64,000 nucleotides of DNA from Paenisporosarcina sp. FSL H8-0542. GTDB taxonomy: Bacteria; Bacillota; Bacilli; Bacillales_A; Planococcaceae. Of the stretch, positions 1 through 64,000 are shown one piece after another; positions within the stretch are counted from its first letter, which is position 1; the number at the start of each line of letters is the position of its first letter. The position numbers and the translations under genes were made by a program. Under the pieces are notes generated by a model. That model did no database searches. It was not told where the DNA came from and saw only the letters and a list, made by a program, of their open reading frames with translations. Location of the stretch: the NCBI RefSeq assembly GCF_038632915.1, contig NZ_CP152050.1:2077001-2141000 (forward strand), written 5' to 3'.

Positions 1-812
1 AGTTCTGTTAAATCTTCAGGACCTTTACCGCGAAGTGTATCAATCGCTTCTTTCACTTCTAGTGAATTACCAATTGCAAACCCTAAAGGTTGGCTCATAT
101 CAGAGATAATAGCCATTGTTTGGCGACCTACGTTGTTGCCGATCTGTACCATCGCTTTTGCTAGGGCACGTGCGTCTTCAACAGTTTTCATGAACGCGCC
201 TTCGCCAGTTTTCACGTCAAGAACGATTGCATCTGCACCTGCTGCGATTTTCTTACTCATAATCGAACTTGCGATTAACGGGATGCTGTTAACAGTTCCC
301 GTAACATCACGAAGCGCATATAATTTTTTGTCTGCAGGAGTCAAATTACCACTTTGACCGATTACGGCAAGCTTCATTTCATTAACTTGTTTCGTAAATT
401 GTTCAGTCGTCAATTCAACATGGAAGCCTTCAATTGCTTCCAGTTTGTCAATCGTACCACCTGTATGACCTAGGCCACGTCCACTCATTTTAGCAACAGG
501 CACACCACATGCTGCCACTAAAGGTCCAAGCACTAATGTAGTTGTGTCACCCACGCCTCCAGTTGAATGCTTATCCACTTTAATACCTTCAATGCCAGAC
601 AAGTCAATCTGATCGCCTGACTCTACCATGGCAATTGTTAAATCTGCACGTTCGCGATCGTTCATGTCCTGGAAATAAATAGCCATCATTAAAGCACTCA
701 CTTGATAATCGGGAATGCTTCCGTTTGTATATTGCTCAATGAAAAAACGAATTTCTTCAGTTGTTAATTCCGCGCCATCACGTTTTTTTTCAATTAAATC
801 AACCATTCTCAT
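1..812 (-). CDS. pdp: Pyrimidine-nucleoside phosphorylase (C-terminal part outside the window)
   Basis: Phosphorolysis of uridine, deoxyuridine and thymidine to the free base plus (deoxy)ribose-1-phosphate. About 270 N-terminal residues are visible of a family length near 433. The start [13 protein letters not shown] and the motifs [24 protein letters not shown] and [12 protein letters not shown] follow B. subtilis Pdp closely. The gene starts 18 bases after the deoB stop, so both lie in one operon and the sugar phosphate passes to phosphopentomutase. B. subtilis has a purine phosphorylase after deoB; here a pyrimidine enzyme takes that place. The stop codon is beyond position 1. Confidence 0.95.
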
Positions 813-829
813 GAATATTCACCTATCCT

Positions 830-2014
830 TCAGTTTAAGTGGGAAAGGAAACTGCGGCCAAATTTAGGCATTGAAACATTAAAGTTTTCCGCAATAGTCG
901 CCCCTATATCGGCAAATGTTTCGCTTAGTGGAAGTTCTTTGCCTTCCGTAAAGCGAGGTGAATAAGCCAGCACCGGTACAAATTCACGTGTATGATCCGT
1001 ACCTGGGAAGGTAGGGTCATTTCCGTGGTCCGCTGTGATAATTAGTAATTCTTCATCAGTCAAAGCATCCAACACTTCTGGCATACGTGCATCGAAAGCT
1101 TCCAATGCTTCTCCGTAACCGATTGGATCACGACGGTGACCATACAATGCGTCAAAATCAACAAGATTCAAGAAACTGATGCCATGGAAATCTCTTTTCA
1201 CGACTTCAGCCAACTTGTCCATTCCGTCCATATTATCTTTTGTACGCAATGACTCAGTTACACCTTCATTGTTGTAAATATCCGAGATTTTACCAATGGC
1301 AATCACATCATAATTTGCATCTTTTAATTCGTTCATCACTGTACGTTCAAACGGTTTCAACGCGTAGTCATGACGATTCGTTGTACGCTTGAATTCACCA
1401 GGTTGTCCGATGAATGGACGTGCAATAACGCGTCCTACTAAAAATTCGGGTTCAAGTGTTAATTCGCGTGCAATTTCACAGATTTTATATAGTTCTTCTA
1501 AAGGGATAATTTCTTCGTGAGCAGCAATTTGCAATACTGGATCTGCAGACGTATAAACGATAATTGCACCTGTTTCCATATGCTCTTGTCCTAACTCGTC
1601 CAAGATTTCCGTACCACTTGCTGGTTTATTGCCAATGACTTTACGTCCTGTCTTTTCTTCCAAAGCATTGATTAATTCATCAGGGAATCCGTCTGGGTAC
1701 ACTTTAAACGGTTGATTAATGTTAAGCCCCATGATTTCCCAGTGACCTGTCATTGTATCTTTACCAACTGACGCTTCCTGCATTTTTCCATAATGAGATG
1801 AAGGAATCGTTACAGGCTGAATACCTTGGAATGGACGAATATTGGAAAGTCCCATTTTTTCAAGGTTTGGCATGTTCAAGCCATTCATTTTTTCTGCAAT
1901 ATGTCCCAGTGTATCGGAACCTGTGTCTCCGAAAGATTGGGCATCTGGTGCTTCGCCAATTCCAACGGAGTCTAGAACAACTAAGTGAATGCGTTTAAAT
2001 GATTTATGTGTCAT
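830..2014 (-). CDS. deoB: Phosphopentomutase
   Basis: Interconverts (deoxy)ribose-1-phosphate and (deoxy)ribose-5-phosphate, linking nucleoside breakdown to the pentose phosphate pathway in the cytosol. The 394-residue length is normal. It belongs to the alkaline-phosphatase superfamily: metal site [10 protein letters not shown] (about residues 15-24), nucleophile region [10 protein letters not shown] (about 84-93) and late metal motif [17 protein letters not shown]. It is followed at once by pdp and preceded by xerD, as drm follows ripX in B. subtilis. The start is supported by an AGGAGG-type site about 8 bases upstream. Confidence 0.97.
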
Positions 2015-2069
2015 ACATATCCTCCTTCAACTTCTACTCATATCTTATCAAACGTTTGGAAAAAATACA

Positions 2070-2085
2070 CGTCAGACTTCTGACG
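2070..2085 (-). terminator. Small hairpin between xerD and deoB
   Basis: On the minus strand CGTCAG-AAGT-CTGACG is followed by TGTATTTTTT, so it may be a weak terminator for xerD or a processing site. The adjacent palindrome AAACGTTT (about 2050) resembles only the core of a cre site. Confidence 0.45.
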
Positions 2086-2097
2086 AATTAAGTCGAA

Positions 2098-3000
2098 TTA
2101 TGCGCGCGGATGAAATTGTTTATACACATCTTTCAAACGGGTTTTACTGACATGCGTATAAATCTGAGTCGTCGAGATGTCTGCATGTCCTAGCATTTCC
2201 TGTACAGCGCGTAAATCTGCTCCATTTTCAATTAAATGTGTGGCAAATGAGTGGCGCATAGTATGAGGCGTAATATCATTTTGAATGCCCGCTTGTATAG
2301 AGTATTCTTTCATAAGCTTCCAGACCCCTTGTCTGGTCAATCCTTTTCCTCGCTGGTTAACAAAAATAACGTCGGTGCGATGTGTTGGTTTAATCAGTTT
2401 TGGACGACCTTCTTTTAAATATTGTTCACATGCTGCCAGTGCTGTTCGTCCAAGAGGAATGATTCTCTCTTTTCCGCCTTTACCGAAGCATCGAACAAAT
2501 CCCATCGTTAAATGTAAATCTTCCATATTTAATGTAATACATTCACTAATCCGCATTCCCGTCCCGTAAAGAATCTCGAGCAATGCGCGATCCCGTAGCC
2601 CTTGAGGTTTCCCCAAGTTGGGTGCCGCAATCAATTCCTCTACTTCTTCAATTGACAATATTTTCGGAAGTGTACGATCCATTTGTGGCATTTCCAAGTG
2701 GACCGAGGGATCTGAACCGGATACTTTTTCCCGCAGTAAAAACTGATGGAATGACCGGATTGACGAAATATGACGGGCTAATGTTCGCGAAGATTTACCA
2801 CTCGTCTTTAACGATTGCAAGTGAGAAAGAATATGAATTCGCTCGACGTCGTTCAAAGTGGATAATTGCTGTACTTTAGAAAGGTCCTTAATATATGCAA
2901 GTAAATCTCGTTCGTACGAAGTTAAAGTATTGGTTGATAATTGTCTTTCTACACGTAGAAAATGAAGATAATCTGCGACTGCATCTTGCATTTCTTTCAT
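2098..3000 (-). CDS. xerD: Site-specific tyrosine recombinase XerD
   Basis: With XerC it resolves chromosome dimers at dif during division. The start is placed at the ATG giving MKEMQDAVADYLHFL, with GGGAGG seven bases upstream; a longer frame adds 31 unlikely hydrophobic residues. The resulting 300 residues fit the family. An N-terminal SAM-like core-binding domain (about 1-90) is followed by the catalytic domain with the R-H-R-H-Y set: GTGMRISE, HTMRHSFATH, LGHADISTTQIYTH. The neighbours fur upstream and deoB downstream match B. subtilis ripX. The small yqzK gene found there between fur and ripX is missing here. Confidence 0.96.
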   Translation of the reverse strand: MKEMQDAVADYLHFLRVERQLSTNTLTSYERDLLAYIKDLSKVQQLSTLNDVERIHILSHLQSLKTSGKSSRTLARHISSIRSFHQFLLREKVSGSDPSVHLEMPQMDRTLPKILSIEEVEELIAAPNLGKPQGLRDRALLEILYGTGMRISECITLNMEDLHLTMGFVRCFGKGGKERIIPLGRTALAACEQYLKEGRPKLIKPTHRTDVIFVNQRGKGLTRQGVWKLMKEYSIQAGIQNDITPHTMRHSFATHLIENGADLRAVQEMLGHADISTTQIYTHVSKTRLKDVYKQFHPRA

Positions 3001-3070
3001 AATGATACCTCCCTGTAAAAACACTTTTATGTATATATATGGACAATATATTTTTATTAATGAAAACATA

Positions 3071-3100
3071 AAAAAGGATAGCAATTCTGCCATCCTTTTG
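3071..3100 (-). terminator. Terminator after fur
   Basis: Hairpin with AAAAGGAT and ATCCTTTT arms and a GCA/TGC inner stem, between fur and xerD. T and A runs on both sides allow termination on either strand. Confidence 0.7.
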
Positions 3101-3155
3101 TTTTACAGTATAACATGTCTGTGTCGAGCTAGAAGCGATGTTTTCCGCTTTTCTG

Positions 3156-3620
3156 TTACTCAGACTCCTCTTTTTCATCCTGGGTATCGTGGCAGCGCCA
3201 ACAAATACCATGGAACGTCAACCTGTGGTCTTTAATACGGAAATTCCATCTTTTTTCAACAACGACTTCCACATCTTCCAGCAAGTCCTCCTGGATTTCA
3301 TCTACAGCTCCACATTCAATACATACGAGATGGTGATGGAAGTGTGCTGCACCTTCCTGACGCAAGTCGTATCTTGAAACGCCGTCTCCAAAGTTAATTT
3401 TATCGACAACTTTTAATTCGGTAAGAAGTTCAAGCGTTCGATATACTGTTGCAAGTCCAATATCAGGTGCTTTATTTTTAACGAGAAGATATACATCTTC
3501 TGCGCTCAGATGATCTTCTTCATTTTCAAGAAGCACTCTAACTGTCGCTTCACGCTGTGGCGTCAGTTTATAGCTCGCACCATGAAGCTGCTTTTTTATC
3601 CGGTCAATACGGCTCTCCAT
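3156..3620 (-). CDS. fur: Ferric uptake regulator Fur
   Basis: Fe(II)-responsive repressor of iron-uptake genes. The start at MESRIDRIKKQLHGASYK is chosen because a G-rich site (GGGGGGG) lies 6 bases upstream; an in-frame ATG five codons earlier lacks this. An N-terminal winged helix (about 1-85) precedes the dimerisation and metal domain. AHFHHHLVC is the regulatory metal motif, and CIECG plus CWRCH form the structural zinc site. It lies between spoIIM and xerD as in B. subtilis. Its own likely targets in this window are the Fur-box genes near 62.6-62.9 kb. Confidence 0.97.
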   Translation of the reverse strand: MESRIDRIKKQLHGASYKLTPQREATVRVLLENEEDHLSAEDVYLLVKNKAPDIGLATVYRTLELLTELKVVDKINFGDGVSRYDLRQEGAAHFHHHLVCIECGAVDEIQEDLLEDVEVVVEKRWNFRIKDHRLTFHGICWRCHDTQDEKEESE

Positions 3621-3720
3621 GTGACGCCCCCCCAAACTTCCTTCATTATACCAAATTGGTCTTTCCCTTTACAAGATAGAGAAAGTTATCCACATGATAA
3701 TAATTATAATCTAAAATTGA

Positions 3721-4290
3721 TTATAAACCATGAATATAAGGAAGGACAAACAATTCAAGTCCAATTAATACAATATAGATTAGACTTAGTACGCCTATAC
3801 CTTTAAAACTGCGGGCTTGTTTGAATTGATTATACGATGGTGGTGGGACAAGTAAAAATCCAATCAGTAGTAATAAAGAACAATAAATTAACTGGAATGG
3901 GAACCACCATAATGCATATGCCCAAAATTCTGTTTCCTGTGCAATTAAAAAACCTGAGCAAATTCCCCAAAAAACAGCTCTCATTGTACCTATTAATAGA
4001 ATGGTATATTTCAGGATTAAATGAGTAGCAAAAAGTAGGAATAATAAAATCGTAACGAGTTGCGGGAGAATTGAATCAAAACCACTTGGTATGTTTTCGT
4101 TCAAAAGTCTTGGGTCTATCCAATGTATGACTCTTTCAACTTGATCAAAAGGCATTTTTGAATACAGCCATAACCCACCTAAATAACCGATGACTAGCAA
4201 TCCTAGTAAATAAAATATTGGGAAAGAGCGAGTCAACATCTGCCACCTACCTTTCATAGAGTAGCTTATGCGTGTCCCACTATCAATCAT
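3721..4290 (-). CDS. spoIIM: Stage II sporulation protein M (SpoIIM-like)
   Basis: Membrane protein of the SpoIID-SpoIIM-SpoIIP peptidoglycan machine needed for forespore engulfment. The 189 residues hold about five hydrophobic segments with a GYLGGLWLYSK region near residue 36 and a hydrophilic stretch at about 50-75. It is somewhat shorter than the 215-residue B. subtilis protein. The call rests on size, topology and position between nudF and fur, as in B. subtilis; sequence similarity by eye is moderate. The start adjoins the nudF stop, so the two are probably cotranscribed. Confidence 0.7.
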   Translation of the reverse strand: MIDSGTRISYSMKGRWQMLTRSFPIFYLLGLLVIGYLGGLWLYSKMPFDQVERVIHWIDPRLLNENIPSGFDSILPQLVTILLFLLFATHLILKYTILLIGTMRAVFWGICSGFLIAQETEFWAYALWWFPFQLIYCSLLLLIGFLLVPPPSYNQFKQARSFKGIGVLSLIYIVLIGLELFVLPYIHGL

Positions 4291-4839
4291 TCATCGATTT
4301 TGTAAATATTCCTTAGCCCAAAGAACACTATATGCTGTTTTTGCATCAAAGATTTGGCCAGACTTCATCATTCCTTCTGCTTCTTCTAAGGTTGCCTCGA
4401 TTATCTCAACAAACTCATCTTCATCCAGTGATGCCGCGTTTTCAATTTTTGACAATCCTTCTGCCACATATAGGTGAATAATTTCGTCTGCAAAGCCCGG
4501 AGAAGTTGCGAACGATTGAATGTGTGTCAATTTCTCACAACCGTACCCTGTTTCTTCTTCCAGTTCTCTTCTTGCAGTTACTTCCGGCTCTTCTCCTGGC
4601 TCTAGTTTCCCTGCAGGCGTCTCAATCAGAGAACGTTCGAGCGCTTTTCGATATTGCTCGACAAAGACAATTTTACCTTCGTCTGTAATCGGTACAATGG
4701 CAACCGCTCCAGGGTGTTTAACCAATTCACGCTTCGAAGTCATACCATTTGGCAATGTTACTTCATCCACTCGAAGAGAAATAACTTTCCCTTCATAAAT
4801 CGGTGTTGACGATATAGATTTCTCTTCATATTTTTTCAT
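4291..4839 (-). CDS. nudF: ADP-ribose pyrophosphatase (Nudix hydrolase)
   Basis: Hydrolyses ADP-ribose to AMP and ribose-5-phosphate. The 182-residue protein carries a full Nudix box, from GKLEPGEEPEVTARRE to EEETGY at about residues 78-100, preceded by the substrate-binding segment VEQYRKALERSLIETPAG. It lies between the yqkF-type aldo/keto reductase (divergent) and spoIIM, as B. subtilis nudF does. Confidence 0.95.
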   Translation of the reverse strand: MKKYEEKSISSTPIYEGKVISLRVDEVTLPNGMTSKRELVKHPGAVAIVPITDEGKIVFVEQYRKALERSLIETPAGKLEPGEEPEVTARRELEEETGYGCEKLTHIQSFATSPGFADEIIHLYVAEGLSKIENAASLDEDEFVEIIEATLEEAEGMMKSGQIFDAKTAYSVLWAKEYLQNR

Positions 4840-4909
4840 ATTTTTCGCCCTTTCTGTTTGTCTATTTTCAAAGACAATTGTACCATGTATGAAATGAGGA
4901 GGCTGACTG

Positions 4910-5812
4910 ATGAATAAACGCGAACTTGGACAAAGTGGAATAATGGTATCGGAAATCGGACTGGGTTGTATGTCTCTTCCGACAAATCAACGTGAAGCCC
5001 AACTAATAGTGGATGCAGCCATTGAACATGGAATTACATACTTTGATACAGCGGATCTATATGATAAAGGTAAAAATGAAGATGTTGTTGGACACGCTCT
5101 GAAAGGTAAACGACAAGACATCATTTTGGCTTCGAAGGTGGGTAACAAGTGGAATGAAGATGCTTCAGGTTGGACGTGGGATTCATCAAAGTCATATATC
5201 ACGTCTCAAATTAAAGAAAGTCTACAAAGGCTTCAAACCGATTATTTAGATCTATATCAATTACACGGAGGCACGATGGAAGATGATTTAGAAGAAGCAG
5301 TCGATGCTTTTGAATCTTTAAAAAAAGAAGGTTTAATTCGAGCATACGGCATTTCATCCATACGCCCGAATGTCATTCATCGTTTCCTACGTAACGGTAA
5401 AGCAAGCTCTGTCATGATGCAATACAGCATGTTAGACCGCAGACCCGAAGAATGGTTTGACATGATTGCATCACATAGTGCTTCTGTTGTCACCCGGGGT
5501 TCTCTAGCAAAAGGTCTGCTTACGCCAGATGCATTGAAACGTGCCGAAAAATCGGATGGATACGGAGAATACAAAAAAGAAGCTTTAATAGAAACACTTT
5601 CACAACTCACTCAAACCACTCAATATCTTCATAGTGCGGCATTGGCATTTGTTCTTCAATACGACCAAGTGTCCGCTATCTTAGCAGGAGCAAGCTCAGC
5701 AAATCAATTAGAGGAAACGATGCAAGCATATCATCAGCCTATGACCCCTGAGCAACTAGCACACTTGAAGGAATACTTAAGAGCAGATATTTATATAGAC
5801 CATCGCCTTTAA
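4910..5812 (+). CDS. yqkF: Aldo/keto reductase (YqkF type)
   Basis: NADP-dependent oxidoreductase with a TIM-barrel fold; the physiological substrate is unknown. The catalytic tetrad is visible as Asp46, Tyr51, Lys76 and His119 (FDTADLYDKG, ILASKVGNK, LYQLHGG). The 300-residue length, the GLGCMSL and YGISSIRPNVI motifs and the position next to nudF match B. subtilis YqkF. A GAGG site precedes the ATG. It is transcribed divergently from nudF; the shared promoter region is only about 70 bases. Confidence 0.93.
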   Translation: MNKRELGQSGIMVSEIGLGCMSLPTNQREAQLIVDAAIEHGITYFDTADLYDKGKNEDVVGHALKGKRQDIILASKVGNKWNEDASGWTWDSSKSYITSQIKESLQRLQTDYLDLYQLHGGTMEDDLEEAVDAFESLKKEGLIRAYGISSIRPNVIHRFLRNGKASSVMMQYSMLDRRPEEWFDMIASHSASVVTRGSLAKGLLTPDALKRAEKSDGYGEYKKEALIETLSQLTQTTQYLHSAALAFVLQYDQVSAILAGASSANQLEETMQAYHQPMTPEQLAHLKEYLRADIYIDHRL

Positions 5813-5912
5813 AAAATCGTTATAATTCTAAATCTCGTACTTTTACTCCTTATAGATTGAAACCTACCTATTTGTTAAAACGTATACATATGGATTCAAG
5901 GAGGCGATATGA

Positions 5913-6059
5913 ATGACGAAGTTTATTGATGACTTTGCCGGTGCACTATATGATATCTTCAAGTTTGCGTTAAGGAGTATGTGTTATTTTATCGCAGGCA
6001 TGATCATCGTTGGCGTCCCTCTTTACTTAATTTCAATGATTTTTGATATTTTTAATTAA
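5913..6059 (+). CDS. Small membrane protein, 48 residues
   Basis: Short ORF MTKFIDDFAGALYDIFK... ending ...MIFDIFN. AAGGAGG lies 7-9 bases before the ATG. Residues about 20-45 form one strongly hydrophobic helix after an amphipathic N-terminus. It lies between yqkF and yqkE and is closed by the terminator at 6086-6117. I do not recognise the family. The strong ribosome binding site and terminator argue that it is real. Confidence 0.6.
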   Translation: MTKFIDDFAGALYDIFKFALRSMCYFIAGMIIVGVPLYLISMIFDIFN

Positions 6060-6085
6060 ATAGTTCGCTGATGATGGCAAAACAA

Positions 6086-6117
6086 AAAGGACTTCAAAAA
6101 TTCGAAGTCCTTTTTTT
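6086..6117. terminator. Bidirectional terminator
   Basis: AAAAGGACTTC and GAAGTCCTTTTTTT arms around a short loop, placed between the small + strand ORF and the converging yqkE gene. Confidence 0.85.
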
Positions 6118-6118
6118 C

Positions 6119-6379
6119 TTAAAATTTATTACCCTTCATTCCATACTCATCTAGAAGTTCAGCAAAGGATTTGTTTTTCTCTTTTTGTTTACGATCAAAT
6201 TCAGCTTGCGCGAGGCGTTCTTCTTCCTGTTGACGCTCTGTATCCTGTAACTGCTTTTTAGCTAACTTCAGTTTTTCAAGCACATCCCCTTGCAGTTGAT
6301 CGGACAATGTGTTGCCTGATGATTGTTCAGATCGCTCAGGTTGTCTGCGTTGTTGCTGTTGTTGTTTCTTTTTTGCCAT
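6119..6379 (-). CDS. yqkE: YqkE-like protein (DUF3886)
   Basis: 86-residue, highly charged protein of unknown function. It has a Q/K/R-rich N-terminus (MAKKKQQQQQRRQ), a predicted coiled coil at about 30-70, and the family's C-terminal motif EKNKSFAELLDE. It matches the YqkE/DUF3886 family of Bacilli and keeps that gene's neighbourhood (yqkD-yqkE-yqkF-nudF), now with a thiolase and mvaB inserted. Confidence 0.8.
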   Translation of the reverse strand: MAKKKQQQQQRRQPERSEQSSGNTLSDQLQGDVLEKLKLAKKQLQDTERQQEEERLAQAEFDRKQKEKNKSFAELLDEYGMKGNKF

Positions 6380-6396
6380 ATTTTTTCACCTTCTAC

Positions 6397-7584
6397 CTAT
6401 GCTCTTTTCACAATTGTAGCGACACCTTGTCCGCCACCAATACATAAAGTTGCTAACCCTGTCTTCGCATCTTGTCTAGCCATTTCATGAAGCAGAGAAA
6501 CGAAAATACGTGCACCACTCGCGCCGATTGGATGTCCTAGAGCGATTGCACCACCATTAACATTCAGCTTGTCATGATCAAATGCAAGCTCGCGATCTAC
6601 AGCAATTGATTGTGCTGCAAAAGCTTCATTTGCTTCCACTAAGTCAATATCCGCCATTGATAGGCCTGATTTTTCAAAAACATTTTTCACTGCTTTAACA
6701 GGGCCAATTCCCATAACGGATGGATCAACACCAGCTGATGCGTTCGCTACAATCGTTGCTAATGGTGTTAAACCTAACTCATCTGCTTTTTCTTTAGACA
6801 TAACGATAACCGCTGCTGCTCCGTCGTTAATACCGGAAGCATTCCCAGCAGTGACACTGCCTTCTTTTTTAAACGCTGGTCGCAATTTACCTAACTTCTC
6901 TGCTGAAGTCCCACGTTTTGGATATTCGTCCGTATCAAATACGATTGGGTCTCCTTTGCGTTGTGGAATTTCGACAGCAACGATTTCTTCTTTAAATTTC
7001 CCGCCATCAATCGCCTGAACCGCACGTTCCTGTGAACGAGCTGAGAATTCATCTTGTTGTTCACGTGTAATTTCGTAACGGTCACATAAATTTTCTGCTG
7101 TTATGCCCATATGGTAATCATTGAAAGCACACCATAAGCCGTCAGAAATCATGCTATCCACCACTTTTTGGTCGCCCATTCGGAAACCTTCACGCGCATT
7201 TTTCAACAAATATGGAGCTTGGCTCATGTTTTCCATTCCACCTGCCACAACAATGTCCGCATCTCCTGCGATAATAGCCTGTGTTGCCAAATGAATCGCT
7301 TTCAATCCTGATCCACACACTTTATTAATTGTCATGGAAGGAATTGTTTCATGAAGACCTGCAAGAATCGATGCTTGTCTAGCAGGGTTCTGTCCCAAAC
7401 CAGCTTGCAAAACATTCCCCATGATCACTTCACTCACTTGATTTGGTTCTAGACCCGCTTTTTCTAATGCTTCTTTTATGACAATCGCACCTAACTTTGT
7501 AGCCGGTACGTCTTTTAATGCCCCTTGGAAAGAACCTATTGCTGTACGGACAGCACTTACTACAACCACTTCTCTTGTTGACAT
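6397..7584 (-). CDS. Acetyl-CoA C-acetyltransferase (thiolase)
   Basis: Condenses or cleaves acetoacetyl-CoA/acetyl-CoA. The 395 residues have the thiolase catalytic set: acylated Cys90 in [31 protein letters not shown] with the catalytic His, and the proton-transfer Cys in LCIGGGQG. The N-terminal [13 protein letters not shown] is typical. A GGGGG site precedes the ATG. The gene diverges from mvaB: HMG-CoA lyase yields acetyl-CoA plus acetoacetate, so leucine or ketone-body degradation is a plausible context. Biosynthetic and degradative forms cannot be told apart by eye. Confidence 0.93.
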
Positions 7585-7666
7585 TGAAAATCCCCCTAAT
7601 CCCCTAAGAAAATATATTTGCTAGCACCCCTATCTCATCATTACAATAGAATAAAGGAGGGATGAT

Positions 7667-8569
7667 ATGTTTAGTTTACCAAACAATGTGACAATTATCG
7701 AGGTCGGTCCAAGAGATGGTCTTCAGAATGAGAAAAATGAGGTTTCAACCGAAAATAAGCTTGCATTTATTCAAGCATTACAAACAGCTGGAATAGAAGA
7801 AATGGAAATCACTTCGTTTGTATCTCCAAAATGGGTCCCACAAATGGCCGATGCAACCGAGATTGTACAAGGGGTTCACAAGCAAGGACGTCAAATCGTG
7901 CTAACACCCAACTCTAAAGGAGTAGAACGTGCACTTTCTGCAGGAGCAAAAAATGTAGCAGTTTTTGTAGGTGTCAGTAATACATTCAATTTAAAGAACA
8001 TAAATAAAACAACGGCGCAAAGCATGCAGGAATTAAAACCTGTTATCATCGATTTAAAACAACAAGGAATTTTTGTTCGGGCATGTATCTCTACGGCTTT
8101 TTATTGTCCGTATGAAGGGAAAATCGACATTAATGAAACGGTGGCTTTATGCAAAGAGTTCGCAAGCTGGGGTATTGACGAACTTAGTGTTGCCGATACA
8201 ATCGGCATGGCGAATCCACAGGAAAGTTATGAATTATTCACATTACTGATTCGCGAAATTCCACAAGTTTTGATGAATGCACATTTCCACGACACACGAA
8301 AAATGGGCTTAGCAAATATTTACGCGGCTCTTCTTGCAGGTGTAACACGATTCGATACATCAGCTGGTGGACTGGGTGGTTGTCCTTTTGCGCCCGGGGC
8401 AACAGGAAATGTAGCAACTGAAGATGTCGTGAATATGTTACATACAATGGGAGTAAACACAGGAATTGATCTGAATAAATTATGTAAAGCGGTTTCTATT
8501 ATAGCTCCTCACGTTTCGAGACCGATAGATACGGGCATGTTTAGATTATACGAATTAAATCAAGCATAG
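7667..8569 (+). CDS. mvaB: Hydroxymethylglutaryl-CoA lyase
   Basis: Splits HMG-CoA into acetyl-CoA and acetoacetate in leucine degradation. This HMGL-like TIM barrel shows VGPRDGLQNE near the N-terminus (Arg/Asp of the active site), the metal ligands HFHDT, and the signature GGLGGCPFAPGATGN with the catalytic Cys. The 300-residue length and a strong GGAGGG site are normal. It is followed after 11 bases by yqkD. Confidence 0.95.
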   Translation: MFSLPNNVTIIEVGPRDGLQNEKNEVSTENKLAFIQALQTAGIEEMEITSFVSPKWVPQMADATEIVQGVHKQGRQIVLTPNSKGVERALSAGAKNVAVFVGVSNTFNLKNINKTTAQSMQELKPVIIDLKQQGIFVRACISTAFYCPYEGKIDINETVALCKEFASWGIDELSVADTIGMANPQESYELFTLLIREIPQVLMNAHFHDTRKMGLANIYAALLAGVTRFDTSAGGLGGCPFAPGATGNVATEDVVNMLHTMGVNTGIDLNKLCKAVSIIAPHVSRPIDTGMFRLYELNQA

Positions 8570-8580
8570 GAGGATTTCCC

Positions 8581-9513
8581 ATGAAGCGTCGCATTCTTTG
8601 GATCACCAGTATTCTCTCGAGTATTATGACCGCAGGAGCGGCGATTTTTGGTTTTGTGTTTACAAACCGACTCATGTATCTGAAGAAAAAAGATGATGCG
8701 TTTATATTAAATCGTGAAATTACTGCGAAAAGATTCGATGAGGCTTGGTTCAATATTGTACGAAAAACGGAGAAATGGATTGACAGCCCTAATGGCTACC
8801 CAGTTAAAGCAATTTTCCTGGAACCTTTGGATACAAATAACTTCGTCGTCATTTGCCACGGTGTCACAGAAAACAAAATAAATTCAGTAAAATATGCCCG
8901 TCTCTTTGAACGGTTGGGTTTTAATTCAGTTGTATATGATCATCGTCGGCATGGTGATTCTGGGGGTAAAACAACGAGTTTCGGTCACTATGAAAAAATG
9001 GATTTACAGGTAATAGTCAACGCAGTTAAAAACTATGCCGGTGAAGACGCAATCATTGGGATTCATGGGGAGTCGATGGGAGCCGCTACAACCATTCTGT
9101 ATGCTGGAACTTTGGAAGATCAAGCTCATTTTTATATATCTGATTGTGCGTTTTCAGATTTTACCGATCAACTACTGTACTTAATGAAAAAAGAAACACC
9201 ACTTCGTTCAAGTCTTGCAATAAAATTGGCGGATGTCTTTTTACGGGTACGGGACGGATATTCCATGAAACTTGTATCACCTAGAGAAGCAGTATCTCAT
9301 ATCGAGAAACCGGTTTTATTCATTCATAGTTTACCTGATGATTTCATTTTGCCTGAAATGACTAAAGAGCTGTATGAGTTGAAACAAGGACCAAAACAAT
9401 TAAAACTATTTGAAATTGGTCCCCATGCACAATCATATAATCAAAATGCTGAGGAATATGAAAAAACAGTCGCAGAATTCCTTCACACCTATGATCTTTT
9501 ACCAACATTATAA
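8581..9513 (+). CDS. yqkD: Membrane-anchored alpha/beta hydrolase (YqkD type)
   Basis: Hydrolase of unknown substrate, anchored by one N-terminal helix (about residues 5-28). The oxyanion region VVICHGVTENK, the motif YDHRRHGDSGGKTTS, the nucleophile elbow IHGESMGAA and the late His in GPHAQSYNQ make up the catalytic fold; LPDDFI probably holds the acid. Length (310) and motifs match B. subtilis YqkD, which lies in the same neighbourhood. GGAGG occurs before the ATG, 11 bases after the mvaB stop. Confidence 0.9.
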   Translation: MKRRILWITSILSSIMTAGAAIFGFVFTNRLMYLKKKDDAFILNREITAKRFDEAWFNIVRKTEKWIDSPNGYPVKAIFLEPLDTNNFVVICHGVTENKINSVKYARLFERLGFNSVVYDHRRHGDSGGKTTSFGHYEKMDLQVIVNAVKNYAGEDAIIGIHGESMGAATTILYAGTLEDQAHFYISDCAFSDFTDQLLYLMKKETPLRSSLAIKLADVFLRVRDGYSMKLVSPREAVSHIEKPVLFIHSLPDDFILPEMTKELYELKQGPKQLKLFEIGPHAQSYNQNAEEYEKTVAEFLHTYDLLPTL

Positions 9514-9560
9514 AAACATAAGTCGTATTACCTATAAGAACTAGATATAATAACCAATAA

Positions 9561-9587
9561 AAAATAGCACTCACGGAGTGCTATTTT
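9561..9587. terminator. Bidirectional terminator
   Basis: AAAATAGCACTC/GAGTGCTATTTT arms with a 3-base loop and T runs on both strands, between yqkD and yneF. Confidence 0.9.
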
Positions 9588-9806
9588 TTATTTTTGCATT
9601 TTATTCATTTGGTTCATCATTTGTTTCACTTGTTTTTCAGATGGTTTACGACCCATTTGAGCCATCATCATGCGAAGCATTTGTTCATTGATTGGTGGGT
9701 TCTCTTTTAAATACTTCATCATATATTGACGGGCGCCATAAAAACCGATTACAGCTCCACCTACTAACGCCACGATGATTAAAGTAATTGCTAACCATAA
9801 TTGCAT
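9588..9806 (-). CDS. yneF: YneF family protein (UPF0154)
   Basis: 72-residue protein with one N-terminal membrane helix (about 3-25) and a conserved tail containing [24 protein letters not shown], diagnostic of the UPF0154/YneF family. Function unknown. It follows sirA as in B. subtilis. GGGGG lies about 9 bases before the ATG. Confidence 0.93.
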
Positions 9807-9884
9807 TGTTGTTTTCCCCCTTCTCGGTGATTAACCTTACTTTCTATCTCCAAGAAGGATTATACAACAAAACCCTTCTCCTTA

Positions 9885-10340
9885 CTAGGCGAAGTCTAGA
9901 ATTTCTGTAAATGAATGAATGGATCCTACTTTGATTGGCTTAAGCCAGCCAAAGGATGCTTCTTCTTGCTGGAAAGCCATATAGCAATCACTAGAATCGG
10001 AAAACCCTGCAAATAAATCCAAATCAAGCATATGGGACCCCTTACACCACACATGTACACAATATGGTTCAAACTTCATTTGAATGGATCCTTTTAATGG
10101 ATGTTCAAGCAACAGTTTATGCATATCCTGTTCGTTATGCGAAAACAAACGACTTAGTTTTCTCTCCAAACTTTGTTTGATGAATTCTTCATCTATTTTC
10201 TCGCACACATATGTCATCTCATTATGGTCCTGGTTACTTTGCATATTGTCTCTTCCCAGTATTTCCTGAAGCATTTTTTCCCGGCCTAAAACGAAAGGTT
10301 GGTATGCTTTTTTAATGTGAAAAATTTTATATGTGCGCAT
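9885..10340 (-). CDS. sirA: Sporulation inhibitor of replication SirA (YneE)
   Basis: In B. subtilis SirA binds DnaA domain I and blocks replication initiation at the onset of sporulation. This 151-residue ORF keeps the N-terminal pattern (TYKIFHIKKAYQPFVLGRE), a helical middle and the C-terminal FGWLKPIK segment (GWLNPVK in B. subtilis). It sits between tkt and yneF, the exact place of sirA/yneE. Overall similarity by eye is weak to moderate, so position carries part of the call. GGGGG precedes the ATG by 8 bases. Confidence 0.78.
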   Translation of the reverse strand: MRTYKIFHIKKAYQPFVLGREKMLQEILGRDNMQSNQDHNEMTYVCEKIDEEFIKQSLERKLSRLFSHNEQDMHKLLLEHPLKGSIQMKFEPYCVHVWCKGSHMLDLDLFAGFSDSSDCYMAFQQEEASFGWLKPIKVGSIHSFTEILDFA

Positions 10341-10432
10341 ATGTTAAACCCCCACTTTTTTTATTAAGTATAAAGGGTGCTCTTCGCTAAAGTTGTCGAA
10401 CTGCGATTCTGCTTGGTCACTTTTATTGACGA

Positions 10433-10472
10433 AAAAAAACAAGCAGTGGCGAATGCACACTACTTGTTTTTT
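10433..10472 (-). terminator. Terminator after tkt
   Basis: Arms AAACAAGTAGTG and CACTGCTTGTTT with one G-T pair, followed by T runs on the minus strand just after the tkt stop. Confidence 0.8.
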
Positions 10473-10474
10473 TA

Positions 10475-12481
10475 TTATTTATTCAATAAAGATTTCACAC
10501 GCGCTACTACGTTTTCTTTAGAGAAACCAAATTCTTTCATAACGATTTCTCCTGGTGCGCTTGCACCAAAACGATCGATTCCTAACACACTGCCTTCGTC
10601 ACCTGTGTAACGTTCCCAGCCAAATGATACGCCCATTTCGATAGCCAAACGTTTTTTGACCGTTTTCGGCAAGACACTATTTTTATATTCGGCATCTTGC
10701 TGTTCAAAGCGATCCCATGACGGCATCGAAATAACTGCTACATCAATTCCTTCTTCTGCTAACAGTTGTTGTGCATCCACAGCAAGTGAAACTTCAGAAC
10801 CAGTTGCTAAGAGCAATGCGTCTGCCAGTTCTTTGTTTGCAGGAGAAACAACATAAGCCCCTTTTGCAACACCTTCAGCTGCTCGAGCAGCAGAGTGTTC
10901 TAGAACCGGTAAGTTTTGTCTAGATAAAATCAACGCTGTTGGCACTGATTTAGATGAAACAGCTAATTTCCAAGCTTCTGCCGATTCGTTGGCATCTGCC
11001 GGACGAATGACGGACAAGTTTGGCATAGCACGCAATGATGCCAATTGTTCAACCGGCTCATGCGTTGGACCATCTTCTCCAACTGCAATACTGTCATGTG
11101 TAAATACATAAGTAACAGGAAGTCCCATTAATGCTGATAAACGTACAGCTGGTCGTACATAATCGCTGAATACGAAGAATGTACCGCCAAATACGTGTAA
11201 ACCACCATGTAGGGCCATACCGTTCAAGGCAGCACCCATCGCAAATTCACGAACACCGAACCAAATGTTACGGCCTTCGTACGAGTCACTTGAGAAATCA
11301 CCCGCACCTTTGATTGTCGTCTTATTTGAACCAGCTAAATCCGCACTTCCTCCGAAGAATGAAGGGACAGTTTTTGCGATTGCATTCAAAACGTCACCAG
11401 AAGATGAACGAGTTGCATGAGAAGTACCAACTTCATAAACTGGAATTTCTGAATCGTAATTTTCAGGAAGATCCCCTTTAATTGCAAGCTCCAACTGTTG
11501 TGCAAGCTCTGGATATTCTGATTTATAAGATGCAAATTGTTCGTTCCAAGAAGCTTCATTTACCCCGCCAAGTTTTTCAGCTGACTCTTTGAAAGCAGCA
11601 TAAACTTCTTCCGGTACATGGAAGTCTTGTTCGAAAGTCCATTTGTAGCTTTCTTTTGTAAGCAGTGCCTCATCTTTACCTAATGGCGCGCCGTGAACAT
11701 CTGATTTACCAGATTTGTTTGGAGAGCCAAAACCAATGATCGTTTTCACTTCAATAAGAGTTGGTTGTCCTTTATGGTTTTTAGCCGTTTCAATAGCATT
11801 TGAAAGATCTTCTAGTGAATTCCCATCTGCTACATGCAAATAGTTCCAACCATAAGACTCAAAGCGTTTCTGAATTTTTTCAGAGAAAGATTTATTCAAA
11901 TCCCCGTCCAACGAGATATCATTACTGTCGTACAATACAATCAGTTTATCCAATTGCAAGTGTCCTGCTAGTGAAATGGCTTCCGCAGCAACACCTTCCA
12001 TTAAGTCCCCATCACCACATAAAGCATAAGTGTAATGATCTACAACTTCATGGTTCGGTTTATTGTAAACCGCAGCTAAATGGCGCTCAGCCATTGCCAT
12101 ACCAACTGACATAGCTATCCCTTGTCCAAGTGGTCCTGTTGTAGCTTCAACTCCAGCAGTATGACCGTATTCAGGATGTCCTGGTGTTTTAGAATTCCAT
12201 TGTCGGAAGTTTTTAAGCTCTTCCATTGGTAAATCATAACCACCTAAGTGCAATAAGCTATAAAGCAACATGGAACCATGGCCCGCTGATAATACAAAAC
12301 GGTCACGATTAAACCAGTTAGGATTTTCCGGATTATGACGTAAATGTTTCGTCCAAAGAGTATAAGCCATAGGGGCTGCACCCATTGGTAAACCTGGATG
12401 ACCTGAATTTGCTTTTTCAATCGCATCGATTGATAACGTGCGGATAGTACTGATGGCTAAATGATCTACGTGTTGAGACAT
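10475..12481 (-). CDS. tkt: Transketolase
   Basis: Transfers two-carbon ketol units between sugar phosphates in the pentose phosphate pathway, using thiamine diphosphate. The start is set at [12 protein letters not shown] because AGAAAGG lies about 8 bases upstream; a longer frame adds 12 unlikely residues. The 668 residues hold the ThDP domain ([27 protein letters not shown]), the [15 protein letters not shown] loop, the pyrimidine domain ([27 protein letters not shown]) and the C-terminal domain ([16 protein letters not shown]). It lies between ynzC and sirA as in B. subtilis. Confidence 0.97.
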
Positions 12482-12569
12482 ACTTGACATCCTTTCTGAT
12501 ACAGAAGTTTTCTTCATTCCTTAGTGTAGTCAACTTTTGATAAACTGACAACGGTTAGCAAATGTTGAT

Positions 12570-12803
12570 TTAATTCAGAAATTTCTTTTCTTTTAACGCT
12601 TTCACTTTATCTGGTGTAACATCATTTCCTTCTGGATCAACCACTTTAACATTTTCAATGGTACTTCTCATAGATGAACGAAACGTTTCAAGATATTCTT
12701 TTCGTAAGGACGTTTGTTCTTTCGCTTCTTCTATACTAAGACCCACAGACTTGGATTTTTTGGACAATTCATTAATTCGTGAAATTTTATCAGGAGATAA
12801 CAT
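12570..12803 (-). CDS. ynzC: YnzC family protein (DUF896)
   Basis: 77-residue helical-hairpin protein with the family motif RINELSKKSK...LRKEYL and a C-terminal DVTPDKVKALKEKK. In B. subtilis ynzC belongs to the SOS operon with yneA and yneB; the same order occurs here. Function unknown. The AAGGAAGG site lies upstream of the ATG. Confidence 0.93.
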   Translation of the reverse strand: MLSPDKISRINELSKKSKSVGLSIEEAKEQTSLRKEYLETFRSSMRSTIENVKVVDPEGNDVTPDKVKALKEKKFLN

Positions 12804-12870
12804 TCAATACACACCTTCCTTCTAATAACCTTATTAAAAGGTATGCAAAAAAGACTTGGAGCGCAAGTAT

Positions 12871-13847
<977 letters not shown>

Positions 13848-13865
13848 GTTGTTTCCTCCTCGAAC

Positions 13866-13879
13866 CGAATGTTTGTTCG
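13866..13879. promoter_or_regulatory. LexA box 1
   Basis: CGAATGTTTGTTCG differs from the Bacillus box CGAAC-N4-GTTCG by one base. It lies about 20 bases upstream of the yneA start. Confidence 0.8.
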
Positions 13880-13902
13880 GAATATATGCTCTCACTATAA
13901 AC

Positions 13903-13916
13903 CGAACACTTGTTTC
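13903..13916. promoter_or_regulatory. LexA box 2
   Basis: CGAACACTTGTTTC fits CGAAC-N4-GTTYC. It is in the middle of the yneA-lexA spacer. Confidence 0.85.
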
Positions 13917-13931
13917 TTGTCAACAATAATT

Positions 13932-13945
13932 AGAACCTATGTTTG
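13932..13945. promoter_or_regulatory. LexA box 3
   Basis: AGAACCTATGTTTG keeps GAAC-N4-GTT but differs at both ends. It is nearest to the lexA promoter. B. subtilis also has several boxes in this spacer. Confidence 0.65.
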
Positions 13946-14017
13946 CATTTTTACAGTCGGATTGTTATACTACTCTTAGATGAAAGAGACAACCATTTAG
14001 GTGAAGAGGTGAACTAG

Positions 14018-14638
14018 TTGAAAAAAGTTTCGAAACGACAAGAAGATATATTAGCTTTTATAAAAGATGAAGTTCGAAAAAAAGGGTATCCACCTTCCGT
14101 ACGTGAAATCGGCGAAGCGGTTGGACTTGCTTCTAGCTCGACAGTTCATGGTCACTTAGCTCGATTGGAAAGCAAAGGATTAATAAGACGCGACCCTACA
14201 AAGCCACGTGCTATTGAAATTTTAGAGCTTGATAACGTTACAGAAATACGACCAAACGTTGTTAATGTGCCTTTGATCGGTAAAGTTACTGCAGGATTGC
14301 CTATTACTGCCATTGAAAATATTGAAGAGTTCTTCCCTCTTCCTGAGACTTTCGGAACTTCAGAAGACAATCTCTTCATGCTGGAAATTATGGGAGATAG
14401 TATGATAGAAGCCGGAATTTTAAATGGTGACTATGTTGTCGTGAAACAGCAGCAAACTGCAAATAATGGTGATATCGTTGTTGCCATGACTGAAGATGAT
14501 GAAGCTACTGTTAAACGGTTCTTTAAAGAAAAATCATATTTCCGCCTTCAACCTGAAAACTCATCAATGGAGCCAATAATCGTTGAACAAGTTTCGATAC
14601 TTGGTAAAGTCGTTGGGGTTTATCGTCAAATCCATTAA
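14018..14638 (+). CDS. lexA: SOS repressor LexA
   Basis: Represses SOS genes and cleaves itself when RecA is activated. A TTG start follows a GAGGTGA site. The N-terminal winged helix (about 1-65) has the recognition segment [17 protein letters not shown]. The cleavage site is Ala92-Gly93 (VTAGLP), and the latent-peptidase dyad is Ser128 ([10 protein letters not shown]) and Lys166 (ATVKRFF). The 206-residue length is standard. It is divergent from the yneA operon, with three LexA boxes between them. Confidence 0.98.
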
Positions 14639-14649
14639 ATTATTAATAA

Positions 14650-14698
14650 AAGGCTGGTCCATTTGTCTAATGCATAGACTTTGGATTAGCCTTTTTTG
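14650..14698 (+). terminator. Terminator after lexA
   Basis: Arms AAGGCTGGTCC and GGATTAGCCTT close a larger loop and end in a T run, directly after lexA. Confidence 0.7.
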
Positions 14699-14754
14699 TG
14701 AAATTATATCAATTGTATGTAAATCTTAGTTGAATTATCACTCTTAAAATAATC

Positions 14755-14838
14755 TTGTAGACTTATGGTGACTATGCTATACTAGTAAATGAGCCGATAT
14801 CACGCCGACTGACATTTTCATCTTCAGTCGGCCTTTTT
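14755..14838 (+). ncRNA. Candidate short transcript: promoter plus terminator without a gene
   Basis: A promoter-like pair TTGTAG (14755-14760) and TATACT (14778-14783), 17 bases apart, precedes by about 20 bases a perfect 9-bp hairpin GCCGACTGA/TCAGTCGGC (14804-14832) with a T run. No ORF fits between. The predicted RNA would be about 45-50 nucleotides. It could also be an unrelated terminator behind a chance promoter. Confidence 0.35.
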
Positions 14839-14883
14839 GTGCACTTTTTTTGTGTTAAACTGAATTTCCGAAATTTTAATAGT

Positions 14884-15129
14884 TTACTTTAACCCTTTAT
14901 CCTTTAAATACTGTGTATTTCTTCTTGCTTTAAAACGAACATCATTGTTTTTCCACCAGGCCCACATAGATGCTGCAAAAGTAATGAAAGCCGTAATCTC
15001 CGTATCACTGATGGGCAATGGACTATTACCTTTTATGACCAAATATTGATTGAGCCAAGCTAATAAAAGAACTACTGTCCGAACGATCATCATTTTATCA
15101 AACGGGGCGTGATTATTTGTTTCGCTCAC
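14884..15129 (-). CDS. Holin of the SPP1/XhlB family
   Basis: 81-residue protein with two hydrophobic segments (about 11-30 and 45-62) and a basic C-terminus. MMIVRTVVLLLAWLNQYLVIKG, the spacer ISDTEITAFI and WAWWKNND match the SPP1-type holin family that includes XhlB of prophage PBSX. Such proteins permeabilise the membrane for endolysin. No endolysin or other phage gene is adjacent, so it is an orphan. GGAGG is upstream. Confidence 0.85.
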   Translation of the reverse strand: MSETNNHAPFDKMMIVRTVVLLLAWLNQYLVIKGNSPLPISDTEITAFITFAASMWAWWKNNDVRFKARRNTQYLKDKGLK

Positions 15130-15256
15130 AAGTAAACCTCCTTATTATTTTGGTGTTAGCTCATCATATGACAATAAGTTGGGAGCTAGTATTAATTCCC
15201 TTATTTTTTTGAAATAAAATTGGATATTTCTTTTGATTCCACTAAAAAAATTCACA

Positions 15257-15301
15257 AAAAGACGAAAAACGCCCCATATATGGAGGCGTTTTTCGTCTTT
15301 T
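15257..15301. terminator. Strong bidirectional terminator
   Basis: Fifteen-base arms AAAGACGAAAAACGCC/GCGTTTTTCGTCTTT separated by a short loop, just downstream of the rlmN stop. Confidence 0.9.
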
Positions 15302-15307
15302 GTTTAA

Positions 15308-16378
15308 TTATGTTGTCGCTTTATCAGCTTTTTTTATTTGTTTACTTCTTAACTGACCACATGCAGCATCAATATCTGCACCTTGTTCATGACGTACTCC
15401 ACAGTTAATTCCTTTTTTCTTCAGTGCATCGTAAAACGCACTGATTGCTTCTGGCGTACTTTGTTGATATTGGCCGTGCTCATCAACCGGGTTATAAGGA
15501 ATTAAATTGACATATGAAAGGTGACGCTTGTTTTCAAGCAATTTGGCTAGTTTCACCGCTTCTTCCACATGATCGTTTACATCGCGTAACAGGATATATT
15601 CAAATGTAATTCGTCGGTTTGTTTTTTCTAAATAGTAATCAATCGCATCCATTAATTTTTCAATTGGATAAGCTTTATTGATTTTCATGATTCGTGTACG
15701 CAATTCATTTGTCGGTGCATGAATTGAAATTGCGAGGTTAACTTGCAAACCTTCATCAGCATAGTCATAAATTTTAGGAACAATACCACTTGTTGATACG
15801 GTGATATGACGCGCCCCAATCGCAAGTCCTTTTTGTGAGTTTACTACATTTAGGAAACTCATCAAATTTGAATAGTTATCAAAAGGTTCGCCAATTCCCA
15901 TTACAACAATATGGCTCACTCTCTCGTCTTTTTTCACTGTATCCAAATGTTGCTGAACTTTCATGATTTGCTCCACAATTTCTCCTGAAGATAAATCACG
16001 ACTCTTTTTCAGTAAACCACTTGCACAAAAACTACATCCGATGTTACATCCAACTTGCGTCGTCACACAGACTGATAAGCCATACTTGAATCTCATCAGA
16101 ACAGTTTCAATTAAATTTCCATCTTTCATTTTAAACAGGAATTTAATGGTACCGTCTGCAGATTCCTGCTTAACGCTTTGTTCTAGTGTATAAAGAACGA
16201 AGTTTTCTTCCAGTAAATGAATACATTCTTTACTGATGTTTGCCATTTGTGAAAACTCAGTAATACGCTTTATATATAACCAATCCCAAATTTGCTCTGC
16301 TCGGTATTTTTTTTGTCCGTTATCTAAAAGCCATGCTGTCAGCTGTTCCAATGTCAATCCAAAAATAGATGTTTTCAT
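15308..16378 (-). CDS. rlmN: 23S rRNA (A2503-C2)/tRNA (A37-C2) methyltransferase RlmN
   Basis: Radical-SAM methylase of 23S rRNA A2503 and tRNA A37. The start [13 protein letters not shown] is chosen for its AGAGGA site. The 356 residues carry the cluster motif [10 protein letters not shown], the SAM-binding [10 protein letters not shown], and the conserved Cys in AACGQLRS near the C-terminus. The CNIGC...[18 protein letters not shown] segment resembles the Listeria protein more than B. subtilis YloN. Cfr is closely related, but the length and the GLLKKSRDL segment favour RlmN. Confidence 0.9.
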
Positions 16379-16529
16379 TTGATATCCTCTTTTCATAAAA
16401 CAAAATCAGTACTCATTCTACTAGAAACAAGCGAACATAACAACTGATTGAATTTTCAATGATACTTTCTTTCATTATGAACTTAAACACATTCTTTATT
16501 CTCGAATGAATTTTATCCACTTTATGAAC

Positions 16530-16560
16530 AAAACCCTACCGAATAATAAGTAGGGTTTTG
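16530..16560. terminator. Terminator
   Basis: AAAACCCTAC/GTAGGGTTTT arms, serving the small minus-strand ORF that ends at 16568. Confidence 0.8.
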
Positions 16561-16567
16561 TCAATGC

Positions 16568-16753
16568 TTACTTTATATGTGCTTTAATCCACCAGTCGAT
16601 ATGATTTAGTTCAAATAGAAGGATAACGCTTATAGGACTTATGTGAAGTACCTCTTTTCGCGCCATAAGATCGATTAAATTTTCTTTAGTCATTGGGTAA
16701 TTTACTGAATCGAAATAAGCCATCAAACTTTTAACACCTTGGACTTTTCGCAA
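16568..16753 (-). CDS. Small protein of unknown function, 61 residues
   Basis: Sequence starts MRKVQGVKSLMAYFDSVNYP and contains LIDLMARKEVLHISPISVILLFELNHIDWW. A TTG start with a full GGGAGGTGAT site and a following terminator support expression. It has no long hydrophobic helix and looks like a compact helical protein. I do not recognise it. Confidence 0.6.
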   Translation of the reverse strand: MRKVQGVKSLMAYFDSVNYPMTKENLIDLMARKEVLHISPISVILLFELNHIDWWIKAHIK

Positions 16754-17033
16754 TTAATCACCTCCCACTAAAAAGAAGGCTTAACGACAGTTACTAAATT
16801 CATTACTCATACCACTTTATACCCACAAACTGTACATTTAACCCAATTACAAACCTATTGACTAAGAAAAAATATTATATTTTATTAATTCTTCTCTTCT
16901 GTCATATAATTTAGATTTTCTTTCCAGGTAGAAATTAGCTAATTTTGGGAACAAGTTTAATCAAAGTTCCCTTGCAGTTGTAAGAATAAAACCTTCTATA
17001 CAGAGCACATTAGAATCTAGGAGGTGAACACTC

Positions 17034-17204
17034 ATGAAAAACAACAAAAAAACATTGAATGAAAGAACGCATAACCCCTTTGGATCCTACAAAACCCCCA
17101 ACAATCAGAAAGCGGAATTTGCTGTTACAGAATTTGATTCCAACCCTAAAAATATTGTTAACAATAAAAACAAGAATCAACAAACCAACAAGATAAATAA
17201 ATAA
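17034..17204 (+). CDS. Small Asn/Lys-rich protein, 56 residues
   Basis: MKNNKKTLNERTHNPFGSY... ending ...QQTNKINK, preceded by GGAGGTGA at the right spacing. Twelve or more Asn and as many Lys, no Cys, and no hydrophobic core. This composition resembles minor small acid-soluble spore proteins, but no family signature is visible, so that is only a guess. Confidence 0.55.
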   Translation: MKNNKKTLNERTHNPFGSYKTPNNQKAEFAVTEFDSNPKNIVNNKNKNQQTNKINK

Positions 17205-17311
17205 TACGATTTAAAGGTGAGACCTATATGGTATCTCAACCTAATTAATGTTGTATCCTAAATATGCAAAATTATTGCAGGTCTTTCATGAACTTTTTTC
17301 CGTAAAAAAAA

Positions 17312-17344
17312 ACGTTGGAAGTCTTAAAGACTCCAACGTTTTTT
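17312..17344. terminator. Terminator after glnA
   Basis: AACGTTGGA...GTCTT/AAGAC...TCCAACGTT nested arms with T runs on both sides, two bases from the glnA stop. Confidence 0.92.
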
Positions 17345-17345
17345 C

Positions 17346-18680
17346 TTAGTACATTTTCAAATATTGTTCGCGCTCCCATGGGTGTACGGATGTACGGAAC
17401 ATATCCCATTCAATTTCTTTTGAATCCACGAAGTTAGCGTAGATGTGCTCGCCTAAAGCTTCACGTATCGTACTATTTTTTTCAAGTTCTTCTAAAGCTA
17501 GATGTAAATTAGCAGGAAGATCCTCTACACCATTTGCAAGACGTTCTTCTTTATTCATTACATAAATGTTGCGATCAACTGCTTTTGGTGGAGTTAGTTT
17601 GTTTTTTACTCCATCAAGACCAGCTTTTAATATTACTGCCATTGCTAAGTAAGGGTTAGCAGCTGGATCCACTGAACGCACTTCTACGCGTGTACTTACT
17701 CCGCGTGAAGATGGGATACGGATTAGTGGGCTACGGTTTTGTGCAGACCATGCAACGTAACATGGAGCTTCGTATCCAGGTACTAGACGTTTGTAAGAAT
17801 TTACTGTCGGATTAGTAATCGCTGTAAATCCTTGAACGTGTTTCAGAATACCTGCCATGAATTGATAAGCTGTTTCACTTAACTTCAGGTCACCCGTTTC
17901 GTCAAAGAACGCATTCTCTTTACCTTTGAATAATGAAACGTTCATATGCATCCCTGATCCATTCACACCAAACAATGGTTTAGGCATGAATGTCGCATGC
18001 AATCCGTGTTTACGGGCAATTGTCTTAACAACTAATTTAAACGTTTGAATATTATCACATGCAGTTACAGCATCTGCATATTTAAAGTCAATTTCATGTT
18101 GACCTGGAGCTACTTCGTGATGGGAAGCTTCGATTTCAAAGCCCATTTCTTCTAATTCTAGAACAATATCACGTCGGCAGTTCTCCCCTAAATCCATTGG
18201 TGCTAAGTCAAAATAGCCACCAGCGTCATTTAGTTCAAGCGTAGGCTCACCGTGTTCATCTAATTTGAATAAGAAAAATTCTGGTTCTGGCCCTAAATTG
18301 AAATCTGTAAAGCCTAACTCTTCCATTTCTTTTAATACACGTTTTAAGTTACTGCGGGGATCTCCTGGGAATGGTGACCCATCAGCTTTATTTACGTCAC
18401 AGATCAATCTTGCAACTTTCCCTTTACCAGTAATCCACGGGAAGACTACCCATGTGTTCAAATCTGGCACTAAATACATATCAGACTCTTCAATTCGTAC
18501 GAAACCTTCGATTGAAGAACCATCAAACATCATTTTATTGTCGAGAGCTTTCTCAAGCTGGCTTACAGGTATCTCAACATTTTTAATCGTCCCAAGAATA
18601 TCAGTAAATTGTAAACGGATAAAATTAACCTCTTGCTCTTTAACAAACTTATGAATGTCGCCTTTTGTGTACTTGCTCAC
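17346..18680 (-). CDS. glnA: Glutamine synthetase, type I
   Basis: ATP-dependent synthesis of glutamine from glutamate and ammonium; in Bacillus also a partner that controls TnrA and GlnR. A GTG start follows GGGAGAGTGA. The 444 residues hold [10 protein letters not shown] (Mg-binding start of the active site), [29 protein letters not shown] and RIPSSRG. It has the short Gram-positive length without the adenylylation loop. It is the second gene of glnRA. Confidence 0.98.
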
Positions 18681-18726
18681 TTCTTGTCACTCTCCCAATT
18701 ATTATTTATATATTTATAATGCTCGT

Positions 18727-19107
18727 TTAATGGTAAAAACGAGATAAATCCCCTTGTCTTAAAGAAGCCTTCTGATATCTTCCTGCCTGTTGCATTTCCA
18801 TACGTAAGATATTACGTAATTCAGCATCCGTTAATTGAGCTTTCGCTTCCTGGATAATTGGCTGGTTTTTCATTTCAAACAATTTCTTTATTCCAGCCAT
18901 ATTGATTCCTTGCTCAAGAAAATCTTTGATTTCAAGTAGAGTGTCGACATCAATCAATGAAAACATTCGTCGATTACCTTCAGTACGGGCAGGATGTATC
19001 AAATCATGATCCTCATAATAGCGAATTTGTCGTGCAGTCAACTCTGTCAGCTGCATGACGATGCTAATTGGTAATAATGGCATTGACCTTCTTAATTGCT
19101 GACTCAC
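18727..19107 (-). CDS. glnR: Glutamine synthetase repressor GlnR
   Basis: MerR-family repressor of glnRA during nitrogen excess. The GTG start giving [14 protein letters not shown] has GGAGG upstream; the longer frame with 21 more residues crosses the promoter. The N-terminal helix-turn-helix region [16 protein letters not shown] and EGNRRMFS is followed by a dimer helix and the C-terminal feedback tail [19 protein letters not shown], which in B. subtilis senses glutamine synthetase. Confidence 0.96.
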
Positions 19108-19135
19108 AAAGCTCACCTCCACTTTCACAAGTCTT

Positions 19136-19164
19136 ATCATAATATATGTGAGGTTTCCTGTCAA
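19136..19164 (-). promoter_or_regulatory. glnRA sigma-A promoter
   Basis: On the minus strand TTGACA (19164-19159), 17-base spacer, TATGAT (19141-19136). About 30 bases upstream of the glnR start. Confidence 0.85.
19147..19163 (-). promoter_or_regulatory. GlnR operator 2 (overlaps -35)
   Basis: TGACA-N7-TCACA matches TGTNA-N7-TNACA with one mismatch and overlaps the -35 box and spacer. Confidence 0.7.
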
Positions 19165-19169
19165 GTGCA

Positions 19170-19186
19170 TGTCATATTATCTAACA
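19170..19186 (-). promoter_or_regulatory. GlnR/TnrA operator 1
   Basis: TGTTA-N7-TGACA is a perfect fit to TGTNA-N7-TNACA, just upstream of the -35 box. Its centre is 23 bases from operator 2. Confidence 0.85.
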
Positions 19187-19218
19187 TGAAAAAAATCCTC
19201 CAAAATAGGAGGACGATT

Positions 19219-20484
19219 TTATTTTTCAAGATCTTCTGATTGCAATTGTTGTACCGCTGACAGAATCGCGAATTTCACATGTTCATATGTTAATCCACCT
19301 TGGATATATGCTGTATAGGGAGGCCTGATGGGACCGTCTGCTGTTAATTCGATACTGGAGCCTTGAATAAAAGTACCAGCAGCCATAATGACATCATCTT
19401 CATATCCTGGCATATATGCGGGCTCGGGTGCGAAATGTGCATTAATTGGAGAATTAGCTTGAATAGCTTTGCAAAAACGTATCATTTGTTCAGCCGTTTT
19501 AAAAGATACGGACTGGATGAGGTCTGTGCGATTTTCCATGTAATGAGGAGACGTATCCATGCCGATGCTTTCAAGCATCGCTGAAGTAAAGATGGCACCT
19601 TTGACAGCTTGTGCAACAACATGTGGTGCCAAGAAAAATCCTTGATACATATCAGCTAATGTATTTAAGGATGCGCCTGCCTCTCCTCCTATACCCGGAG
19701 AAGTCATGCGGTAAGCACACATATCTACATACCTTTTTTTACCAGCTATATATCCTCCGATTTTCGCAAGCCCACCACCTGGATTTTTAATAAGGGATCC
19801 GGCCATCAAATCGACTCCAACGTTAGTCGGTTCAAGCTCTTCTACAAATTCTCCATAACAGTTATCGACAAAAATAATTGCTTGCGGTTTTAAGGCCCGA
19901 ATTTTTTTTGTCATCACTTCAATTTGTTCAATGGTAAACGACGGGCGGTTTGCATACCCTTTTGAACGTTGAATTGCTATGACTTTCGTTTTCTCAGATA
20001 TGGCTAGTTCCACTTTGGCCCAATCGATTTGTCCGTCTTCTTGTAAATCGACATGTTGATAGGAGATATTAAAGTCCTTTAATGACCCTGTGTCCTCTTC
20101 TCCCCCATCTACAATTGATTGCAATGTATCATATGGCTTACCTGTTATATATAATAGTTCGTCACCAGGACGGAGCACGCCAAATAAACTGATTGTTATA
20201 GCATGTGTTCCGGAAATAATCTGTGCTCTGACGAGTGCCGCTTCGCTCCCGAACACTTCAGCATAAACTCTTTCCAGATTATCTCTTCCTTCATCGTCGT
20301 AGCCATACCCAGTCGAAGGATGTAAATGAAAATCGCTGACTTGGTTATTGCGAAATGCAGTAATAACTTTTTCCTGATTAAAAAAAGCTATATGATCAGC
20401 CGCTTCATGTTGAGCAGAAACGAGTTGTTCCATTTGCTTGGCTTCATTTAATAATTTTGGTGTCAAAATTGTTCGAAATGTCAT
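19219..20484 (-). CDS. ynbB: PLP-dependent Cys/Met lyase-like protein (aluminium resistance family, YnbB)
   Basis: Fold-type I PLP enzyme of the methionine gamma-lyase-related family; substrate not established. The start MTFRTILTPKLL is used (GAGG upstream), giving 421 residues like B. subtilis YnbB. Cofactor region: ISGTHAI, FVDNCYGEF (Asp), and the Schiff-base Lys in GSLIKNPGGG. It precedes glnR as in B. subtilis; hflX (ynbA), normally upstream, is not here. Confidence 0.88.
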   Translation of the reverse strand: MTFRTILTPKLLNEAKQMEQLVSAQHEAADHIAFFNQEKVITAFRNNQVSDFHLHPSTGYGYDDEGRDNLERVYAEVFGSEAALVRAQIISGTHAITISLFGVLRPGDELLYITGKPYDTLQSIVDGGEEDTGSLKDFNISYQHVDLQEDGQIDWAKVELAISEKTKVIAIQRSKGYANRPSFTIEQIEVMTKKIRALKPQAIIFVDNCYGEFVEELEPTNVGVDLMAGSLIKNPGGGLAKIGGYIAGKKRYVDMCAYRMTSPGIGGEAGASLNTLADMYQGFFLAPHVVAQAVKGAIFTSAMLESIGMDTSPHYMENRTDLIQSVSFKTAEQMIRFCKAIQANSPINAHFAPEPAYMPGYEDDVIMAAGTFIQGSSIELTADGPIRPPYTAYIQGGLTYEHVKFAILSAVQQLQSEDLEK

Positions 20485-20639
20485 GATATATGCCTCAATT
20501 CTTCTATTTTCCTTTTTCATCTTATCAGTCCCACTACTATCGTCAACTAATTATATTGATAGCTAGCTGAAAAGTATTGTAATTAACTGAAAATCTGCTA
20601 CAATTTAATCCGTTCTATTGAATTCTGGAGGAATGTGAA

Positions 20640-21257
20640 GTGGCTTGGGAAGTATTAAGTATTATTGGAACAATTGCGTTCGCGGTTTCTGGTGCAATTG
20701 TTGCCATGGAAGAAGAATATGATTTATTCGGGGTGTATTTACTTGGAATTGTAACAGCCTTTGGTGGTGGAGCAATTCGAAATTTACTTATAGGTGTACC
20801 GGTATCTGCACTTTGGGAGCAGGAAATGATGTTCCAAATTGCCTTTGTTGCGATTACCGCAGTCTTCTTATTCCCACAAAACTTATTGAAACATTGGAAT
20901 CGTTGGGGAAATTTCTTCGATGCAATCGGCTTGTCTGCTTTTGCCATTCAAGGTGCCTTGTTCGCTGTTCAGCTCGGATTGCCTCTAAACGCAACGGTAG
21001 TGGCTGCAGTCCTGACTGGTTCGGGTGGTGGCATCGTCCGTGATGTCCTAGCGAAACGAAAACCTTTAATCTTGCAAAATGAAGTATATGCAGTATGGGC
21101 AGCGATTACTGGATTAGTTATTGGGGTGGGACTAGCCGCAAGCGACGTATCACTTTATGTATTGTTCATGATTACAACAGCTTTACGTGTTGTTTCATAT
21201 ATGAATAAATGGCGCCTGCCATTTCGTTCTTTACAACAAACTGAAAAAACAGCTTAA
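20640..21257 (+). CDS. UPF0126 / TRIC-type membrane protein
   Basis: 205-residue protein with about seven hydrophobic segments and two copies of the family motif: FGGGAIRNLLIG (about 41-52) and GSGGGIVRDVLA (about 126-137). Members of this family resemble trimeric intracellular cation channels; the transported ion is unknown. A GTG start follows GGAGG. It is transcribed divergently from ynbB and ends in a terminator shared with the rhodanese gene. Confidence 0.9.
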   Translation: MAWEVLSIIGTIAFAVSGAIVAMEEEYDLFGVYLLGIVTAFGGGAIRNLLIGVPVSALWEQEMMFQIAFVAITAVFLFPQNLLKHWNRWGNFFDAIGLSAFAIQGALFAVQLGLPLNATVVAAVLTGSGGGIVRDVLAKRKPLILQNEVYAVWAAITGLVIGVGLAASDVSLYVLFMITTALRVVSYMNKWRLPFRSLQQTEKTA

Positions 21258-21281
21258 CTCATTATTCGAGTTAAGCTGTTT
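21247..21281. terminator. Bidirectional terminator
   Basis: Perfect 14-base arms AAACAGCTTAACTC/GAGTTAAGCTGTTT with a 7-base loop and T run, between convergent genes. Confidence 0.92.
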
Positions 21282-21283
21282 TT

Positions 21284-21583
21284 TTATAGTTCTACTTCAC
21301 CTTTCCAATCCAGCATGCCACCAGAAAGGTTTGTAACGTCAAAGCCTTGTGATTCCAAGAACTGACAAGCTTGTCCACTGCGTCCACCAGAGCGACATAC
21401 TATGACATATTCTTTCGTTTTATCTAATTCTTGGTGTTTATATTCAACTAACCCCAATGGTAAATGTTGCGCACCAGGAATCATACCGTTAGCAACTTCA
21501 TCAGCTTCACGTACATCTATCATATGAACTGTTTCCCCTGCATCAAGTCTTGCTTGTAACTCTTCAGGTTGAATCGTTTTCAT
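21284..21583 (-). CDS. Single-domain rhodanese-like protein
   Basis: 99-residue rhodanese domain, a likely sulfurtransferase or persulfide carrier. The active-site loop is CRSGGR with Cys63, and MIDVREADE is the N-terminal signature. The start MKTIQPEEL has GGAGG upstream. It lies just downstream of hfq. Confidence 0.93.
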   Translation of the reverse strand: MKTIQPEELQARLDAGETVHMIDVREADEVANGMIPGAQHLPLGLVEYKHQELDKTKEYVIVCRSGGRSGQACQFLESQGFDVTNLSGGMLDWKGEVEL

Positions 21584-21653
21584 GTTTGTTCCTCCAATCA
21601 ATTAAATACAACCCTTATGATATATCCTAGCGGGTATACAATCAAACAATTGA

Positions 21654-21881
21654 TTATGCTTCGTCAGTGGAAATAGAAATTGCTTTCGCCGGTACAAACG
21701 TAGAAATGGCATGTTTATAAATCAATTGCTGCTTCCCTTCTGATTCCAGCAACACTGTGAAATTATCATAAGATTTAATAAGTCCTTTTAGTTGGTAACC
21801 GTTTAATAAAAAGACCGTCACAAATATATTATTTTTTCTTACTTGATTTAAAAATGTATCTTGCATATTGATCGATTTCAT
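21654..21881 (-). CDS. hfq: RNA chaperone Hfq
   Basis: 75-residue Sm-like protein: [14 protein letters not shown], Sm1 core [10 protein letters not shown] and the Sm2 motif YKHAISTF. Binds small RNAs and mRNAs as a hexamer. It follows miaA, the usual arrangement. GGAGG is upstream. Confidence 0.97.
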
Positions 21882-21948
21882 TGTTTAGTTCCTCCAATTT
21901 CAACTCACGTATTGGTTGTAAATTTATTATCACTGATAGTATTCGCTT

Positions 21949-22869
21949 TTAATGATGGGATTCCTGCATAATGCTCGGAAGAATTTCCGATAAAGTAATC
22001 TCTGGTTCAATCCAAACGACAGGCAGCTTATTGCGGAAATAAGTTAATTGTCTCTTTGCATATCGGCGTGAATTTTGCTTAATTTGTTCGATGGCTTCTG
22101 CCAATGAAATTTCTTCTCTGAAATAAGAGAATATTTCTTTATAACCAATAGCCTGTACTGACTGAGTATCCCTGATATCATTATCCCATAGAAGCTTCGC
22201 TTCCTGGACCAAACCTCGTTCGATCATGCGGTCGACACGCAAATTAATGCGCTCATAGAGAATTTCCCTTTCAACATCAAGTCCGAGAATCACATGCCGA
22301 TACATAGGTTCATGTCCCTGGTTTTGTGGTTCGGCAGATTTAGTTGTATCCGAATGCTCTGCGATTTCTAACGCCCTTACCACTCTGCGTGTATTATTAG
22401 GATGAATCTCCGCGGCACTTCGAGGGTCCACCTGTTTAAGTTTCTCATGCATCGCAAGGGGGCCCAGTTCTGCAAGTTGTTCATAATATTTGTTGCGGAT
22501 GGTCTCATCGACCCGCTCCTCAGTAAATTGAAAATCATATAAAACAGATTGTACATAAAGCCCGGTACCGCCAACTAGAATAGGCAATTTTCCTTTTGCT
22601 CTAATTTCTGCGATTTTTGCTCGTACTATTTTTTGGTATTCTGCTACCGAGAAAGATTCATCTGGCTGTTTTATATCCAGTAAATGGTGAGGAATCCCTT
22701 CCATTTCGTCTAATGTGATTTTGGCTGTACCGATATCAAGTCCTTTATAAACTTGCATGGAATCACCATTAATTACTTCACCGTCCAGCAATTTAGCAAG
22801 CTTAATTGATAGGGCTGTTTTACCGGATGCGGTAGGTCCAACTATGGCTAACACTTCTAATTCATTCAT
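21949..22869 (-). CDS. miaA: tRNA dimethylallyltransferase
   Basis: Adds an isopentenyl group to A37 of tRNAs that read UNN codons. P-loop GPTASGKT at residues 11-18, then [25 protein letters not shown] and [10 protein letters not shown]. The start is the ATG overlapping the stop of the upstream hydrolase gene (ATGA), giving 306 residues and coupled translation; GGAG lies 5 bases upstream. Confidence 0.97.
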
Positions 22870-23786
22870 TTTTTCTCCATCCAATTAATAATCAGTTCAA
22901 ATGTTTCTTCTTTATTAATCTCGTTTAGTAATTCGTGTCTTTTTCCTTCAATTAAAACAACCGTAATATCAGTAAGTCCTGCTTTCTTATATTTTTCAGC
23001 AACTCCCCAAAGTTGATTACCATTTTGACTGACGGGATCCAACGCACCAGATATCATCAAAATTGGGAGTTGTTTTGGAATGTCATCCATCCCTTTCATT
23101 TCATGTATCTTATTTATGCCTGTGATTAAATCAACAAAGAATTGGTTACTTGCTACAAATCCACAATAAGGATCATCAATATACTTTTGGACTTCAACAG
23201 AATCTGTCGATAACCAATCAAATTCTGTTTTAGCATCTGTAACACCTTTATTGAATTTTCCGAACGACAACTTGTTCAATAATGGATTCTCAATTTGAGT
23301 TCCTTTGACTCGAGCAAATCCCTTGGCGATCAATTTCCCAACTTTACCAGAGAAACCAGCAGGACCTCCTGTACCAGATAAAACGATTTTTGAAATGGAG
23401 TGGCCATATTTTTGTAAATAGCGTCTGCCAATGAATGAACCCATGCTGTGAGCAAAAAGAATGGGGCTTTCACAAGTAAAATCTTTTCTAACATCCTGTA
23501 AAACTTCCCGGACATCTTCTGTCACTCGATCAAAGCCGTCCTTTTCTGCAAAGAATCCCTTTTGATTATTTTTTTGTCCAGTGAAACCATGTCCCCGATG
23601 GTCATGCCCAGACACGACATATCCTTTGGAAACCAAAAATTGTGCAAACTCTTCATATCGTCCGATATGCTCCGCCATGCCATGCAATATATGGACATGA
23701 CCAATTGGTGGGTTCTGGGGTTTATAGACAACCGTATAGACTTCATGTCCATCTGACATCTTTACATAATGGATGCTTTTCGTCAT
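22866..23786 (-). CDS. Alpha/beta hydrolase, monoacylglycerol lipase/lysophospholipase type
   Basis: 306-residue serine hydrolase. It shows the [14 protein letters not shown] oxyanion and lid start, GHDHRGHG, nucleophile AHSMGSF, the acid in SGALDPVS and the His in GKRHELLNE, the pattern of bacterial monoacylglycerol lipases. Its start overlaps the glpD stop by one base and its stop overlaps miaA. Release of glycerol from lipids would feed the glpK-glpD genes just upstream; that link is inference. Confidence 0.88.
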
Positions 23787-25429
23787 TATGCATGCTCCTC
23801 TCGGAATGATGTTGCTGCATTCAGTTGATTTTCTAAATCAAAAAGATAATATTCCAATTGATCTTCCGTGTAGCCAAGTTGTGCTTTCATCATTTGACAC
23901 ACTTGTTTTTTATACGAATAAACTTCTTCAATGTTGAAAAATAAATCTCCCGTTCTACGGACAAAAAAATCTGACGGTGTACAAGTCATTTCGAATTGTA
24001 TTCCATACGCAAGTCTAGCAGCTAGTGGCAGTGGCAAATCAAAGGCATTTCCCTGTAGAACGCTCGCGTAGGCAAATAAATGATCGACATTTGTTCCATA
24101 AAAAGATGCCAGTTGGAGAGCCTCGTCATACGTTAAGCCATACCGTTGACCTTCCAGAGCTTTCATTTCAACAAAGGATGAAAAACGATTTGATCCACCT
24201 ACATCTCCCCCTGATAATGGAAGATTTTTTGTTATGGAGGCACCATAAGAAAAAGTGGATTTTTTAATTACACGATCGACAACCATCTCCGCCATTTTGC
24301 GATATCCTGTCAGTTTGCCACCAGCAATCGTAATCAGACCGCTTGACGATTCCCAAATTTCATCTTTGCGGGAAATTTCGGATGGATCTTTTCCTTCTTC
24401 AAAAATAAGTGGCCTTACACCGGCCCATGTCGACTCAACTTGTTGCGGAGTCAATCTTATACTTGGAAACATAGATGTAATGGCTTCTAATATGTAAGTC
24501 ACATCTTTACTGGTTGCAACAGGATTCTTCGGGTCATTCTCGTAAAATGTGTCCGTGGTTCCGACATAGGTTTTGCCATTACGGGGTATCGCAAATACCA
24601 TGCGCCCATCGTGTGTATCAAAATAAACCGCTTGCTTTAACGGGAAATCCGTTTGATCCACTACAACATGTATACCCTTTGTCATTCGAAGCTGTTTGCC
24701 ATTTTCAATTGAATCTTTGGCACGGACTTGATCTACCCAAGGACCAGTTGCATTGACCACCTGAGTGGCATGAATCGTCGCTAGTTCTCCGGATAGTTGA
24801 TCTACTACTTCTACGCCGACAATTCGACCTTGTTCATAAATGAAGGACTCGGCTTTCACATAGTTTACGCAAACGGCTCCTTTTTCAGCCGCTTTTTTTA
24901 TGACTTCAATTGTCAAACGCGCATCATCAGTACGATACTCAACATAGTATCCCGCACCACGAAGTCCTTTTGTTTTCAACAGAGGTTCTTTCTTCACCGT
25001 TTCTTCTGATGTTAACATTTTACGGCGTTCGTCCCGTTTGACTCCCGCCAAGAAATCATAAACGCGAAGTCCGGCTGAAGTCGAAAGCGGTCCAAATGTT
25101 CCGCCTTTATGAAACGGTAATAGCATCCACTCTGGTTCTGTTACATGAACTGCATTTTCATATACGATTTCACGCTCTTTCCCCACTTCCGCCACCATCT
25201 GAACTTCGAATTGCTTCAGATAACGAAGTCCTCCGTGAACAAGTTTGGTGGATCGACTGGACGTACCTGCAGCGAAATCCTGCATTTCAACTAAAGCTAC
25301 TGACAGACCTCGAGTGACGGCGTCAAGTGCAATTCCGGCACCCGTAATTCCACCACCGATTACGAGTAAATCGAATTGAAACGTATTTAAAGTCTTGATT
25401 TGTTTTGGACGTCCAATTGCTGAAAACAT
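23786..25429 (-). CDS. glpD: Aerobic glycerol-3-phosphate dehydrogenase
   Basis: FAD enzyme of the membrane face that oxidises glycerol-3-phosphate to DHAP and reduces the quinone pool. FAD-binding GGGITGAG at residues 25-32, the [13 protein letters not shown] signature, and the VGTTDT and [11 protein letters not shown] motifs. The 547 residues are normal. It follows glpK by 12 bases and overlaps the lipase gene. Confidence 0.97.
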
Positions 25430-25441
25430 GACGATCTCCCC

Positions 25442-26965
<1,524 letters not shown>

Positions 26966-27267
26966 CTAATGCATCGTGCCATTTTTCAAGAAATTATTTC
27001 CTCTAATTATACTGTTTTTCCTAAATGAATGTACATGAAACGTGCCTTGCGATTTATCGTGAAATTTAGTTAATAAGTTTTTCTTTATGATATGAATTTC
27101 GCTACACTATCAAGCTTTCTAAAATAAATTCACACTATTCTGTAGTTGCTTTATTGAACGTTGTCGCATATAGTTGTTCTAAGGAAACTTTTTTTCGATT
27201 AGGAAATAATTATTTTTATATAAAAAAATGTCGCATATAGATATTTAATTATCAGGAGGGATTAGAA
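26966..27267. promoter_or_regulatory. Divergent regulatory region between glpK and the Mn transporter
   Basis: About 300 bases without a gene. On the glpK side TATAAT occurs near 27018 with no good -35. On the transporter side the 12-mer TGTCGCATATAG occurs twice as a direct repeat (27162-27173 and 27229-27240), flanking the MntR-like site at 27173-27188. No clear glp antiterminator hairpin or cre site was seen. Confidence 0.5.
27173..27188 (+). promoter_or_regulatory. Candidate MntR box
   Basis: GTTGTTCTAAGGAAAC shares 12 of 16 positions with the B. subtilis MntR site TTTGCCTTAAGGAAAC as I remember it. It lies 80 bases before the first transporter gene. Confidence 0.5.
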
Positions 27268-28011
27268 ATGACAACAGCTATTGCCGTAAGTGATTTATTT
27301 GTATCATACAACGGAAACGAAGCGTTAAAAAATATCAGTTTTACAGTCGAAGAAGGAAATTTGGTTGGCATCATAGGACCCAATGGAGCAGGGAAATCCA
27401 CCCTGCTGAAAGTTCTATTGAATCTCATTAAAAAAGATACAGGTAAAGTTGAAATACTCGGAAAATCGATAAAGGAAATGAAGACGAAAGTTGCTTATGT
27501 TCCTCAACGCAGCAATATTGACTGGGATTTCCCGATTACCGTTATGGACACAGTACTAATTGGCACCTATCCTAACTTAGGAATTTTCAAGCGTCCTAAA
27601 AAAGAACACAAAGCTTGGGCTTTAGAATGTTTAAAGAAAGTTGGCATGGCCGATTATGGCAATCGCCAAATTGGTGAACTTTCAGGCGGACAGCAACAAA
27701 GAGTATTTCTTGCGCGTGCATTGGCACAAAAACCTGAAATGTATTTTCTGGATGAACCATTCGTAGGTGTTGATGTAACAAGTGAAGAAAAAATCATTTC
27801 CATTTTGAAAGAACTTCGCGATAGCGGAAAAACAGTTGTTGTTGTTCACCATGATTTGAGCAAAGCCAGCGATTATTTCAATGAATTGATTTTGCTTAAT
27901 AAAGAATTGATTGAGCACGGCATTGTCGAGAAAGTATTCCAACCTACCGTACTGAACAAAGCTTACACCAATCACTTCTCTCCAATTGTGGGCACGGAGG
28001 TGACATCATGA
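27268..28011 (+). CDS. mntB: Manganese ABC transporter, ATP-binding protein
   Basis: Energises Mn(II) import. Walker A GPNGAGKST (about residue 36), signature LSGGQQQR, Walker B MYFLDEPFVGVD and the H-loop VVHHD are all present; 247 residues. The stop overlaps the permease start (ATGATGA), so the two are coupled. The metal specificity is deduced from the binding protein downstream. Confidence 0.93.
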   Translation: MTTAIAVSDLFVSYNGNEALKNISFTVEEGNLVGIIGPNGAGKSTLLKVLLNLIKKDTGKVEILGKSIKEMKTKVAYVPQRSNIDWDFPITVMDTVLIGTYPNLGIFKRPKKEHKAWALECLKKVGMADYGNRQIGELSGGQQQRVFLARALAQKPEMYFLDEPFVGVDVTSEEKIISILKELRDSGKTVVVVHHDLSKASDYFNELILLNKELIEHGIVEKVFQPTVLNKAYTNHFSPIVGTEVTS

Positions 28012-28874
28012 TGAATTTTATTGATGCTGTAATTCAATATGAATTTTTACAAAAGGCATTGCTCACGTCGATAATGGTCGGAATTATTTGCGGGGTTATT
28101 GGATGCTTTATTATTTTACGGGGCATGGCCTTAATGGGAGATGCAATTTCTCACGCAGTCCTTCCAGGTGTGGCATTGTCATACATGTTAGGAATTAACT
28201 TTTTCATCGGTGCTGTCTTTACAGGAATTCTGACTGCCATCGGCATCGGATATATCAGCCAAAACAGTCGAATTAAAAATGACGTATCAATTGGTATTAT
28301 GTTTACTGCTGCATTTGCCTCTGGGATTATTCTCATTACGCTTATGAAAAGCAGTACTGATTTATACCATATCCTATTCGGGAATGTACTGGCCGTTAGA
28401 CCGACAGAAATGTTGTCAACATTGGTGATTGGAATCTTTGTTCTAATCAGTATCTTTGTCTTTTATAAAGAACTTCTTGTCAGTTCATTTGATCCGACGA
28501 TGGCAGCAGCATATGGACTTCCTACAAAAGCCATTCATTACTTTTTAATGGCGCTACTGACTTTGGTAACAGTCGCTTCTTTACAAACCGTAGGAATCAT
28601 TCTGGTGGTGGCAATGCTCATTACTCCGGCCTCGACAGCTTATTTGTTAACCGATCGACTGTGGGTCATGATTTATCTATCAGCTGGAATTGGTATATTA
28701 TCATCCATACTCGGCTTATATTTCAGCTACACATATAATTTGGCTTCAGGTGCAACAATTGTACTTGCTGCAACTGTATTATTCATTCTCGCCTTTTTAT
28801 TTTCGCCGAAGCAAGGATTGGTCTGGAGATCACTAAAAAGTGCTCGAAAACGAGAACTGCATTCTCAATCTTAA
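28008..28874 (+). CDS. mntC: Manganese ABC transporter, permease
   Basis: 288-residue ABC-3 family permease with about eight hydrophobic segments. GDAISHAVLPGVALSY and the VVAMLITPASTAYLLTDRL segment are typical of metal-type permeases. Two consecutive ATG codons at 28008 and 28011 are possible starts. There is a single permease gene, whereas B. subtilis mnt has two. Confidence 0.92.
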   Translation: MMNFIDAVIQYEFLQKALLTSIMVGIICGVIGCFIILRGMALMGDAISHAVLPGVALSYMLGINFFIGAVFTGILTAIGIGYISQNSRIKNDVSIGIMFTAAFASGIILITLMKSSTDLYHILFGNVLAVRPTEMLSTLVIGIFVLISIFVFYKELLVSSFDPTMAAAYGLPTKAIHYFLMALLTLVTVASLQTVGIILVVAMLITPASTAYLLTDRLWVMIYLSAGIGILSSILGLYFSYTYNLASGATIVLAATVLFILAFLFSPKQGLVWRSLKSARKRELHSQS

Positions 28875-28893
28875 TTATTTCCTGGAGGTTAAC

Positions 28894-29835
28894 ATGAAAA
28901 AAACACTATATATATTAAGCACGATGAGTATTCTTTTGCTGCTACTACTTTCAGGTTGCACAAAAGAAAATGGCAATGAAACAGATGACAATGGGAAAAT
29001 TCAAGTCGTAGCTACCTATTCGATCATTTACGATATCGTTAAAAACGTTGGCGGCGATCGAGTCGAAGTTCATACACTAGCACCCGTTGGTTCAAATCCG
29101 CATGAGTACGATCCATTGCCAAAAGATGTGCAATTGACTACTGATGCAGATGTTGTCTTTTACAATGGTCTAAATCTTGAAGGAGGAAACTCTTGGTTTG
29201 AGAAACTCCTCCTTACGGCAGGAAAGTCCGAAAAAGATGCACCGGTTTTCCGATTAAGTGAAGGTGTGGAACCTAAACATCTAACGACTAAGGGCAAAGA
29301 ATCAGAAGAAGATCCTCATGCATGGTTGGACATCCGTAACGGCATTAAATATGCTGAAAACGCCAAAAATGCATTAGTGAAAGTCGATCCAGAACATGCG
29401 GCTGAATACGAAAAAAATGCGGAAGCCTATATTGCTGAATTGAAGAAGTTACATGAAGAAGCAGTTGCCCGTTACAACGAAATTCCTCAAGAAAAAAGAG
29501 TTTTAATTACCAGTGAAGGTGCTTTTAAATATTTTTCAGAGGCATATGGATTTGAAGCGGCTTATATTTGGGAAATTAATTCAGAAAACCAGGGCTCCCC
29601 TGAACAAGTAAGTAAAGTCGTTGATTATATCCGCTCTAAAGAAGATCCAGTACTTTTCGTAGAAACGAGCATCGACCCACGTAGTATGGAATCCGTGTCT
29701 GCTGAAACTGGTGTACCGATTTACGGAAAAGTTTTCACCGACTCCATCGGCAAGCCCGGTGAAGATGGCGACACATATATCAAGATGATGGAATGGAATA
29801 TTGATACAATCTTCAAAGGCTTGACTGAAAAATAA
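28894..29835 (+). CDS. mntA: Manganese-binding lipoprotein
   Basis: TroA-type solute-binding lipoprotein. The start MKKTLYILSTM has GGAGG upstream; the longer frame overlaps the permease. The lipobox is LLLSGC near residue 21. The metal ligands H-H-E-D are visible: His in GSNPHEYDP, His in EDPHAWLD, Glu in ITSEGAFKYF, and Asp in VFTDSIG. Glu at the third place and the lack of a His-rich loop favour Mn/Fe over Zn. Confidence 0.92.
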   Translation: MKKTLYILSTMSILLLLLLSGCTKENGNETDDNGKIQVVATYSIIYDIVKNVGGDRVEVHTLAPVGSNPHEYDPLPKDVQLTTDADVVFYNGLNLEGGNSWFEKLLLTAGKSEKDAPVFRLSEGVEPKHLTTKGKESEEDPHAWLDIRNGIKYAENAKNALVKVDPEHAAEYEKNAEAYIAELKKLHEEAVARYNEIPQEKRVLITSEGAFKYFSEAYGFEAAYIWEINSENQGSPEQVSKVVDYIRSKEDPVLFVETSIDPRSMESVSAETGVPIYGKVFTDSIGKPGEDGDTYIKMMEWNIDTIFKGLTEK

Positions 29836-29984
29836 TGGGGTCGCTTCGACGTTGATTTATCGTTTACCCTACCGATTGTGATATGACGTGGTATACTTGT
29901 AGCTGGCGTGAAGGGTAAAGATCAATAATATTTTCCCAAATGTGCATGTCTTTTACAGACAATCGAATCGAGAAGGTGAAATCA

Positions 29985-30377
29985 ATGATTGAAATAAAAA
30001 CATCAACATTAAGTGATGGAGAATTAAATCGTGGCGTTTTTGCTACGCGTGATATTAAAAAAGGTGAACTGATTCACGAAGCACCAGTTTTACCCTACCC
30101 AAATGAAGAGCATGAGCATGTGGAAAAGACGTTGCTTGCGGACTATGCATTTGAATATGGCATAAACCATACTGCATTAGTGCTCGGTTATGGCATGCTA
30201 TTCAATCATTCGTATCAACCGAATGCTGTGTATGACATTAACTTTGATAATCACACGTTTGATTTCTTCGCTTACAAAGATATTAAAGCTGGAGAAGAAG
30301 TTTTGATTAACTATAATGGTGAAGTCGATAATGAAGATCCATTGTGGTTTAACAAAGAAAACCCAACAACGGACTAG
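29985..30377 (+). CDS. SET-domain protein
   Basis: 130-residue stand-alone SET domain. It starts MIEIKTSTLSDGELNRGVFA, then RDIKKGELIHEAP, the active-site core MLFNHSYQPNAVYDI (NHS motif) and AGEEVLINYNGE (the conserved Tyr). Related eukaryotic enzymes methylate protein lysines with SAM; the bacterial substrate is unknown. The second ATG is chosen for its GAAGGTGA site. A terminator follows. Confidence 0.88.
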   Translation: MIEIKTSTLSDGELNRGVFATRDIKKGELIHEAPVLPYPNEEHEHVEKTLLADYAFEYGINHTALVLGYGMLFNHSYQPNAVYDINFDNHTFDFFAYKDIKAGEEVLINYNGEVDNEDPLWFNKENPTTD

Positions 30378-30402
30378 TTTTCTAGTCAAGTGTTGGGTTT
30401 TT
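30359..30402. terminator. Bidirectional terminator
   Basis: AACCCAACA/TGTTGGGTT arms around an inner CTAG-rich loop, with a T run, between the SET gene and the converging small membrane gene. Confidence 0.88.
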
Positions 30403-30678
30403 TTATGATGTTCGATATGATTTCAATGTTGTTTTAATTGATGCATATGTGCCGATTGCTGCAGCACTATAGAAAAAACCCATGAATATTCCAGCAGAAA
30501 GGTTATCGGGATGACTGATGAAAATCGAAATGAATAAACCAATCAAGGTTGCACAAGTAGGGATATATTTTGAAGGTACGTGAACAAGGAATTTTAGGAT
30601 GAGGAGCAATATTATAATTACAGGGATTGCCCATAGTGCATCCCAAACATTTGTATGTATGATTGGAAACTCAGCCAT
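30403..30678 (-). CDS. Small membrane protein, possibly holin-like
   Basis: 91 residues with about three hydrophobic segments (about 12-32, 38-56 and 62-80) and a charged C-terminus. The segment PSKYIPTCATLIGLFISIF is followed by SAGIFMGFFYSAAAIGTYA. Size and topology are like holins, but I cannot assign a family with certainty. GGAG lies before the ATG. Confidence 0.65.
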   Translation of the reverse strand: MAEFPIIHTNVWDALWAIPVIIILLLILKFLVHVPSKYIPTCATLIGLFISIFISHPDNLSAGIFMGFFYSAAAIGTYASIKTTLKSYRTS

Positions 30679-30811
30679 TGAATAGTCTCCTTTAGCAAAT
30701 TACTTTTTACAAAGCATTACCGTGAGGGACAGTTGTTATACATTGATTTTTTCGAGGCGATTATTCACAAATAAGTGAACTTGTTTTCGGTTCTACCTTT
30801 TTGAGCAAAAA

Positions 30812-31138
30812 TCATCTAATTTCCTTAGCTGATGTGACTCTTTCAGATTTCTTCATTTTTATAAATGAAAACAATTCTCTAAAAAAGATATAATATCCAA
30901 GCAACATTAAAACTATCATTGAATATGCAATCGTAGGGTACTCATTAAATATATAATCTCGTTGACCAATGATAAAATAATGTACCATTATTAATATACT
31001 CAAATAGTAAATTACTGAAATCACTTGTTTATGTTTTTTGATAATCAATAAGGATACTAAATATAAAACACCAGCTAGAGCAAAGGTCTCCAAAAAAGCA
31101 ATCGCAAATACTGTTATTTCCCTTTCCACTATTAACAC
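30812..31138 (-). CDS. Hypothetical membrane protein
   Basis: 108 residues, about four hydrophobic segments with short charged loops and a basic tail (MKKSERVTSAKEIR). No recognised family. It is the last gene before the first copy of the intergenic repeat and so marks the edge of the accessory region. Confidence 0.55.
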   Translation of the reverse strand: MLIVEREITVFAIAFLETFALAGVLYLVSLLIIKKHKQVISVIYYLSILIMVHYFIIGQRDYIFNEYPTIAYSMIVLMLLGYYIFFRELFSFIKMKKSERVTSAKEIR

Positions 31139-31221
31139 ACCCCTTAAAAAATTTGTTCCTTATTAAGATGATAATTCACAATACCTTCATCAATTTCCTT
31201 TACCATAAAGCAAATTTCTTA

Positions 31222-31298
31222 TTCAACTAACCTGCCATGTTAGTTCAATAAGAAAAAGGCTTCACTCCTTATTGAAGTAAAGCACCCGTTAGTTTAAC
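31222..31298 (+). repeat. Palindromic intergenic repeat, copy 1 (short type)
   Basis: TTCAACTAAC-CTGCCAT-GTTAGTTCAATAAG, then a GGCTTCACTCC spacer, CTTATTGAAG and AAAGCACCCGTTAGTTTAAC. The outer 10-mers are inverted repeats and TTCAATAAG/CTTATTGAA form an inner pair. This is the type arrangement for the family. Confidence 0.9.
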
Positions 31299-31328
31299 AG
31301 GGAATCTAATGGTCTTATCTAACATTCG

Positions 31329-31571
31329 TTATTCAATTGAGTTAGCAATTTCAACAAATGTAGCAGGAGTTACCTTAGATACCCTTTTATCTATTCCAAG
31401 CATATATTGCCAATTACCACTTTCAAAAACAAAAAAATTAAATAATTGATGTTCAAAATAAATGGCTTTCTGTCCATTATTAAGTGTATAGGCTTCCTTA
31501 TCTTCATAAAACCTTCCGAATTGATGGGTGAAAGGAACTCTTTCATTAATGTTCAAGAACTCGTTCAACAA
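31329..31571 (-). pseudogene. Probable C-terminal fragment of an unknown protein
   Basis: 80 residues from a TTG-TTG start with no good ribosome binding site; the frame is closed by TAG 18 bases upstream. The sequence NINERVPFTHQFGRFYEDKEAY...GNWQYMLGIDKRVS...EIANSIE reads like the end of a larger exported protein. A short functional ORF cannot be excluded. Confidence 0.45.
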
Positions 31572-31670
31572 TCTAAGTTCAGTAACCTATACGACACTAA
31601 GTATAGGTACACGATTAAAATCTTGGCCATAAGAAAAAGCCGCCTTATAAGGCAGCCGGTTCTTCAACAC

Positions 31671-32801
31671 TCATTTTTGCAAATCTTCTTTCAAGCCTCC
31701 ATCATTCAATATTTCTATTTTTTCCACTGGTCCATCATTAATCTTTGCAATCCCCTTAACGATAGCGGTCTTTTGTTCGCCACCTTCTTTTTTATAATGA
31801 ACGACGATCGAGGTGTTATAGCTTGTCAGTTCATTTTCATCTTGTACTACTTCAATTTCCCCAACGCTCAATTCATATCCATTTTCAGCGGCAATGGCTG
31901 GATAGACAAACCCGAATGAGGCAATAAAATCTTCCAACCCCTCCTTTGAAAAGGAACTATATATTTTACTTAAATACTCCACTAGTGGCTTATTATCCAT
32001 TGGATTTTCGGAACCGGACCACAACTTATTCAGCTTATAATCTGTCCTGCCAAACTGCTCCTGCAGAATTCCCCAAGCGAGTGCTCCATTATCGCGACCC
32101 ACGTTGGAAATTCTCATCATCTCTTGATAGAATCCACTATCACTTAAGCTCTTGACCCCACTGATTTTACCCTTCTCAGACATGGTGACGAAACCGGACA
32201 GCGTTGCAAAGTTCTTCTCCCCATCTTTTTCAAAGGTTACATCTACTATATAGTCATAGTTCCTCTCAAAACCTTCTTGTTGCTGAATCTGGATTTGATC
32301 GGTCTTGAATGTGTATCCGCTTTCCTGTGCTTGATAATGATATGTGAATACTAAATTTTTTAAAATTAACTCTTGAATTTCCTCTTCCTCTACATAAGGG
32401 CTAAAGGTATCATTAATGTAATCTTTATACTGTTCTACTCCTGTCTTTCCGGAATCAGTCGTAGCGTCGAACATTTCGTTTTGGACTCGTACAGCCTCAT
32501 CATCCGGCCCATTATATTCGATTTCCAAGTACTTTTTAATCGTTTCGATATTTAGATTTTCAGGAGAAGGATTAACGCTCGTTTGATTAAGCAGATCACC
32601 ATCTTCATTCAAAAATGAAGGAATTATATTTATGCATAGTGCTAGAACCCCTATAAAGGCAACAATCGTTGCATAATATCCCCAATGTATTTTTCTTACA
32701 GGTTGCTGCATCTTTTTAAAGTTCACTCTCTGTTGTACACGAATTGCCCTTTCAGATGTCTCACCTATTTTCGCATTCAACTGATGCTTAATTTCATTCA
32801 T
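31671..32801 (-). CDS. Membrane-anchored anti-sigma partner (putative)
   Basis: 376 residues: a short cytoplasmic N-terminus (about 1-42), one transmembrane helix (about 43-65, WGYYATIVAFIGVLALCINII) and a large extracytoplasmic part with repeated beta-type motifs. The start overlaps the ECF sigma gene by 8 bases, the usual layout for an anti-sigma factor. No zinc-binding HxxxCxxC motif is seen in the N-terminus, so the type is not assigned. Confidence 0.7.
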   Translation of the reverse strand: MNEIKHQLNAKIGETSERAIRVQQRVNFKKMQQPVRKIHWGYYATIVAFIGVLALCINIIPSFLNEDGDLLNQTSVNPSPENLNIETIKKYLEIEYNGPDDEAVRVQNEMFDATTDSGKTGVEQYKDYINDTFSPYVEEEEIQELILKNLVFTYHYQAQESGYTFKTDQIQIQQQEGFERNYDYIVDVTFEKDGEKNFATLSGFVTMSEKGKISGVKSLSDSGFYQEMMRISNVGRDNGALAWGILQEQFGRTDYKLNKLWSGSENPMDNKPLVEYLSKIYSSFSKEGLEDFIASFGFVYPAIAAENGYELSVGEIEVVQDENELTSYNTSIVVHYKKEGGEQKTAIVKGIAKINDGPVEKIEILNDGGLKEDLQK

Positions 32802-33318
32802 GTAGAAGCACCTCCCACTGATTGTGTTTCAATTGTTCCTTCAATAGAGCTCTCGCTTTCCTTAGCCTTGTTTTTACGGTATTGTCCGAAACGGATAATA
32901 TTTGTGCAACATCCAGCACTGAAAGCTCCTCAAAATAATAATAAATAATGACTTCACGATATTTTAATGGTAGCTGTAATACTGCATCTGCCAGTTCCAA
33001 TTTTTCATCTTGTTCAATGAAACTGTTTCGTGCTTTCTTTGCCTGATAAGAAAAGCTATTTGTCAACACCTGCTTTCGATAACGCCAGCTTTTTAGATAA
33101 TCCTTGCATTTATTGATTGTCATCCTAGTTAAATAGGTCTTTAATGATGATCGCTTTTCAAACTGTCCGAACTCTAGATAAAATTTTAACAACACATCCT
33201 GCACAGTATCCTCGGCTGCAGGCCAATCTTTTACATATAAATAAGCAAGTCTTAATAAATAATCCGTATGCTCTTGCATCACCTGTTGGAATTCATGCTC
33301 TTCAAAGAAATGACTCAC
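32794..33318 (-). CDS. ECF-type RNA polymerase sigma factor
   Basis: 174 residues with sigma region 2 (YLLRLAYLYVKDWPAAEDTVQDVLLKFY) at about 20-47 and region 4 (LPLKYREVIIYYYFEELSVLDVAQILSVSDNTVKTRLRKARALL) at about 115-160. A GTG start follows GGGGGGA. It overlaps the membrane protein downstream. Regulon unknown; the promoter upstream suggests that it controls itself. Confidence 0.92.
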   Translation of the reverse strand: MSHFFEEHEFQQVMQEHTDYLLRLAYLYVKDWPAAEDTVQDVLLKFYLEFGQFEKRSSLKTYLTRMTINKCKDYLKSWRYRKQVLTNSFSYQAKKARNSFIEQDEKLELADAVLQLPLKYREVIIYYYFEELSVLDVAQILSVSDNTVKTRLRKARALLKEQLKHNQWEVLLHE

Positions 33319-33346
33319 ACAATCCCCCCTTTCTTGGCTTTAACTA

Positions 33347-33376
33347 TTAGACGATTCTAGATTCGGGTACGTTTTC
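33347..33376 (-). promoter_or_regulatory. Candidate autoregulated ECF promoter
   Basis: On the minus strand GAAAAC (33376-33371), 17 bases, CGTCTAA (33353-33347), the general ECF -35/-10 pattern, 30 bases before the sigma gene start. Confidence 0.6.
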
Positions 33377-33436
33377 GGAATATGAAAAATGAATTTTTTT
33401 ACTTTAGTAAACTGTTCAAGTAGAAGATATTAAGAA

Positions 33437-33472
33437 GAGGCTTTCTCGACATGATCTAATATCGAAAAAGCC
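33437..33472. terminator. Hairpin upstream of the sigma gene
   Basis: GGCTTTCTCGA and TCGAAAAAGCC arms with a loop of about 13 bases. Together with 33473-33812, where I see no convincing gene, it fills the spacer between the sigma operon and repeat copy 2. Confidence 0.5.
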
Positions 33473-33812
33473 CTAGAACCTATATTCAATGATTTTGATT
33501 TACACCTCACTCTTATACTGCTTTCTTCATGATCTGTCCTGAAAACATCGATTCAATTATTTAATTGGATTGTATCACGTATATAAAAAAAGTTGACATA
33601 ACACTTCTTCAGGGAAGTTACACCCTGCACGCTAACCTATATCAAGGCTCACTTCTTCCTCTTTTCACCGATTCATCTCATATTCACCAAGTATACATTG
33701 TTGATTTGACGGGCTTCTGGCGGTTTCGCTTTCCCAGTCCCATAAATAAATACCCAATCTGTCTTGGGGCTTTAGCCAAACAAAAAAGACCGTCTCTGAC
33801 GATCTCCCGTTC

Positions 33813-33838
33813 TTCAACTAAAGCACCCGTTAGTTGAA
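33813..33838 (+). repeat. Palindromic repeat, copy 2 (right half only)
   Basis: TTCAACTAA-AGCACCC-GTTAGTTGAA, a compact form with the outer arms joined by AAGCACCC. Confidence 0.85.
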
Positions 33839-33947
33839 CAAGACTTATTGTAGTGTTGACTTATGATATGTACTAAAGTAGTTACCACAAAAAAAGCTGC
33901 TCATATTAGAGCAGCCAAAAAAAAGCACCAAAATTTTAAATTAAAAA

Positions 33948-34316
33948 TTAGTTATGTACTTGAAGTTTGTTTCCGTTTGGGTCATAAAAGTAAAAAAACT
34001 GATGCCCTTCATCTTCTTGTATGGATTCTACTTTTACATCTTGACTCACTAAATATTCGTAGAGTTCATTAATATTTGGAGTTGTGAAGCCAACAGAAAA
34101 TTCTGCTTGACCACTTTTGAGAAAGTGACCACGGGAATTCTTATCTGCTTCTACTAATACTAATAATGGGCCTGTTTCAAGCTCAAAAACAGCTATGTCA
34201 TCTCTGTTAAATCTTAATTTGAACCTTAAACATTCTGAATACCATGCAATTGATTCACTGAGATCGACAACTGGAATTCTAAAATAATGGATACCATTGA
34301 ATAGAGAATTACTCAT
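33948..34316 (-). CDS. VOC/glyoxalase-family protein
   Basis: 122 residues of the vicinal oxygen chelate fold: GIHYFRIPVVDLSESIAWYSECL at the start, a middle FELETGPLLVL, and the C-terminal FFYFYDPNGNKLQVHN with the metal-type YDPDGN variant. Members act as glyoxalases, dioxygenases or drug-binding proteins; no substrate can be given. GGAGG lies upstream of the ATG. Confidence 0.85.
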   Translation of the reverse strand: MSNSLFNGIHYFRIPVVDLSESIAWYSECLRFKLRFNRDDIAVFELETGPLLVLVEADKNSRGHFLKSGQAEFSVGFTTPNINELYEYLVSQDVKVESIQEDEGHQFFYFYDPNGNKLQVHN

Positions 34317-34427
34317 CTGTTCCTCCTATAGTAAATTTGACTCTGTATATTTCTCTAATCTTATATAAAAATCCTTTATTTTATTGAATGTATGTTTTTA
34401 GTGCACAGTTCGACCATACTACGCTTC

Positions 34428-34496
34428 TTCAACTAACCTGCCCCGTAGTTCAATAAGAAAGGACTGCTTAAGCAGCCCTTTGAACCCGTTAGTGGG
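34428..34496 (+). repeat. Palindromic repeat, copy 3
   Basis: TTCAACTAAC-CTGCCCC-GTAGTTCAATAAG (one base lost in the arm), then a GGACTGCTTAAGCAGCCC hairpin instead of the usual GGCTTC spacer, and CCCGTTAG. Confidence 0.85.
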
Positions 34497-34553
34497 TTTA
34501 TAATTTGGTTTTAGGCCTACCATAACTATCTTTCACCACAATATTCCATTGAT

Positions 34554-35033
34554 TTATGGCTTTATAACCTCAAAAGGTGCAGCAAGTGATGTAGCTCCAA
34601 ACCTTTGAATTAAACGATATTTTCCTGGAGAAAGCTTGTTTTTTAGAGATTCCAGAGAGTATGTTTCTGACTTTGTTTCATGGGGTTTAAGTATGTAACC
34701 TATATCTGGAATTGTAGTTCCTTCTTTAAACAATACATAATACCACTTTCCATCAACCTTTTGCTCTATGGTGAATCCAGCACCATAGATTAATTCCTCA
34801 TCGCTCTTGTTTTGAAAGTTTAACGTGATTTGATTATCTGTTGTTAGATATTCTTCTTTTTCCATTTTAACCGTAATATTGTTCCTGAAACTAAGAATCT
34901 CTTGGTATTTTGCTTCAACTAGTTTTTCTTCCGGTACTTTTGTTTTTTCATTAGTTGTTTCATTTGATTGACATCCTGATAGTAAAAGTGAAATCAAAAG
35001 TAAAAAGAAGTGAAAACAATTTATTTTTCTCAT
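34554..35033 (-). CDS. Lipoprotein with bacterial Ig-like domain
   Basis: 159 residues: signal peptide with lipobox LLSGC at about residue 21, then a spacer and an Ig-like domain of the Big_14 type (ITVKMEKEEYLTTDNQITLNFQNKSDEELIYG...FTIEQKVDGKWYYV...LSPGKYRLIQRF). Probably anchored on the outer face of the membrane; role unknown. Confidence 0.8.
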   Translation of the reverse strand: MRKINCFHFFLLLISLLLSGCQSNETTNEKTKVPEEKLVEAKYQEILSFRNNITVKMEKEEYLTTDNQITLNFQNKSDEELIYGAGFTIEQKVDGKWYYVLFKEGTTIPDIGYILKPHETKSETYSLESLKNKLSPGKYRLIQRFGATSLAAPFEVIKP

Positions 35034-35129
35034 AAATTTCCCCTAACTTAAATTAGCTTGTGTACGTAAATTCGACTAAATAATAAGTGTGAAAGTTACA
35101 TTTGAAACTCTGAATGAATAAAAGTCTTC

Positions 35130-35259
35130 TTCAACTAAACTGCCCCGTTAGTTTAAGTGTAGCATTTCACAATGGATAGCCGAAATCTACCTGATGTTTT
35201 GGACGTAAAAATAGACCATCGAAATGATGGTCTTGATTAACTAAAGCACTCGTTAGTTT
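35130..35259 (+). repeat. Palindromic repeat, copy 4 (long type)
   Basis: TTCAACTAAA-CTGCCCC-GTTAGTTTAAG, a 90-base middle with a GACCATC-GAAAT-GATGGTC hairpin, and AACTAAAGCACTCGTTAGTTT. The middle is nearly identical to that of copy 7. Confidence 0.9.
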
Positions 35260-35328
35260 CTATAAGCACATACTTTATTCAGAAAAGGTAACAATACAAT
35301 TAATTAGATAAAGTCGTAAAGAGGTGTA

Positions 35329-36111
35329 TTGAAGAAAATGAAAAAGATGTTAAACGTTTTTATACTATTACTATCACTTGTTCTTATTATTGCTTTTCAA
35401 AAAACAATAGTCTCATCAGCTAAACCAACTCAAGACTCTCAAACAGGAAAAGCATATGCGGTTCAGAGAGTTGTAACATCACACATTATATCTGATGTGT
35501 GGTATGAAAACATTTTTTTAATTGCTGATAAGATAGATAGTATGGCTACTAATAACTTTACTGTTCAAGTTGGCGGTGGAGAGGACAGCGTTGGTGGCGA
35601 ATTATTATACAACTTTCCAAATTGGTACAATGATAAATTTGCCCCCACCTTATTTTATGAAGATATTAATGGTGATGGACTAAAAGATGTAATAGTCGAA
35701 TTGATTTCTGGTGCAGGTTCTGGAATTTCCACAAAGGAAATACACGTGTTAAATCAAGTACAAGACCCTTATAGAAGATACGAAGAAGTGTCAGTTGAAT
35801 CCATTAATGATGCAGTCAAAAGACTTGTGAAAATGGAGCGACAAGGCGATGAGATTACTGTTTTAATTGGTAAAAAGAAATACGTAGTGGACTATTTAAA
35901 ATTTGATTATCAATATTCTGATGATCCTCCTGGATTTGGCTCAAGGGAGGATTATAAACCTGAAAATGGTGTTCTTTATGGCTATACAACTGTATTTGTA
36001 ACTATTCCTGAAGCAGGTATAGGCAGTCTGAAAGTTAAATATGGTTGGGATGGAAAAATGTATAAAGCTGAATCTGTTACTTTTGAGAAAACAGAACCAT
36101 TTAAACGATAA
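35329..36111 (+). CDS. Secreted/membrane protein with an FG-GAP-like calcium motif
   Basis: 260 residues, TTG start after GAGGTG. An N-terminal hydrophobic signal or anchor (about 7-26) precedes an extracytoplasmic part with LFYEDINGDGLKDVIVEL at about 105-122, the Dx(D/N)xDG type of calcium-binding or VCBS repeat. No enzyme signature. A terminator follows. Confidence 0.7.
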   Translation: MKKMKKMLNVFILLLSLVLIIAFQKTIVSSAKPTQDSQTGKAYAVQRVVTSHIISDVWYENIFLIADKIDSMATNNFTVQVGGGEDSVGGELLYNFPNWYNDKFAPTLFYEDINGDGLKDVIVELISGAGSGISTKEIHVLNQVQDPYRRYEEVSVESINDAVKRLVKMERQGDEITVLIGKKKYVVDYLKFDYQYSDDPPGFGSREDYKPENGVLYGYTTVFVTIPEAGIGSLKVKYGWDGKMYKAESVTFEKTEPFKR

Positions 36112-36200
36112 AGTGATTACCACAAGTTTAGCACTAGGGTAGTACGTGGAGAACAATTCGAACCTATTGTTCGTTAATGAATTACGATACTAATGAGCAA

Positions 36201-36242
36201 AAAAAAGCAGAGGATTGGTATCCATCTGTTTTTTTTTTTGCT
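36201..36242 (+). terminator. Terminator
   Basis: CAGAGGAT/ATCCATCTG arms followed by an unusually long T run, after the secreted-protein gene. Confidence 0.75.
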
Positions 36243-36330
36243 TATTTACCTTCGAAATCATCCAATTATTGAATCCTAGCTTGTTAATCTTAATGCTGAC
36301 TAAACATTCTGTAATTTCATTATCTCCATA

Positions 36331-36361
36331 TTAAACTAACCTGCCCCGTTAGTTTAATAAG
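36331..36361 (+). repeat. Palindromic repeat, copy 5 (left palindrome only)
   Basis: TTAAACTAAC-CTGCCCC-GTTAGTTTAATAAG; perfect arms, no right half. Confidence 0.9.
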
Positions 36362-36366
36362 AGGAG

Positions 36367-36774
36367 TTACGAATTCATCAATTTATTAAATTTTTTGTCG
36401 TAAAGACTTCGCTTTAAAAAATCTGAACGCCAATAATCATATAAATCTTTTCGACTTGCTTTTAGAAAAGTTTTTAATACTTTTTTTAAGTCAGAGTCAT
36501 AAGGAAATAGGACGTCTTTACCTAGACTGTAGCCTTTATTAAAGTAAAGTGCTGCAGATTCATACTCTTTAATTTCTTGATATAAATAGCCTATGAAAAT
36601 AAATCCACTAGCTAATTCTTCTACTTCGAAATCTTCGTCAATTAATTTACTTTTTAAAAACTCTATCGCTTTTAATTTTTTCTTCCTCGAAAACAAACCG
36701 AACAAAGAATTAGCTTGTTCTACTACTTCAATATATTTTTTTGAAGGGTCTTTTAATTTGTATTTGTCTTTCAT
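36367..36774 (-). CDS. Hypothetical protein with TPR-like helices
   Basis: 135 residues, all helical and rich in Lys. GFIFIGYLYQEIKEYESAALYFNKGYSLG (about 58-86) looks like one tetratricopeptide unit. No enzymatic motif. It lies between repeat copies 5 and 6. Confidence 0.6.
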   Translation of the reverse strand: MKDKYKLKDPSKKYIEVVEQANSLFGLFSRKKKLKAIEFLKSKLIDEDFEVEELASGFIFIGYLYQEIKEYESAALYFNKGYSLGKDVLFPYDSDLKKVLKTFLKASRKDLYDYWRSDFLKRSLYDKKFNKLMNS

Positions 36775-36930
36775 TTAATCACCTATCTCCTTAAAACCTT
36801 TTTACACTATCTATTCCTTTTCTTTTTATAATTAATCTTACCATTGATAATTCTTCCATTGAATATCCAATAAGAAAAACATATCCATCATCCTCTGCTA
36901 ATTTTACGAAAAAGAAACTACTACTTTTTA

Positions 36931-37006
36931 CACTAACCTTGCCCCGTTAGTTCAACAAGAAAAAAGGCTTCACTCCATAATGAAGTAAAGCACCCGTTAG
37001 TTGAAC
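36931..37006 (+). repeat. Palindromic repeat, copy 6 (short type)
   Basis: CACTAACCTTGCCCC-GTTAGTTCAACAAG, GGCTTCACTCC spacer, AATGAAG, AAAGCACCCGTTAGTTGAAC. Confidence 0.9.
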
Positions 37007-37060
37007 AACACAAAAAAACCGACATTTTATTGTCGGTTTCTGAATTAATTTTATATAACC

Positions 37061-37414
37061 TTATTTACTATCTGTTTTTACTACTTTAAAACCATTTACA
37101 CCTTCATTTTCAACCACATGTTTAAGAATTGACAATTTGTTATTCCAAAACTGTTCATAATAAGAAAGCCATAGTTTTAATTCTGCTAAGGGTTCTGGTT
37201 GCAACTGATAAATTTTTTCCCTACCAACTTTTTTTCCGCTTACTAAATTTGCTTCTGAAAGGATAAGTAGATGTTTTGCTACGGCTGTCCGACTAATTGG
37301 AAAATGAGATGTTATTTCTGAGATTGGTAATTCCTTGTTAGCAAGTAATCGAAGTACCTCTCTTCTAGTTGGATCAGCAATAGCTTGAAATACATCATGC
37401 TTTGCTGCTGTCAT
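37061..37414 (-). CDS. ArsR-family transcriptional regulator
   Basis: 117-residue winged-helix protein (HDVFQAIADPTRREVLRLL, then ISEITSHFPISRTAVAKHLLIL) without the metal-binding Cys pairs of ArsR/SmtB. Regulators of this kind commonly pair with SRPBCC genes. The start follows the stop of the SRPBCC gene directly (TAAATG). Confidence 0.9.
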   Translation of the reverse strand: MTAAKHDVFQAIADPTRREVLRLLANKELPISEITSHFPISRTAVAKHLLILSEANLVSGKKVGREKIYQLQPEPLAELKLWLSYYEQFWNNKLSILKHVVENEGVNGFKVVKTDSK

Positions 37415-37834
37415 TTATCCTTCAACAACCTTTCGAAGTCGTTCATTTACAATTCCGACCCAGCCATTGTCCATTCTGTCACGAATAATAGAACTTTTCT
37501 CGTTCGCTTTTGGAAGAACAGTATCAGGAGATTTCCAACCACTGTGTATAAGTGTAAACTCCGTCTTCTCATCCATCTCTTTTAAAAGAAACGTAACCAT
37601 CCAACCTTCTGTATCCCATGAAAAAGAAACTTTGGTTGGTTCATCAATTTCTAATACTTTGCAAGGTGATGGACCGAATGGGGATTGTATATGAAATTCA
37701 TGTCCTACTTTAGGTTCAAAATCATTTTGCATAAACCAAATTGCAATTCCCTCCGAAGTAGAAACCGTTTCCCACACTTTTTGTATAGGTGCTACCAAAG
37801 TAACAATCTGCTTAATATCTTGTATTGTTTCCAA
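37415..37834 (-). CDS. SRPBCC-domain protein (AHSA1-like)
   Basis: 139 residues with the START/Bet v1 type fold: [35 protein letters not shown] at the start and a [23 protein letters not shown] middle. The hydrophobic-ligand pocket is typical but the ligand is unknown. TTG start after AGGAGA. It is cotranscribed with the ArsR regulator downstream. Confidence 0.88.
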
Positions 37835-37954
37835 AATTATATTCTCCTTTATTATTAAATAAAACCTTTTGGTTATACATTAGATGATATAACACCTTTT
37901 GGTTTTATGTCAAAGAGGATTTCTCATATTTATTCTTCTTTTCAATAATTTTCA

Positions 37955-38090
37955 TTCAACTAACCTGCCGCGTTAGTTTAAGTGTAACATTTCACAATAG
38001 ATTGCCGAAATCTACTTGATGTTTTGGACGTAAAAATAGACCATCGAAATGATGGTATTGTTTAACTAAAGCACCCGTCAGGTGAATAAG
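37955..38090 (+). repeat. Palindromic repeat, copy 7 (long type)
   Basis: Same build as copy 4, including the GACCATC-GAAAT-GATGGT hairpin and a TTTTGGACGTAAAAA segment; the right arm has drifted to CCCGTCAGGTGAATAAG. Confidence 0.9.
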
Positions 38091-38102
38091 CAGTAAATCA
38101 AT

Positions 38103-38228
38103 TTAGTTGTTCCACCAGTTCGAATATGAACTCCACCATTCTTCTGCTTCTTCTAAAGAATTATAAATACGAGTCCTATTAATAGGCGAACTTCCACCTA
38201 TTATTGTTTTGTTTGTGATAACTACACA
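38103..38228 (-). pseudogene. C-terminal fragment of an unknown protein
   Basis: Reading frame of 41 codons giving ...NKTIIGGSSPINRTRIYNSLEEAEEWWSSYSNWWNN and a stop, with a stop just upstream and no start signal. The aromatic Trp-rich end looks coding. Parent protein not recognised. Confidence 0.4.
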
Positions 38229-38296
38229 TTAAAACGATTCTTGAATATGCTATGTAAGAATGTAAATTAATACTCGAACTTGGAGAGAGGTATATT

Positions 38297-39115
38297 ATGA
38301 TTCAACTATCGGGGATGCCCTTTCAACAAAGTGACATGTGGTCGTCTGGTAGTATTGAAAGTATGATCATTCAACGGATGATTGAAGATACAGTCGTTTA
38401 CTCGTACCAATTCATAGGTGAATTATCGTTTGAGCTAAAGTTACGAAAAAATATCATATTAAGTGCAAGGGCCATGAATCAAAGCAATGTGCGGTTTGAA
38501 ATACTTGAAAATTCCCGTGGTAATCCTCAATACTGGCATTTGACGAGTACCGGCGGATTCCTGCTGCGGCATGGAGTAAAACCATCAGACGCGATTCAAG
38601 ATTTCTACATGAACAGTTCACAATATGCTTTTGAGTGTGCTACGGCAATGGTCATTATCTATTACCATGCGGTCCTAAACACTATGGGAGAATCCTTATT
38701 TAATCAATTATTTCAAAACATCTATTTATACAGCTGGCAAAATGATTCTGAACTCCAAATAAAACCGTATTATACAAGCCATTTTTTGCCTGGAGATGTC
38801 GTATATTTTGAAAATCCGGACTTCGACCCGAGAACCCCTCACTGGAGAGGGGAGAATGCCGTTGTTTTAGGAGATGGTACGTATTTTGGTCATGGGTTAG
38901 GAATAATGACAGCTGAACAAATGATTCATGCTCTGAATCAAACCAGAATGCCAGGGGCAAATCAATCAGCCTATCTGACAAATGTAGTTGCAAGACCATC
39001 TTTTAAACATTTGGCGAAACTTTCGATGTCGCAACCAGGTTATTTGATTCATAATTACCAACATATCGTCCATCATAACGAAAGTTCGATTCCAATTGAT
39101 CGATACATGTTCTAA
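38297..39115 (+). CDS. tgl: Spore coat protein-glutamine gamma-glutamyltransferase
   Basis: Crosslinks spore coat proteins through epsilon-(gamma-glutamyl)lysine bonds. The 272 residues include the catalytic region YAFECATAMVIIYYHAVL (Cys at about 114) as in B. subtilis Tgl, FDPRTPHWRGENAVVLGDGTYFGHGLGI with the partner residues, and QSAYL. It is longer than the B. subtilis protein by a C-terminal tail of about 25 residues. GAGAGG lies upstream. Confidence 0.93.
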   Translation: MIQLSGMPFQQSDMWSSGSIESMIIQRMIEDTVVYSYQFIGELSFELKLRKNIILSARAMNQSNVRFEILENSRGNPQYWHLTSTGGFLLRHGVKPSDAIQDFYMNSSQYAFECATAMVIIYYHAVLNTMGESLFNQLFQNIYLYSWQNDSELQIKPYYTSHFLPGDVVYFENPDFDPRTPHWRGENAVVLGDGTYFGHGLGIMTAEQMIHALNQTRMPGANQSAYLTNVVARPSFKHLAKLSMSQPGYLIHNYQHIVHHNESSIPIDRYMF

Positions 39116-39171
39116 TCGTAATCGCATTGTTCCCTGAGCCATATTGTGAATAAAAAACACAATAACAATTG

Positions 39172-39491
39172 TCACATTTCAAAAAAGTTATGTCTCACTA
39201 CTTTACAAACTTTGAGAAAAAAGTTTTTATACCACTCTGGTTTCCCTTTATTTTGTGTTACTTTATGTGCTGAATTTCCCATCCAATCTTTTTGGATTGT
39301 AAAGAAACCCAATACGGAACTGTAATTCCTAATCCTTCGTCCTGTGCACTTTCGAGACCTAAGAATCCCTTCTGCCGAGAAGCTAATTCCACCATTTTAT
39401 CCGCCATTATCCCATAACCCCTGTCTACTTCCGGTCTAAAAGCTTCTTCTTTATCTGTATCGTTAACTAAATCAATAATGTATTCAGACAT
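39172..39491 (-). pseudogene. Antibiotic biosynthesis monooxygenase (ABM) family, frameshifted
   Basis: From MSEYIIDLVNDTDK the frame gives the ABM core (MADKMVELASRQKGFLGLESA, GITVPYW) and stops at 39258. The -1/+1 frame continues the family's C-terminus: NSAHKVTQNKGKPEWY, then FLKVCKVVRHNFFE, and stops at 39172. The shift falls near a run of five A in TCCAAAAAG (about 39285). It is either a decayed gene or a sequencing error in the homopolymer. Confidence 0.8.
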
Positions 39492-39540
39492 AATTAACCC
39501 TGATCTGTTCTTGTATTTATTTTTTTCCCCAATTTTATTG

Positions 39541-39571
39541 TTCAACTAACCTGCCCGTTAGTTGAAGTAGA
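39541..39571 (+). repeat. Palindromic repeat, copy 8 (left palindrome)
   Basis: TTCAACTAAC-CTGCCC-GTTAGTTGAAG, complete 10-base arms. Confidence 0.88.
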
Positions 39572-39663
39572 AAGAGTGCTTAAACAACCCAAGCAATTCA
39601 CCTATGTTTCCCTAGATGAGTATCTTATTGTTGATGCCACTTTAATTAAACGGAGGGAACAAC

Positions 39664-40446
39664 ATGGGATACTTTGTTAATGTAGAACCTGGTGTAAGGA
39701 TATATGTTGAGGATGTAAACCCGGAGGGAAATAAAACAATACTATTTATACATGGTTGGCCATTAAACCATAAGCAGTATGAATATCAGTTTGATGTTCT
39801 TCCAGCAATGGGATATCGATGTATAGGCATCGACTGGAGGGGGTTCGGTAATTCGGATAAACCATTCCATGGCTACAACTTTGACAGATTGGCAGATGAT
39901 ATCCATGCAGTAGTAGTCGCGTTGCAGTTAAAAGACTTCACACTAGCAGGACACTCTACAGGAGGGGCAATCTCGATTCGATATATGGCTCGACACCAAG
40001 GTTATGGAGTATCCAAACTTGTCCTTATAGACGCGCAATCTCCGTATAGTGTTCAAGAAGAAGTTGCAAATATGTTCATTTCAGGATCACTTAATGATCG
40101 ACCTAAAATGTTGCAGGGATTAAATGATCTCTTCTTCTTCCAGTATCTTACCACCCCATTATCGGACTGGTTTTTTCAGCTAGGATTACAGGCAGCTGGT
40201 TGGTCGACTGTAGCAGTCATGAAGACACTAAGAGATGAGAACGTGTACTATGATCTTGACAAAATACTAGTACCTACACTGATTATTCACGGAATACATG
40301 ATAAAATTGTTCCGTTTGATAAAGCTCAGGAAACAAATACGCTAATAAAAAATTCACTGCTTGTTCCATTTCAATACAGCGGTCATGGTCCTTTTTGGGA
40401 AGAACGTGAGAAGTTTAACCAGCTATTGATGCAATTTATTGGCTAA
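39664..40446 (+). CDS. Alpha/beta hydrolase
   Basis: 260-residue hydrolase of the chloroperoxidase/esterase type: oxyanion FIHGWPLNH, IDWRGFGNSDKP, nucleophile AGHSTGGAIS (Ser at about 97), acid in HGIHDKIVPF, and His in YSGHGPFWEE. GGAGGG precedes the ATG. No neighbour hints at the substrate. Confidence 0.88.
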   Translation: MGYFVNVEPGVRIYVEDVNPEGNKTILFIHGWPLNHKQYEYQFDVLPAMGYRCIGIDWRGFGNSDKPFHGYNFDRLADDIHAVVVALQLKDFTLAGHSTGGAISIRYMARHQGYGVSKLVLIDAQSPYSVQEEVANMFISGSLNDRPKMLQGLNDLFFFQYLTTPLSDWFFQLGLQAAGWSTVAVMKTLRDENVYYDLDKILVPTLIIHGIHDKIVPFDKAQETNTLIKNSLLVPFQYSGHGPFWEEREKFNQLLMQFIG

Positions 40447-40480
40447 TAGTTCACTTCAGCTAACGGATAACGATATTTTT

Positions 40481-40512
40481 TTAACCGCTCATGTCATGGG
40501 CGGTTTTCCTTT
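40481..40512 (+). terminator. Terminator
   Basis: AACCGCTCATG/CATGGGCGGTT arms and a TTTTCC tail behind the hydrolase gene. Confidence 0.75.
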
Positions 40513-40680
40513 GTAAATATCAACAATAAACGATAACAGAGCCTTTAATTAAATCTTTCTAATTCTCTCCTCCTTTTTATTCACCATCGATTGTTGTTCC
40601 TTCTTTATCTGCCCAGCGAGTTCATTTCACTGTTCGTGATAAGGTTTCCCACTGAACTTTAGTTACATTTCAGTTTTCTA

Positions 40681-40711
40681 GTTAAACTACCTGCCCTGTT
40701 AGTTGAATAAG
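40681..40711 (+). repeat. Palindromic repeat, copy 9 (left palindrome)
   Basis: GTTAAACTAC-CTGCCCT-GTTAGTTGAATAAG, with one change in the left arm. Confidence 0.8.
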
Positions 40712-40831
40712 CACCACCTTATCTTTTATTACACATTATGGTCGAACTGCGTACTAAGACCTTCACTCCCATAAGACAAGGTCCACAAAACATGGTGTAC
40801 CCATATATTGATAAAAAGGAGTGAAAGCAAA

Positions 40832-41257
40832 TTGAATCAATATTCTGTGCAGCCTTCTGCAAACATGGAAGTATTAAACGACATTTTGAAAGCAATTAAT
40901 GGTGAATATACAGCAATTGCCTGCTATGAATTATTAGCGAACCAGGCTCAGAACGCCGAAATAAAAAATCGTATTCTTGAAATCAGAAATGATGAAATCA
41001 GACACTATGAAACCTTTTGGCATCTTTATATTTCTTTGACGGGAAAACAACCTACTCCACAAATCACAAAACAATGTCCTGCAGATTATAAAAGTGGGAT
41101 ACTTGCTGCATTCATAGATGAACAGGAGACTGTAGACTTCTATCACGATATAGCGCGAAGTACTAATAATCCTGTTATTAAAGATGCTTTCACGCAAGCT
41201 TCTGCAGATGAACAAAATCATGCGGTTTGGTTTTTATATTTCATGAATCATCATTAA
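40832..41257 (+). CDS. Ferritin-like diiron protein
   Basis: 141 residues from a TTG start eight bases after GGAGTG; an upstream in-frame TTG lacks a site. Four-helix bundle with two Glu...ExxH pairs: NGEYTAIACYE, NDEIRHYE, DEQETVDFYH and DEQNHAVWF. This is the rubrerythrin/ferritin-like pattern without the rubredoxin domain. Probable peroxide or iron handling; exact role unknown. Confidence 0.8.
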   Translation: MNQYSVQPSANMEVLNDILKAINGEYTAIACYELLANQAQNAEIKNRILEIRNDEIRHYETFWHLYISLTGKQPTPQITKQCPADYKSGILAAFIDEQETVDFYHDIARSTNNPVIKDAFTQASADEQNHAVWFLYFMNHH

Positions 41258-41265
41258 TTGTTTAG

Positions 41266-41292
41266 CAGCCGGCTATCACGTCGGCTTTTTTT
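41266..41292 (+). terminator. Terminator
   Basis: AGCCGGC/GTCGGCT arms and T7, directly after the ferritin-like gene. Confidence 0.8.
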
Positions 41293-41339
41293 CTTGCACC
41301 TTATGTGTCAAATGCGACATAAAAACTCCCATTCTCATC

Positions 41340-41418
41340 TTCAACTAAACTGCTGCGTTAGTTGAATAATAAAAATGCTTTGCATCTTTATTGAAGTAAA
41401 GCACTCCGTTAGTTCAAC
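41340..41418 (+). repeat. Palindromic repeat, copy 10 (short type)
   Basis: TTCAACTAAA-CTGCTGC-GTTAGTTGAATAAT, ATGCTTTGCATC spacer, TTATTGAAG, AAAGCACTCCGTTAGTTCAAC. Confidence 0.88.
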
Positions 41419-41431
41419 AATAACCCATCTT

Positions 41432-41620
41432 TTAGTTATCGGTTATTTTTGAATTATGAAGCGTTAAAATTCTATTAACACTGCTACCTATATTTCCTAT
41501 CCATGCCCCTAAAAAAGACCCAAATGTGTTGAATATTAAATCATTTACATCAGATACTCTTCCAGTTGGGTAAATGTATTGAATTACTTCAATTAGCAGG
41601 TACAGCCATTCGCCGTTCTA
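41432..41620 (-). pseudogene. VanZ-like protein, C-terminal remnant
   Basis: Minus-strand frame NGEWLYLLIEVIQYIYPTGR, then VSDVNDLIFNTFGSFLGAWIGN and a short tail to the stop at 41432. The E-x(2)-Q-x(4)-GR-x-x-DxxDLxxNxxG pattern is the hallmark of the VanZ family's last third. A stop and a broken reading frame precede it; the N-terminal two thirds are absent. Confidence 0.8.
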
Positions 41621-41846
41621 GCCTAGGCGGACATATAAATAACAGTGGGCATTCTTAATCTTGTGTCTATTGTTCATTTTTTCACGGTAGATGAAAGAAA
41701 TATTATCTTAACCATATAGGGATTTAAAAATATTATTGATTAACTTGTTAGGAATTGTTTATGGAGATTGATAAATACCTGCAAAATGCTAGGACGTATA
41801 TTTCTACTTTCATTTCTCATACTAAAGAACAAAAGGAGTGATATCT

Positions 41847-42029
41847 ATGGCGAAACGGACTAAGAAAAATTACGCTGAACAAAAGAATAAACAAGGGTTT
41901 GACTCCAGCAAAACAGATTCAGAATTCTCCAAAGAATTTGGCAGTGCAAATGCTAATCGAGCGAAAAAAGAAAAGGAGAAAAAAGAAAAAGCATCCAAAA
42001 ATCAAGGGGAATGGAAAGGAATGCATTGA
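41847..42029 (+). CDS. Small Lys-rich protein, possibly spore-associated
   Basis: 60 residues, MAKRTKKNYAEQKNKQGFDSSK...GEWKGMH, with AAAGGAGTGA upstream. EFSKEFGSANANRAKKE recalls the E-F-x-x-E-F/A-S-x-x-NA repeats of gamma-type small acid-soluble spore proteins, but only once, and the Lys content is higher. A real gene is likely; the spore assignment is a guess. Confidence 0.6.
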   Translation: MAKRTKKNYAEQKNKQGFDSSKTDSEFSKEFGSANANRAKKEKEKKEKASKNQGEWKGMH

Positions 42030-42206
42030 TTGTTTTATCAAGATTTGAAAGAACGCCCCTCCCTCATAGGATGTATGGCGTTTCCAAAGAACAGGATATA
42101 ACTCTTTTGATCTACAGCGTGGATTTTTTATCAACTTTCCACAACATCATTTCCACTCTCAAAATCTGATAAATCTACCATTTCTTCAAAGAAAACCACT
42201 ATAATG

Positions 42207-42258
42207 AACTGCACCTCCAATTGTTAGTTGTGTCTAACGATTGAAGGTGCAGTTTTTT
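42207..42258. terminator. Large hairpin terminator
   Basis: Arms of about 20 bases (AACTGCACCTCCAATTGTTAG with CTAACGATTGAAGGTGCAGTT, one mismatch) and a T run. It lies about 180 bases after the small Lys-rich gene. Confidence 0.85.
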
Positions 42259-42261
42259 TAC

Positions 42262-42327
42262 CCCCGTAAGTTCAATAAAAAATGGTTTCACTCCTTTATG
42301 AAGTAAAGCACCCGTTAGTTGAATAAG
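42262..42327 (+). repeat. Palindromic repeat, copy 11 (left arm lost)
   Basis: CCCGTAAGTTCAATAA, GGTTTCACTCC, TTATGAAG, AAAGCACCCGTTAGTTGAATAAG. The left TTCAACTAAC is replaced by the T run of the hairpin at 42207-42258. Confidence 0.85.
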
Positions 42328-42369
42328 CCAGTAGTGTAACCCCCTTCTTGGATCAACGTCCCAATAGAG

Positions 42370-43329
42370 TTAGACTTTAGTTGAATTAGCTAATGAATAA
42401 AAATTATATATTTTTGTAAGGTTGTCCTTAATACCATTTACGCCTCTCCACTCGGTGTATTCTTTTGGTGTAGTAAACTCTAATAGAAATGAATCAATTG
42501 AATGATTGTTTTCCAATGCTTGTAATGAGCTGTTAATTAAAACTGAAATATAACGTTCTAATGAATTCAACTGTTCTCTATTTCCTACATTTCCATGACC
42601 AGGAACGAAAGTTATGATATCCATTTCCTTCACTTGCCTTAGAATTGATTTGTATTCATCAGGGTTATAAATAGGTAAGTGTAGATTTTCGGTAACTAAA
42701 TCTCCCATAAATGCAATCTTCTCTTCTGGCAAATACATGAACGTATCGCTTAGGGTATGACCCCCACCTAAACAATGCAATTCGACCTTTCTCTTCGAAC
42801 CTTCAATAATGAGCTTTTCTTCAAAAATAACTGTAGGTAAAACTAATTTCAATCGAGGTAAGTCAACTAGTACCTTTGACATTTCATTAAACTGATTGAT
42901 CAGACTGTCTCTTATTACTTGTTCTTGATTATTCTCTATTTGGATTTTGAGGTTATTTAGATATTTTTCCGTCTCTTCTATTTCTCTTTCTAAATCACCA
43001 ATCACATTTTTCTCAATGAACCACTTCTTTGTAAGTGAAGTAGAAATAATCGTAGTGTCTTCAAATGCTTGATTACCAAAAACGTGGTCTCCATGATAAT
43101 GACTGTTAATTAGATACTTTGCTCTTTTTCCTGTAATATTTTCAGCATGTCTTCTTAACTCAATTCCAGCTGATGGAGTTGAAAAAGAATCGAAGACTAA
43201 CAATTCTTCCCCTAAATCAACAAAACCGGCATTACTCCAAGCCCCGTGACCAGGTTTTGCAATAGCAGCGTAAACCCCTTCGCTTAAACAATTCAATATA
43301 AAAAAATCAGTTTCTGTTACTCTGGTCAA
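42370..43329 (-). CDS. MBL-fold metallo-hydrolase
   Basis: 319-residue metallo-beta-lactamase-fold protein. Zinc ligands are visible in NSHYHGDHVFGN (HxHxDH, about residue 77), CLGGGHTLSDTF, FMGDLV and FVPGHGNVG. A helical insertion at about 110-160 separates the first ligands from the rest. The substrate cannot be told; general MBL hydrolases of this type are not antibiotic-specific. Confidence 0.88.
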   Translation of the reverse strand: MTRVTETDFFILNCLSEGVYAAIAKPGHGAWSNAGFVDLGEELLVFDSFSTPSAGIELRRHAENITGKRAKYLINSHYHGDHVFGNQAFEDTTIISTSLTKKWFIEKNVIGDLEREIEETEKYLNNLKIQIENNQEQVIRDSLINQFNEMSKVLVDLPRLKLVLPTVIFEEKLIIEGSKRKVELHCLGGGHTLSDTFMYLPEEKIAFMGDLVTENLHLPIYNPDEYKSILRQVKEMDIITFVPGHGNVGNREQLNSLERYISVLINSSLQALENNHSIDSFLLEFTTPKEYTEWRGVNGIKDNLTKIYNFYSLANSTKV

Positions 43330-43362
43330 TTTTTGTTCCCCCCTTAATCTATATTACTCTTG

Positions 43363-43438
43363 TACAACTAACCTGCCCCGTTAGTTCAATAAGAAAAAAG
43401 GCTTCACTCCTTATTGAAGTAGAGCACCCGTAAGTTGA
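43363..43438 (+). repeat. Palindromic repeat, copy 12 (short type)
   Basis: TACAACTAAC-CTGCCCC-GTTAGTTCAATAAG, GGCTTCACTCC, TTATTGAAG, AGAGCACCCGTAAGTTGA. Confidence 0.9.
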
Positions 43439-43459
43439 GGAATAACCACTAGCTCTAAT

Positions 43460-43795
43460 TTAATTTTTATACATAGCTTGTAAAATAAATGCCGATCCTA
43501 TAGCCAATAATGAATATAATAAAAGTTCAATCAAACTTGATTTAGTTTTTTCAGAAGAAATAAAGTTTACTAAGATTACTATCTCTGCAGAAATTAGAAC
43601 TCCCCAGAATACAGAGCCACTAAAAATAAAGATAACAATCGCTATTGCGAATCCTAAAATTGTAAAAACTGTTTTTTCCACTCTTCCTTCTGACATCAAA
43701 TTCTCCATTTCTATCATTCTATTGATTTCGACCCTCAAAATCCGTCGCTTCATTTTACCACATTTTAACAAAACGAACCTTATAACTTTGTTCAA
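43460..43795 (-). CDS. Hypothetical membrane protein
   Basis: 111 residues as read, with three hydrophobic segments in the last 75. A start at MIEMENLMSEGR or MENLMSEGR (about 43717-43708) is more likely than the upstream basic stretch. No known family. Confidence 0.5.
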   Translation of the reverse strand: MNKVIRFVLLKCGKMKRRILRVEINRMIEMENLMSEGRVEKTVFTILGFAIAIVIFIFSGSVFWGVLISAEIVILVNFISSEKTKSSLIELLLYSLLAIGSAFILQAMYKN

Positions 43796-43821
43796 CTAAA
43801 CTGCCCCGTTAGTTCAATAAG
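43791..43821 (+). repeat. Palindromic repeat, copy 13 (left palindrome)
   Basis: TTCAACTAAA-CTGCCCC-GTTAGTTCAATAAG. It touches the 5' end of the longest reading of the membrane-protein gene. Confidence 0.9.
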
Positions 43822-44031
43822 AATGTGACATTATATTCGTTTCAACTTTTTTGAGCAAAAATCATCTAATTTCAATCGGTTTAGAAAGTCTTAATCCGTT
43901 CATAAGCTTCCGTAGGTCTTATCTAAGCGCAAATTTCCGGTTAATTATTTTGGGTTTCCGATGCTTTCCAACTATTCTAACCTAAAAATCATGTGGTATA
44001 ATTAGCCATTAATGATGAGAGGGGAATTATA

Positions 44032-44466
44032 ATGGACACAGGCGATAAAGTAACCATAACGGTAGAAACAATAGTTCATGCACCCGTTGAAAAAGTGTGG
44101 GAATTTTGGACAGAACCACAGCATATAACGAAATGGACGTTTGCTTCTGAAGACTGGCACGCACCAATTGCCGAAAATGATGTAAGGGTTGGCGGAAGAT
44201 TCCATACAAGAATGGAAGCAAAGGATGGAAGCTTTGGATTTGATTTTGGTGGAGTTTATGATGAAATTAGAATAAATGAATTTATTTCTTACACTCTTGG
44301 AGATGGTAGGAAAGTTACGATCACGTTTGTTAGTCATGAAAACGACACTAAGATAATTGAAGTTTTTGAAGGAGAAGCCACTCATTCCATTGAGCAGCAA
44401 AAAGCAGGCTGGCAGGCGATTCTAGAAAATTTCAAAAGATATAGCGAACTTTCTAAAGAAAATTAA
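44032..44466 (+). CDS. SRPBCC-domain protein (AHSA1-like)
   Basis: 144 residues: VTIVETIVHAPVEKVWEFWTEPQHITKW-type start, then WHAPIAENDVRVGGRFHTRMEA, and the C-terminal helix HSIEQQKAGWQAILENFKRY typical of activator-of-Hsp90-like proteins in Bacilli. Ligand unknown. GAGGGG lies upstream. A different paralogue is at 37415. Confidence 0.9.
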   Translation: MDTGDKVTITVETIVHAPVEKVWEFWTEPQHITKWTFASEDWHAPIAENDVRVGGRFHTRMEAKDGSFGFDFGGVYDEIRINEFISYTLGDGRKVTITFVSHENDTKIIEVFEGEATHSIEQQKAGWQAILENFKRYSELSKEN

Positions 44467-44516
44467 AAATAATTCGGACTTGAGATTGAATAAAAATTAT
44501 TCAAAAGCTTATTGTT

Positions 44517-44540
44517 ACCTTCCTTTGGGAAGGTTTTTTT
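44517..44540 (+). terminator. Terminator
   Basis: ACCTTCC/GGAAGGT arms and T7, 50 bases after the SRPBCC gene. Confidence 0.85.
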
Positions 44541-44618
44541 ATGTTAACCATTTTTAAACTTACTAAGAGGAATAACGTCTGGGAACGTATCATAAACCTC
44601 TATTTTCCTTTCTTCTTC

Positions 44619-44650
44619 TTCAACTAACCTGCCCAATTAGTTGAACAAGA
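44619..44650 (+). repeat. Palindromic repeat, copy 14 (left palindrome)
   Basis: TTCAACTAAC-CTGCCCAATTAGTTGAACAAG, complete, directly followed by an orphan IS110-type end. Confidence 0.88.
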
Positions 44651-44665
44651 AGAAAGAGCCGTATA

Positions 44666-44769
44666 GGAGTCCTCCTTGTTTGATAATGAGTCAATGACAG
44701 TTGACACTCATTATCATACAAGAGGGCTCTTTTTCGTTCAAGACCTCGAACATCCTTCAAACAGGAAAG
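44666..44769 (-). mobile_element. Orphan end of an IS110-family element
   Basis: About 100 bases homologous to the 5' noncoding end of the intact element at 59546-59643: shared TCCTCC, GTCAATG, GTTGACACTCA, AGAGGGCT and ATCCTTCAAACAGGAA blocks in the same order, ending at CTGCCCTGTTAG, a half copy of the palindromic repeat (44770-44788). No transposase remains. It folds into a long hairpin that starts in the AAAGAGCC at 44654. Confidence 0.8.
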
Positions 44770-44788
44770 CTGCCCTGTTAGTTAAAGA
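44770..44788 (+). repeat. Half repeat at the orphan IS end
   Basis: CTGCCCTGTTAGTTAAAG, the right half of the repeat palindrome starting at the CT insertion point. Confidence 0.8.
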
Positions 44789-44951
44789 AGAATTAAGGCT
44801 CATCCTTTTTTAAAAAAACTTTTTTCTGAGTCCTCTTTTTATGCACTATTATTGATTTTGAGCGTTTTTTATTTTTCATGGGAGTTCACTAACTTCAACA
44901 TTAAAGAACGTCAAACCTTCTTCGATCTACACACCGATACGAAGCTAATTT

Positions 44952-45659
44952 TTAACATCTTACATGTTTTCGTTTAAAACCCAGCCTCCCTTTATCAATT
45001 TCTTTTTGAATACTTTCGTAAGCGTTTAGGATACTGCTTTTTTTCTTGTCCCGTTTGACTTCTACCGTACCTACTGCCTTTGCGGTCTCGACTGCCTTTT
45101 CATGGTGAGGCAAATATGAAGTCCCTACAGTGTATAGAAAATTATTCATAGCTGATTTAGTTCGTTCTGGGGAATCGTGAATCTTATTTTTTACAAGATC
45201 AAGCATATTGGAAATCTTGCTTTCGGAAAATTCATTGTCTATGCGATTACCTAAAAGCCAGCAGTAGCAACTCCAGCCCGCTGACATTCTCAGCTCTTGA
45301 CCGCTTGCAATCCATTTATCAGCAACGTCTTGTGCAATATCAGACTCTGATAAAGTTACTGCAACCACATAATCGGACAGCATATAAAAATATGCTGCAT
45401 CCATCCACCGATCAAAATCCGACTCAGTCATGGCTTTTGGATCTGAAATAATGCCTGCAAAGTACATTGCATCGTAGTTACCTGTGGAATAAAGCTCGTC
45501 AGCTAAATGTTGATTTATTCTTATCTTCTTTGCAATTGGTTTCATAGCGCCTGTAGCTACGCCAAAAAGAGGCTCGTGCGCACCATTAGATAAGTATATT
45601 TTTTTCGTTCGTTCCTTACCGAGGGCTTCAAGCTCCTGCATAACTGTTTTGAAATCCAT
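44952..45659 (-). CDS. DNA alkylation repair (AlkD-like HEAT) protein
   Basis: 235 residues, all helical, of the AlkD-like superfamily: N-terminal LEALGKERTKKIYLSNGAHEPLFGVATG, then helical pairs LADELYSTGNYDAMYFAGIISDP and DRWMDAAYFYMLSDYVV. The family groups with 3-methyladenine glycosylases built from HEAT repeats, but this subgroup (with GVATGAMKP) is not experimentally defined as far as I know. Repair function is therefore inferred. Confidence 0.75.
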   Translation of the reverse strand: MDFKTVMQELEALGKERTKKIYLSNGAHEPLFGVATGAMKPIAKKIRINQHLADELYSTGNYDAMYFAGIISDPKAMTESDFDRWMDAAYFYMLSDYVVAVTLSESDIAQDVADKWIASGQELRMSAGWSCYCWLLGNRIDNEFSESKISNMLDLVKNKIHDSPERTKSAMNNFLYTVGTSYLPHHEKAVETAKAVGTVEVKRDKKKSSILNAYESIQKEIDKGRLGFKRKHVRC

Positions 45660-45733
45660 AGTTTTGCACTTCCTTCCTTATTAATAATTTCATTGTAACA
45701 ACTATTTACTGAAATATTAAATCATATAAAAAT

Positions 45734-45812
45734 AAGGTCAACCTTTAAAAACTTGTTGACCTTATAATACGAAAGCACATTTTAGTTTAAGTACAATACT
45801 TCACAATCTTGC
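45734..45812 (+). repeat. Repeat variant with AAGGTCAAC hairpin, copy 15
   Basis: Hairpin AAGGTCAAC/GTTGACCTT (45734-45763), then TATAATACGAAAGCACATTTTAG-TTTAAG and CAATACTTCACAATC. The same build recurs at 63034-63115. Confidence 0.8.
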
Positions 45813-45855
45813 ATCCTTGGATAAATTACTATTACTAAATGTTTGATATGTAAAA

Positions 45856-45894
45856 AAAGGGAACCCTGCTAACCAGGAGGTTCCCTTTTTTATT
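45856..45894. terminator. Hairpin terminator
   Basis: AAAAGGGAACC/GGTTCCCTTTTT arms, loop of about 13 bases. It lies in the 440-base spacer between the AlkD-like gene and cwlJ; otherwise I see nothing in that spacer but the repeat. Confidence 0.8.
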
Positions 45895-46100
45895 AGTGAG
45901 ATAAAAAATACAAAATAACGTTTGGAAAAAAACAGGCTGAGGTTTGGGTTTCAGCTTTTTTCAACCGACAACTGTTACATTACCTATAGGAGTGCATTGA
46001 ATGAATATAGTTGGTAACCAGTACCTATAACTAAAAATGTTGTAGCACCAAAAGGCAAAATCACAAAAACCTCCAGAATTAATAATAGCTCTTAGACAAC

Positions 46101-46541
46101 CTAACCACTATAAACACTATCACATGTTCCAGCTGCTGGTTCATAATAACAATGATTTTTAAATTGACCAGCATAAGGTTGACCGTACCATGTTGGAGGG
46201 CATGGTGCATATGGATTAAAATACCATAGAGCATATTTCCCTGGATGGTCTCTCCAATAATCTAAATTCTTTTTTGCTAATCTTTTTTCAACAGATCTCG
46301 CTCTTTCATAAAATAAATTACCTTTTTGAACCGCTTCAAAAGAATAATTTCCTCCTTGTACTTGAAAAATTACATCTGAAATTGTTCTTAAATCTCTAAA
46401 GTCTAAACAATCGGCTTTAAGACGATTAACAATTACATTTCCAACATATAACATTCCTTGCTGTCCTTCACCTTCGGCTTCTGCCCTCATCATCCTTGCC
46501 ATTAAGTCAATGTCTGAACTTTTGTATTTTACTCTTGGCAT
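46101..46541 (-). CDS. cwlJ: Spore cortex-lytic cell wall hydrolase (CwlJ/SleB family)
   Basis: Degrades cortex peptidoglycan during germination. The 146 residues have no signal peptide or binding domain, as in CwlJ rather than SleB. Motifs: DLMARMMRAEAEGEGQQGMLYVGNVIVNRL with the catalytic Glu (about residue 18-22), FRDLRTISDVIFQ, and the C-terminal FNPYAPCPPTWYGQPYAG...NHCYYEP. Neighbouring gerQ, its usual partner, is not in the window. Confidence 0.92.
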   Translation of the reverse strand: MPRVKYKSSDIDLMARMMRAEAEGEGQQGMLYVGNVIVNRLKADCLDFRDLRTISDVIFQVQGGNYSFEAVQKGNLFYERARSVEKRLAKKNLDYWRDHPGKYALWYFNPYAPCPPTWYGQPYAGQFKNHCYYEPAAGTCDSVYSG

Positions 46542-46777
46542 TTATTCACCCCAACAATATAGTATGAAAAAAAACCTACCTTGTGTCATTGTAAACTTAG
46601 TTTTAATGCTACAGTTTCTAAGTAATATGAAAACTTAGACAAACCTTTTTTCTCAACGTATGTCAAATAGCCATTCAGCTTGGCGGATTTCCCGAATACT
46701 GCAGAACGTATCAGGGCTAGAAAGCGGCATAATAGTACAGAATTAAAACATCAAACCCTCTAATAACTAAGCAAAAA

Positions 46778-46812
46778 GCATAAGTAAATGAGAAAACCTC
46801 ATTTATTTATGC
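46778..46812. repeat. Perfect inverted repeat
   Basis: GCATAAGTAAATGAG and CTCATTTATTTATGC (one mismatch) around AAAAC, in the 385-base spacer between cwlJ and the SLH gene. Confidence 0.7.
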
Positions 46813-46843
46813 TACGGTTCAGCGTTTTAGTGCTAGGAGGCAA

Positions 46844-46884
46844 AAAAGGGTATGTTCAGAAATCACTTTGAACATACCCTTTTT
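46844..46884. terminator. Terminator after the SLH-protein gene
   Basis: AAAAAGGGTATGTTCA/TGAACATACCCTTTTT arms with a loop of about 9 bases and T run on the minus strand. Confidence 0.9.
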
Positions 46885-46927
46885 GATAATTTGTCATTTT
46901 ATTTGATGAATATCGCTTTATGCAAAT

Positions 46928-47890
46928 CTATTCTTCCAGCAGTTTAATTTCTACCAGTAACCTTTTTAGCATGACTGCTGTCTCTGCCCTTGTTGCAGAT
47001 TCTTTTGGTTGCAATTCATTTGCCTTGTTTCCTTGAATTACGCCAAGTTGTATAGCTAATGCTACGTCTCCTCTGGACCATGCACTGATAGATTTACGAT
47101 CGATATATTTTGCCAATACTTGATCCACATCCACTGTTGGTGCTTGTTTCTCTATGATTTTGTATGCACGACCCATCAATGCAGCCATTTGTTCACGTGT
47201 GATGTACATACTTGGTTTAAATGTATTGTCTTCGTAACCATTGATTAATCCTGCTTCAACAGCTGATTGTAGTTCCGAAACATACCAATCCGTTGGTCGG
47301 ACATCTGTAAAGTTTTCTTGCTCCTTTGCTTTTGGCAAGTCGAGAGCACGCGCAAGTAGGGCTGTGAATTCTGCACGTGTAATATCTTTTTCGGGTGCAA
47401 ATAATCCATTTTTCAGTCCATTAATAATGCCTTTTGTTGCTAATAATTCAATATCCTCTTTTGCCCAATGTTCTGAGATATCAGCAAAAGTGATTGGTTC
47501 AGGCGTTGGCTCTGGAGTTGGTGTTGGGTTTGGTTCTGGATTTGGCGTTGACCCGTTAAGCTTAATGACTTCTTTCTCGACAAGATTGCTTTCTGTAGTT
47601 ACTTGAACGGTAAAGGATACATTGTTGGTCAATGCTTCTTTCGTTTTATACGTATTCGAATACTTTCCTGATTCGTCAGCTGTGAATTCGTCGATATACA
47701 TCAAATTTTCGGATGTAAGAACATTTCCTTTGAAAACTGTAATCGTCATTACTTTATTGGCATATTTGGCATCATGTCCACTAGTTGTAAATGTGCCATC
47801 TTCATTATTGGTTGTTGCAGCAAGTGTTAATAATGGGATACATAGGCTTATTACAACTGTTGCGATGAACATACATATTAATTTTTTCAT
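46928..47890 (-). CDS. Secreted protein with three S-layer homology domains
   Basis: 320 residues from MKKLICMFIATVV (GGAGG upstream). A signal peptide (about 1-24, cleavage after LAA) is followed by a beta-type domain (about 30-115), a Pro-rich linker of repeated PTPEP units, and three SLH domains (FADISEHWAKEDIELLATKGIINGL; FTDVRPTDWYVSELQSAVEAGLINGY; YIDRKSISAWSRGDVALAIQLGVIQG) that bind pyruvylated wall polymer. It follows the giant hydrolase by 79 bases and is probably in its operon. Confidence 0.9.
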   Translation of the reverse strand: MKKLICMFIATVVISLCIPLLTLAATTNNEDGTFTTSGHDAKYANKVMTITVFKGNVLTSENLMYIDEFTADESGKYSNTYKTKEALTNNVSFTVQVTTESNLVEKEVIKLNGSTPNPEPNPTPTPEPTPEPITFADISEHWAKEDIELLATKGIINGLKNGLFAPEKDITRAEFTALLARALDLPKAKEQENFTDVRPTDWYVSELQSAVEAGLINGYEDNTFKPSMYITREQMAALMGRAYKIIEKQAPTVDVDQVLAKYIDRKSISAWSRGDVALAIQLGVIQGNKANELQPKESATRAETAVMLKRLLVEIKLLEE

Positions 47891-47969
47891 CCTTAACCTC
47901 CATCTAACTTCATTCGTACTTAGAAAGTTATCAGCGAGAAGATTACTTCCCGCTGAACAGAACAATTGA

Positions 47970-50900
47970 TTATCTTAATACAGGACGTTTTAATGTTTCA
48001 TCCCATTTCCAAACCGTTTCAAAATCCCAACCTAATAACTCACTGTACGTCTCAATCGTTTCGATTTCTTCTTTTGTTTTACTTAATCCTGACACACTGG
48101 ATCCAGCATTTTCTTTTGTTTTTTCCACATTAACGATCGATCCATTATAGGCAAAGTTATTTTCCAAAATTGCAGTATGTCCGCTTAATATACGACCGAC
48201 GACTCTATTCGCATATGGAGATGTTACAGTTCCATTTAATGCAATCGTATTTTTCACAGCTGTATTGTTGTAACCATATCCGGAAATACCACCTGCATTA
48301 CTCTTAGTGGCACTCACTTTACCAGTAGCATACACATTCTCTGTCAAACTTCCAGAATTTGTGATACCTACCAGTCCACCAGCTTGACTCCCAGTTGCCG
48401 ATACATCTGCGTTGGAGTAACTATTTCGTATTACAGCATTTGAGTACCCAACTAATCCACCTACTGTATTGGCCCCAGTTACTTTACCTGTCGAATAACT
48501 ATTTTCGATCGTCCCATTGTTAAGATTCACTAGTACACCAGTTTGAGATGCGCCAGTTTCTCCGGTTACATCTACATTCACCATCGCGATGTTATGGATA
48601 GTTCCACCATTTAAATGAATAAGAGCACCTGAAGTTGATTTGAAGTTAATCAGCTTTTTCCCGTTACCATCAAGTGTTCCCATAAATGGTGCATCAACAG
48701 CAAATGGTGTTAATACTTCTCCTGTTAAATCAATATCATTTTCCAAAGTATACTTTTCATTTAAATGATCATCGATTTGCTTAAGGTCTTCCACCGTTCT
48801 GATCATGTAGAATCCATTTTCATCCTGATCCAATGATGGTTTTCCTGCCCCACTGTTTTCCGTAAGTTCTTTATTCCCTATTAATATAGGTCGATCTGCG
48901 TTTTCATCCCACGTCCATACGTGATTAAAATCCCAGTCAAGATCTTCAAACGTTGCTTGGTCTTTAAGGGCATCTTCACTCTTACCAAGACCTTTTTCAT
49001 TATTTGGATCTTCCTGAGTGATTGCCTCTTTGCTGACAATCATCTTCTCTTTTGCGATGTTATTTTCTAATTCCGCCTTTTCGCCAGCCAACACTCTTCC
49101 TACAATTCTATTAGCTGCGGTAGTCGTAATTACTGAAGTATTCAATGCAGCACTGTTCTGTATCACTGTATCACCATAGGCGTAACCACTGATTCCACCC
49201 GCATTGCTTGCTCCTGCTGTTACAGTACCAGTTGCATATACATTTTCTGTAATACTTCCACGGTTCGTAATCCCAACCAAACCACCCGCTTGTTTTTCAT
49301 TTGCTTTTACATTGGCGGTTGAATAACTGTTTCTAATTATTCCATTTGAATAGCCAACCAGGCCGCCGACAGTCGACTGTCCCTTGATAGCTCCTGTCGT
49401 GTAGGAGTTTTCAATCGTCCCATTATTTACATCTACCAGAATTCCTACATCATTCGTTCCTGTAGCAATGTTCACATCCAAAACAGCGATATTTTTGATC
49501 GTGCCGTTATTAATCCGGAATAATCCAGCACCATTTGTTGAAATATCAACACCTGTTATAAAATGTCCATTTCCATCAAAAACTCCACTGAATGGGGTGG
49601 CATCGGATCCAATTGCAGTAATTACATCCTGGTTTCCAATGATATCTTTTGTTAGGATATAATGTTTATCCGGATAATATTGGATTTTCTCCAAGTCTTG
49701 AACTGTATCAACTTTATATGGATTTTCTGCAGTACCTTCTCCATCCATCGCTTCTCTTACAATTCTAGAAGGGAAAATAGGATTTTGATTCGTCAAATTG
49801 TCCCAAACAAAAAGTTTCACCGTATTTTGATCATTATAAATAAGTGGTTTGTCGAAATTGATGATTTGTTCACGACCAAGTCCCTCTAATGCTACCTCTT
49901 TAATCTGTGCATCGATAAGCTTTGTACCTGTTGCATCATAGGTAGCACCAATCACAGTAACTTGATCACTTGAATTCGGATAGTTTAATAAACCAACTCC
50001 ATTAAACTCTCCATCCTCCACATCTACACTTGATAATTCCATATGGCTTTCCGGCGGAGTCAATGTAAATTCATCAATAACAGTTCCGGCATTATTGTAG
50101 GCTTTAATCGTTAAGGAATCTTCATTAGCTTCCAGAATCACGCCAGTCTGAACATTTTCATCGTAAACTACGTTATCCCAATCATAGACTTCATTGTCAT
50201 AAAATTTAGGACCAGATGAACCCATTGTAATAAACGTAGTCCCTAAGTTCATCGCGTCTTGGTTATTATTCATGACACCGTCTCTAATGGTTGTACGTTT
50301 ATATACATGGTCATGCCCGCCAATATAAAGGCTTACTCCCAATTGTTGAAGTTTCTTAGATATTTGTGCTCTACCTGTACTCATCCCAGCATCATCGCTA
50401 TGTGAACCACCATAATACGGGAAATGCCCCATCACAATTTTCCATTTCTTATTGGTTGCTCTCATGTCTTGCTCAAGCCACTCTAATTGCTTATCCGTGA
50501 AGTCCATCGAGTTTAATACAGCGATGTGTGCGTCTCCATAGTCAAACGAATAATTCCCTTCTTTTTTCGTTCCTTTGCCATTTTCAGGTAAGTTGAAGAA
50601 ATTCGTGTATGAGCTTGCATCAACATCTTGTATGACTTCATGATTCCCAATCATGTTTGCTGATAACAAATTCAGGTCTTTGTAGATATACTTCATTACA
50701 TCCGTCCAAGCATCAGTCATACCAGCTGAATTCACCAAGTCACCAACTTGGATCATTAGCTTGCCGTTTGCATTGTTTTGTTTCAATACATCCAGCATGT
50801 CAGTATAAAGCTTAAAGCTTTCTGGATTTCGGTCCGGAACTTGGAGATCCCCCATAAGGTAAATCGTTGTATCCTCTGATTCAGGAGCTGTTTCAAATGA

Positions 50901-52670
50901 ATACGCTTGTCCCCATGGACCTTCCGGAGTCAGGCCATATCGGTATTGATAAGTTGTCCCTCTTTTTAAACCCGCTAAATCTGCCTCATGTGAAGCTAGT
51001 ACTCTATAACTACTATTGTCTATATTTTCCCCATATGCAGATTCAAAATAAGAAACCTTTGTTTCCATGACACTTGCATTGCTCCAATCTTTTTCGGAAG
51101 TAGGCATATACTGAACATGGGCTTCCTTCAGAACACTGTCCGTAACCAGTGTTATGCCTACTTCTTCTTCCGTTGCCCCAACATTTACAGTTGGCGTAAA
51201 TTCATTTAAAATTTTGTCTCCATCTAGACTAGTATCATCAACCAATATTCTGACTGTGTTAACCCGTGAATTTCCTGCTGAATCCGTCGTATAGTATCTA
51301 ACAAAGTATTCGCCGTATTCCTCTACCACGAAATGATTATCCACTATTTCCGCCATGCCTTTAGAATCGAAAACTTCTGCTTTCACATTAGGAGTTTCAC
51401 CACTATCATCAATTGATGTTGCATCAGGAATTTCCACTGTATCACCTAACTGAACAGTAGAAGGCAATTCCCCGTTTATGACGATGTCAGGAGCGTAGTC
51501 AGTTCCTTTCGTTACTTCACCAACCCAGATCGGTGCACTAAGTATTTCATCTCCATCTTTCTGGAAAGTTCGAACGAAGAAATATTCCCCATCACTGGAT
51601 GGTATCGACTCATCTAATACAAACTCATTGTTATTAATATCCTTATATTCTTTTACAATCTCACCGTTGTTTGTATAGATAGTGACATTGTCAATAAGAT
51701 CCTCTGTGTCTGGATCTTTCAATAAAACATTAAGATTAAGTTCTTTTGTGTCCCCAGAGAGTATAGAACCCATTATATTTCCATTAGCTGAGTAACCTAA
51801 TTCAAAATTTTCATCGAAAGTAACATACGTACGGCGGTTCGCCATTGCATCGTAAATACTTTCTCTGGTTAATTCATCTGTCCAAACACCTGTTAAAGCA
51901 GGATTTCCGCTTCCCCAATTGGCACTGTGTTCATCCCCTCCATAGGAAGGAGAAAGGTGCCACCCATTATCTAAAGCTTGGACGAATGTGTCAAAATAAC
52001 GTGAAACTTTATATTCAAACAACGTAACGTTATCATCTATGTCTTTATTTAAATGACCAAAGCCATTGAAATTGCCTTTACTATTTGGATCGGGATGATT
52101 GAATTGTGCAATTGCACCTTCTTCTTCTGCAAGACGACCATAAAATGTTGGAAGATCATACATTAATTCGCCCATTCCAAATTGTCCAGTTGCCCCTTTT
52201 CCATATGTTCTAGGAAACCATTCTGTATTGAACAAATTGATATGCCCAGCATTGTCATACCAAGTTACTTCAACACCAGGTATTGTTACAAGACTGTCAG
52301 AATTCAATCTATCAAGCTCTGATCGAGAAAACTTGTATTCATCCGAGTAAGAATCTGTGTAGCTTTCCAGATAGTCATTACCAGTAGTTATATCAAACGT
52401 CACATCATGTTCCGACGTACTGTAAAAATCAAGATTCGTATTTTCCGCCACATGATTAACAGCATCCTCCGGGAACAACACACCATCACTAATGGAAGTA
52501 TGCGAATGCAACTCCCCCGTAAATAACTTCAGATCTAAATACTCTGCCCTTTCACTGTCCGGTGCACTCTCATCCCCTGCAGCATAGGCAGGAAACGTTT
52601 GCATCATCAAAGCTAACGGCATTAACAAAGCTATGCTCTTTCTCATTAGAACACTACTCTTTTTTCTCAC
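47970..52670 (-). CDS. Giant secreted multidomain phosphohydrolase (PHP/CehA-like plus metallophosphoesterase plus GLUG repeats)
   Basis: About 1566 residues from a GTG start with AAAGGGG seven bases upstream (a longer GTG reading adds 11 residues). Approximate order: signal peptide ending AYAAG (1-32); a PHP/CehA-McbA-type metal domain with GELHSHTSISDG and STSEHDVTF (50-330); Ig-like linker (400-480); purple-acid-phosphatase-type N domain (490-595); calcineurin-like metallophosphoesterase with YLMGDLQVPD, IQVGDLVN, MIGNHEV, VMGHFPYY and IGGHDHVYKR (600-800); then two blocks of GLUG repeats (GGLVGYSNGIIRNSYS, GGLVGITNRGS; about 1010-1190 and 1310-1500). Both metal centres look intact. It carries no SLH domain; the SLH protein downstream may help retain it. 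Substrate unknown. Confidence 0.9.
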   Translation of the reverse strand: MRKKSSVLMRKSIALLMPLALMMQTFPAYAAGDESAPDSERAEYLDLKLFTGELHSHTSISDGVLFPEDAVNHVAENTNLDFYSTSEHDVTFDITTGNDYLESYTDSYSDEYKFSRSELDRLNSDSLVTIPGVEVTWYDNAGHINLFNTEWFPRTYGKGATGQFGMGELMYDLPTFYGRLAEEEGAIAQFNHPDPNSKGNFNGFGHLNKDIDDNVTLFEYKVSRYFDTFVQALDNGWHLSPSYGGDEHSANWGSGNPALTGVWTDELTRESIYDAMANRRTYVTFDENFELGYSANGNIMGSILSGDTKELNLNVLLKDPDTEDLIDNVTIYTNNGEIVKEYKDINNNEFVLDESIPSSDGEYFFVRTFQKDGDEILSAPIWVGEVTKGTDYAPDIVINGELPSTVQLGDTVEIPDATSIDDSGETPNVKAEVFDSKGMAEIVDNHFVVEEYGEYFVRYYTTDSAGNSRVNTVRILVDDTSLDGDKILNEFTPTVNVGATEEEVGITLVTDSVLKEAHVQYMPTSEKDWSNASVMETKVSYFESAYGENIDNSSYRVLASHEADLAGLKRGTTYQYRYGLTPEGPWGQAYSFETAPESEDTTIYLMGDLQVPDRNPESFKLYTDMLDVLKQNNANGKLMIQVGDLVNSAGMTDAWTDVMKYIYKDLNLLSANMIGNHEVIQDVDASSYTNFFNLPENGKGTKKEGNYSFDYGDAHIAVLNSMDFTDKQLEWLEQDMRATNKKWKIVMGHFPYYGGSHSDDAGMSTGRAQISKKLQQLGVSLYIGGHDHVYKRTTIRDGVMNNNQDAMNLGTTFITMGSSGPKFYDNEVYDWDNVVYDENVQTGVILEANEDSLTIKAYNNAGTVIDEFTLTPPESHMELSSVDVEDGEFNGVGLLNYPNSSDQVTVIGATYDATGTKLIDAQIKEVALEGLGREQIINFDKPLIYNDQNTVKLFVWDNLTNQNPIFPSRIVREAMDGEGTAENPYKVDTVQDLEKIQYYPDKHYILTKDIIGNQDVITAIGSDATPFSGVFDGNGHFITGVDISTNGAGLFRINNGTIKNIAVLDVNIATGTNDVGILVDVNNGTIENSYTTGAIKGQSTVGGLVGYSNGIIRNSYSTANVKANEKQAGGLVGITNRGSITENVYATGTVTAGASNAGGISGYAYGDTVIQNSAALNTSVITTTAANRIVGRVLAGEKAELENNIAKEKMIVSKEAITQEDPNNEKGLGKSEDALKDQATFEDLDWDFNHVWTWDENADRPILIGNKELTENSGAGKPSLDQDENGFYMIRTVEDLKQIDDHLNEKYTLENDIDLTGEVLTPFAVDAPFMGTLDGNGKKLINFKSTSGALIHLNGGTIHNIAMVNVDVTGETGASQTGVLVNLNNGTIENSYSTGKVTGANTVGGLVGYSNAVIRNSYSNADVSATGSQAGGLVGITNSGSLTENVYATGKVSATKSNAGGISGYGYNNTAVKNTIALNGTVTSPYANRVVGRILSGHTAILENNFAYNGSIVNVEKTKENAGSSVSGLSKTKEEIETIETYSELLGWDFETVWKWDETLKRPVLR

Positions 52671-52703
52671 TTGTAAACCCCTTTCTTTTGGTCGTGCAAT
52701 CAC

Positions 52704-52990
52704 TCACACAATTCTCACACAATCTAATATTTATCATATTGATGCTTTTATTTTCCATATTTCGGATAATTCTTAACGAAATTTACTATAAGTTAACAAA
52801 ACTTAGTATATTTTCAACAAAATCATTCATCCAAACCCAATAATAAAAACACTCCTTCTACCTTTTCAGGCGGAAGGAGTGTTTTGTGATTTTCTATTAT
52901 GTGCTGTACAGTTGAGAAAAATTATTCTAGTCTTTCGGCAACTCCGGGCTGATCGGATCATTCACATTGGTATGCGACTGATTGATTAAA
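52704..52990. other. Spacer upstream of the giant hydrolase
   Basis: AT-rich promoter region of the giant gene plus the terminator at 52847-52886. No further gene seen apart from the out-of-frame continuation of the YetF-like gene (52927-52990). Confidence 0.5.
52847..52886 (-). terminator. Terminator
   Basis: AAAACACTCCTTC/GAAGGAGTGTTTT arms; the T run is on the minus strand, downstream of the YetF-like gene. Confidence 0.88.
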
Positions 52991-53524
52991 TCAATCCTTT
53001 TGATAAGAAAAGGATGTATCGGAAAACTTGGATTCAATTAATAGTATTAAATCCTGAATGTCCTGCTTGGTGGCTGGTTGTTTATTAGCGTTCAACTTAT
53101 AACCAAGTTCTCCATTAACCTCTATTGTTCCCCACTCTAGATCACCTATAGTGTAGATTCCAACTTGGCGTAATCGCATTTCAAGATTTTCAGTAGTAAG
53201 TCTCATTTTTTTCATGTTTTCTTCATTTATGGTCCCATTTTCAATTACTAATATTGATTTTCCTGTAAGAAGTTTTTCTACCCCTTCAAACTTTATTTTA
53301 AGATACTGGATTACAAACACTGTAAGTATGAGAACAGAAGCAACACCAAATGTGTTCCAAAGTCCTTGGTTCTCGATAGGACGACTAAGTAAAGGTCCAA
53401 TCGTAATCATTATAACAAGTTCGGAGACGGTCATTTGAGAAATGGAATTTCTTCCAGCTAGTCTTAATAAGAGCATTCCCACTACAACAATGAGAACTGC
53501 ATTCCAAATCAAATTTAATTGCAT
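52991..53524 (-). CDS. YetF-like membrane protein (DUF421)
   Basis: 177 residues: three N-terminal membrane helices (about 5-22, 30-45 and 58-75) and a cytoplasmic YetF domain with RLAGRNSISQMTVSELVIMITIG, GKSILVIENGTINEENMKK and MRLRQVGIYTIGDLEWGTIE. Function of the family is unknown. The frame ends at KD-stop, but the +1 frame continues in a coding-looking way to 52927 (INQSHTNVNDPISPELPKD), so the true C-terminus may be frameshifted. Confidence 0.88.
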   Translation of the reverse strand: MQLNLIWNAVLIVVVGMLLLRLAGRNSISQMTVSELVIMITIGPLLSRPIENQGLWNTFGVASVLILTVFVIQYLKIKFEGVEKLLTGKSILVIENGTINEENMKKMRLTTENLEMRLRQVGIYTIGDLEWGTIEVNGELGYKLNANKQPATKQDIQDLILLIESKFSDTSFSYQKD

Positions 53525-53720
53525 ATTACCAACCCTTTTTTGATTAGTTTGCCCACAGGACTAAATAATAGACATTTAATATAGAGGGTGTAGGGATTAA
53601 AACGAGAATTTCCATTTGGTGCAGAAGATGCAGTAAATCCGGATATTCCTAGACTTTGTGGCGAAATCCATACAATTGGAGCAGCTAAACGATTAACAGA
53701 CCAAATAATTGATCCTAATC

Positions 53721-53747
53721 GAAGTAAAGCACCCATTAGTTGAATAA
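53721..53747 (+). repeat. Palindromic repeat, copy 16 (right half)
   Basis: GAAGTAAAGCACCCATTAGTTGAATAAC without a left partner nearby. Confidence 0.8.
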
Positions 53748-53766
53748 CAATATTGCGTTTAATACT

Positions 53767-53957
53767 TTACAAATGTGGTGATACCACGATGGGTACGACT
53801 TAAATCTTCTATCCACTTTTTTAAATTTAATTGATATAAATCATAAATAACTCGGTATGTATAACTTCCCACATTTACTTCAATTGGCTCAGGATTTTCT
53901 TGCATATTTTGTTTGTAATTTTCAAATGTGTGTTGATTCGGTACTTCGTATTTCTAG
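53767..53957 (-). pseudogene. C-terminal remnant of an unknown protein
   Basis: Minus-strand frame KYEVPNQHTFENYKQNMQEN, then PEPIEVNVGSYTYRVIYDLY, then LNLKKWIEDLSRTHRGITTF and a stop, about 64 residues. It has good codon structure but no start; an in-frame TAG precedes it at 53955-53957, where homology switches to the + strand remnant. Parent not recognised. Confidence 0.5.
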
Positions 53958-54428
53958 TACGGCACAGCACAAGTGTTTTCGGAAAAGGTTAATAATGGGG
54001 TTATAGAACAAGTAGTTGCCGTAACTGTTTTTAATGACGTGAGTATTTTAGCTACAAATGATAAATTCGCGGAAACCGAGGATTCATCCCTATCAGTACG
54101 GGCATATAGTAGAATTTATTACACAACTCCCACAAATGCGGATGGAGTGTGATTTGCGGATTTAACACGTGTAACCGGAGGCTGGACAATACTTGATTCA
54201 ACCGTTAGTTTATCAAGCAGAATGGTACGTTATGGTGCTAGCAGTTGGCCTAATGGTGCGCAAACAGCCACTAAATATCCTACTGGTAATTCTTATGACT
54301 ACACGACACCAGCAACATGGGCAGCCATTTCTTTAACAGGAAGTTATACCTTTGAGACAAATTCAACGGTAACTTTAAAGAGATGCACAAGTTCCACTTG
54401 GACTCTGTACTTACTAAACAATCTCTAA
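53958..54428 (+). pseudogene. Secreted-protein gene with missing 5' end and an in-frame TGA
   Basis: One frame runs from 53958 to 54428 with a single stop, TGA at 54150-54152, where the context DGV-*-FADLTRVTGGW suggests a former Trp. Before it: VFSEKVNNGVIEQVVAVTVF; after it: SSRMVRYGASSWPNGAQTAT, YDYTTPATWAAIS, and an intact natural end. The Ser/Thr/aromatic-rich, Cys-poor sequence resembles secreted proteins of Bacillus. No start or signal peptide remains. Confidence 0.7.
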
Positions 54429-54519
54429 CAAGAAAAATTAGATTAAAAGACAAAATTTACTCAAACCTTTTTTGTCTTTTTTATTTGAAATTGCATTATT
54501 CTTGTTGGCGAAGTAATAA

Positions 54520-54882
54520 TTATTTCAACTCAATAGTTTCCGACATCCCATTCCATTTAATGGTTGCGTTTATATCTTTAGTTTCTTGAACAGAACAACC
54601 TTTACAAGAATATCCTTTAATTTCTAATACACCCTTATCAAGCCCTGAGTTCCCATCTACTTTCCCTGAACCATCTTCAATGATATAGTCAATTGTTTGT
54701 GGAATGGGGCCACCACCGACATATTCTATTGTAATGAATGTGGATTTGTCATTTTCATCAGAAATTTTCACTTCATAATTCACATCCCAATTACTACTTT
54801 CCCCTTCAAAACTTGTCATATTTGAACAAGCCATAAGCAAAATTGATAGTAAAGTAATAATTAATATTATTTTCTTAGACAT
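54520..54882 (-). CDS. Small lipoprotein
   Basis: 120 residues: signal peptide with lipobox LLMAC (Cys19), then a beta-rich domain ITIEYVGGGPIPQTIDYIIED...VLEIKGYSCKGCSVQETKDIN. The CKGC pair could form a disulfide. No known family; between a decayed gene and repeat copy 17. Confidence 0.7.
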   Translation of the reverse strand: MSKKIILIITLLSILLMACSNMTSFEGESSNWDVNYEVKISDENDKSTFITIEYVGGGPIPQTIDYIIEDGSGKVDGNSGLDKGVLEIKGYSCKGCSVQETKDINATIKWNGMSETIELK

Positions 54883-55305
54883 ACAATCGCCTCCATTTTT
54901 AGCAAATAAGTCAATATCGAACGCCCAAAAAATTATATTTCCTCCTCATACTGGTTAAATAACAACCGACATGAAGTGAAATACACTTTAAAAGATCTTT
55001 CCTTTTGTTCAACAACTAACATATATTAACTTATTATACATTATTCCCAAAAACCCCTTCTTATTTAAAACCCTTCAATTGACTTGGTTTAACAAAAAAA
55101 GGTTTCTGAACATAAATTTACTTTCCTTATTGAAATAAAGCATCCGTAAGTTGCAACTTAACTTGATTGGATCATTTTTCGTGGATATTTCACTCTCATT
55201 TTTCTACCTAAAACGCTACCTATCTGGATTTTATTCGAGTTTGCACCTCATATAATACTTTTGAAACCGAACCCCCTGAGAGCTGAAGGAAAAAAAGCTG
55301 TTTAT
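54883..55305. other. Spacer with one degenerate repeat
   Basis: About 420 bases without a gene. It holds the lipoprotein promoter region and repeat copy 17. I see nothing else. Confidence 0.5.
55131..55156 (+). repeat. Palindromic repeat, copy 17 (degenerate right half)
   Basis: CCTTATTGAAATAAAGCATCCGTAAGTTG, with several changes. Confidence 0.7.
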
Positions 55306-55749
55306 CTACTCGTATTGGTTGAAATTTGTATCCTTTGGCATAACGGATGTAATATACGCTATTTCTTCTTCACTAAGATTAGGGGCAAAAAATTCCGTTC
55401 CCCAATGTTCAGAATGAAACATCGTAGTATCACCTTTGCTTAAGAAAATAGAGAACCATTTGATATTCTCCGTTTCAGCTATGTGATCATAAAGAAGACG
55501 ATGTGAAATATCGTACGTCAGGATTCCTCGGAAAATGGTTAATTTCATATCTTCTGGCAACTCAGGATCGTCTTGAACTAAGGCTTTCGTTTCCTTAATC
55601 ACTTCTTTTTCTTCATTCCAACAATGGATCTCGATGGTATCCGATTTCTCAATGAAGTATTTCATTAACGGAACCCAGTACTCATAATCTTCAGGCATCA
55701 GATTAGGATTAGGGAATGCTGGAATGGTGAAATGCAATTGATATTTCAT
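55306..55749 (-). CDS. Hypothetical protein, 147 residues
   Basis: Starts MKYQLHFTIPAFPNPNLMPEDYEYWVPLM; acidic, mixed alpha/beta, with HCWNEEKEVI and FRGILTYDISHRLLYDHIAETENIKWFSIFLS. No membrane segment or signal. Not recognised. GGAAGG lies before the ATG. Single gene between two repeat copies. Confidence 0.65.
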   Translation of the reverse strand: MKYQLHFTIPAFPNPNLMPEDYEYWVPLMKYFIEKSDTIEIHCWNEEKEVIKETKALVQDDPELPEDMKLTIFRGILTYDISHRLLYDHIAETENIKWFSIFLSKGDTTMFHSEHWGTEFFAPNLSEEEIAYITSVMPKDTNFNQYE

Positions 55750-55932
55750 GTTTTAACTCACCTTCCCTTCTATAGATCAACAATAAAGTATATTTACCGA
55801 ACGTTTCACTTTTAAAGAAAGCTTATCATTGGCTGATTCGTCCGCCATCCATCGATTCGATTACTCAACTGGCATGTATAGTCCATACACAACCAGTTGA
55901 CATAGCATCACAATTGGGAAGTATTCCTTTTA

Positions 55933-55958
55933 TTCAACTAAAGCACCCTTTAGTTGAA
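55933..55958 (+). repeat. Palindromic repeat, copy 18 (compact form)
   Basis: TTCAACTAA-AGCACCC-TTTAGTTGAA, as in copy 2. Confidence 0.88.
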
Positions 55959-55960
55959 GA

Positions 55961-56413
55961 TTACCCTCTCTTTTTTTTAGTTATTTTTGGTTCTTCATAC
56001 GAAATAATATCGATTATATGATTCAAGCAAGGAACCTGATAATGTACAAATTTGTCTTCGGGAAATATATCTTCTGCTATGGTTCCAGCTTTAATGAAAT
56101 CTAAGTATCTTGATTTGGTGTAAACCTTAAATATTTCACCTTGAAAAACTTCATATTCATCCACCACTGTAAATGACTCATTTATTACCGAATAAGATAC
56201 ATAGGACTTAAATTCAAGTTGAATTGCTGGTAATCCATCATCCACTTCAAAAGGATAATAAGCTTCTGTAAATCGTTCACCTAAATCTATATCCTCACTT
56301 TTGTTACTGATTTTACATCTATCGATTAATATACATAGGGCATTTTCTTCAGGTTCTGACAAGTTGTTCAGATAAATGTAACCTTTTGATTTCATTAAAT
56401 CGTTGTAATTCAT
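55961..56413 (-). CDS. Hypothetical protein, 150 residues
   Basis: Start MNYNDLMKSKGYIYLNNL chosen for its AGAGGGG site. Acidic soluble protein with ENALCILIDRCKISNKSEDIDLGE, FEVDDGLPAIQLEFKSYVSYSV and a basic tail KITKKKRG. No recognised family; size and charge are compatible with an immunity-type protein, but nothing shows this. Confidence 0.65.
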   Translation of the reverse strand: MNYNDLMKSKGYIYLNNLSEPEENALCILIDRCKISNKSEDIDLGERFTEAYYPFEVDDGLPAIQLEFKSYVSYSVINESFTVVDEYEVFQGEIFKVYTKSRYLDFIKAGTIAEDIFPEDKFVHYQVPCLNHIIDIISYEEPKITKKKRG

Positions 56414-56468
56414 ATCATCATCCCCTCTTTCTTTGTACACTTAAGTATTCATTTTATCATTTCCCTTG

Positions 56469-56544
56469 TTCAACTATCCTGCCCCGTTAGTTGAATAAGA
56501 AAAAGGCTTTACCCCTTATTGAAGTAAAGCACCCGTTAGTTGAA
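56469..56544 (+). repeat. Palindromic repeat, copy 19 (short type, best preserved)
   Basis: TTCAACTATC-CTGCCCC-GTTAGTTGAATAAG, GGCTTTACCCC, TTATTGAAG, AAAGCACCCGTTAGTTGAAG. Confidence 0.92.
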
Positions 56545-56610
56545 GAAGAGATCCATTTTACAGGTAATTAACTTCGGCGTATCGAATAGATTGTGTAAAG
56601 GGGTGATTAA

Positions 56611-57858
56611 GTGGTAAGTAAAGAAAAATGGAAACGATGGCGTTTCCCAACTTTATTACTAGGGGCTGTTGGAATATCTGGACTGGGGGATTTTGTATTT
56701 TTGGTCGCTATAAATTTATTAGTGTATCAAATGACAGAATCCGCAGCAGCTGTGGCTGTTCTGTGGATTGTTGGACCACTTGCATCGATTTTCACGAGAT
56801 TTTGGGCTGGGAGCATTATTGATCGTGCAAATCGCAAAAAGTTAATGATATGGACGGACTTGATTCGGGCATTATTAATCGCTTTGGTCCCTTTTATGCC
56901 TACCGTATGGGAGATATACATATTGTTGTGGTTTGTGAGCATGGCGAAAGCATTTTTTGCACCTGCATCGCTTACCTATATTACGGAACTTGTTCCAGCT
57001 GAACAACGCAAACAATTTAATGCATTTTATTCCTTAACAAGCTCTGGTGCATTTATTGTAGGACCCGCGATTGCAGGGGTGCTTTTTGTCATTGGTTCAG
57101 TGTATTTAGCAATCTATTTAAATGCAATCTCTTTTTTAATATCAGCAATTTTGTTTTTATTTTTACCTGATCAACAGAAAGAAAAAACATCATTTAAAAA
57201 TCCATTGTCTTTTTCAGCTATTAGAGAAGACGCAAAAACCGTTATTGCTTTTGGAAAAAAAACACCCGTTTTTATGCTAGTACTTGCTTTGTATTTAGGA
57301 ACACTGTTCACAACATTTGCTATGGATACGCAAGAAGTTGTCTTTACTCAGCGAGTCGTTGGGCTATCAGAGCTGGATTATAGTTTGCTCATTAGTATTA
57401 CAGGCATCGGATCTATTTTAGGAGCATTAACGGTTGCGTCTTTTTCAAAAAAACTATCCATACGTTTTCTTTTTGGTGGAGGACTTCTTCTAATGTCACT
57501 CGGTTACTTACTGTATGCCTTCAGTACGTCGTTCATAATGATTACAATAGGGTTCGTATTACTGGGGTTTTTTAATTCTTTTGCTAACACTGGCTACAAC
57601 ACATTTTATCAATTTCATGTTCCAATTGAAATTATGGGGAGGGTGACTAGCTTTTATGGACTCATCCAAAGTGCAGGGCAAATCCTATTGGTAATAGTCT
57701 TTGGTATCGTAGCAGATATTTTTCCACTCCGATATACAATTATCACATTATCTCTGGTGAATTTCTTCTCTATAATTGGCCTGATCGTACTGATGAAACA
57801 TCGTATCTATCAGTCGATTTTTAGTGAAGTGGAGAACAATGAAAAGATGACTGCATAA
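56611..57858 (+). CDS. MFS transporter (MefA/YfmI-type, 12 helices)
   Basis: 415 residues, GTG start after AAAGGGGTGAT. Twelve hydrophobic segments; MFS loop motif GSIIDRANRKKLMIWTD between helices 2 and 3; LTYITELVPAEQRKQFNAFYSLTSSGAFIVGPAIAG in helices 4-5 is typical of macrolide-efflux-like exporters of Bacilli. The drug or substrate cannot be assigned. It is followed at once by the repeat copy that carries the IS element. Confidence 0.88.
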   Translation: MVSKEKWKRWRFPTLLLGAVGISGLGDFVFLVAINLLVYQMTESAAAVAVLWIVGPLASIFTRFWAGSIIDRANRKKLMIWTDLIRALLIALVPFMPTVWEIYILLWFVSMAKAFFAPASLTYITELVPAEQRKQFNAFYSLTSSGAFIVGPAIAGVLFVIGSVYLAIYLNAISFLISAILFLFLPDQQKEKTSFKNPLSFSAIREDAKTVIAFGKKTPVFMLVLALYLGTLFTTFAMDTQEVVFTQRVVGLSELDYSLLISITGIGSILGALTVASFSKKLSIRFLFGGGLLLMSLGYLLYAFSTSFIMITIGFVLLGFFNSFANTGYNTFYQFHVPIEIMGRVTSFYGLIQSAGQILLVIVFGIVADIFPLRYTIITLSLVNFFSIIGLIVLMKHRIYQSIFSEVENNEKMTA

Positions 57859-57874
57859 AAAATGCTACTTTTTC

Positions 57875-57889
57875 TTATTGAACTAACCT
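57875..57889 (+). repeat. Palindromic repeat, copy 20, left part (split by the IS element)
   Basis: CTTATTGAACTAACCT, the left half up to and including CT; the right half CTGCCCCATTAGTTCAATAAG is at 59644-59664. Confidence 0.88.
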
Positions 57890-57920
57890 CCCTCTATAAA
57901 CATTGATGTATCAACGGTTT

Positions 57921-57937
57921 ACATCACTTCGTGATGT
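57921..57937 (-). repeat. Subterminal hairpin of the IS element
   Basis: ACATCAC-TTC-GTGATGT, perfect 7-bp stem, 32 bases from the 3' end of the element. Confidence 0.75.
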
Positions 57938-58089
57938 GAGGAAAAATATTTTTGACGGTTTCAATAAACATAGATTTGAATATATAGTTTTTATTACCAA
58001 CTTAAGAGTACGCTTCGCTAAAACTAATGGAAATCATTAGCTTTTCTTTGCCATTATGTGATGCACAATGGATCTCTGCGAAACTTATG

Positions 58090-58210
58090 ATGACGGACCC
58101 TCCCATGTCTCTTAGCGTCAGTGCGCTTACATTCCTTCGTTTGGTCTATTCATAAGGCAGAGGCCTGCTAAGCTGCCCCGGGGACTCATGGTCTTAGTTT
58201 AGTTATGTTG
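58090..58210 (-). ncRNA. Candidate bridge/seek guide RNA of the IS110 element
   Basis: In the 3' noncoding end, same strand as the transposase. Read on the + strand, CTAAGCTGCCCCG (58168-58180) matches the insertion target CTAACCTGCCCCG at 12 of 13 bases across the CT core, and TTAGTTTAGTT (58194-58204) resembles its right arm. The neighbouring loop contains CATTCCT (58130-58136), identical to the transposase-proximal end of the element, and CTCCC (58100-58104), identical to the other junction. On the minus strand the loops are closed by CTAAG/CTTAG, GACC/GGTC and GCG/CGC stems. Transcription is not shown. Confidence 0.65.
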
Positions 58211-58259
58211 CTGGCTTCTCCGTGTCATCCTTCTTGTCATAAATCGATCATCGAAATGT

Positions 58260-59537
58260 TTACGCTGCCTCTGAGAGGCAGTAAAGATCCTTCATCATAT
58301 ACTGCTCATTAAAATGGACTTTCTTTTTACATATGCCATGTAATACTTTCAGTAATTTACCGCACAAGACCACCATTGATTGCTTACCCCGTAAGGGATT
58401 TTGTTTGCGTGTTGTGTAGTATTCATGAAGCTGTTTAAACGCCGCGTTATGACGTATGAGTGGAACTATTACTTTGAAGAGGATATATCTGAGTTTCTTT
58501 CGCCCTCTTTTCGAGATATGTTTTTGTCCCTTATGTTGACCAGACGAGTTTTCACGTAGTGTTAATCCCGCTAGTTTGATAAGTTGGCGTGGATTTTCAT
58601 AAAGTGAAAAGCTCCCTACTTCAGAAAGTAAATCAACAATCGTCGCATCTCCTAAACCAGGAACGGAACTGAGTAACTCATATTCCATTGTTGTTTGTGC
58701 CATTTCGGCTAATTGATTATTTACAGAGGCAATTTCGGTTTCTAATAAGCGATACTGACGTAGGAGCGTGGCGATTTCATGTCGGGCCATCTTTTCTCCT
58801 TCTTTCAGGCCGATTGAGTTAGTCGAAGCTTCAATGAGAAGCTTTGCTTTCGGCAACTGTGGCGTTCTCATACCCTCTACCTCACGGTATAGAAAAACCA
58901 ACTCCTCAGCTGTTTTCCCTTCAATATCCTGTGGAAATGGAGTCATTTCCAATGCCGCCAACGCCATCTTTCCAAAAGACGGAAAGACTTGAGTAAACTC
59001 TGGAAAATAGCGATCAAGCCAACGGACGATTCGATTTTTAATACTCGCTAAATCTTCCGTTAACTTTGAACGGAGAGTAGATCCGATACGAAGTTCAGCT
59101 TCTACCTCTTTTAACAAACGTGGATAACTAAAACGGCCATCCTTCAATAAGCGTGCGATGACCAACGCATCTTTTTTGTCGTTCTTTGTTTGTAAATTAT
59201 CGTCCAGTTCCTTCGAACGTTTGACGTGCATTGGATTTACCATGACGAGTGGAATGCCATAGTTACCTAAGAAATAAGCCAAGTTCATCCAATAGTGGCC
59301 TGTAGGCTCAATTCCAACGATAACGTCTGTTTTCTTAGCTTCCTTCATGGTTTGACGAATCTTTTCATACAAACTTTCAAAGCCTTCTTTTGATTGATTT
59401 ACTGCAAAGGATTTTTCAATCACACGCCCTCGTTCATCGACAAAGCACGCATAATGAACACGCTTGGCAATATCCATACCGACAACGAGTGTATTTTCAG
59501 TCACTTGATTAATTTTTTCATTGCATTTAAACTGCAT
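58260..59537 (-). CDS. IS110-family DEDD transposase
   Basis: 425 residues. RuvC-like N-terminal domain: VVGMDIAKRVHYACF (Asp), VGIEPTGHYW (Glu), VKRSKELDDNLQTKNDKKDALVIA (Asp-Asp), which form the DEDD set. C-terminal Tnp domain: SSVPGLGDATIVDLLSEVG and LTLRENSSGQHKGQKHISKRG, where the Ser of NSSG is the expected nucleophile. Full length without stops. The last codons overlap a CTGCCTC-TGA-GAGGCAG hairpin (58264-58280). Its ribosome binding site lies inside a stem (59542-59603). Confidence 0.95.
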   Translation of the reverse strand: MQFKCNEKINQVTENTLVVGMDIAKRVHYACFVDERGRVIEKSFAVNQSKEGFESLYEKIRQTMKEAKKTDVIVGIEPTGHYWMNLAYFLGNYGIPLVMVNPMHVKRSKELDDNLQTKNDKKDALVIARLLKDGRFSYPRLLKEVEAELRIGSTLRSKLTEDLASIKNRIVRWLDRYFPEFTQVFPSFGKMALAALEMTPFPQDIEGKTAEELVFLYREVEGMRTPQLPKAKLLIEASTNSIGLKEGEKMARHEIATLLRQYRLLETEIASVNNQLAEMAQTTMEYELLSSVPGLGDATIVDLLSEVGSFSLYENPRQLIKLAGLTLRENSSGQHKGQKHISKRGRKKLRYILFKVIVPLIRHNAAFKQLHEYYTTRKQNPLRGKQSMVVLCGKLLKVLHGICKKKVHFNEQYMMKDLYCLSEAA

Positions 59538-59541
59538 AGAG

Positions 59542-59603
59542 AAGTCCTCCTAGTTAGCTGATGGGTCAATGGTCGTTGACACTCACATCATACTAGAGGG
59601 CTT
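59542..59603 (-). promoter_or_regulatory. Hairpin sequestering the transposase ribosome binding site
   Basis: AAGTCCTC-C-CTAGT style left arm pairs with ACTAGAGGGCTT over 12 bp with one bulged C. The AGGAGGAC site of the transposase (59551-59544) is inside the stem. The same fold, with paired base changes, exists in the orphan end at 44666-44738. Confidence 0.7.
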
Positions 59604-59643
59604 TTTTTCTTTCAAGATGGCACAAATCCTTCAAACAGGAATG

Positions 59644-59664
59644 CTGCCCCATTAGTTCAATAAG
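59644..59664 (+). repeat. Palindromic repeat, copy 20, right part
   Basis: CTGCCCCATTAGTTCAATAAG; see the left part at 57875-57889. Confidence 0.88.
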
Positions 59665-59724
59665 AAAAAAAGAGCTGACTTGTATGCAGTTGTTTACTGC
59701 GGAAAAAATGCTTATTCACATTCT

Positions 59725-60312
59725 TTAGCGGTCTATTATTTTGAAATAACGATATATTTTGTTTAATTTCTCGTCATGCTTTCCCTTCGGATTTTCCATA
59801 TTCCCAAATTCAAAAAACTTCACTCTTTTTATCCCAACATAATTAAATAAGGCCTTCTTCATTAATACTTTGTGCGCATTATTCAACCAGAACAAAGGAT
59901 AATGCGTTGGCCCCTTCATCGTTGAAATACAAACAACAGACTTCCCCTTCAAAAGTCCTTCTGGCAGAAGTCCGCCCTTGTCTTTGTAGGCAAATTCTGA
60001 AGCAAACATTTGGTCTATATACCCCAAAAGCATAGCTGGAGGCCGTCCCCACCAGATCGGATATATGAAAACTATTTTATCGGCCCAAATAATTTGTTCT
60101 CTATACTTTTCAAGTTGGGGATCGGAGTGCATATCCCTTCTGCGTATTTTCTCATTGAAAACTAGGATCGGATTAAACTCCTCCTCATATAAATCCAGCA
60201 CCTTTATCTCCGCTTTATTGGGGTTTTCACTGCTTCCTTGGATGACCTTTTGAAAAAATGCATAACTAAGGCTCTGATGATTTGGATGCGTATATATAAC
60301 AAGCGTTTTCAT
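59725..60312 (-). CDS. NAD(P)H oxidoreductase, flavodoxin fold (YwrO/KefF-like)
   Basis: 195-residue FMN quinone reductase type: VIYTHPNHQSLSYAFFQKV (phosphate loop), VFIYPIWWGRPPAMLLGYIDQMFA (flavin-binding WWGxPA motif) and CISTMKGPTHYP. Probably reduces quinones or electrophiles. It diverges from a MarR regulator with two operator-like sites between. Confidence 0.9.
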   Translation of the reverse strand: MKTLVIYTHPNHQSLSYAFFQKVIQGSSENPNKAEIKVLDLYEEEFNPILVFNEKIRRRDMHSDPQLEKYREQIIWADKIVFIYPIWWGRPPAMLLGYIDQMFASEFAYKDKGGLLPEGLLKGKSVVCISTMKGPTHYPLFWLNNAHKVLMKKALFNYVGIKRVKFFEFGNMENPKGKHDEKLNKIYRYFKIIDR

Positions 60313-60328
60313 TGTGCCACCTCTTTAC

Positions 60329-60342
60329 TTATCATTTGATAA
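60329..60342. promoter_or_regulatory. MarR operator candidate 1
   Basis: TTATC-ATTT-GATAA, perfect 5-base arms, just upstream of the oxidoreductase gene. Confidence 0.7.
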
Positions 60343-60368
60343 ACAAATCGTAACACACTCTTTTTTAG

Positions 60369-60382
60369 TTATCAAATGATAA
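60369..60382. promoter_or_regulatory. MarR operator candidate 2
   Basis: TTATC-AAAT-GATAA; its centre is 40 bases (about four helix turns) from candidate 1 and about 55 bases before the regulator start. Confidence 0.7.
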
Positions 60383-60431
60383 TTGTATTAAAACAACTAT
60401 TTTGTTATATTGTCAGTAAGAGGTGATCCTT

Positions 60432-60875
60432 TTGGACAAAAAAGCTTTATTTCATAAATTTGTGGCCTTTACTACTTCTGTACATCAAGTGACGCATGAA
60501 ATTACAAAAGATATTAAATCCGATTCTATTACCCCCGTTCAACATAGTATTCTTGAATATATAGCGGTAAGTCAGCCCGTGACCATTAGTCAAATTAGTG
60601 ATTGTCAGAATATGTCCATGCCTAACACGAGCCGTGAACTGAAAAAACTAAGCGAAAAAAATCTATGCGAAAAATTTGCCGTTGCTGAGGATCGACGAAA
60701 GCAATATATCCGTCTTTCCAAAGAAGGCGAAGTCATGATGAACGAAGCCTTTAAACATATAGAAGCCCGTTTCCTGCAACGGATAAAGGAGGCGTCCGAT
60801 GAAGATTTGGAAGAAATTAATCGGTCGCTGGATGTGCTTCACTCAAAAGTGTTTTATTCAAGTAAATCATTGTGA
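60432..60875 (+). CDS. MarR-family transcriptional regulator
   Basis: 147 residues from a TTG start behind AAGAGGTGA. Winged helix: ITPVQHSILEYIAVSQPVTISQISDCQNMSMPNTSRELKKL and the wing KFAVAEDRRKQYIRLSKEGE. Cys54 in the recognition region (SDCQNMS) could sense oxidants, but the classic N-terminal sensor Cys of OhrR is absent. It likely represses the divergent oxidoreductase and itself. Confidence 0.9.
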   Translation: MDKKALFHKFVAFTTSVHQVTHEITKDIKSDSITPVQHSILEYIAVSQPVTISQISDCQNMSMPNTSRELKKLSEKNLCEKFAVAEDRRKQYIRLSKEGEVMMNEAFKHIEARFLQRIKEASDEDLEEINRSLDVLHSKVFYSSKSL

Positions 60876-60912
60876 AGGTGAAAGGCCAATCGTGCTGCAC
60901 CTCCAAATAAAC

Positions 60913-60955
60913 GACGACAAGCTCTTTCCCTAAATGGGAGGAGCTCGTCTTTTAA
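60913..60955 (+). terminator. Terminator after the MarR gene
   Basis: GACGACAAGCTC/GAGCTCGTC arms with a CCTAAATGGG inner loop and TTTT tail. Confidence 0.7.
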
Positions 60956-60980
60956 CTTGCAAGAAAATCTCTATCCCGAT

Positions 60981-61030
60981 ACTTGAATAAGAGAAAGACT
61001 TTACTCCTTATTGAAGTAAGCGCCAGTTTA
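60981..61030 (+). repeat. Palindromic repeat, copy 21 (degenerate)
   Basis: ACTTGAATAAG, GACTTTACTCC, TTATTGAAG and TAAGCGCCAG; the outer arms are nearly lost. The rest of 60876-61384 shows no gene. Confidence 0.7.
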
Positions 61031-61227
61031 TGGAATGTTTTATGTGATTTTTCTTAAAGAAAAGCGCCCATTGATCGATCCCGTTTCCAAACTTATACGT
61101 CGATTGGCTTGTGCTACCCCTAGAACAGAAAAAGGCAAATCATAAGATTTAACCTTTTCCCTATTTGGAATTTCTATTTATCAAATAACTTAAACCTACT
61201 TAGTCCATTGCTATTAATACTTATAAA

Positions 61228-61271
61228 AAGCAAAAGACGGTTTAACCTTTTTAGAGGTTAAATCGTCTTTT
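61228..61271. terminator. Terminator
   Basis: AAAAGACGGTTTAACCT/AGGTTAAATCGTCTTTT arms, 8-base loop, T8. It lies downstream of the minus-strand iron locus. Confidence 0.88.
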
Positions 61272-61384
61272 TTTTATAAAATCGCCCCGAAGTTTTTTAA
61301 AAATAAGAAGTCATTCCAATTATCGAAACCACTTCTAGAGCAGCGGCGGTTCCGCAAAGGGCAACGATTTCTTCTCGTATTTAT

Positions 61385-61921
61385 TTATTTTTGAGCCCCA
61401 TCATACTTAAATTCCCACTTTAAAGTCATTGGTTCATAGAACTTTTCAACATCTTCAGCGTGACGAGATAAATCAGGTTCGCTGATTTGAAAAGTTAATT
61501 CATAATTTCCAGGTTCAGGTAATAAAACATTAGACGCATAATGTGGGTCTCCTGCTACCATTTGATACAATTGCCCTTGATCTACATCTTCATTTGTATC
61601 AAGATTATGTATCTTATAGCCAATTGTTAGATATGGAATCCATTCACCTTCATGAAATCCAAAAGAATTGTCTTTTGCTGCATGAATGTCGGCTTCTAAG
61701 TGAACGTTTCCTTCTTTTCCTCCACGCTCAACAGGAGCTACTTCAACTGAATGGGGCAAATAAACAGCATTAATCTCCATTCCATTTTTAATTACCTGAC
61801 CAATCATTACATCTTCTCCAGCTTGACCTTCATGTTCAGAACCGTGTTCTTTCTGATTAGTGCAATCCGATAATACTAGAATTACTAATGATGCCAAAAA
61901 TAAGATTAAGTATCTTTTCAC
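61385..61921 (-). CDS. Iron-transport-associated Tp34/P19-type protein
   Basis: 178 residues. N-terminal signal followed by Cys at about residue 20 (VLSDCTNQK), then a domain of the Tp34/P19 family: EINAVYLPHSVEVAPVERGG, VHLEADIHAAKDNSFGFHEGEWIPYLTIGYKI and DPHYASNVLLPEPGNYELTFQI. Relatives bind Cu/Fe beside FTR1-type iron permeases; no FTR1 gene is in the window. The lipobox has Asp before Cys, which is unusual. Cotranscribed with the DoxX-like gene. Confidence 0.85.
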   Translation of the reverse strand: MKRYLILFLASLVILVLSDCTNQKEHGSEHEGQAGEDVMIGQVIKNGMEINAVYLPHSVEVAPVERGGKEGNVHLEADIHAAKDNSFGFHEGEWIPYLTIGYKIHNLDTNEDVDQGQLYQMVAGDPHYASNVLLPEPGNYELTFQISEPDLSRHAEDVEKFYEPMTLKWEFKYDGAQK

Positions 61922-61983
61922 AAGCTATCCCTCCCCATATCGATTTTATTTATCATTTCTAAACTTTGTTTGAACTGCTCATT

Positions 61984-62577
61984 TTAATTCCAGAGTTTTT
62001 TCAGCGGAACTCGGAATTTTGTATCTCTAAGTCTGTTAATAGTTAAGGAAAATAAATGATCTATTTTGAAGTATTGATCCAAGCTTAAACTATAAATCTG
62101 TCTTTCTCTTAGTAACAAGCAAAATGCGCTTGTATAAAGGGTAAGGCTCATTACATTGATATTACCTGAGAGAAGAAAATTTATATGCATAAAGAGACAA
62201 GTCAGAATCGATGGAAGTATCATAAATCCTGCGATGAGGAACAAACCAAGCATCATTTGAACGATGGGAATGGAATAATTTAAACCCATCACGTGCTTTA
62301 AAGCTACCTCTTCAATAAGAAATTTATAAAAATCTGGTACATTAGGTTTATCTAATGCTGTCACCAGATAATCACTAAGAAATACTCCGGGTTGAGCAAA
62401 CCACGAATGCCCTGTGGAACCTCCTTTTCCCAAAATCTTCGTAACTCCCGCTAAAAGCCAACCTAACCCAAATAGAATACGCATTAAAACGACTAAAGAT
62501 TGAAACACTTTTTTTCCAAGTTTGTTTTGATCTGTAGTATGGAATATATCTTTAGAAACTACTTCATTTTGCATCAT
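61984..62577 (-). CDS. DoxX/DoxD-like membrane protein
   Basis: 197 residues with about four helices: RILFGLGWLLAGVTKILGKGGSTGHSW (about 33-60), then FLSDYLVTALDKPNVPDFYKFLIEEV, and two further hydrophobic segments. It resembles DoxD-type subunits related to thiosulfate:quinone oxidoreductase. GGAGG lies upstream. Placed between a Fur-box region and the Tp34-type gene, so an iron-linked role is inferred. Confidence 0.75.
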   Translation of the reverse strand: MMQNEVVSKDIFHTTDQNKLGKKVFQSLVVLMRILFGLGWLLAGVTKILGKGGSTGHSWFAQPGVFLSDYLVTALDKPNVPDFYKFLIEEVALKHVMGLNYSIPIVQMMLGLFLIAGFMILPSILTCLFMHINFLLSGNINVMSLTLYTSAFCLLLRERQIYSLSLDQYFKIDHLFSLTINRLRDTKFRVPLKKLWN

Positions 62578-62619
62578 AAAGTCCTCCTGAATATTTTTAG
62601 AACGAAGTAGAATCAGTAC

Positions 62620-62634
62620 TGATAATCATAAGAA
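62620..62634 (-). promoter_or_regulatory. Weak Fur-box candidate
   Basis: TGATAAT-C-ATAAGAA keeps the left half of the 7-1-7 Fur motif; the right half differs at about four positions. 45 bases before the DoxX-like start. Confidence 0.4.
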
Positions 62635-62723
62635 AAGTTCATCGACAATCCAAAACTATTTTTTGTAAAACAACCGATTAACAAACCTATACCTACCAAT
62701 AGTTTCCCCAAGTTTCTAAAAAG

Positions 62724-62825
62724 TTAAATGTGTGATAACGAATAGCTAAATTTTTCAGAAATATCACCCGCGAGCCATGAAACACGTTTATTCGAGTTAC
62801 ACATGTAACACAGCTTCGATACCAT
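62724..62825 (-). CDS. Candidate 33-residue peptide behind a Fur box
   Basis: MVSKLCYMCNSNKRVSWLAG then DISEKFSYSLSHI. AGGAGG lies six bases before the ATG, a much better site than that of the overlapping longer frame. A CxxC pair is present. The Fur box 54 bases upstream suggests iron control. It may be a real small protein or the start of a decayed gene. Confidence 0.5.
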   Translation of the reverse strand: MVSKLCYMCNSNKRVSWLAGDISEKFSYSLSHI

Positions 62826-62878
62826 GTTTTCCTCCTATTTTTCAAAGTAAAAAGCACAAAAGATATCATAACACAATT

Positions 62879-62897
62879 GATAATGATTTTCATTGTC
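62879..62897 (-). promoter_or_regulatory. Fur box
   Basis: GATAATGATTTTCATTGTC matches 16 of 19 bases of the classical site GATAATGATAATCATTATC. On the minus strand it overlaps an ATGAAA-N18-TATGAT promoter-like pair. Confidence 0.8.
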
Positions 62898-63033
62898 AAT
62901 TACATCCATGCAGTATCATAGCTTCGCTTGTCGAGATCTACTTCCCAACCAGCCTCAAACATGCTTCTTCACGGATCATCGTCCCACGCACCCGTAGGTC
63001 CTATCCTTGGCTACTGATATCTTAAATCCAATA

Positions 63034-63115
63034 AAAATAAGGTCAACCAGTAAAAACTGGTTGACCTTATAATACGAAAGCATTCGTTAGTTTAAGTGCA
63101 ATCTATCACAATCTT
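63034..63115 (+). repeat. Repeat variant with AAGGTCAAC hairpin, copy 22
   Basis: Perfect 13-bp stem AAGGTCAACCAGT/ACTGGTTGACCTT with loop AAAA (63039-63068), then TATAATACGAAAGCATTCGTTAGTTTAAG and CAATCTATCACAATC. Same build as copy 15. Confidence 0.88.
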
Positions 63116-63206
63116 ATATTCTGACCATTTGATGACAAAAATCCTGCCTAAATGACGCTCTAGTCTTTAACTCAAGCACTCTTAATTTGCAGTTGATAGA
63201 CCTCAC

Positions 63207-64000
63207 TTAGTTATTAATGATCTCAATTATTTTTTGTTGAGCATCTTTAGCTTCAGGGATTGGCATTACAACAAACGCATGGTTCATTTTTGGATAAACA
63301 AATGTAATGTTCTCAATTCCTTGCTCAGTTAGTTTTTCATCAAGTTTTATAGCATCTGGATATAAACCTTCGTGTGTTCCAATAAAGTGAGTGATTTTCC
63401 CAAGTCCTTTAAAGTTACCGTAGATTGGACTAATTAATGGGTCATCTATGTTCTTATCAGCTGCCCAAATCTTTGTAATCACTTCCATTCCTCCAATAGC
63501 CAACATTGGGTCCTTTTTTTCATATTCAGGTATAAGAGGGTTATCAAGTCCCATATCAACACATGCAGATAGCAAAATGATATCTTTTGGTTGAGGTATA
63601 TTATTCGTCTTTAAAAGATGTGCCAAACCAAGTGATATATTTCCGCCTGCCGAATCCCCCATGATGGTCAATTGTTTAGGACTTTCAACGGTTCCAAGGA
63701 TTTCTTTATATAGGTTTAAGAGTTTTGGGTAGGTGTGCTGATAATTAAAATTAGGTACTTTAGGATAAATAGGAGCAATAATTTTTGCATTTAATGATTG
63801 AGCCATTTTATCCATGAACCTCCAGTGAAAAATTAAAGGTTGATTAGTCCAGGCCCCTCCATGTATATAAAGAATTACTTTTTGTTCCATAGATTTTTGG
63901 TCATTTAATGTGAAAACCTTTATGTCCTCAATTACTTGCTCCTTAATATCACTGGAAAATTTAGCATTCCCTATAACATATGGCTTAATATTTTCAGTTC
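63207..64000 (-). CDS. Alpha/beta hydrolase, carboxylesterase type (N-terminus outside the window)
   Basis: At least 264 residues; an internal ATG at 63890 is not the start because the frame stays open and coding-like to the window edge (IKPYVIGNAKFSSDIKEQVI). Motifs of the hormone-sensitive-lipase-like esterases: ILYIHGGAW oxyanion hole, nucleophile MGDSAGGNIS, acid in THEGLYPDAIKLDE, and His in PKMNHAFVVM. Substrate unknown. Confidence 0.88.
   Translation of the reverse strand, partial: TENIKPYVIGNAKFSSDIKEQVIEDIKVFTLNDQKSMEQKVILYIHGGAWTNQPLIFHWRFMDKMAQSLNAKIIAPIYPKVPNFNYQHTYPKLLNLYKEILGTVESPKQLTIMGDSAGGNISLGLAHLLKTNNIPQPKDIILLSACVDMGLDNPLIPEYEKKDPMLAIGGMEVITKIWAADKNIDDPLISPIYGNFKGLGKITHFIGTHEGLYPDAIKLDEKLTEQGIENITFVYPKMNHAFVVMPIPEAKDAQQKIIEIINN

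Follow-up and report, generated by a model that had tools for sequence, protein, structure and literature searches.

The accessible text of two reports describes bridge (seek) RNAs for relatively few elements (PMC11208160, PMC11187229): IS621, the bridge RNA system of the IS110 group (Durrant 2024, PMC11208160), and ISEc11 and ISPa11, seekRNA elements of the IS1111 family (Siddiquee 2024, PMC11187229), with IS110-type elements that have a downstream noncoding region forming a green group in Fig. 1b of the latter. Insertion sequences that target dispersed REP repeats, namely ISPa11, ISPpu9, ISPpu10 and ISPsy8, all from Pseudomonas, are named in the abstract of a further report (Tobes and Pareja 2006, PMC1525189). 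Having analysed a 64,000-nucleotide stretch of the genome of Paenisporosarcina sp. FSL H8-0542, hereafter the window, we compared an IS110-family element within it (Table 1) to each of these systems.

Like IS621, the element combines a related recombinase with a predicted two-loop RNA that has, for target and donor alike, a left and a right guide, and in both systems the dinucleotide core lies within the left-guide match. Unlike IS621, it has its RNA downstream rather than upstream of the recombinase, its right guide before its left guide, a core of AG on the recombinase strand (CT opposite) and a recombinase of 425 amino acids, against 328 for the IS621 chain. With ISEc11 and ISPa11, as far as their accessible description goes (PMC11187229), it shares an RNA that derives from the downstream noncoding region and a top-strand complement placed ahead of the bottom-strand match; natural retargeting among relatives is a likeness to ISEc11 and ISXne4, and dispersed REP repeats are a target of ISPa11 too. 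By contrast with the same description, the window's element carries a promoter-like site inside its left end, with none seen across the circle junction. It may belong to the green group of IS110-type elements with downstream noncoding regions, a comparison made by text mention only. The four Pseudomonas elements are likewise specific for a dispersed extragenic palindromic repeat, but the abstract that describes them names transposases, not a guide RNA (PMC1525189).

Table 1. Coordinates of the element, its predicted RNA and its target site within the window
Feature	Position	Strand	Remark
IS110-family element	57890..59643	-	1754 bp excluding shared AG core; seven identical copies and an empty site in G179
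IS110-family recombinase, 425 aa	58260..59537	-	Pfam, NCBIfam, IS621/ISCro4 alignment
Bridge (seek) RNA, predicted	58069..58221	-	153 nt conserved core; core bounds, not transcript ends
Promoter-like TTGAAA-N17-TATGAT	59587..59615	-	Within left end, directed into recombinase and RNA; consensus match only
Left target half	59646..59655	-	CTAATGGGGC in window copy; within host repeat
Core dinucleotide copy, left end	59644..59645	.	CT on +, AG on transposase strand
Core dinucleotide copy, right end	57888..57889	.	CT on +, AG on transposase strand
Right target half GTTAG	57883..57887	-	
17-bp target site			CTAACGGGGCAGGTTAG; AG core between GGGGC and GTTAG
Right target guide CTAAACT (assigned; weaker support than left)	58196..58202	-	5' side of target loop
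Left target guide CGGGGCAG	58173..58180	-	3' side of target loop
Right donor guide AGGAATG	58130..58136	-	Complementary to left end CATTCCT
Left donor guide GGGAG	58100..58104	-	Equal to right end GGG plus core AG

The recombinase itself is readily placed in the IS110/IS1111 superfamily of DEDD recombinases, having an N-terminal DEDD RuvC and a C-terminal Transposase_20 domain (PF01548, 126.6 bits, cut-off 29; PF02371, 74 bits, cut-off 21.3) and scoring 230.6 bits against NCBIfam NF033542 (cut-off 140). It aligns with IS621 and ISCro4 (E 5e-11 against the IS621 chain), and its D22, E77, D120 and D123, together with the S332-G333 motif, align with IS621. Its assignment below that level is mixed. 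The first-pass annotation had invoked the IS1111 group, and part of that label holds: the longer noncoding region and the RNA lie downstream of the transposase gene, and the top-strand complement precedes the bottom-strand match, with guides running right target, left target, right donor, left donor along the RNA, although the target part of this order hinges on the right-guide assignment discussed below. The rest does not hold, since the protein exceeds the 330–350 amino acids of IS1111 transposases and the subterminal inverted repeats of that group (usually 11–13 bp, range 7–17 bp) were not found, the best match between the 40-bp ends being 5/6. The element fits the IS110 group in size (315–450 amino acids) and in lacking long subterminal inverted repeats, but not in the upstream noncoding region and RNA usual there, a rule to which exceptions exist. 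It is thus neither a clean IS1111 element, because it has no subterminal inverted repeats and a 425-residue protein, nor a usual IS110-group element, because its RNA is downstream and its right guide comes first, but a bridge (seek) RNA type of mixed features. This suggests that IS1111-like RNA placement and guide order can accompany an IS110-type recombinase.

The ends of the element are well defined because the genome's seven copies, identical at 1754/1754 bp, differ solely outside it. Along the recombinase strand the order in every copy is the left target half, AG, CATTCCTGTTT ... TATAGAGGG, a second AG and the right target half, and all seven lie in the same dispersed repeat, at the same position and in the same orientation. 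A second genome of the same species (G179) retains the window's site uninterrupted: the two flanks of the window's insertion are adjacent there, and the empty site reads CTAATGGGGCAGGTTAG, that is, CTAATGGGGC-AG-GTTAG. Insertion at this site therefore differs between two genomes of one species, with an AG on either side of the element. In 7/7 copies insertion is specific for site and orientation and duplicates nothing but the core, the empty site being read for the window's copy only. In G179 no recombinase match was found at E up to 1e-140 or up to 1e-85, and a 180-base remnant at 81% identity is present elsewhere in that genome.

The repeat that receives these insertions has the form CTAACGGGGC-AG-NTTAG, and the window's genome holds 68 unoccupied copies matching YTRANGGGGCAGNTTAG, against none for the reversed control pattern. 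Its left half is CTAACGGGGC in 5/7 element copies and CTGACGGGGC in one; its right half is GTTAG at 6/7 sites and ATTAG at 1/7.

Relatives were gathered over recombinase identities of 40–100%, giving 157 loci (with some copies represented twice), of which 145 include the recombinase C-terminus and 138 an RNA, with 65 unique RNAs; in 7/145 no RNA was found (L100, L071, L033, L034, L035, L075 and L076). The searches spanned hundreds of genomes with the best few candidates per genome scored, making copy numbers lower bounds. For the fold, which takes in more distant relatives, 84 RNAs were located and 63 were aligned and folded together. The resulting consensus structure, with one small hairpin, places standard pairs in 95.7% of cells, and 23/32 pairs show two-sided changes, in 213 cells against a shuffle mean of 62 and at most 35 in slid versions; the slide control favours a consensus structure derived from the same sequences, leaving the two-sided-change count as the stronger point. 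Covariance folding with homologues, which the first-pass annotation had put forward as a check, thus yields a conserved fold with a target loop and a donor loop. The 58090–58210 interval proposed there for the RNA is corrected to the slightly wider minus-strand span of Table 1 (58069–58221). Searched with a covariance model of this RNA (R1), the genome gives seven hits, which are the seven element copies, among the 150 of 310 first-look candidates that were scored. The stability of the single-sequence fold, unremarkable at z -1.28 (373 nt) and +1.01 (161 nt), was dropped as evidence for want of significance in favour of covariation among relatives.

Read on the plus strand, CTAAGCTGCCCCG at 58168–58180, CATTCCT at 58130–58136 and CTCCC at 58100–58104 are present as first annotated. 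In dinucleotide shuffles of the noncoding end, counting both strands, the 12/13 match to CTAACCTGCCCCG never recurred (0/2000), while CGGGGCAG occurred in 7/2000, AGGAATG in 107/2000 and GGGAG in 621/2000, with all three together in 0/2000: the short matches are individually weak and together unlikely. The target-guide reading of the 12/13 match survives for its CGGGGCAG portion, which is the left guide, and fails for the CTTAG that follows. As one continuous guide the match was rejected: CTTAG also follows the guides AAAGGAG and TAAGGAG in L129 and L159, relatives with Shine-Dalgarno-like guides, and must therefore be counted as backbone; as it is conserved irrespective of target, its similarity to the repeat's right half is best taken as coincidental. 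The guides are instead split, one per strand, and occupy opposite sides of an internal loop, the target loop.

The left guide and its target covary. Across 57 RNA groups and 114 distinct targets (leaving out loci that lacked an end, contained N, ran into a contig edge or had a non-AG core, the last being L024, L029 and L030), the five non-core positions match at frequencies of 0.88, 0.88, 0.96, 0.98 and 1.00, against 0.32–0.85 per position under permutation, and overall 4.69/5 bases match versus 2.44 in shuffles (0/10,000). In the whole covariation matrix off-diagonal cells also light up because clades share targets, and we relied on the diagonal together with permutations within clades. These give 4.93/5 versus 4.16 in the repeat-targeting clade (19 groups; 0/10,000), 4.45/5 versus 3.90 in a band of relatives at 60–78% identity (27 groups; 0/10,000) and 4.94/5 versus 2.92 in a clade at 55–60% (8 groups; 2/10,000). 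All five positions match in 40/42 targets of the repeat clade, the other two having one mismatch each, in 15/17 of the 55–60% clade and in 2/4 below 55%; in the 60–78% band five match in 25/51 targets, four in 22 and three in 4, so that the outer guide positions there are only loosely conserved. The first-pass annotation had named related copies with different targets and unchanged loops as the observation that would tell against it; aligned with their target sites, the left guides change with the targets instead.

The same correspondence can be followed inside one genome and across the tree. In G037 all 11 copies are consistent, four with the guide CGGAGCAG in GGAGCAG sites and seven with CGGGGCAG in CGGGGCAG sites, a clean split with a chance of 1 in 330 if copies were independent, the true figure being weaker owing to shared ancestry. 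Of the four sites in full linkage with the target difference there, the guide base at nt 1469 is the sole noncoding one; two of the others alter recombinase residues 187 and 420. Within the repeat clade, each of the guides GGAGCAG, GGTGCAG and GAAGCAG is found on two separate branches and matches the target every time.

These data bear on whether recognition of the repeat rests with the recombinase protein alone, with the guide-like matches in the noncoding end arising by coincidence or drift. The shortness of the individual matches and their recurrence in shuffles would be expected on that account, as would the full linkage of residues 187 and 420 to the target variant in G037; we nevertheless judge it very improbable, since the left guide tracks the target over 57 RNA groups, three guide variants each appear with the matching target in two branches, and the fold is conserved through 213 two-sided changes. 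A second possibility, that the RNA is real but that its guide is flanking target copied into the noncoding end, with a pairing that does not select sites, would equally lead one to expect guide and target to agree in multi-copy lineages. The agreement, however, takes the form of short split segments on the two sides of a conserved loop rather than a contiguous copied stretch, the segments lie on opposite strands in the 55–60% clade (L144, L154 and L148), and copies with one guide are spread over many distinct loci of a single class, all of which make such capture highly unlikely. That the stems merely form an mRNA 3' end or terminator stabilising the recombinase message is scarcely credible even for a region downstream of the recombinase that may share its transcript, given that the variable loop positions are those that match targets and that 56000–60000 has no Rfam family match at E up to 1.

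We consider it very probable that the noncoding 3' end encodes a bridge (seek) RNA that guides the recombinase to the host repeat through a target and a donor loop, the IS110-family reading first proposed for this locus, for which the conserved fold and the guide–target covariation both argue. By analogy with IS621 (PMC11208160) and ISEc11 (PMC11187229), as the accessible text of both reports presents them, the promoter-like site within the left end would drive expression of the recombinase, which would bind the RNA transcribed downstream on the recombinase strand. That RNA would fold into the two loops, AGGAATG in the donor loop pairing with the left end and GGGAG with the right end and core. 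With the donor loop holding the joined ends of an excised circle and the target loop holding the repeat, the circular element would be joined to CTAACGGGGC-AG-GTTAG, the strands being exchanged at AG.

For the right target guide, less well supported than the other three guides, CTAAACT (58196–58202) is the likely candidate from sequence comparison. It is fully complementary to AG+TTTAG and 6/7 complementary to AG+GTTAG; as six of the window genome's seven sites have GTTAG for a right half and the seventh has ATTAG, one guide position is left unpaired, its A standing opposite G in 6/7 and A in 1/7, never its pairing T. Relatives with other targets have, at the same position on the 5' side of the loop, a sequence that can pair with their own right halves, in many cases if one base close to the core is bulged out. 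AG-TCGCCGC is thus faced by GCGGCG(U)AC(A)U, AG-TCGC by GCGAC(A)U and CGGAA by UUCCG, the bulges being our own reading of the sequences. Permutation within the 55–60% clade associates right guide and target (4/10,000), and the result is marginal in the 60–78% band (506/10,000); over all clades the 0/10,000 is confounded by clade, relatedness inflating the differences between them. Within the repeat clade the right guide does not track targets (5.77 against a null of 5.93; 8702/10,000 shuffles as high), and its pairing there is putative.

The donor guides agree with the element ends, on few independent changes. Of 160 rows recounted, 155 could be read (those missed were L020, L022, L029, L164 and L166), with right ends taken from the sequences for L055, L027, L176, L172 and L177 and no right end for L025 and L032. 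Left ends beginning CAGTCC are accompanied by a GGACTG guide in 3/3 rows, from two genomes, and CATTCC or TATTCC ends by GGAATG in 147/152; the remaining five have one mismatch each (GGAAAG twice, GGAATT three times). On the other side, five RNAs (L055, L027, L176, L168 and L169) have the left donor guide GAGAG, and in 5/5 the right end reads GAGAG before the core; GGGAG is found in the other 150 rows, including one, L170, where it is mismatched to a right end of GAGGC. The test is thin because most relatives have both ends in common.

In the recombinase tree (73 rows, midpoint root) the 16 repeat-targeting rows form one clade (support 100/99) among elements with Shine-Dalgarno-like guides, in keeping with the earlier suggestion that the guide had been reprogrammed to the host's repeat. 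Sister elements at 66–70% identity have guides of the Shine-Dalgarno-like kind, and in the 60–78% band all 32 distinct RNA guides end in AGGAG (30) or GGGAG (2). In that band (for example L047, L092 and L138), 33/52 distinct insertions lie 3–16 nt ahead of an open frame, defined as 50 or more codons, or as 30 or more where the frame runs off the end of the stretch (L050, at a contig edge, was unscorable); these elements often sit immediately in front of start codons. The figure for random downstream positions is 147/1060, scored slightly more strictly with 50 codons only, and for repeat-targeting elements 0/42. Joined to the target AGG, the right end yields GAGGGAGG ahead of the gene, a sequence resembling a rebuilt ribosome-binding site.

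On balance we favour a history in which a Bacilli subfamily of bridge-RNA insertion sequences uses the Shine-Dalgarno sequence AAAGGAG for its target guide, which would place it just upstream of almost any gene, the right end GAGGG and the target's AGG rebuilding the ribosome-binding site, and in which one lineage was retargeted to a replichore-polarised repeat whose variants it tracks base by base, joining an IS110-type protein to RNA placement and guide order of the IS1111 type. Among the literature matches listed, in a search that subscription journals and preprints mostly fell outside, no title or abstract opening concerned targeting of Shine-Dalgarno or ribosome-binding sites by IS110 elements. 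If true, this history would amount to a natural record of guide reprogramming in one lineage. The close relatives compared here form a natural series showing how guides change: within one genome a one-base guide difference is paired with a one-base target difference, identical guide variants recur on separate branches, and in one case the target shifts from ribosome-binding sites to a dispersed repeat. The series also supplies matched sets of guide, target and recombinase, some differing by few linked sites, for testing how targets are specified.

The leader (59538–59615, minus strand) can itself fold, the sequence between the -35 and -10 boxes pairing with the recombinase's ribosome-binding site, an interaction open only to transcripts that enter from outside. 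Folded singly, the leader hairpins of eight elements range from -15.6 kcal/mol for the window's element to -41.8 kcal/mol, and such a fold may silence read-through expression of the recombinase.

Five copies of the repeat-type element also occur in G276 (L088 and L110–L113), a genome from which the exact target pattern is absent; three of the five lie in sites that retain GGGGCAG or GGAGCAG on one side and whose right half does not resemble the repeat.

The host repeat is polarised along the chromosome. In the window's genome (G000:C1, dnaA at base 331) 31/31 copies at 0.28–1.79 Mb lie on the plus strand and 37/37 at 2.11–3.49 Mb on the minus strand, and the seven element copies have the same polarity as the repeat; in G037:C1, 9/9 copies before 1.77 Mb are plus and 30/31 after 2.07 Mb are minus. 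We infer that repeat polarity tracks the replichores, with the origin of G037 not located. A longer form of the repeat, about 80 bases with dozens of partial matches, lies at 56470–56555 of the window, and its second arm reads CTAACGGGTGCTTTACTTCAATAAGG on the minus strand.
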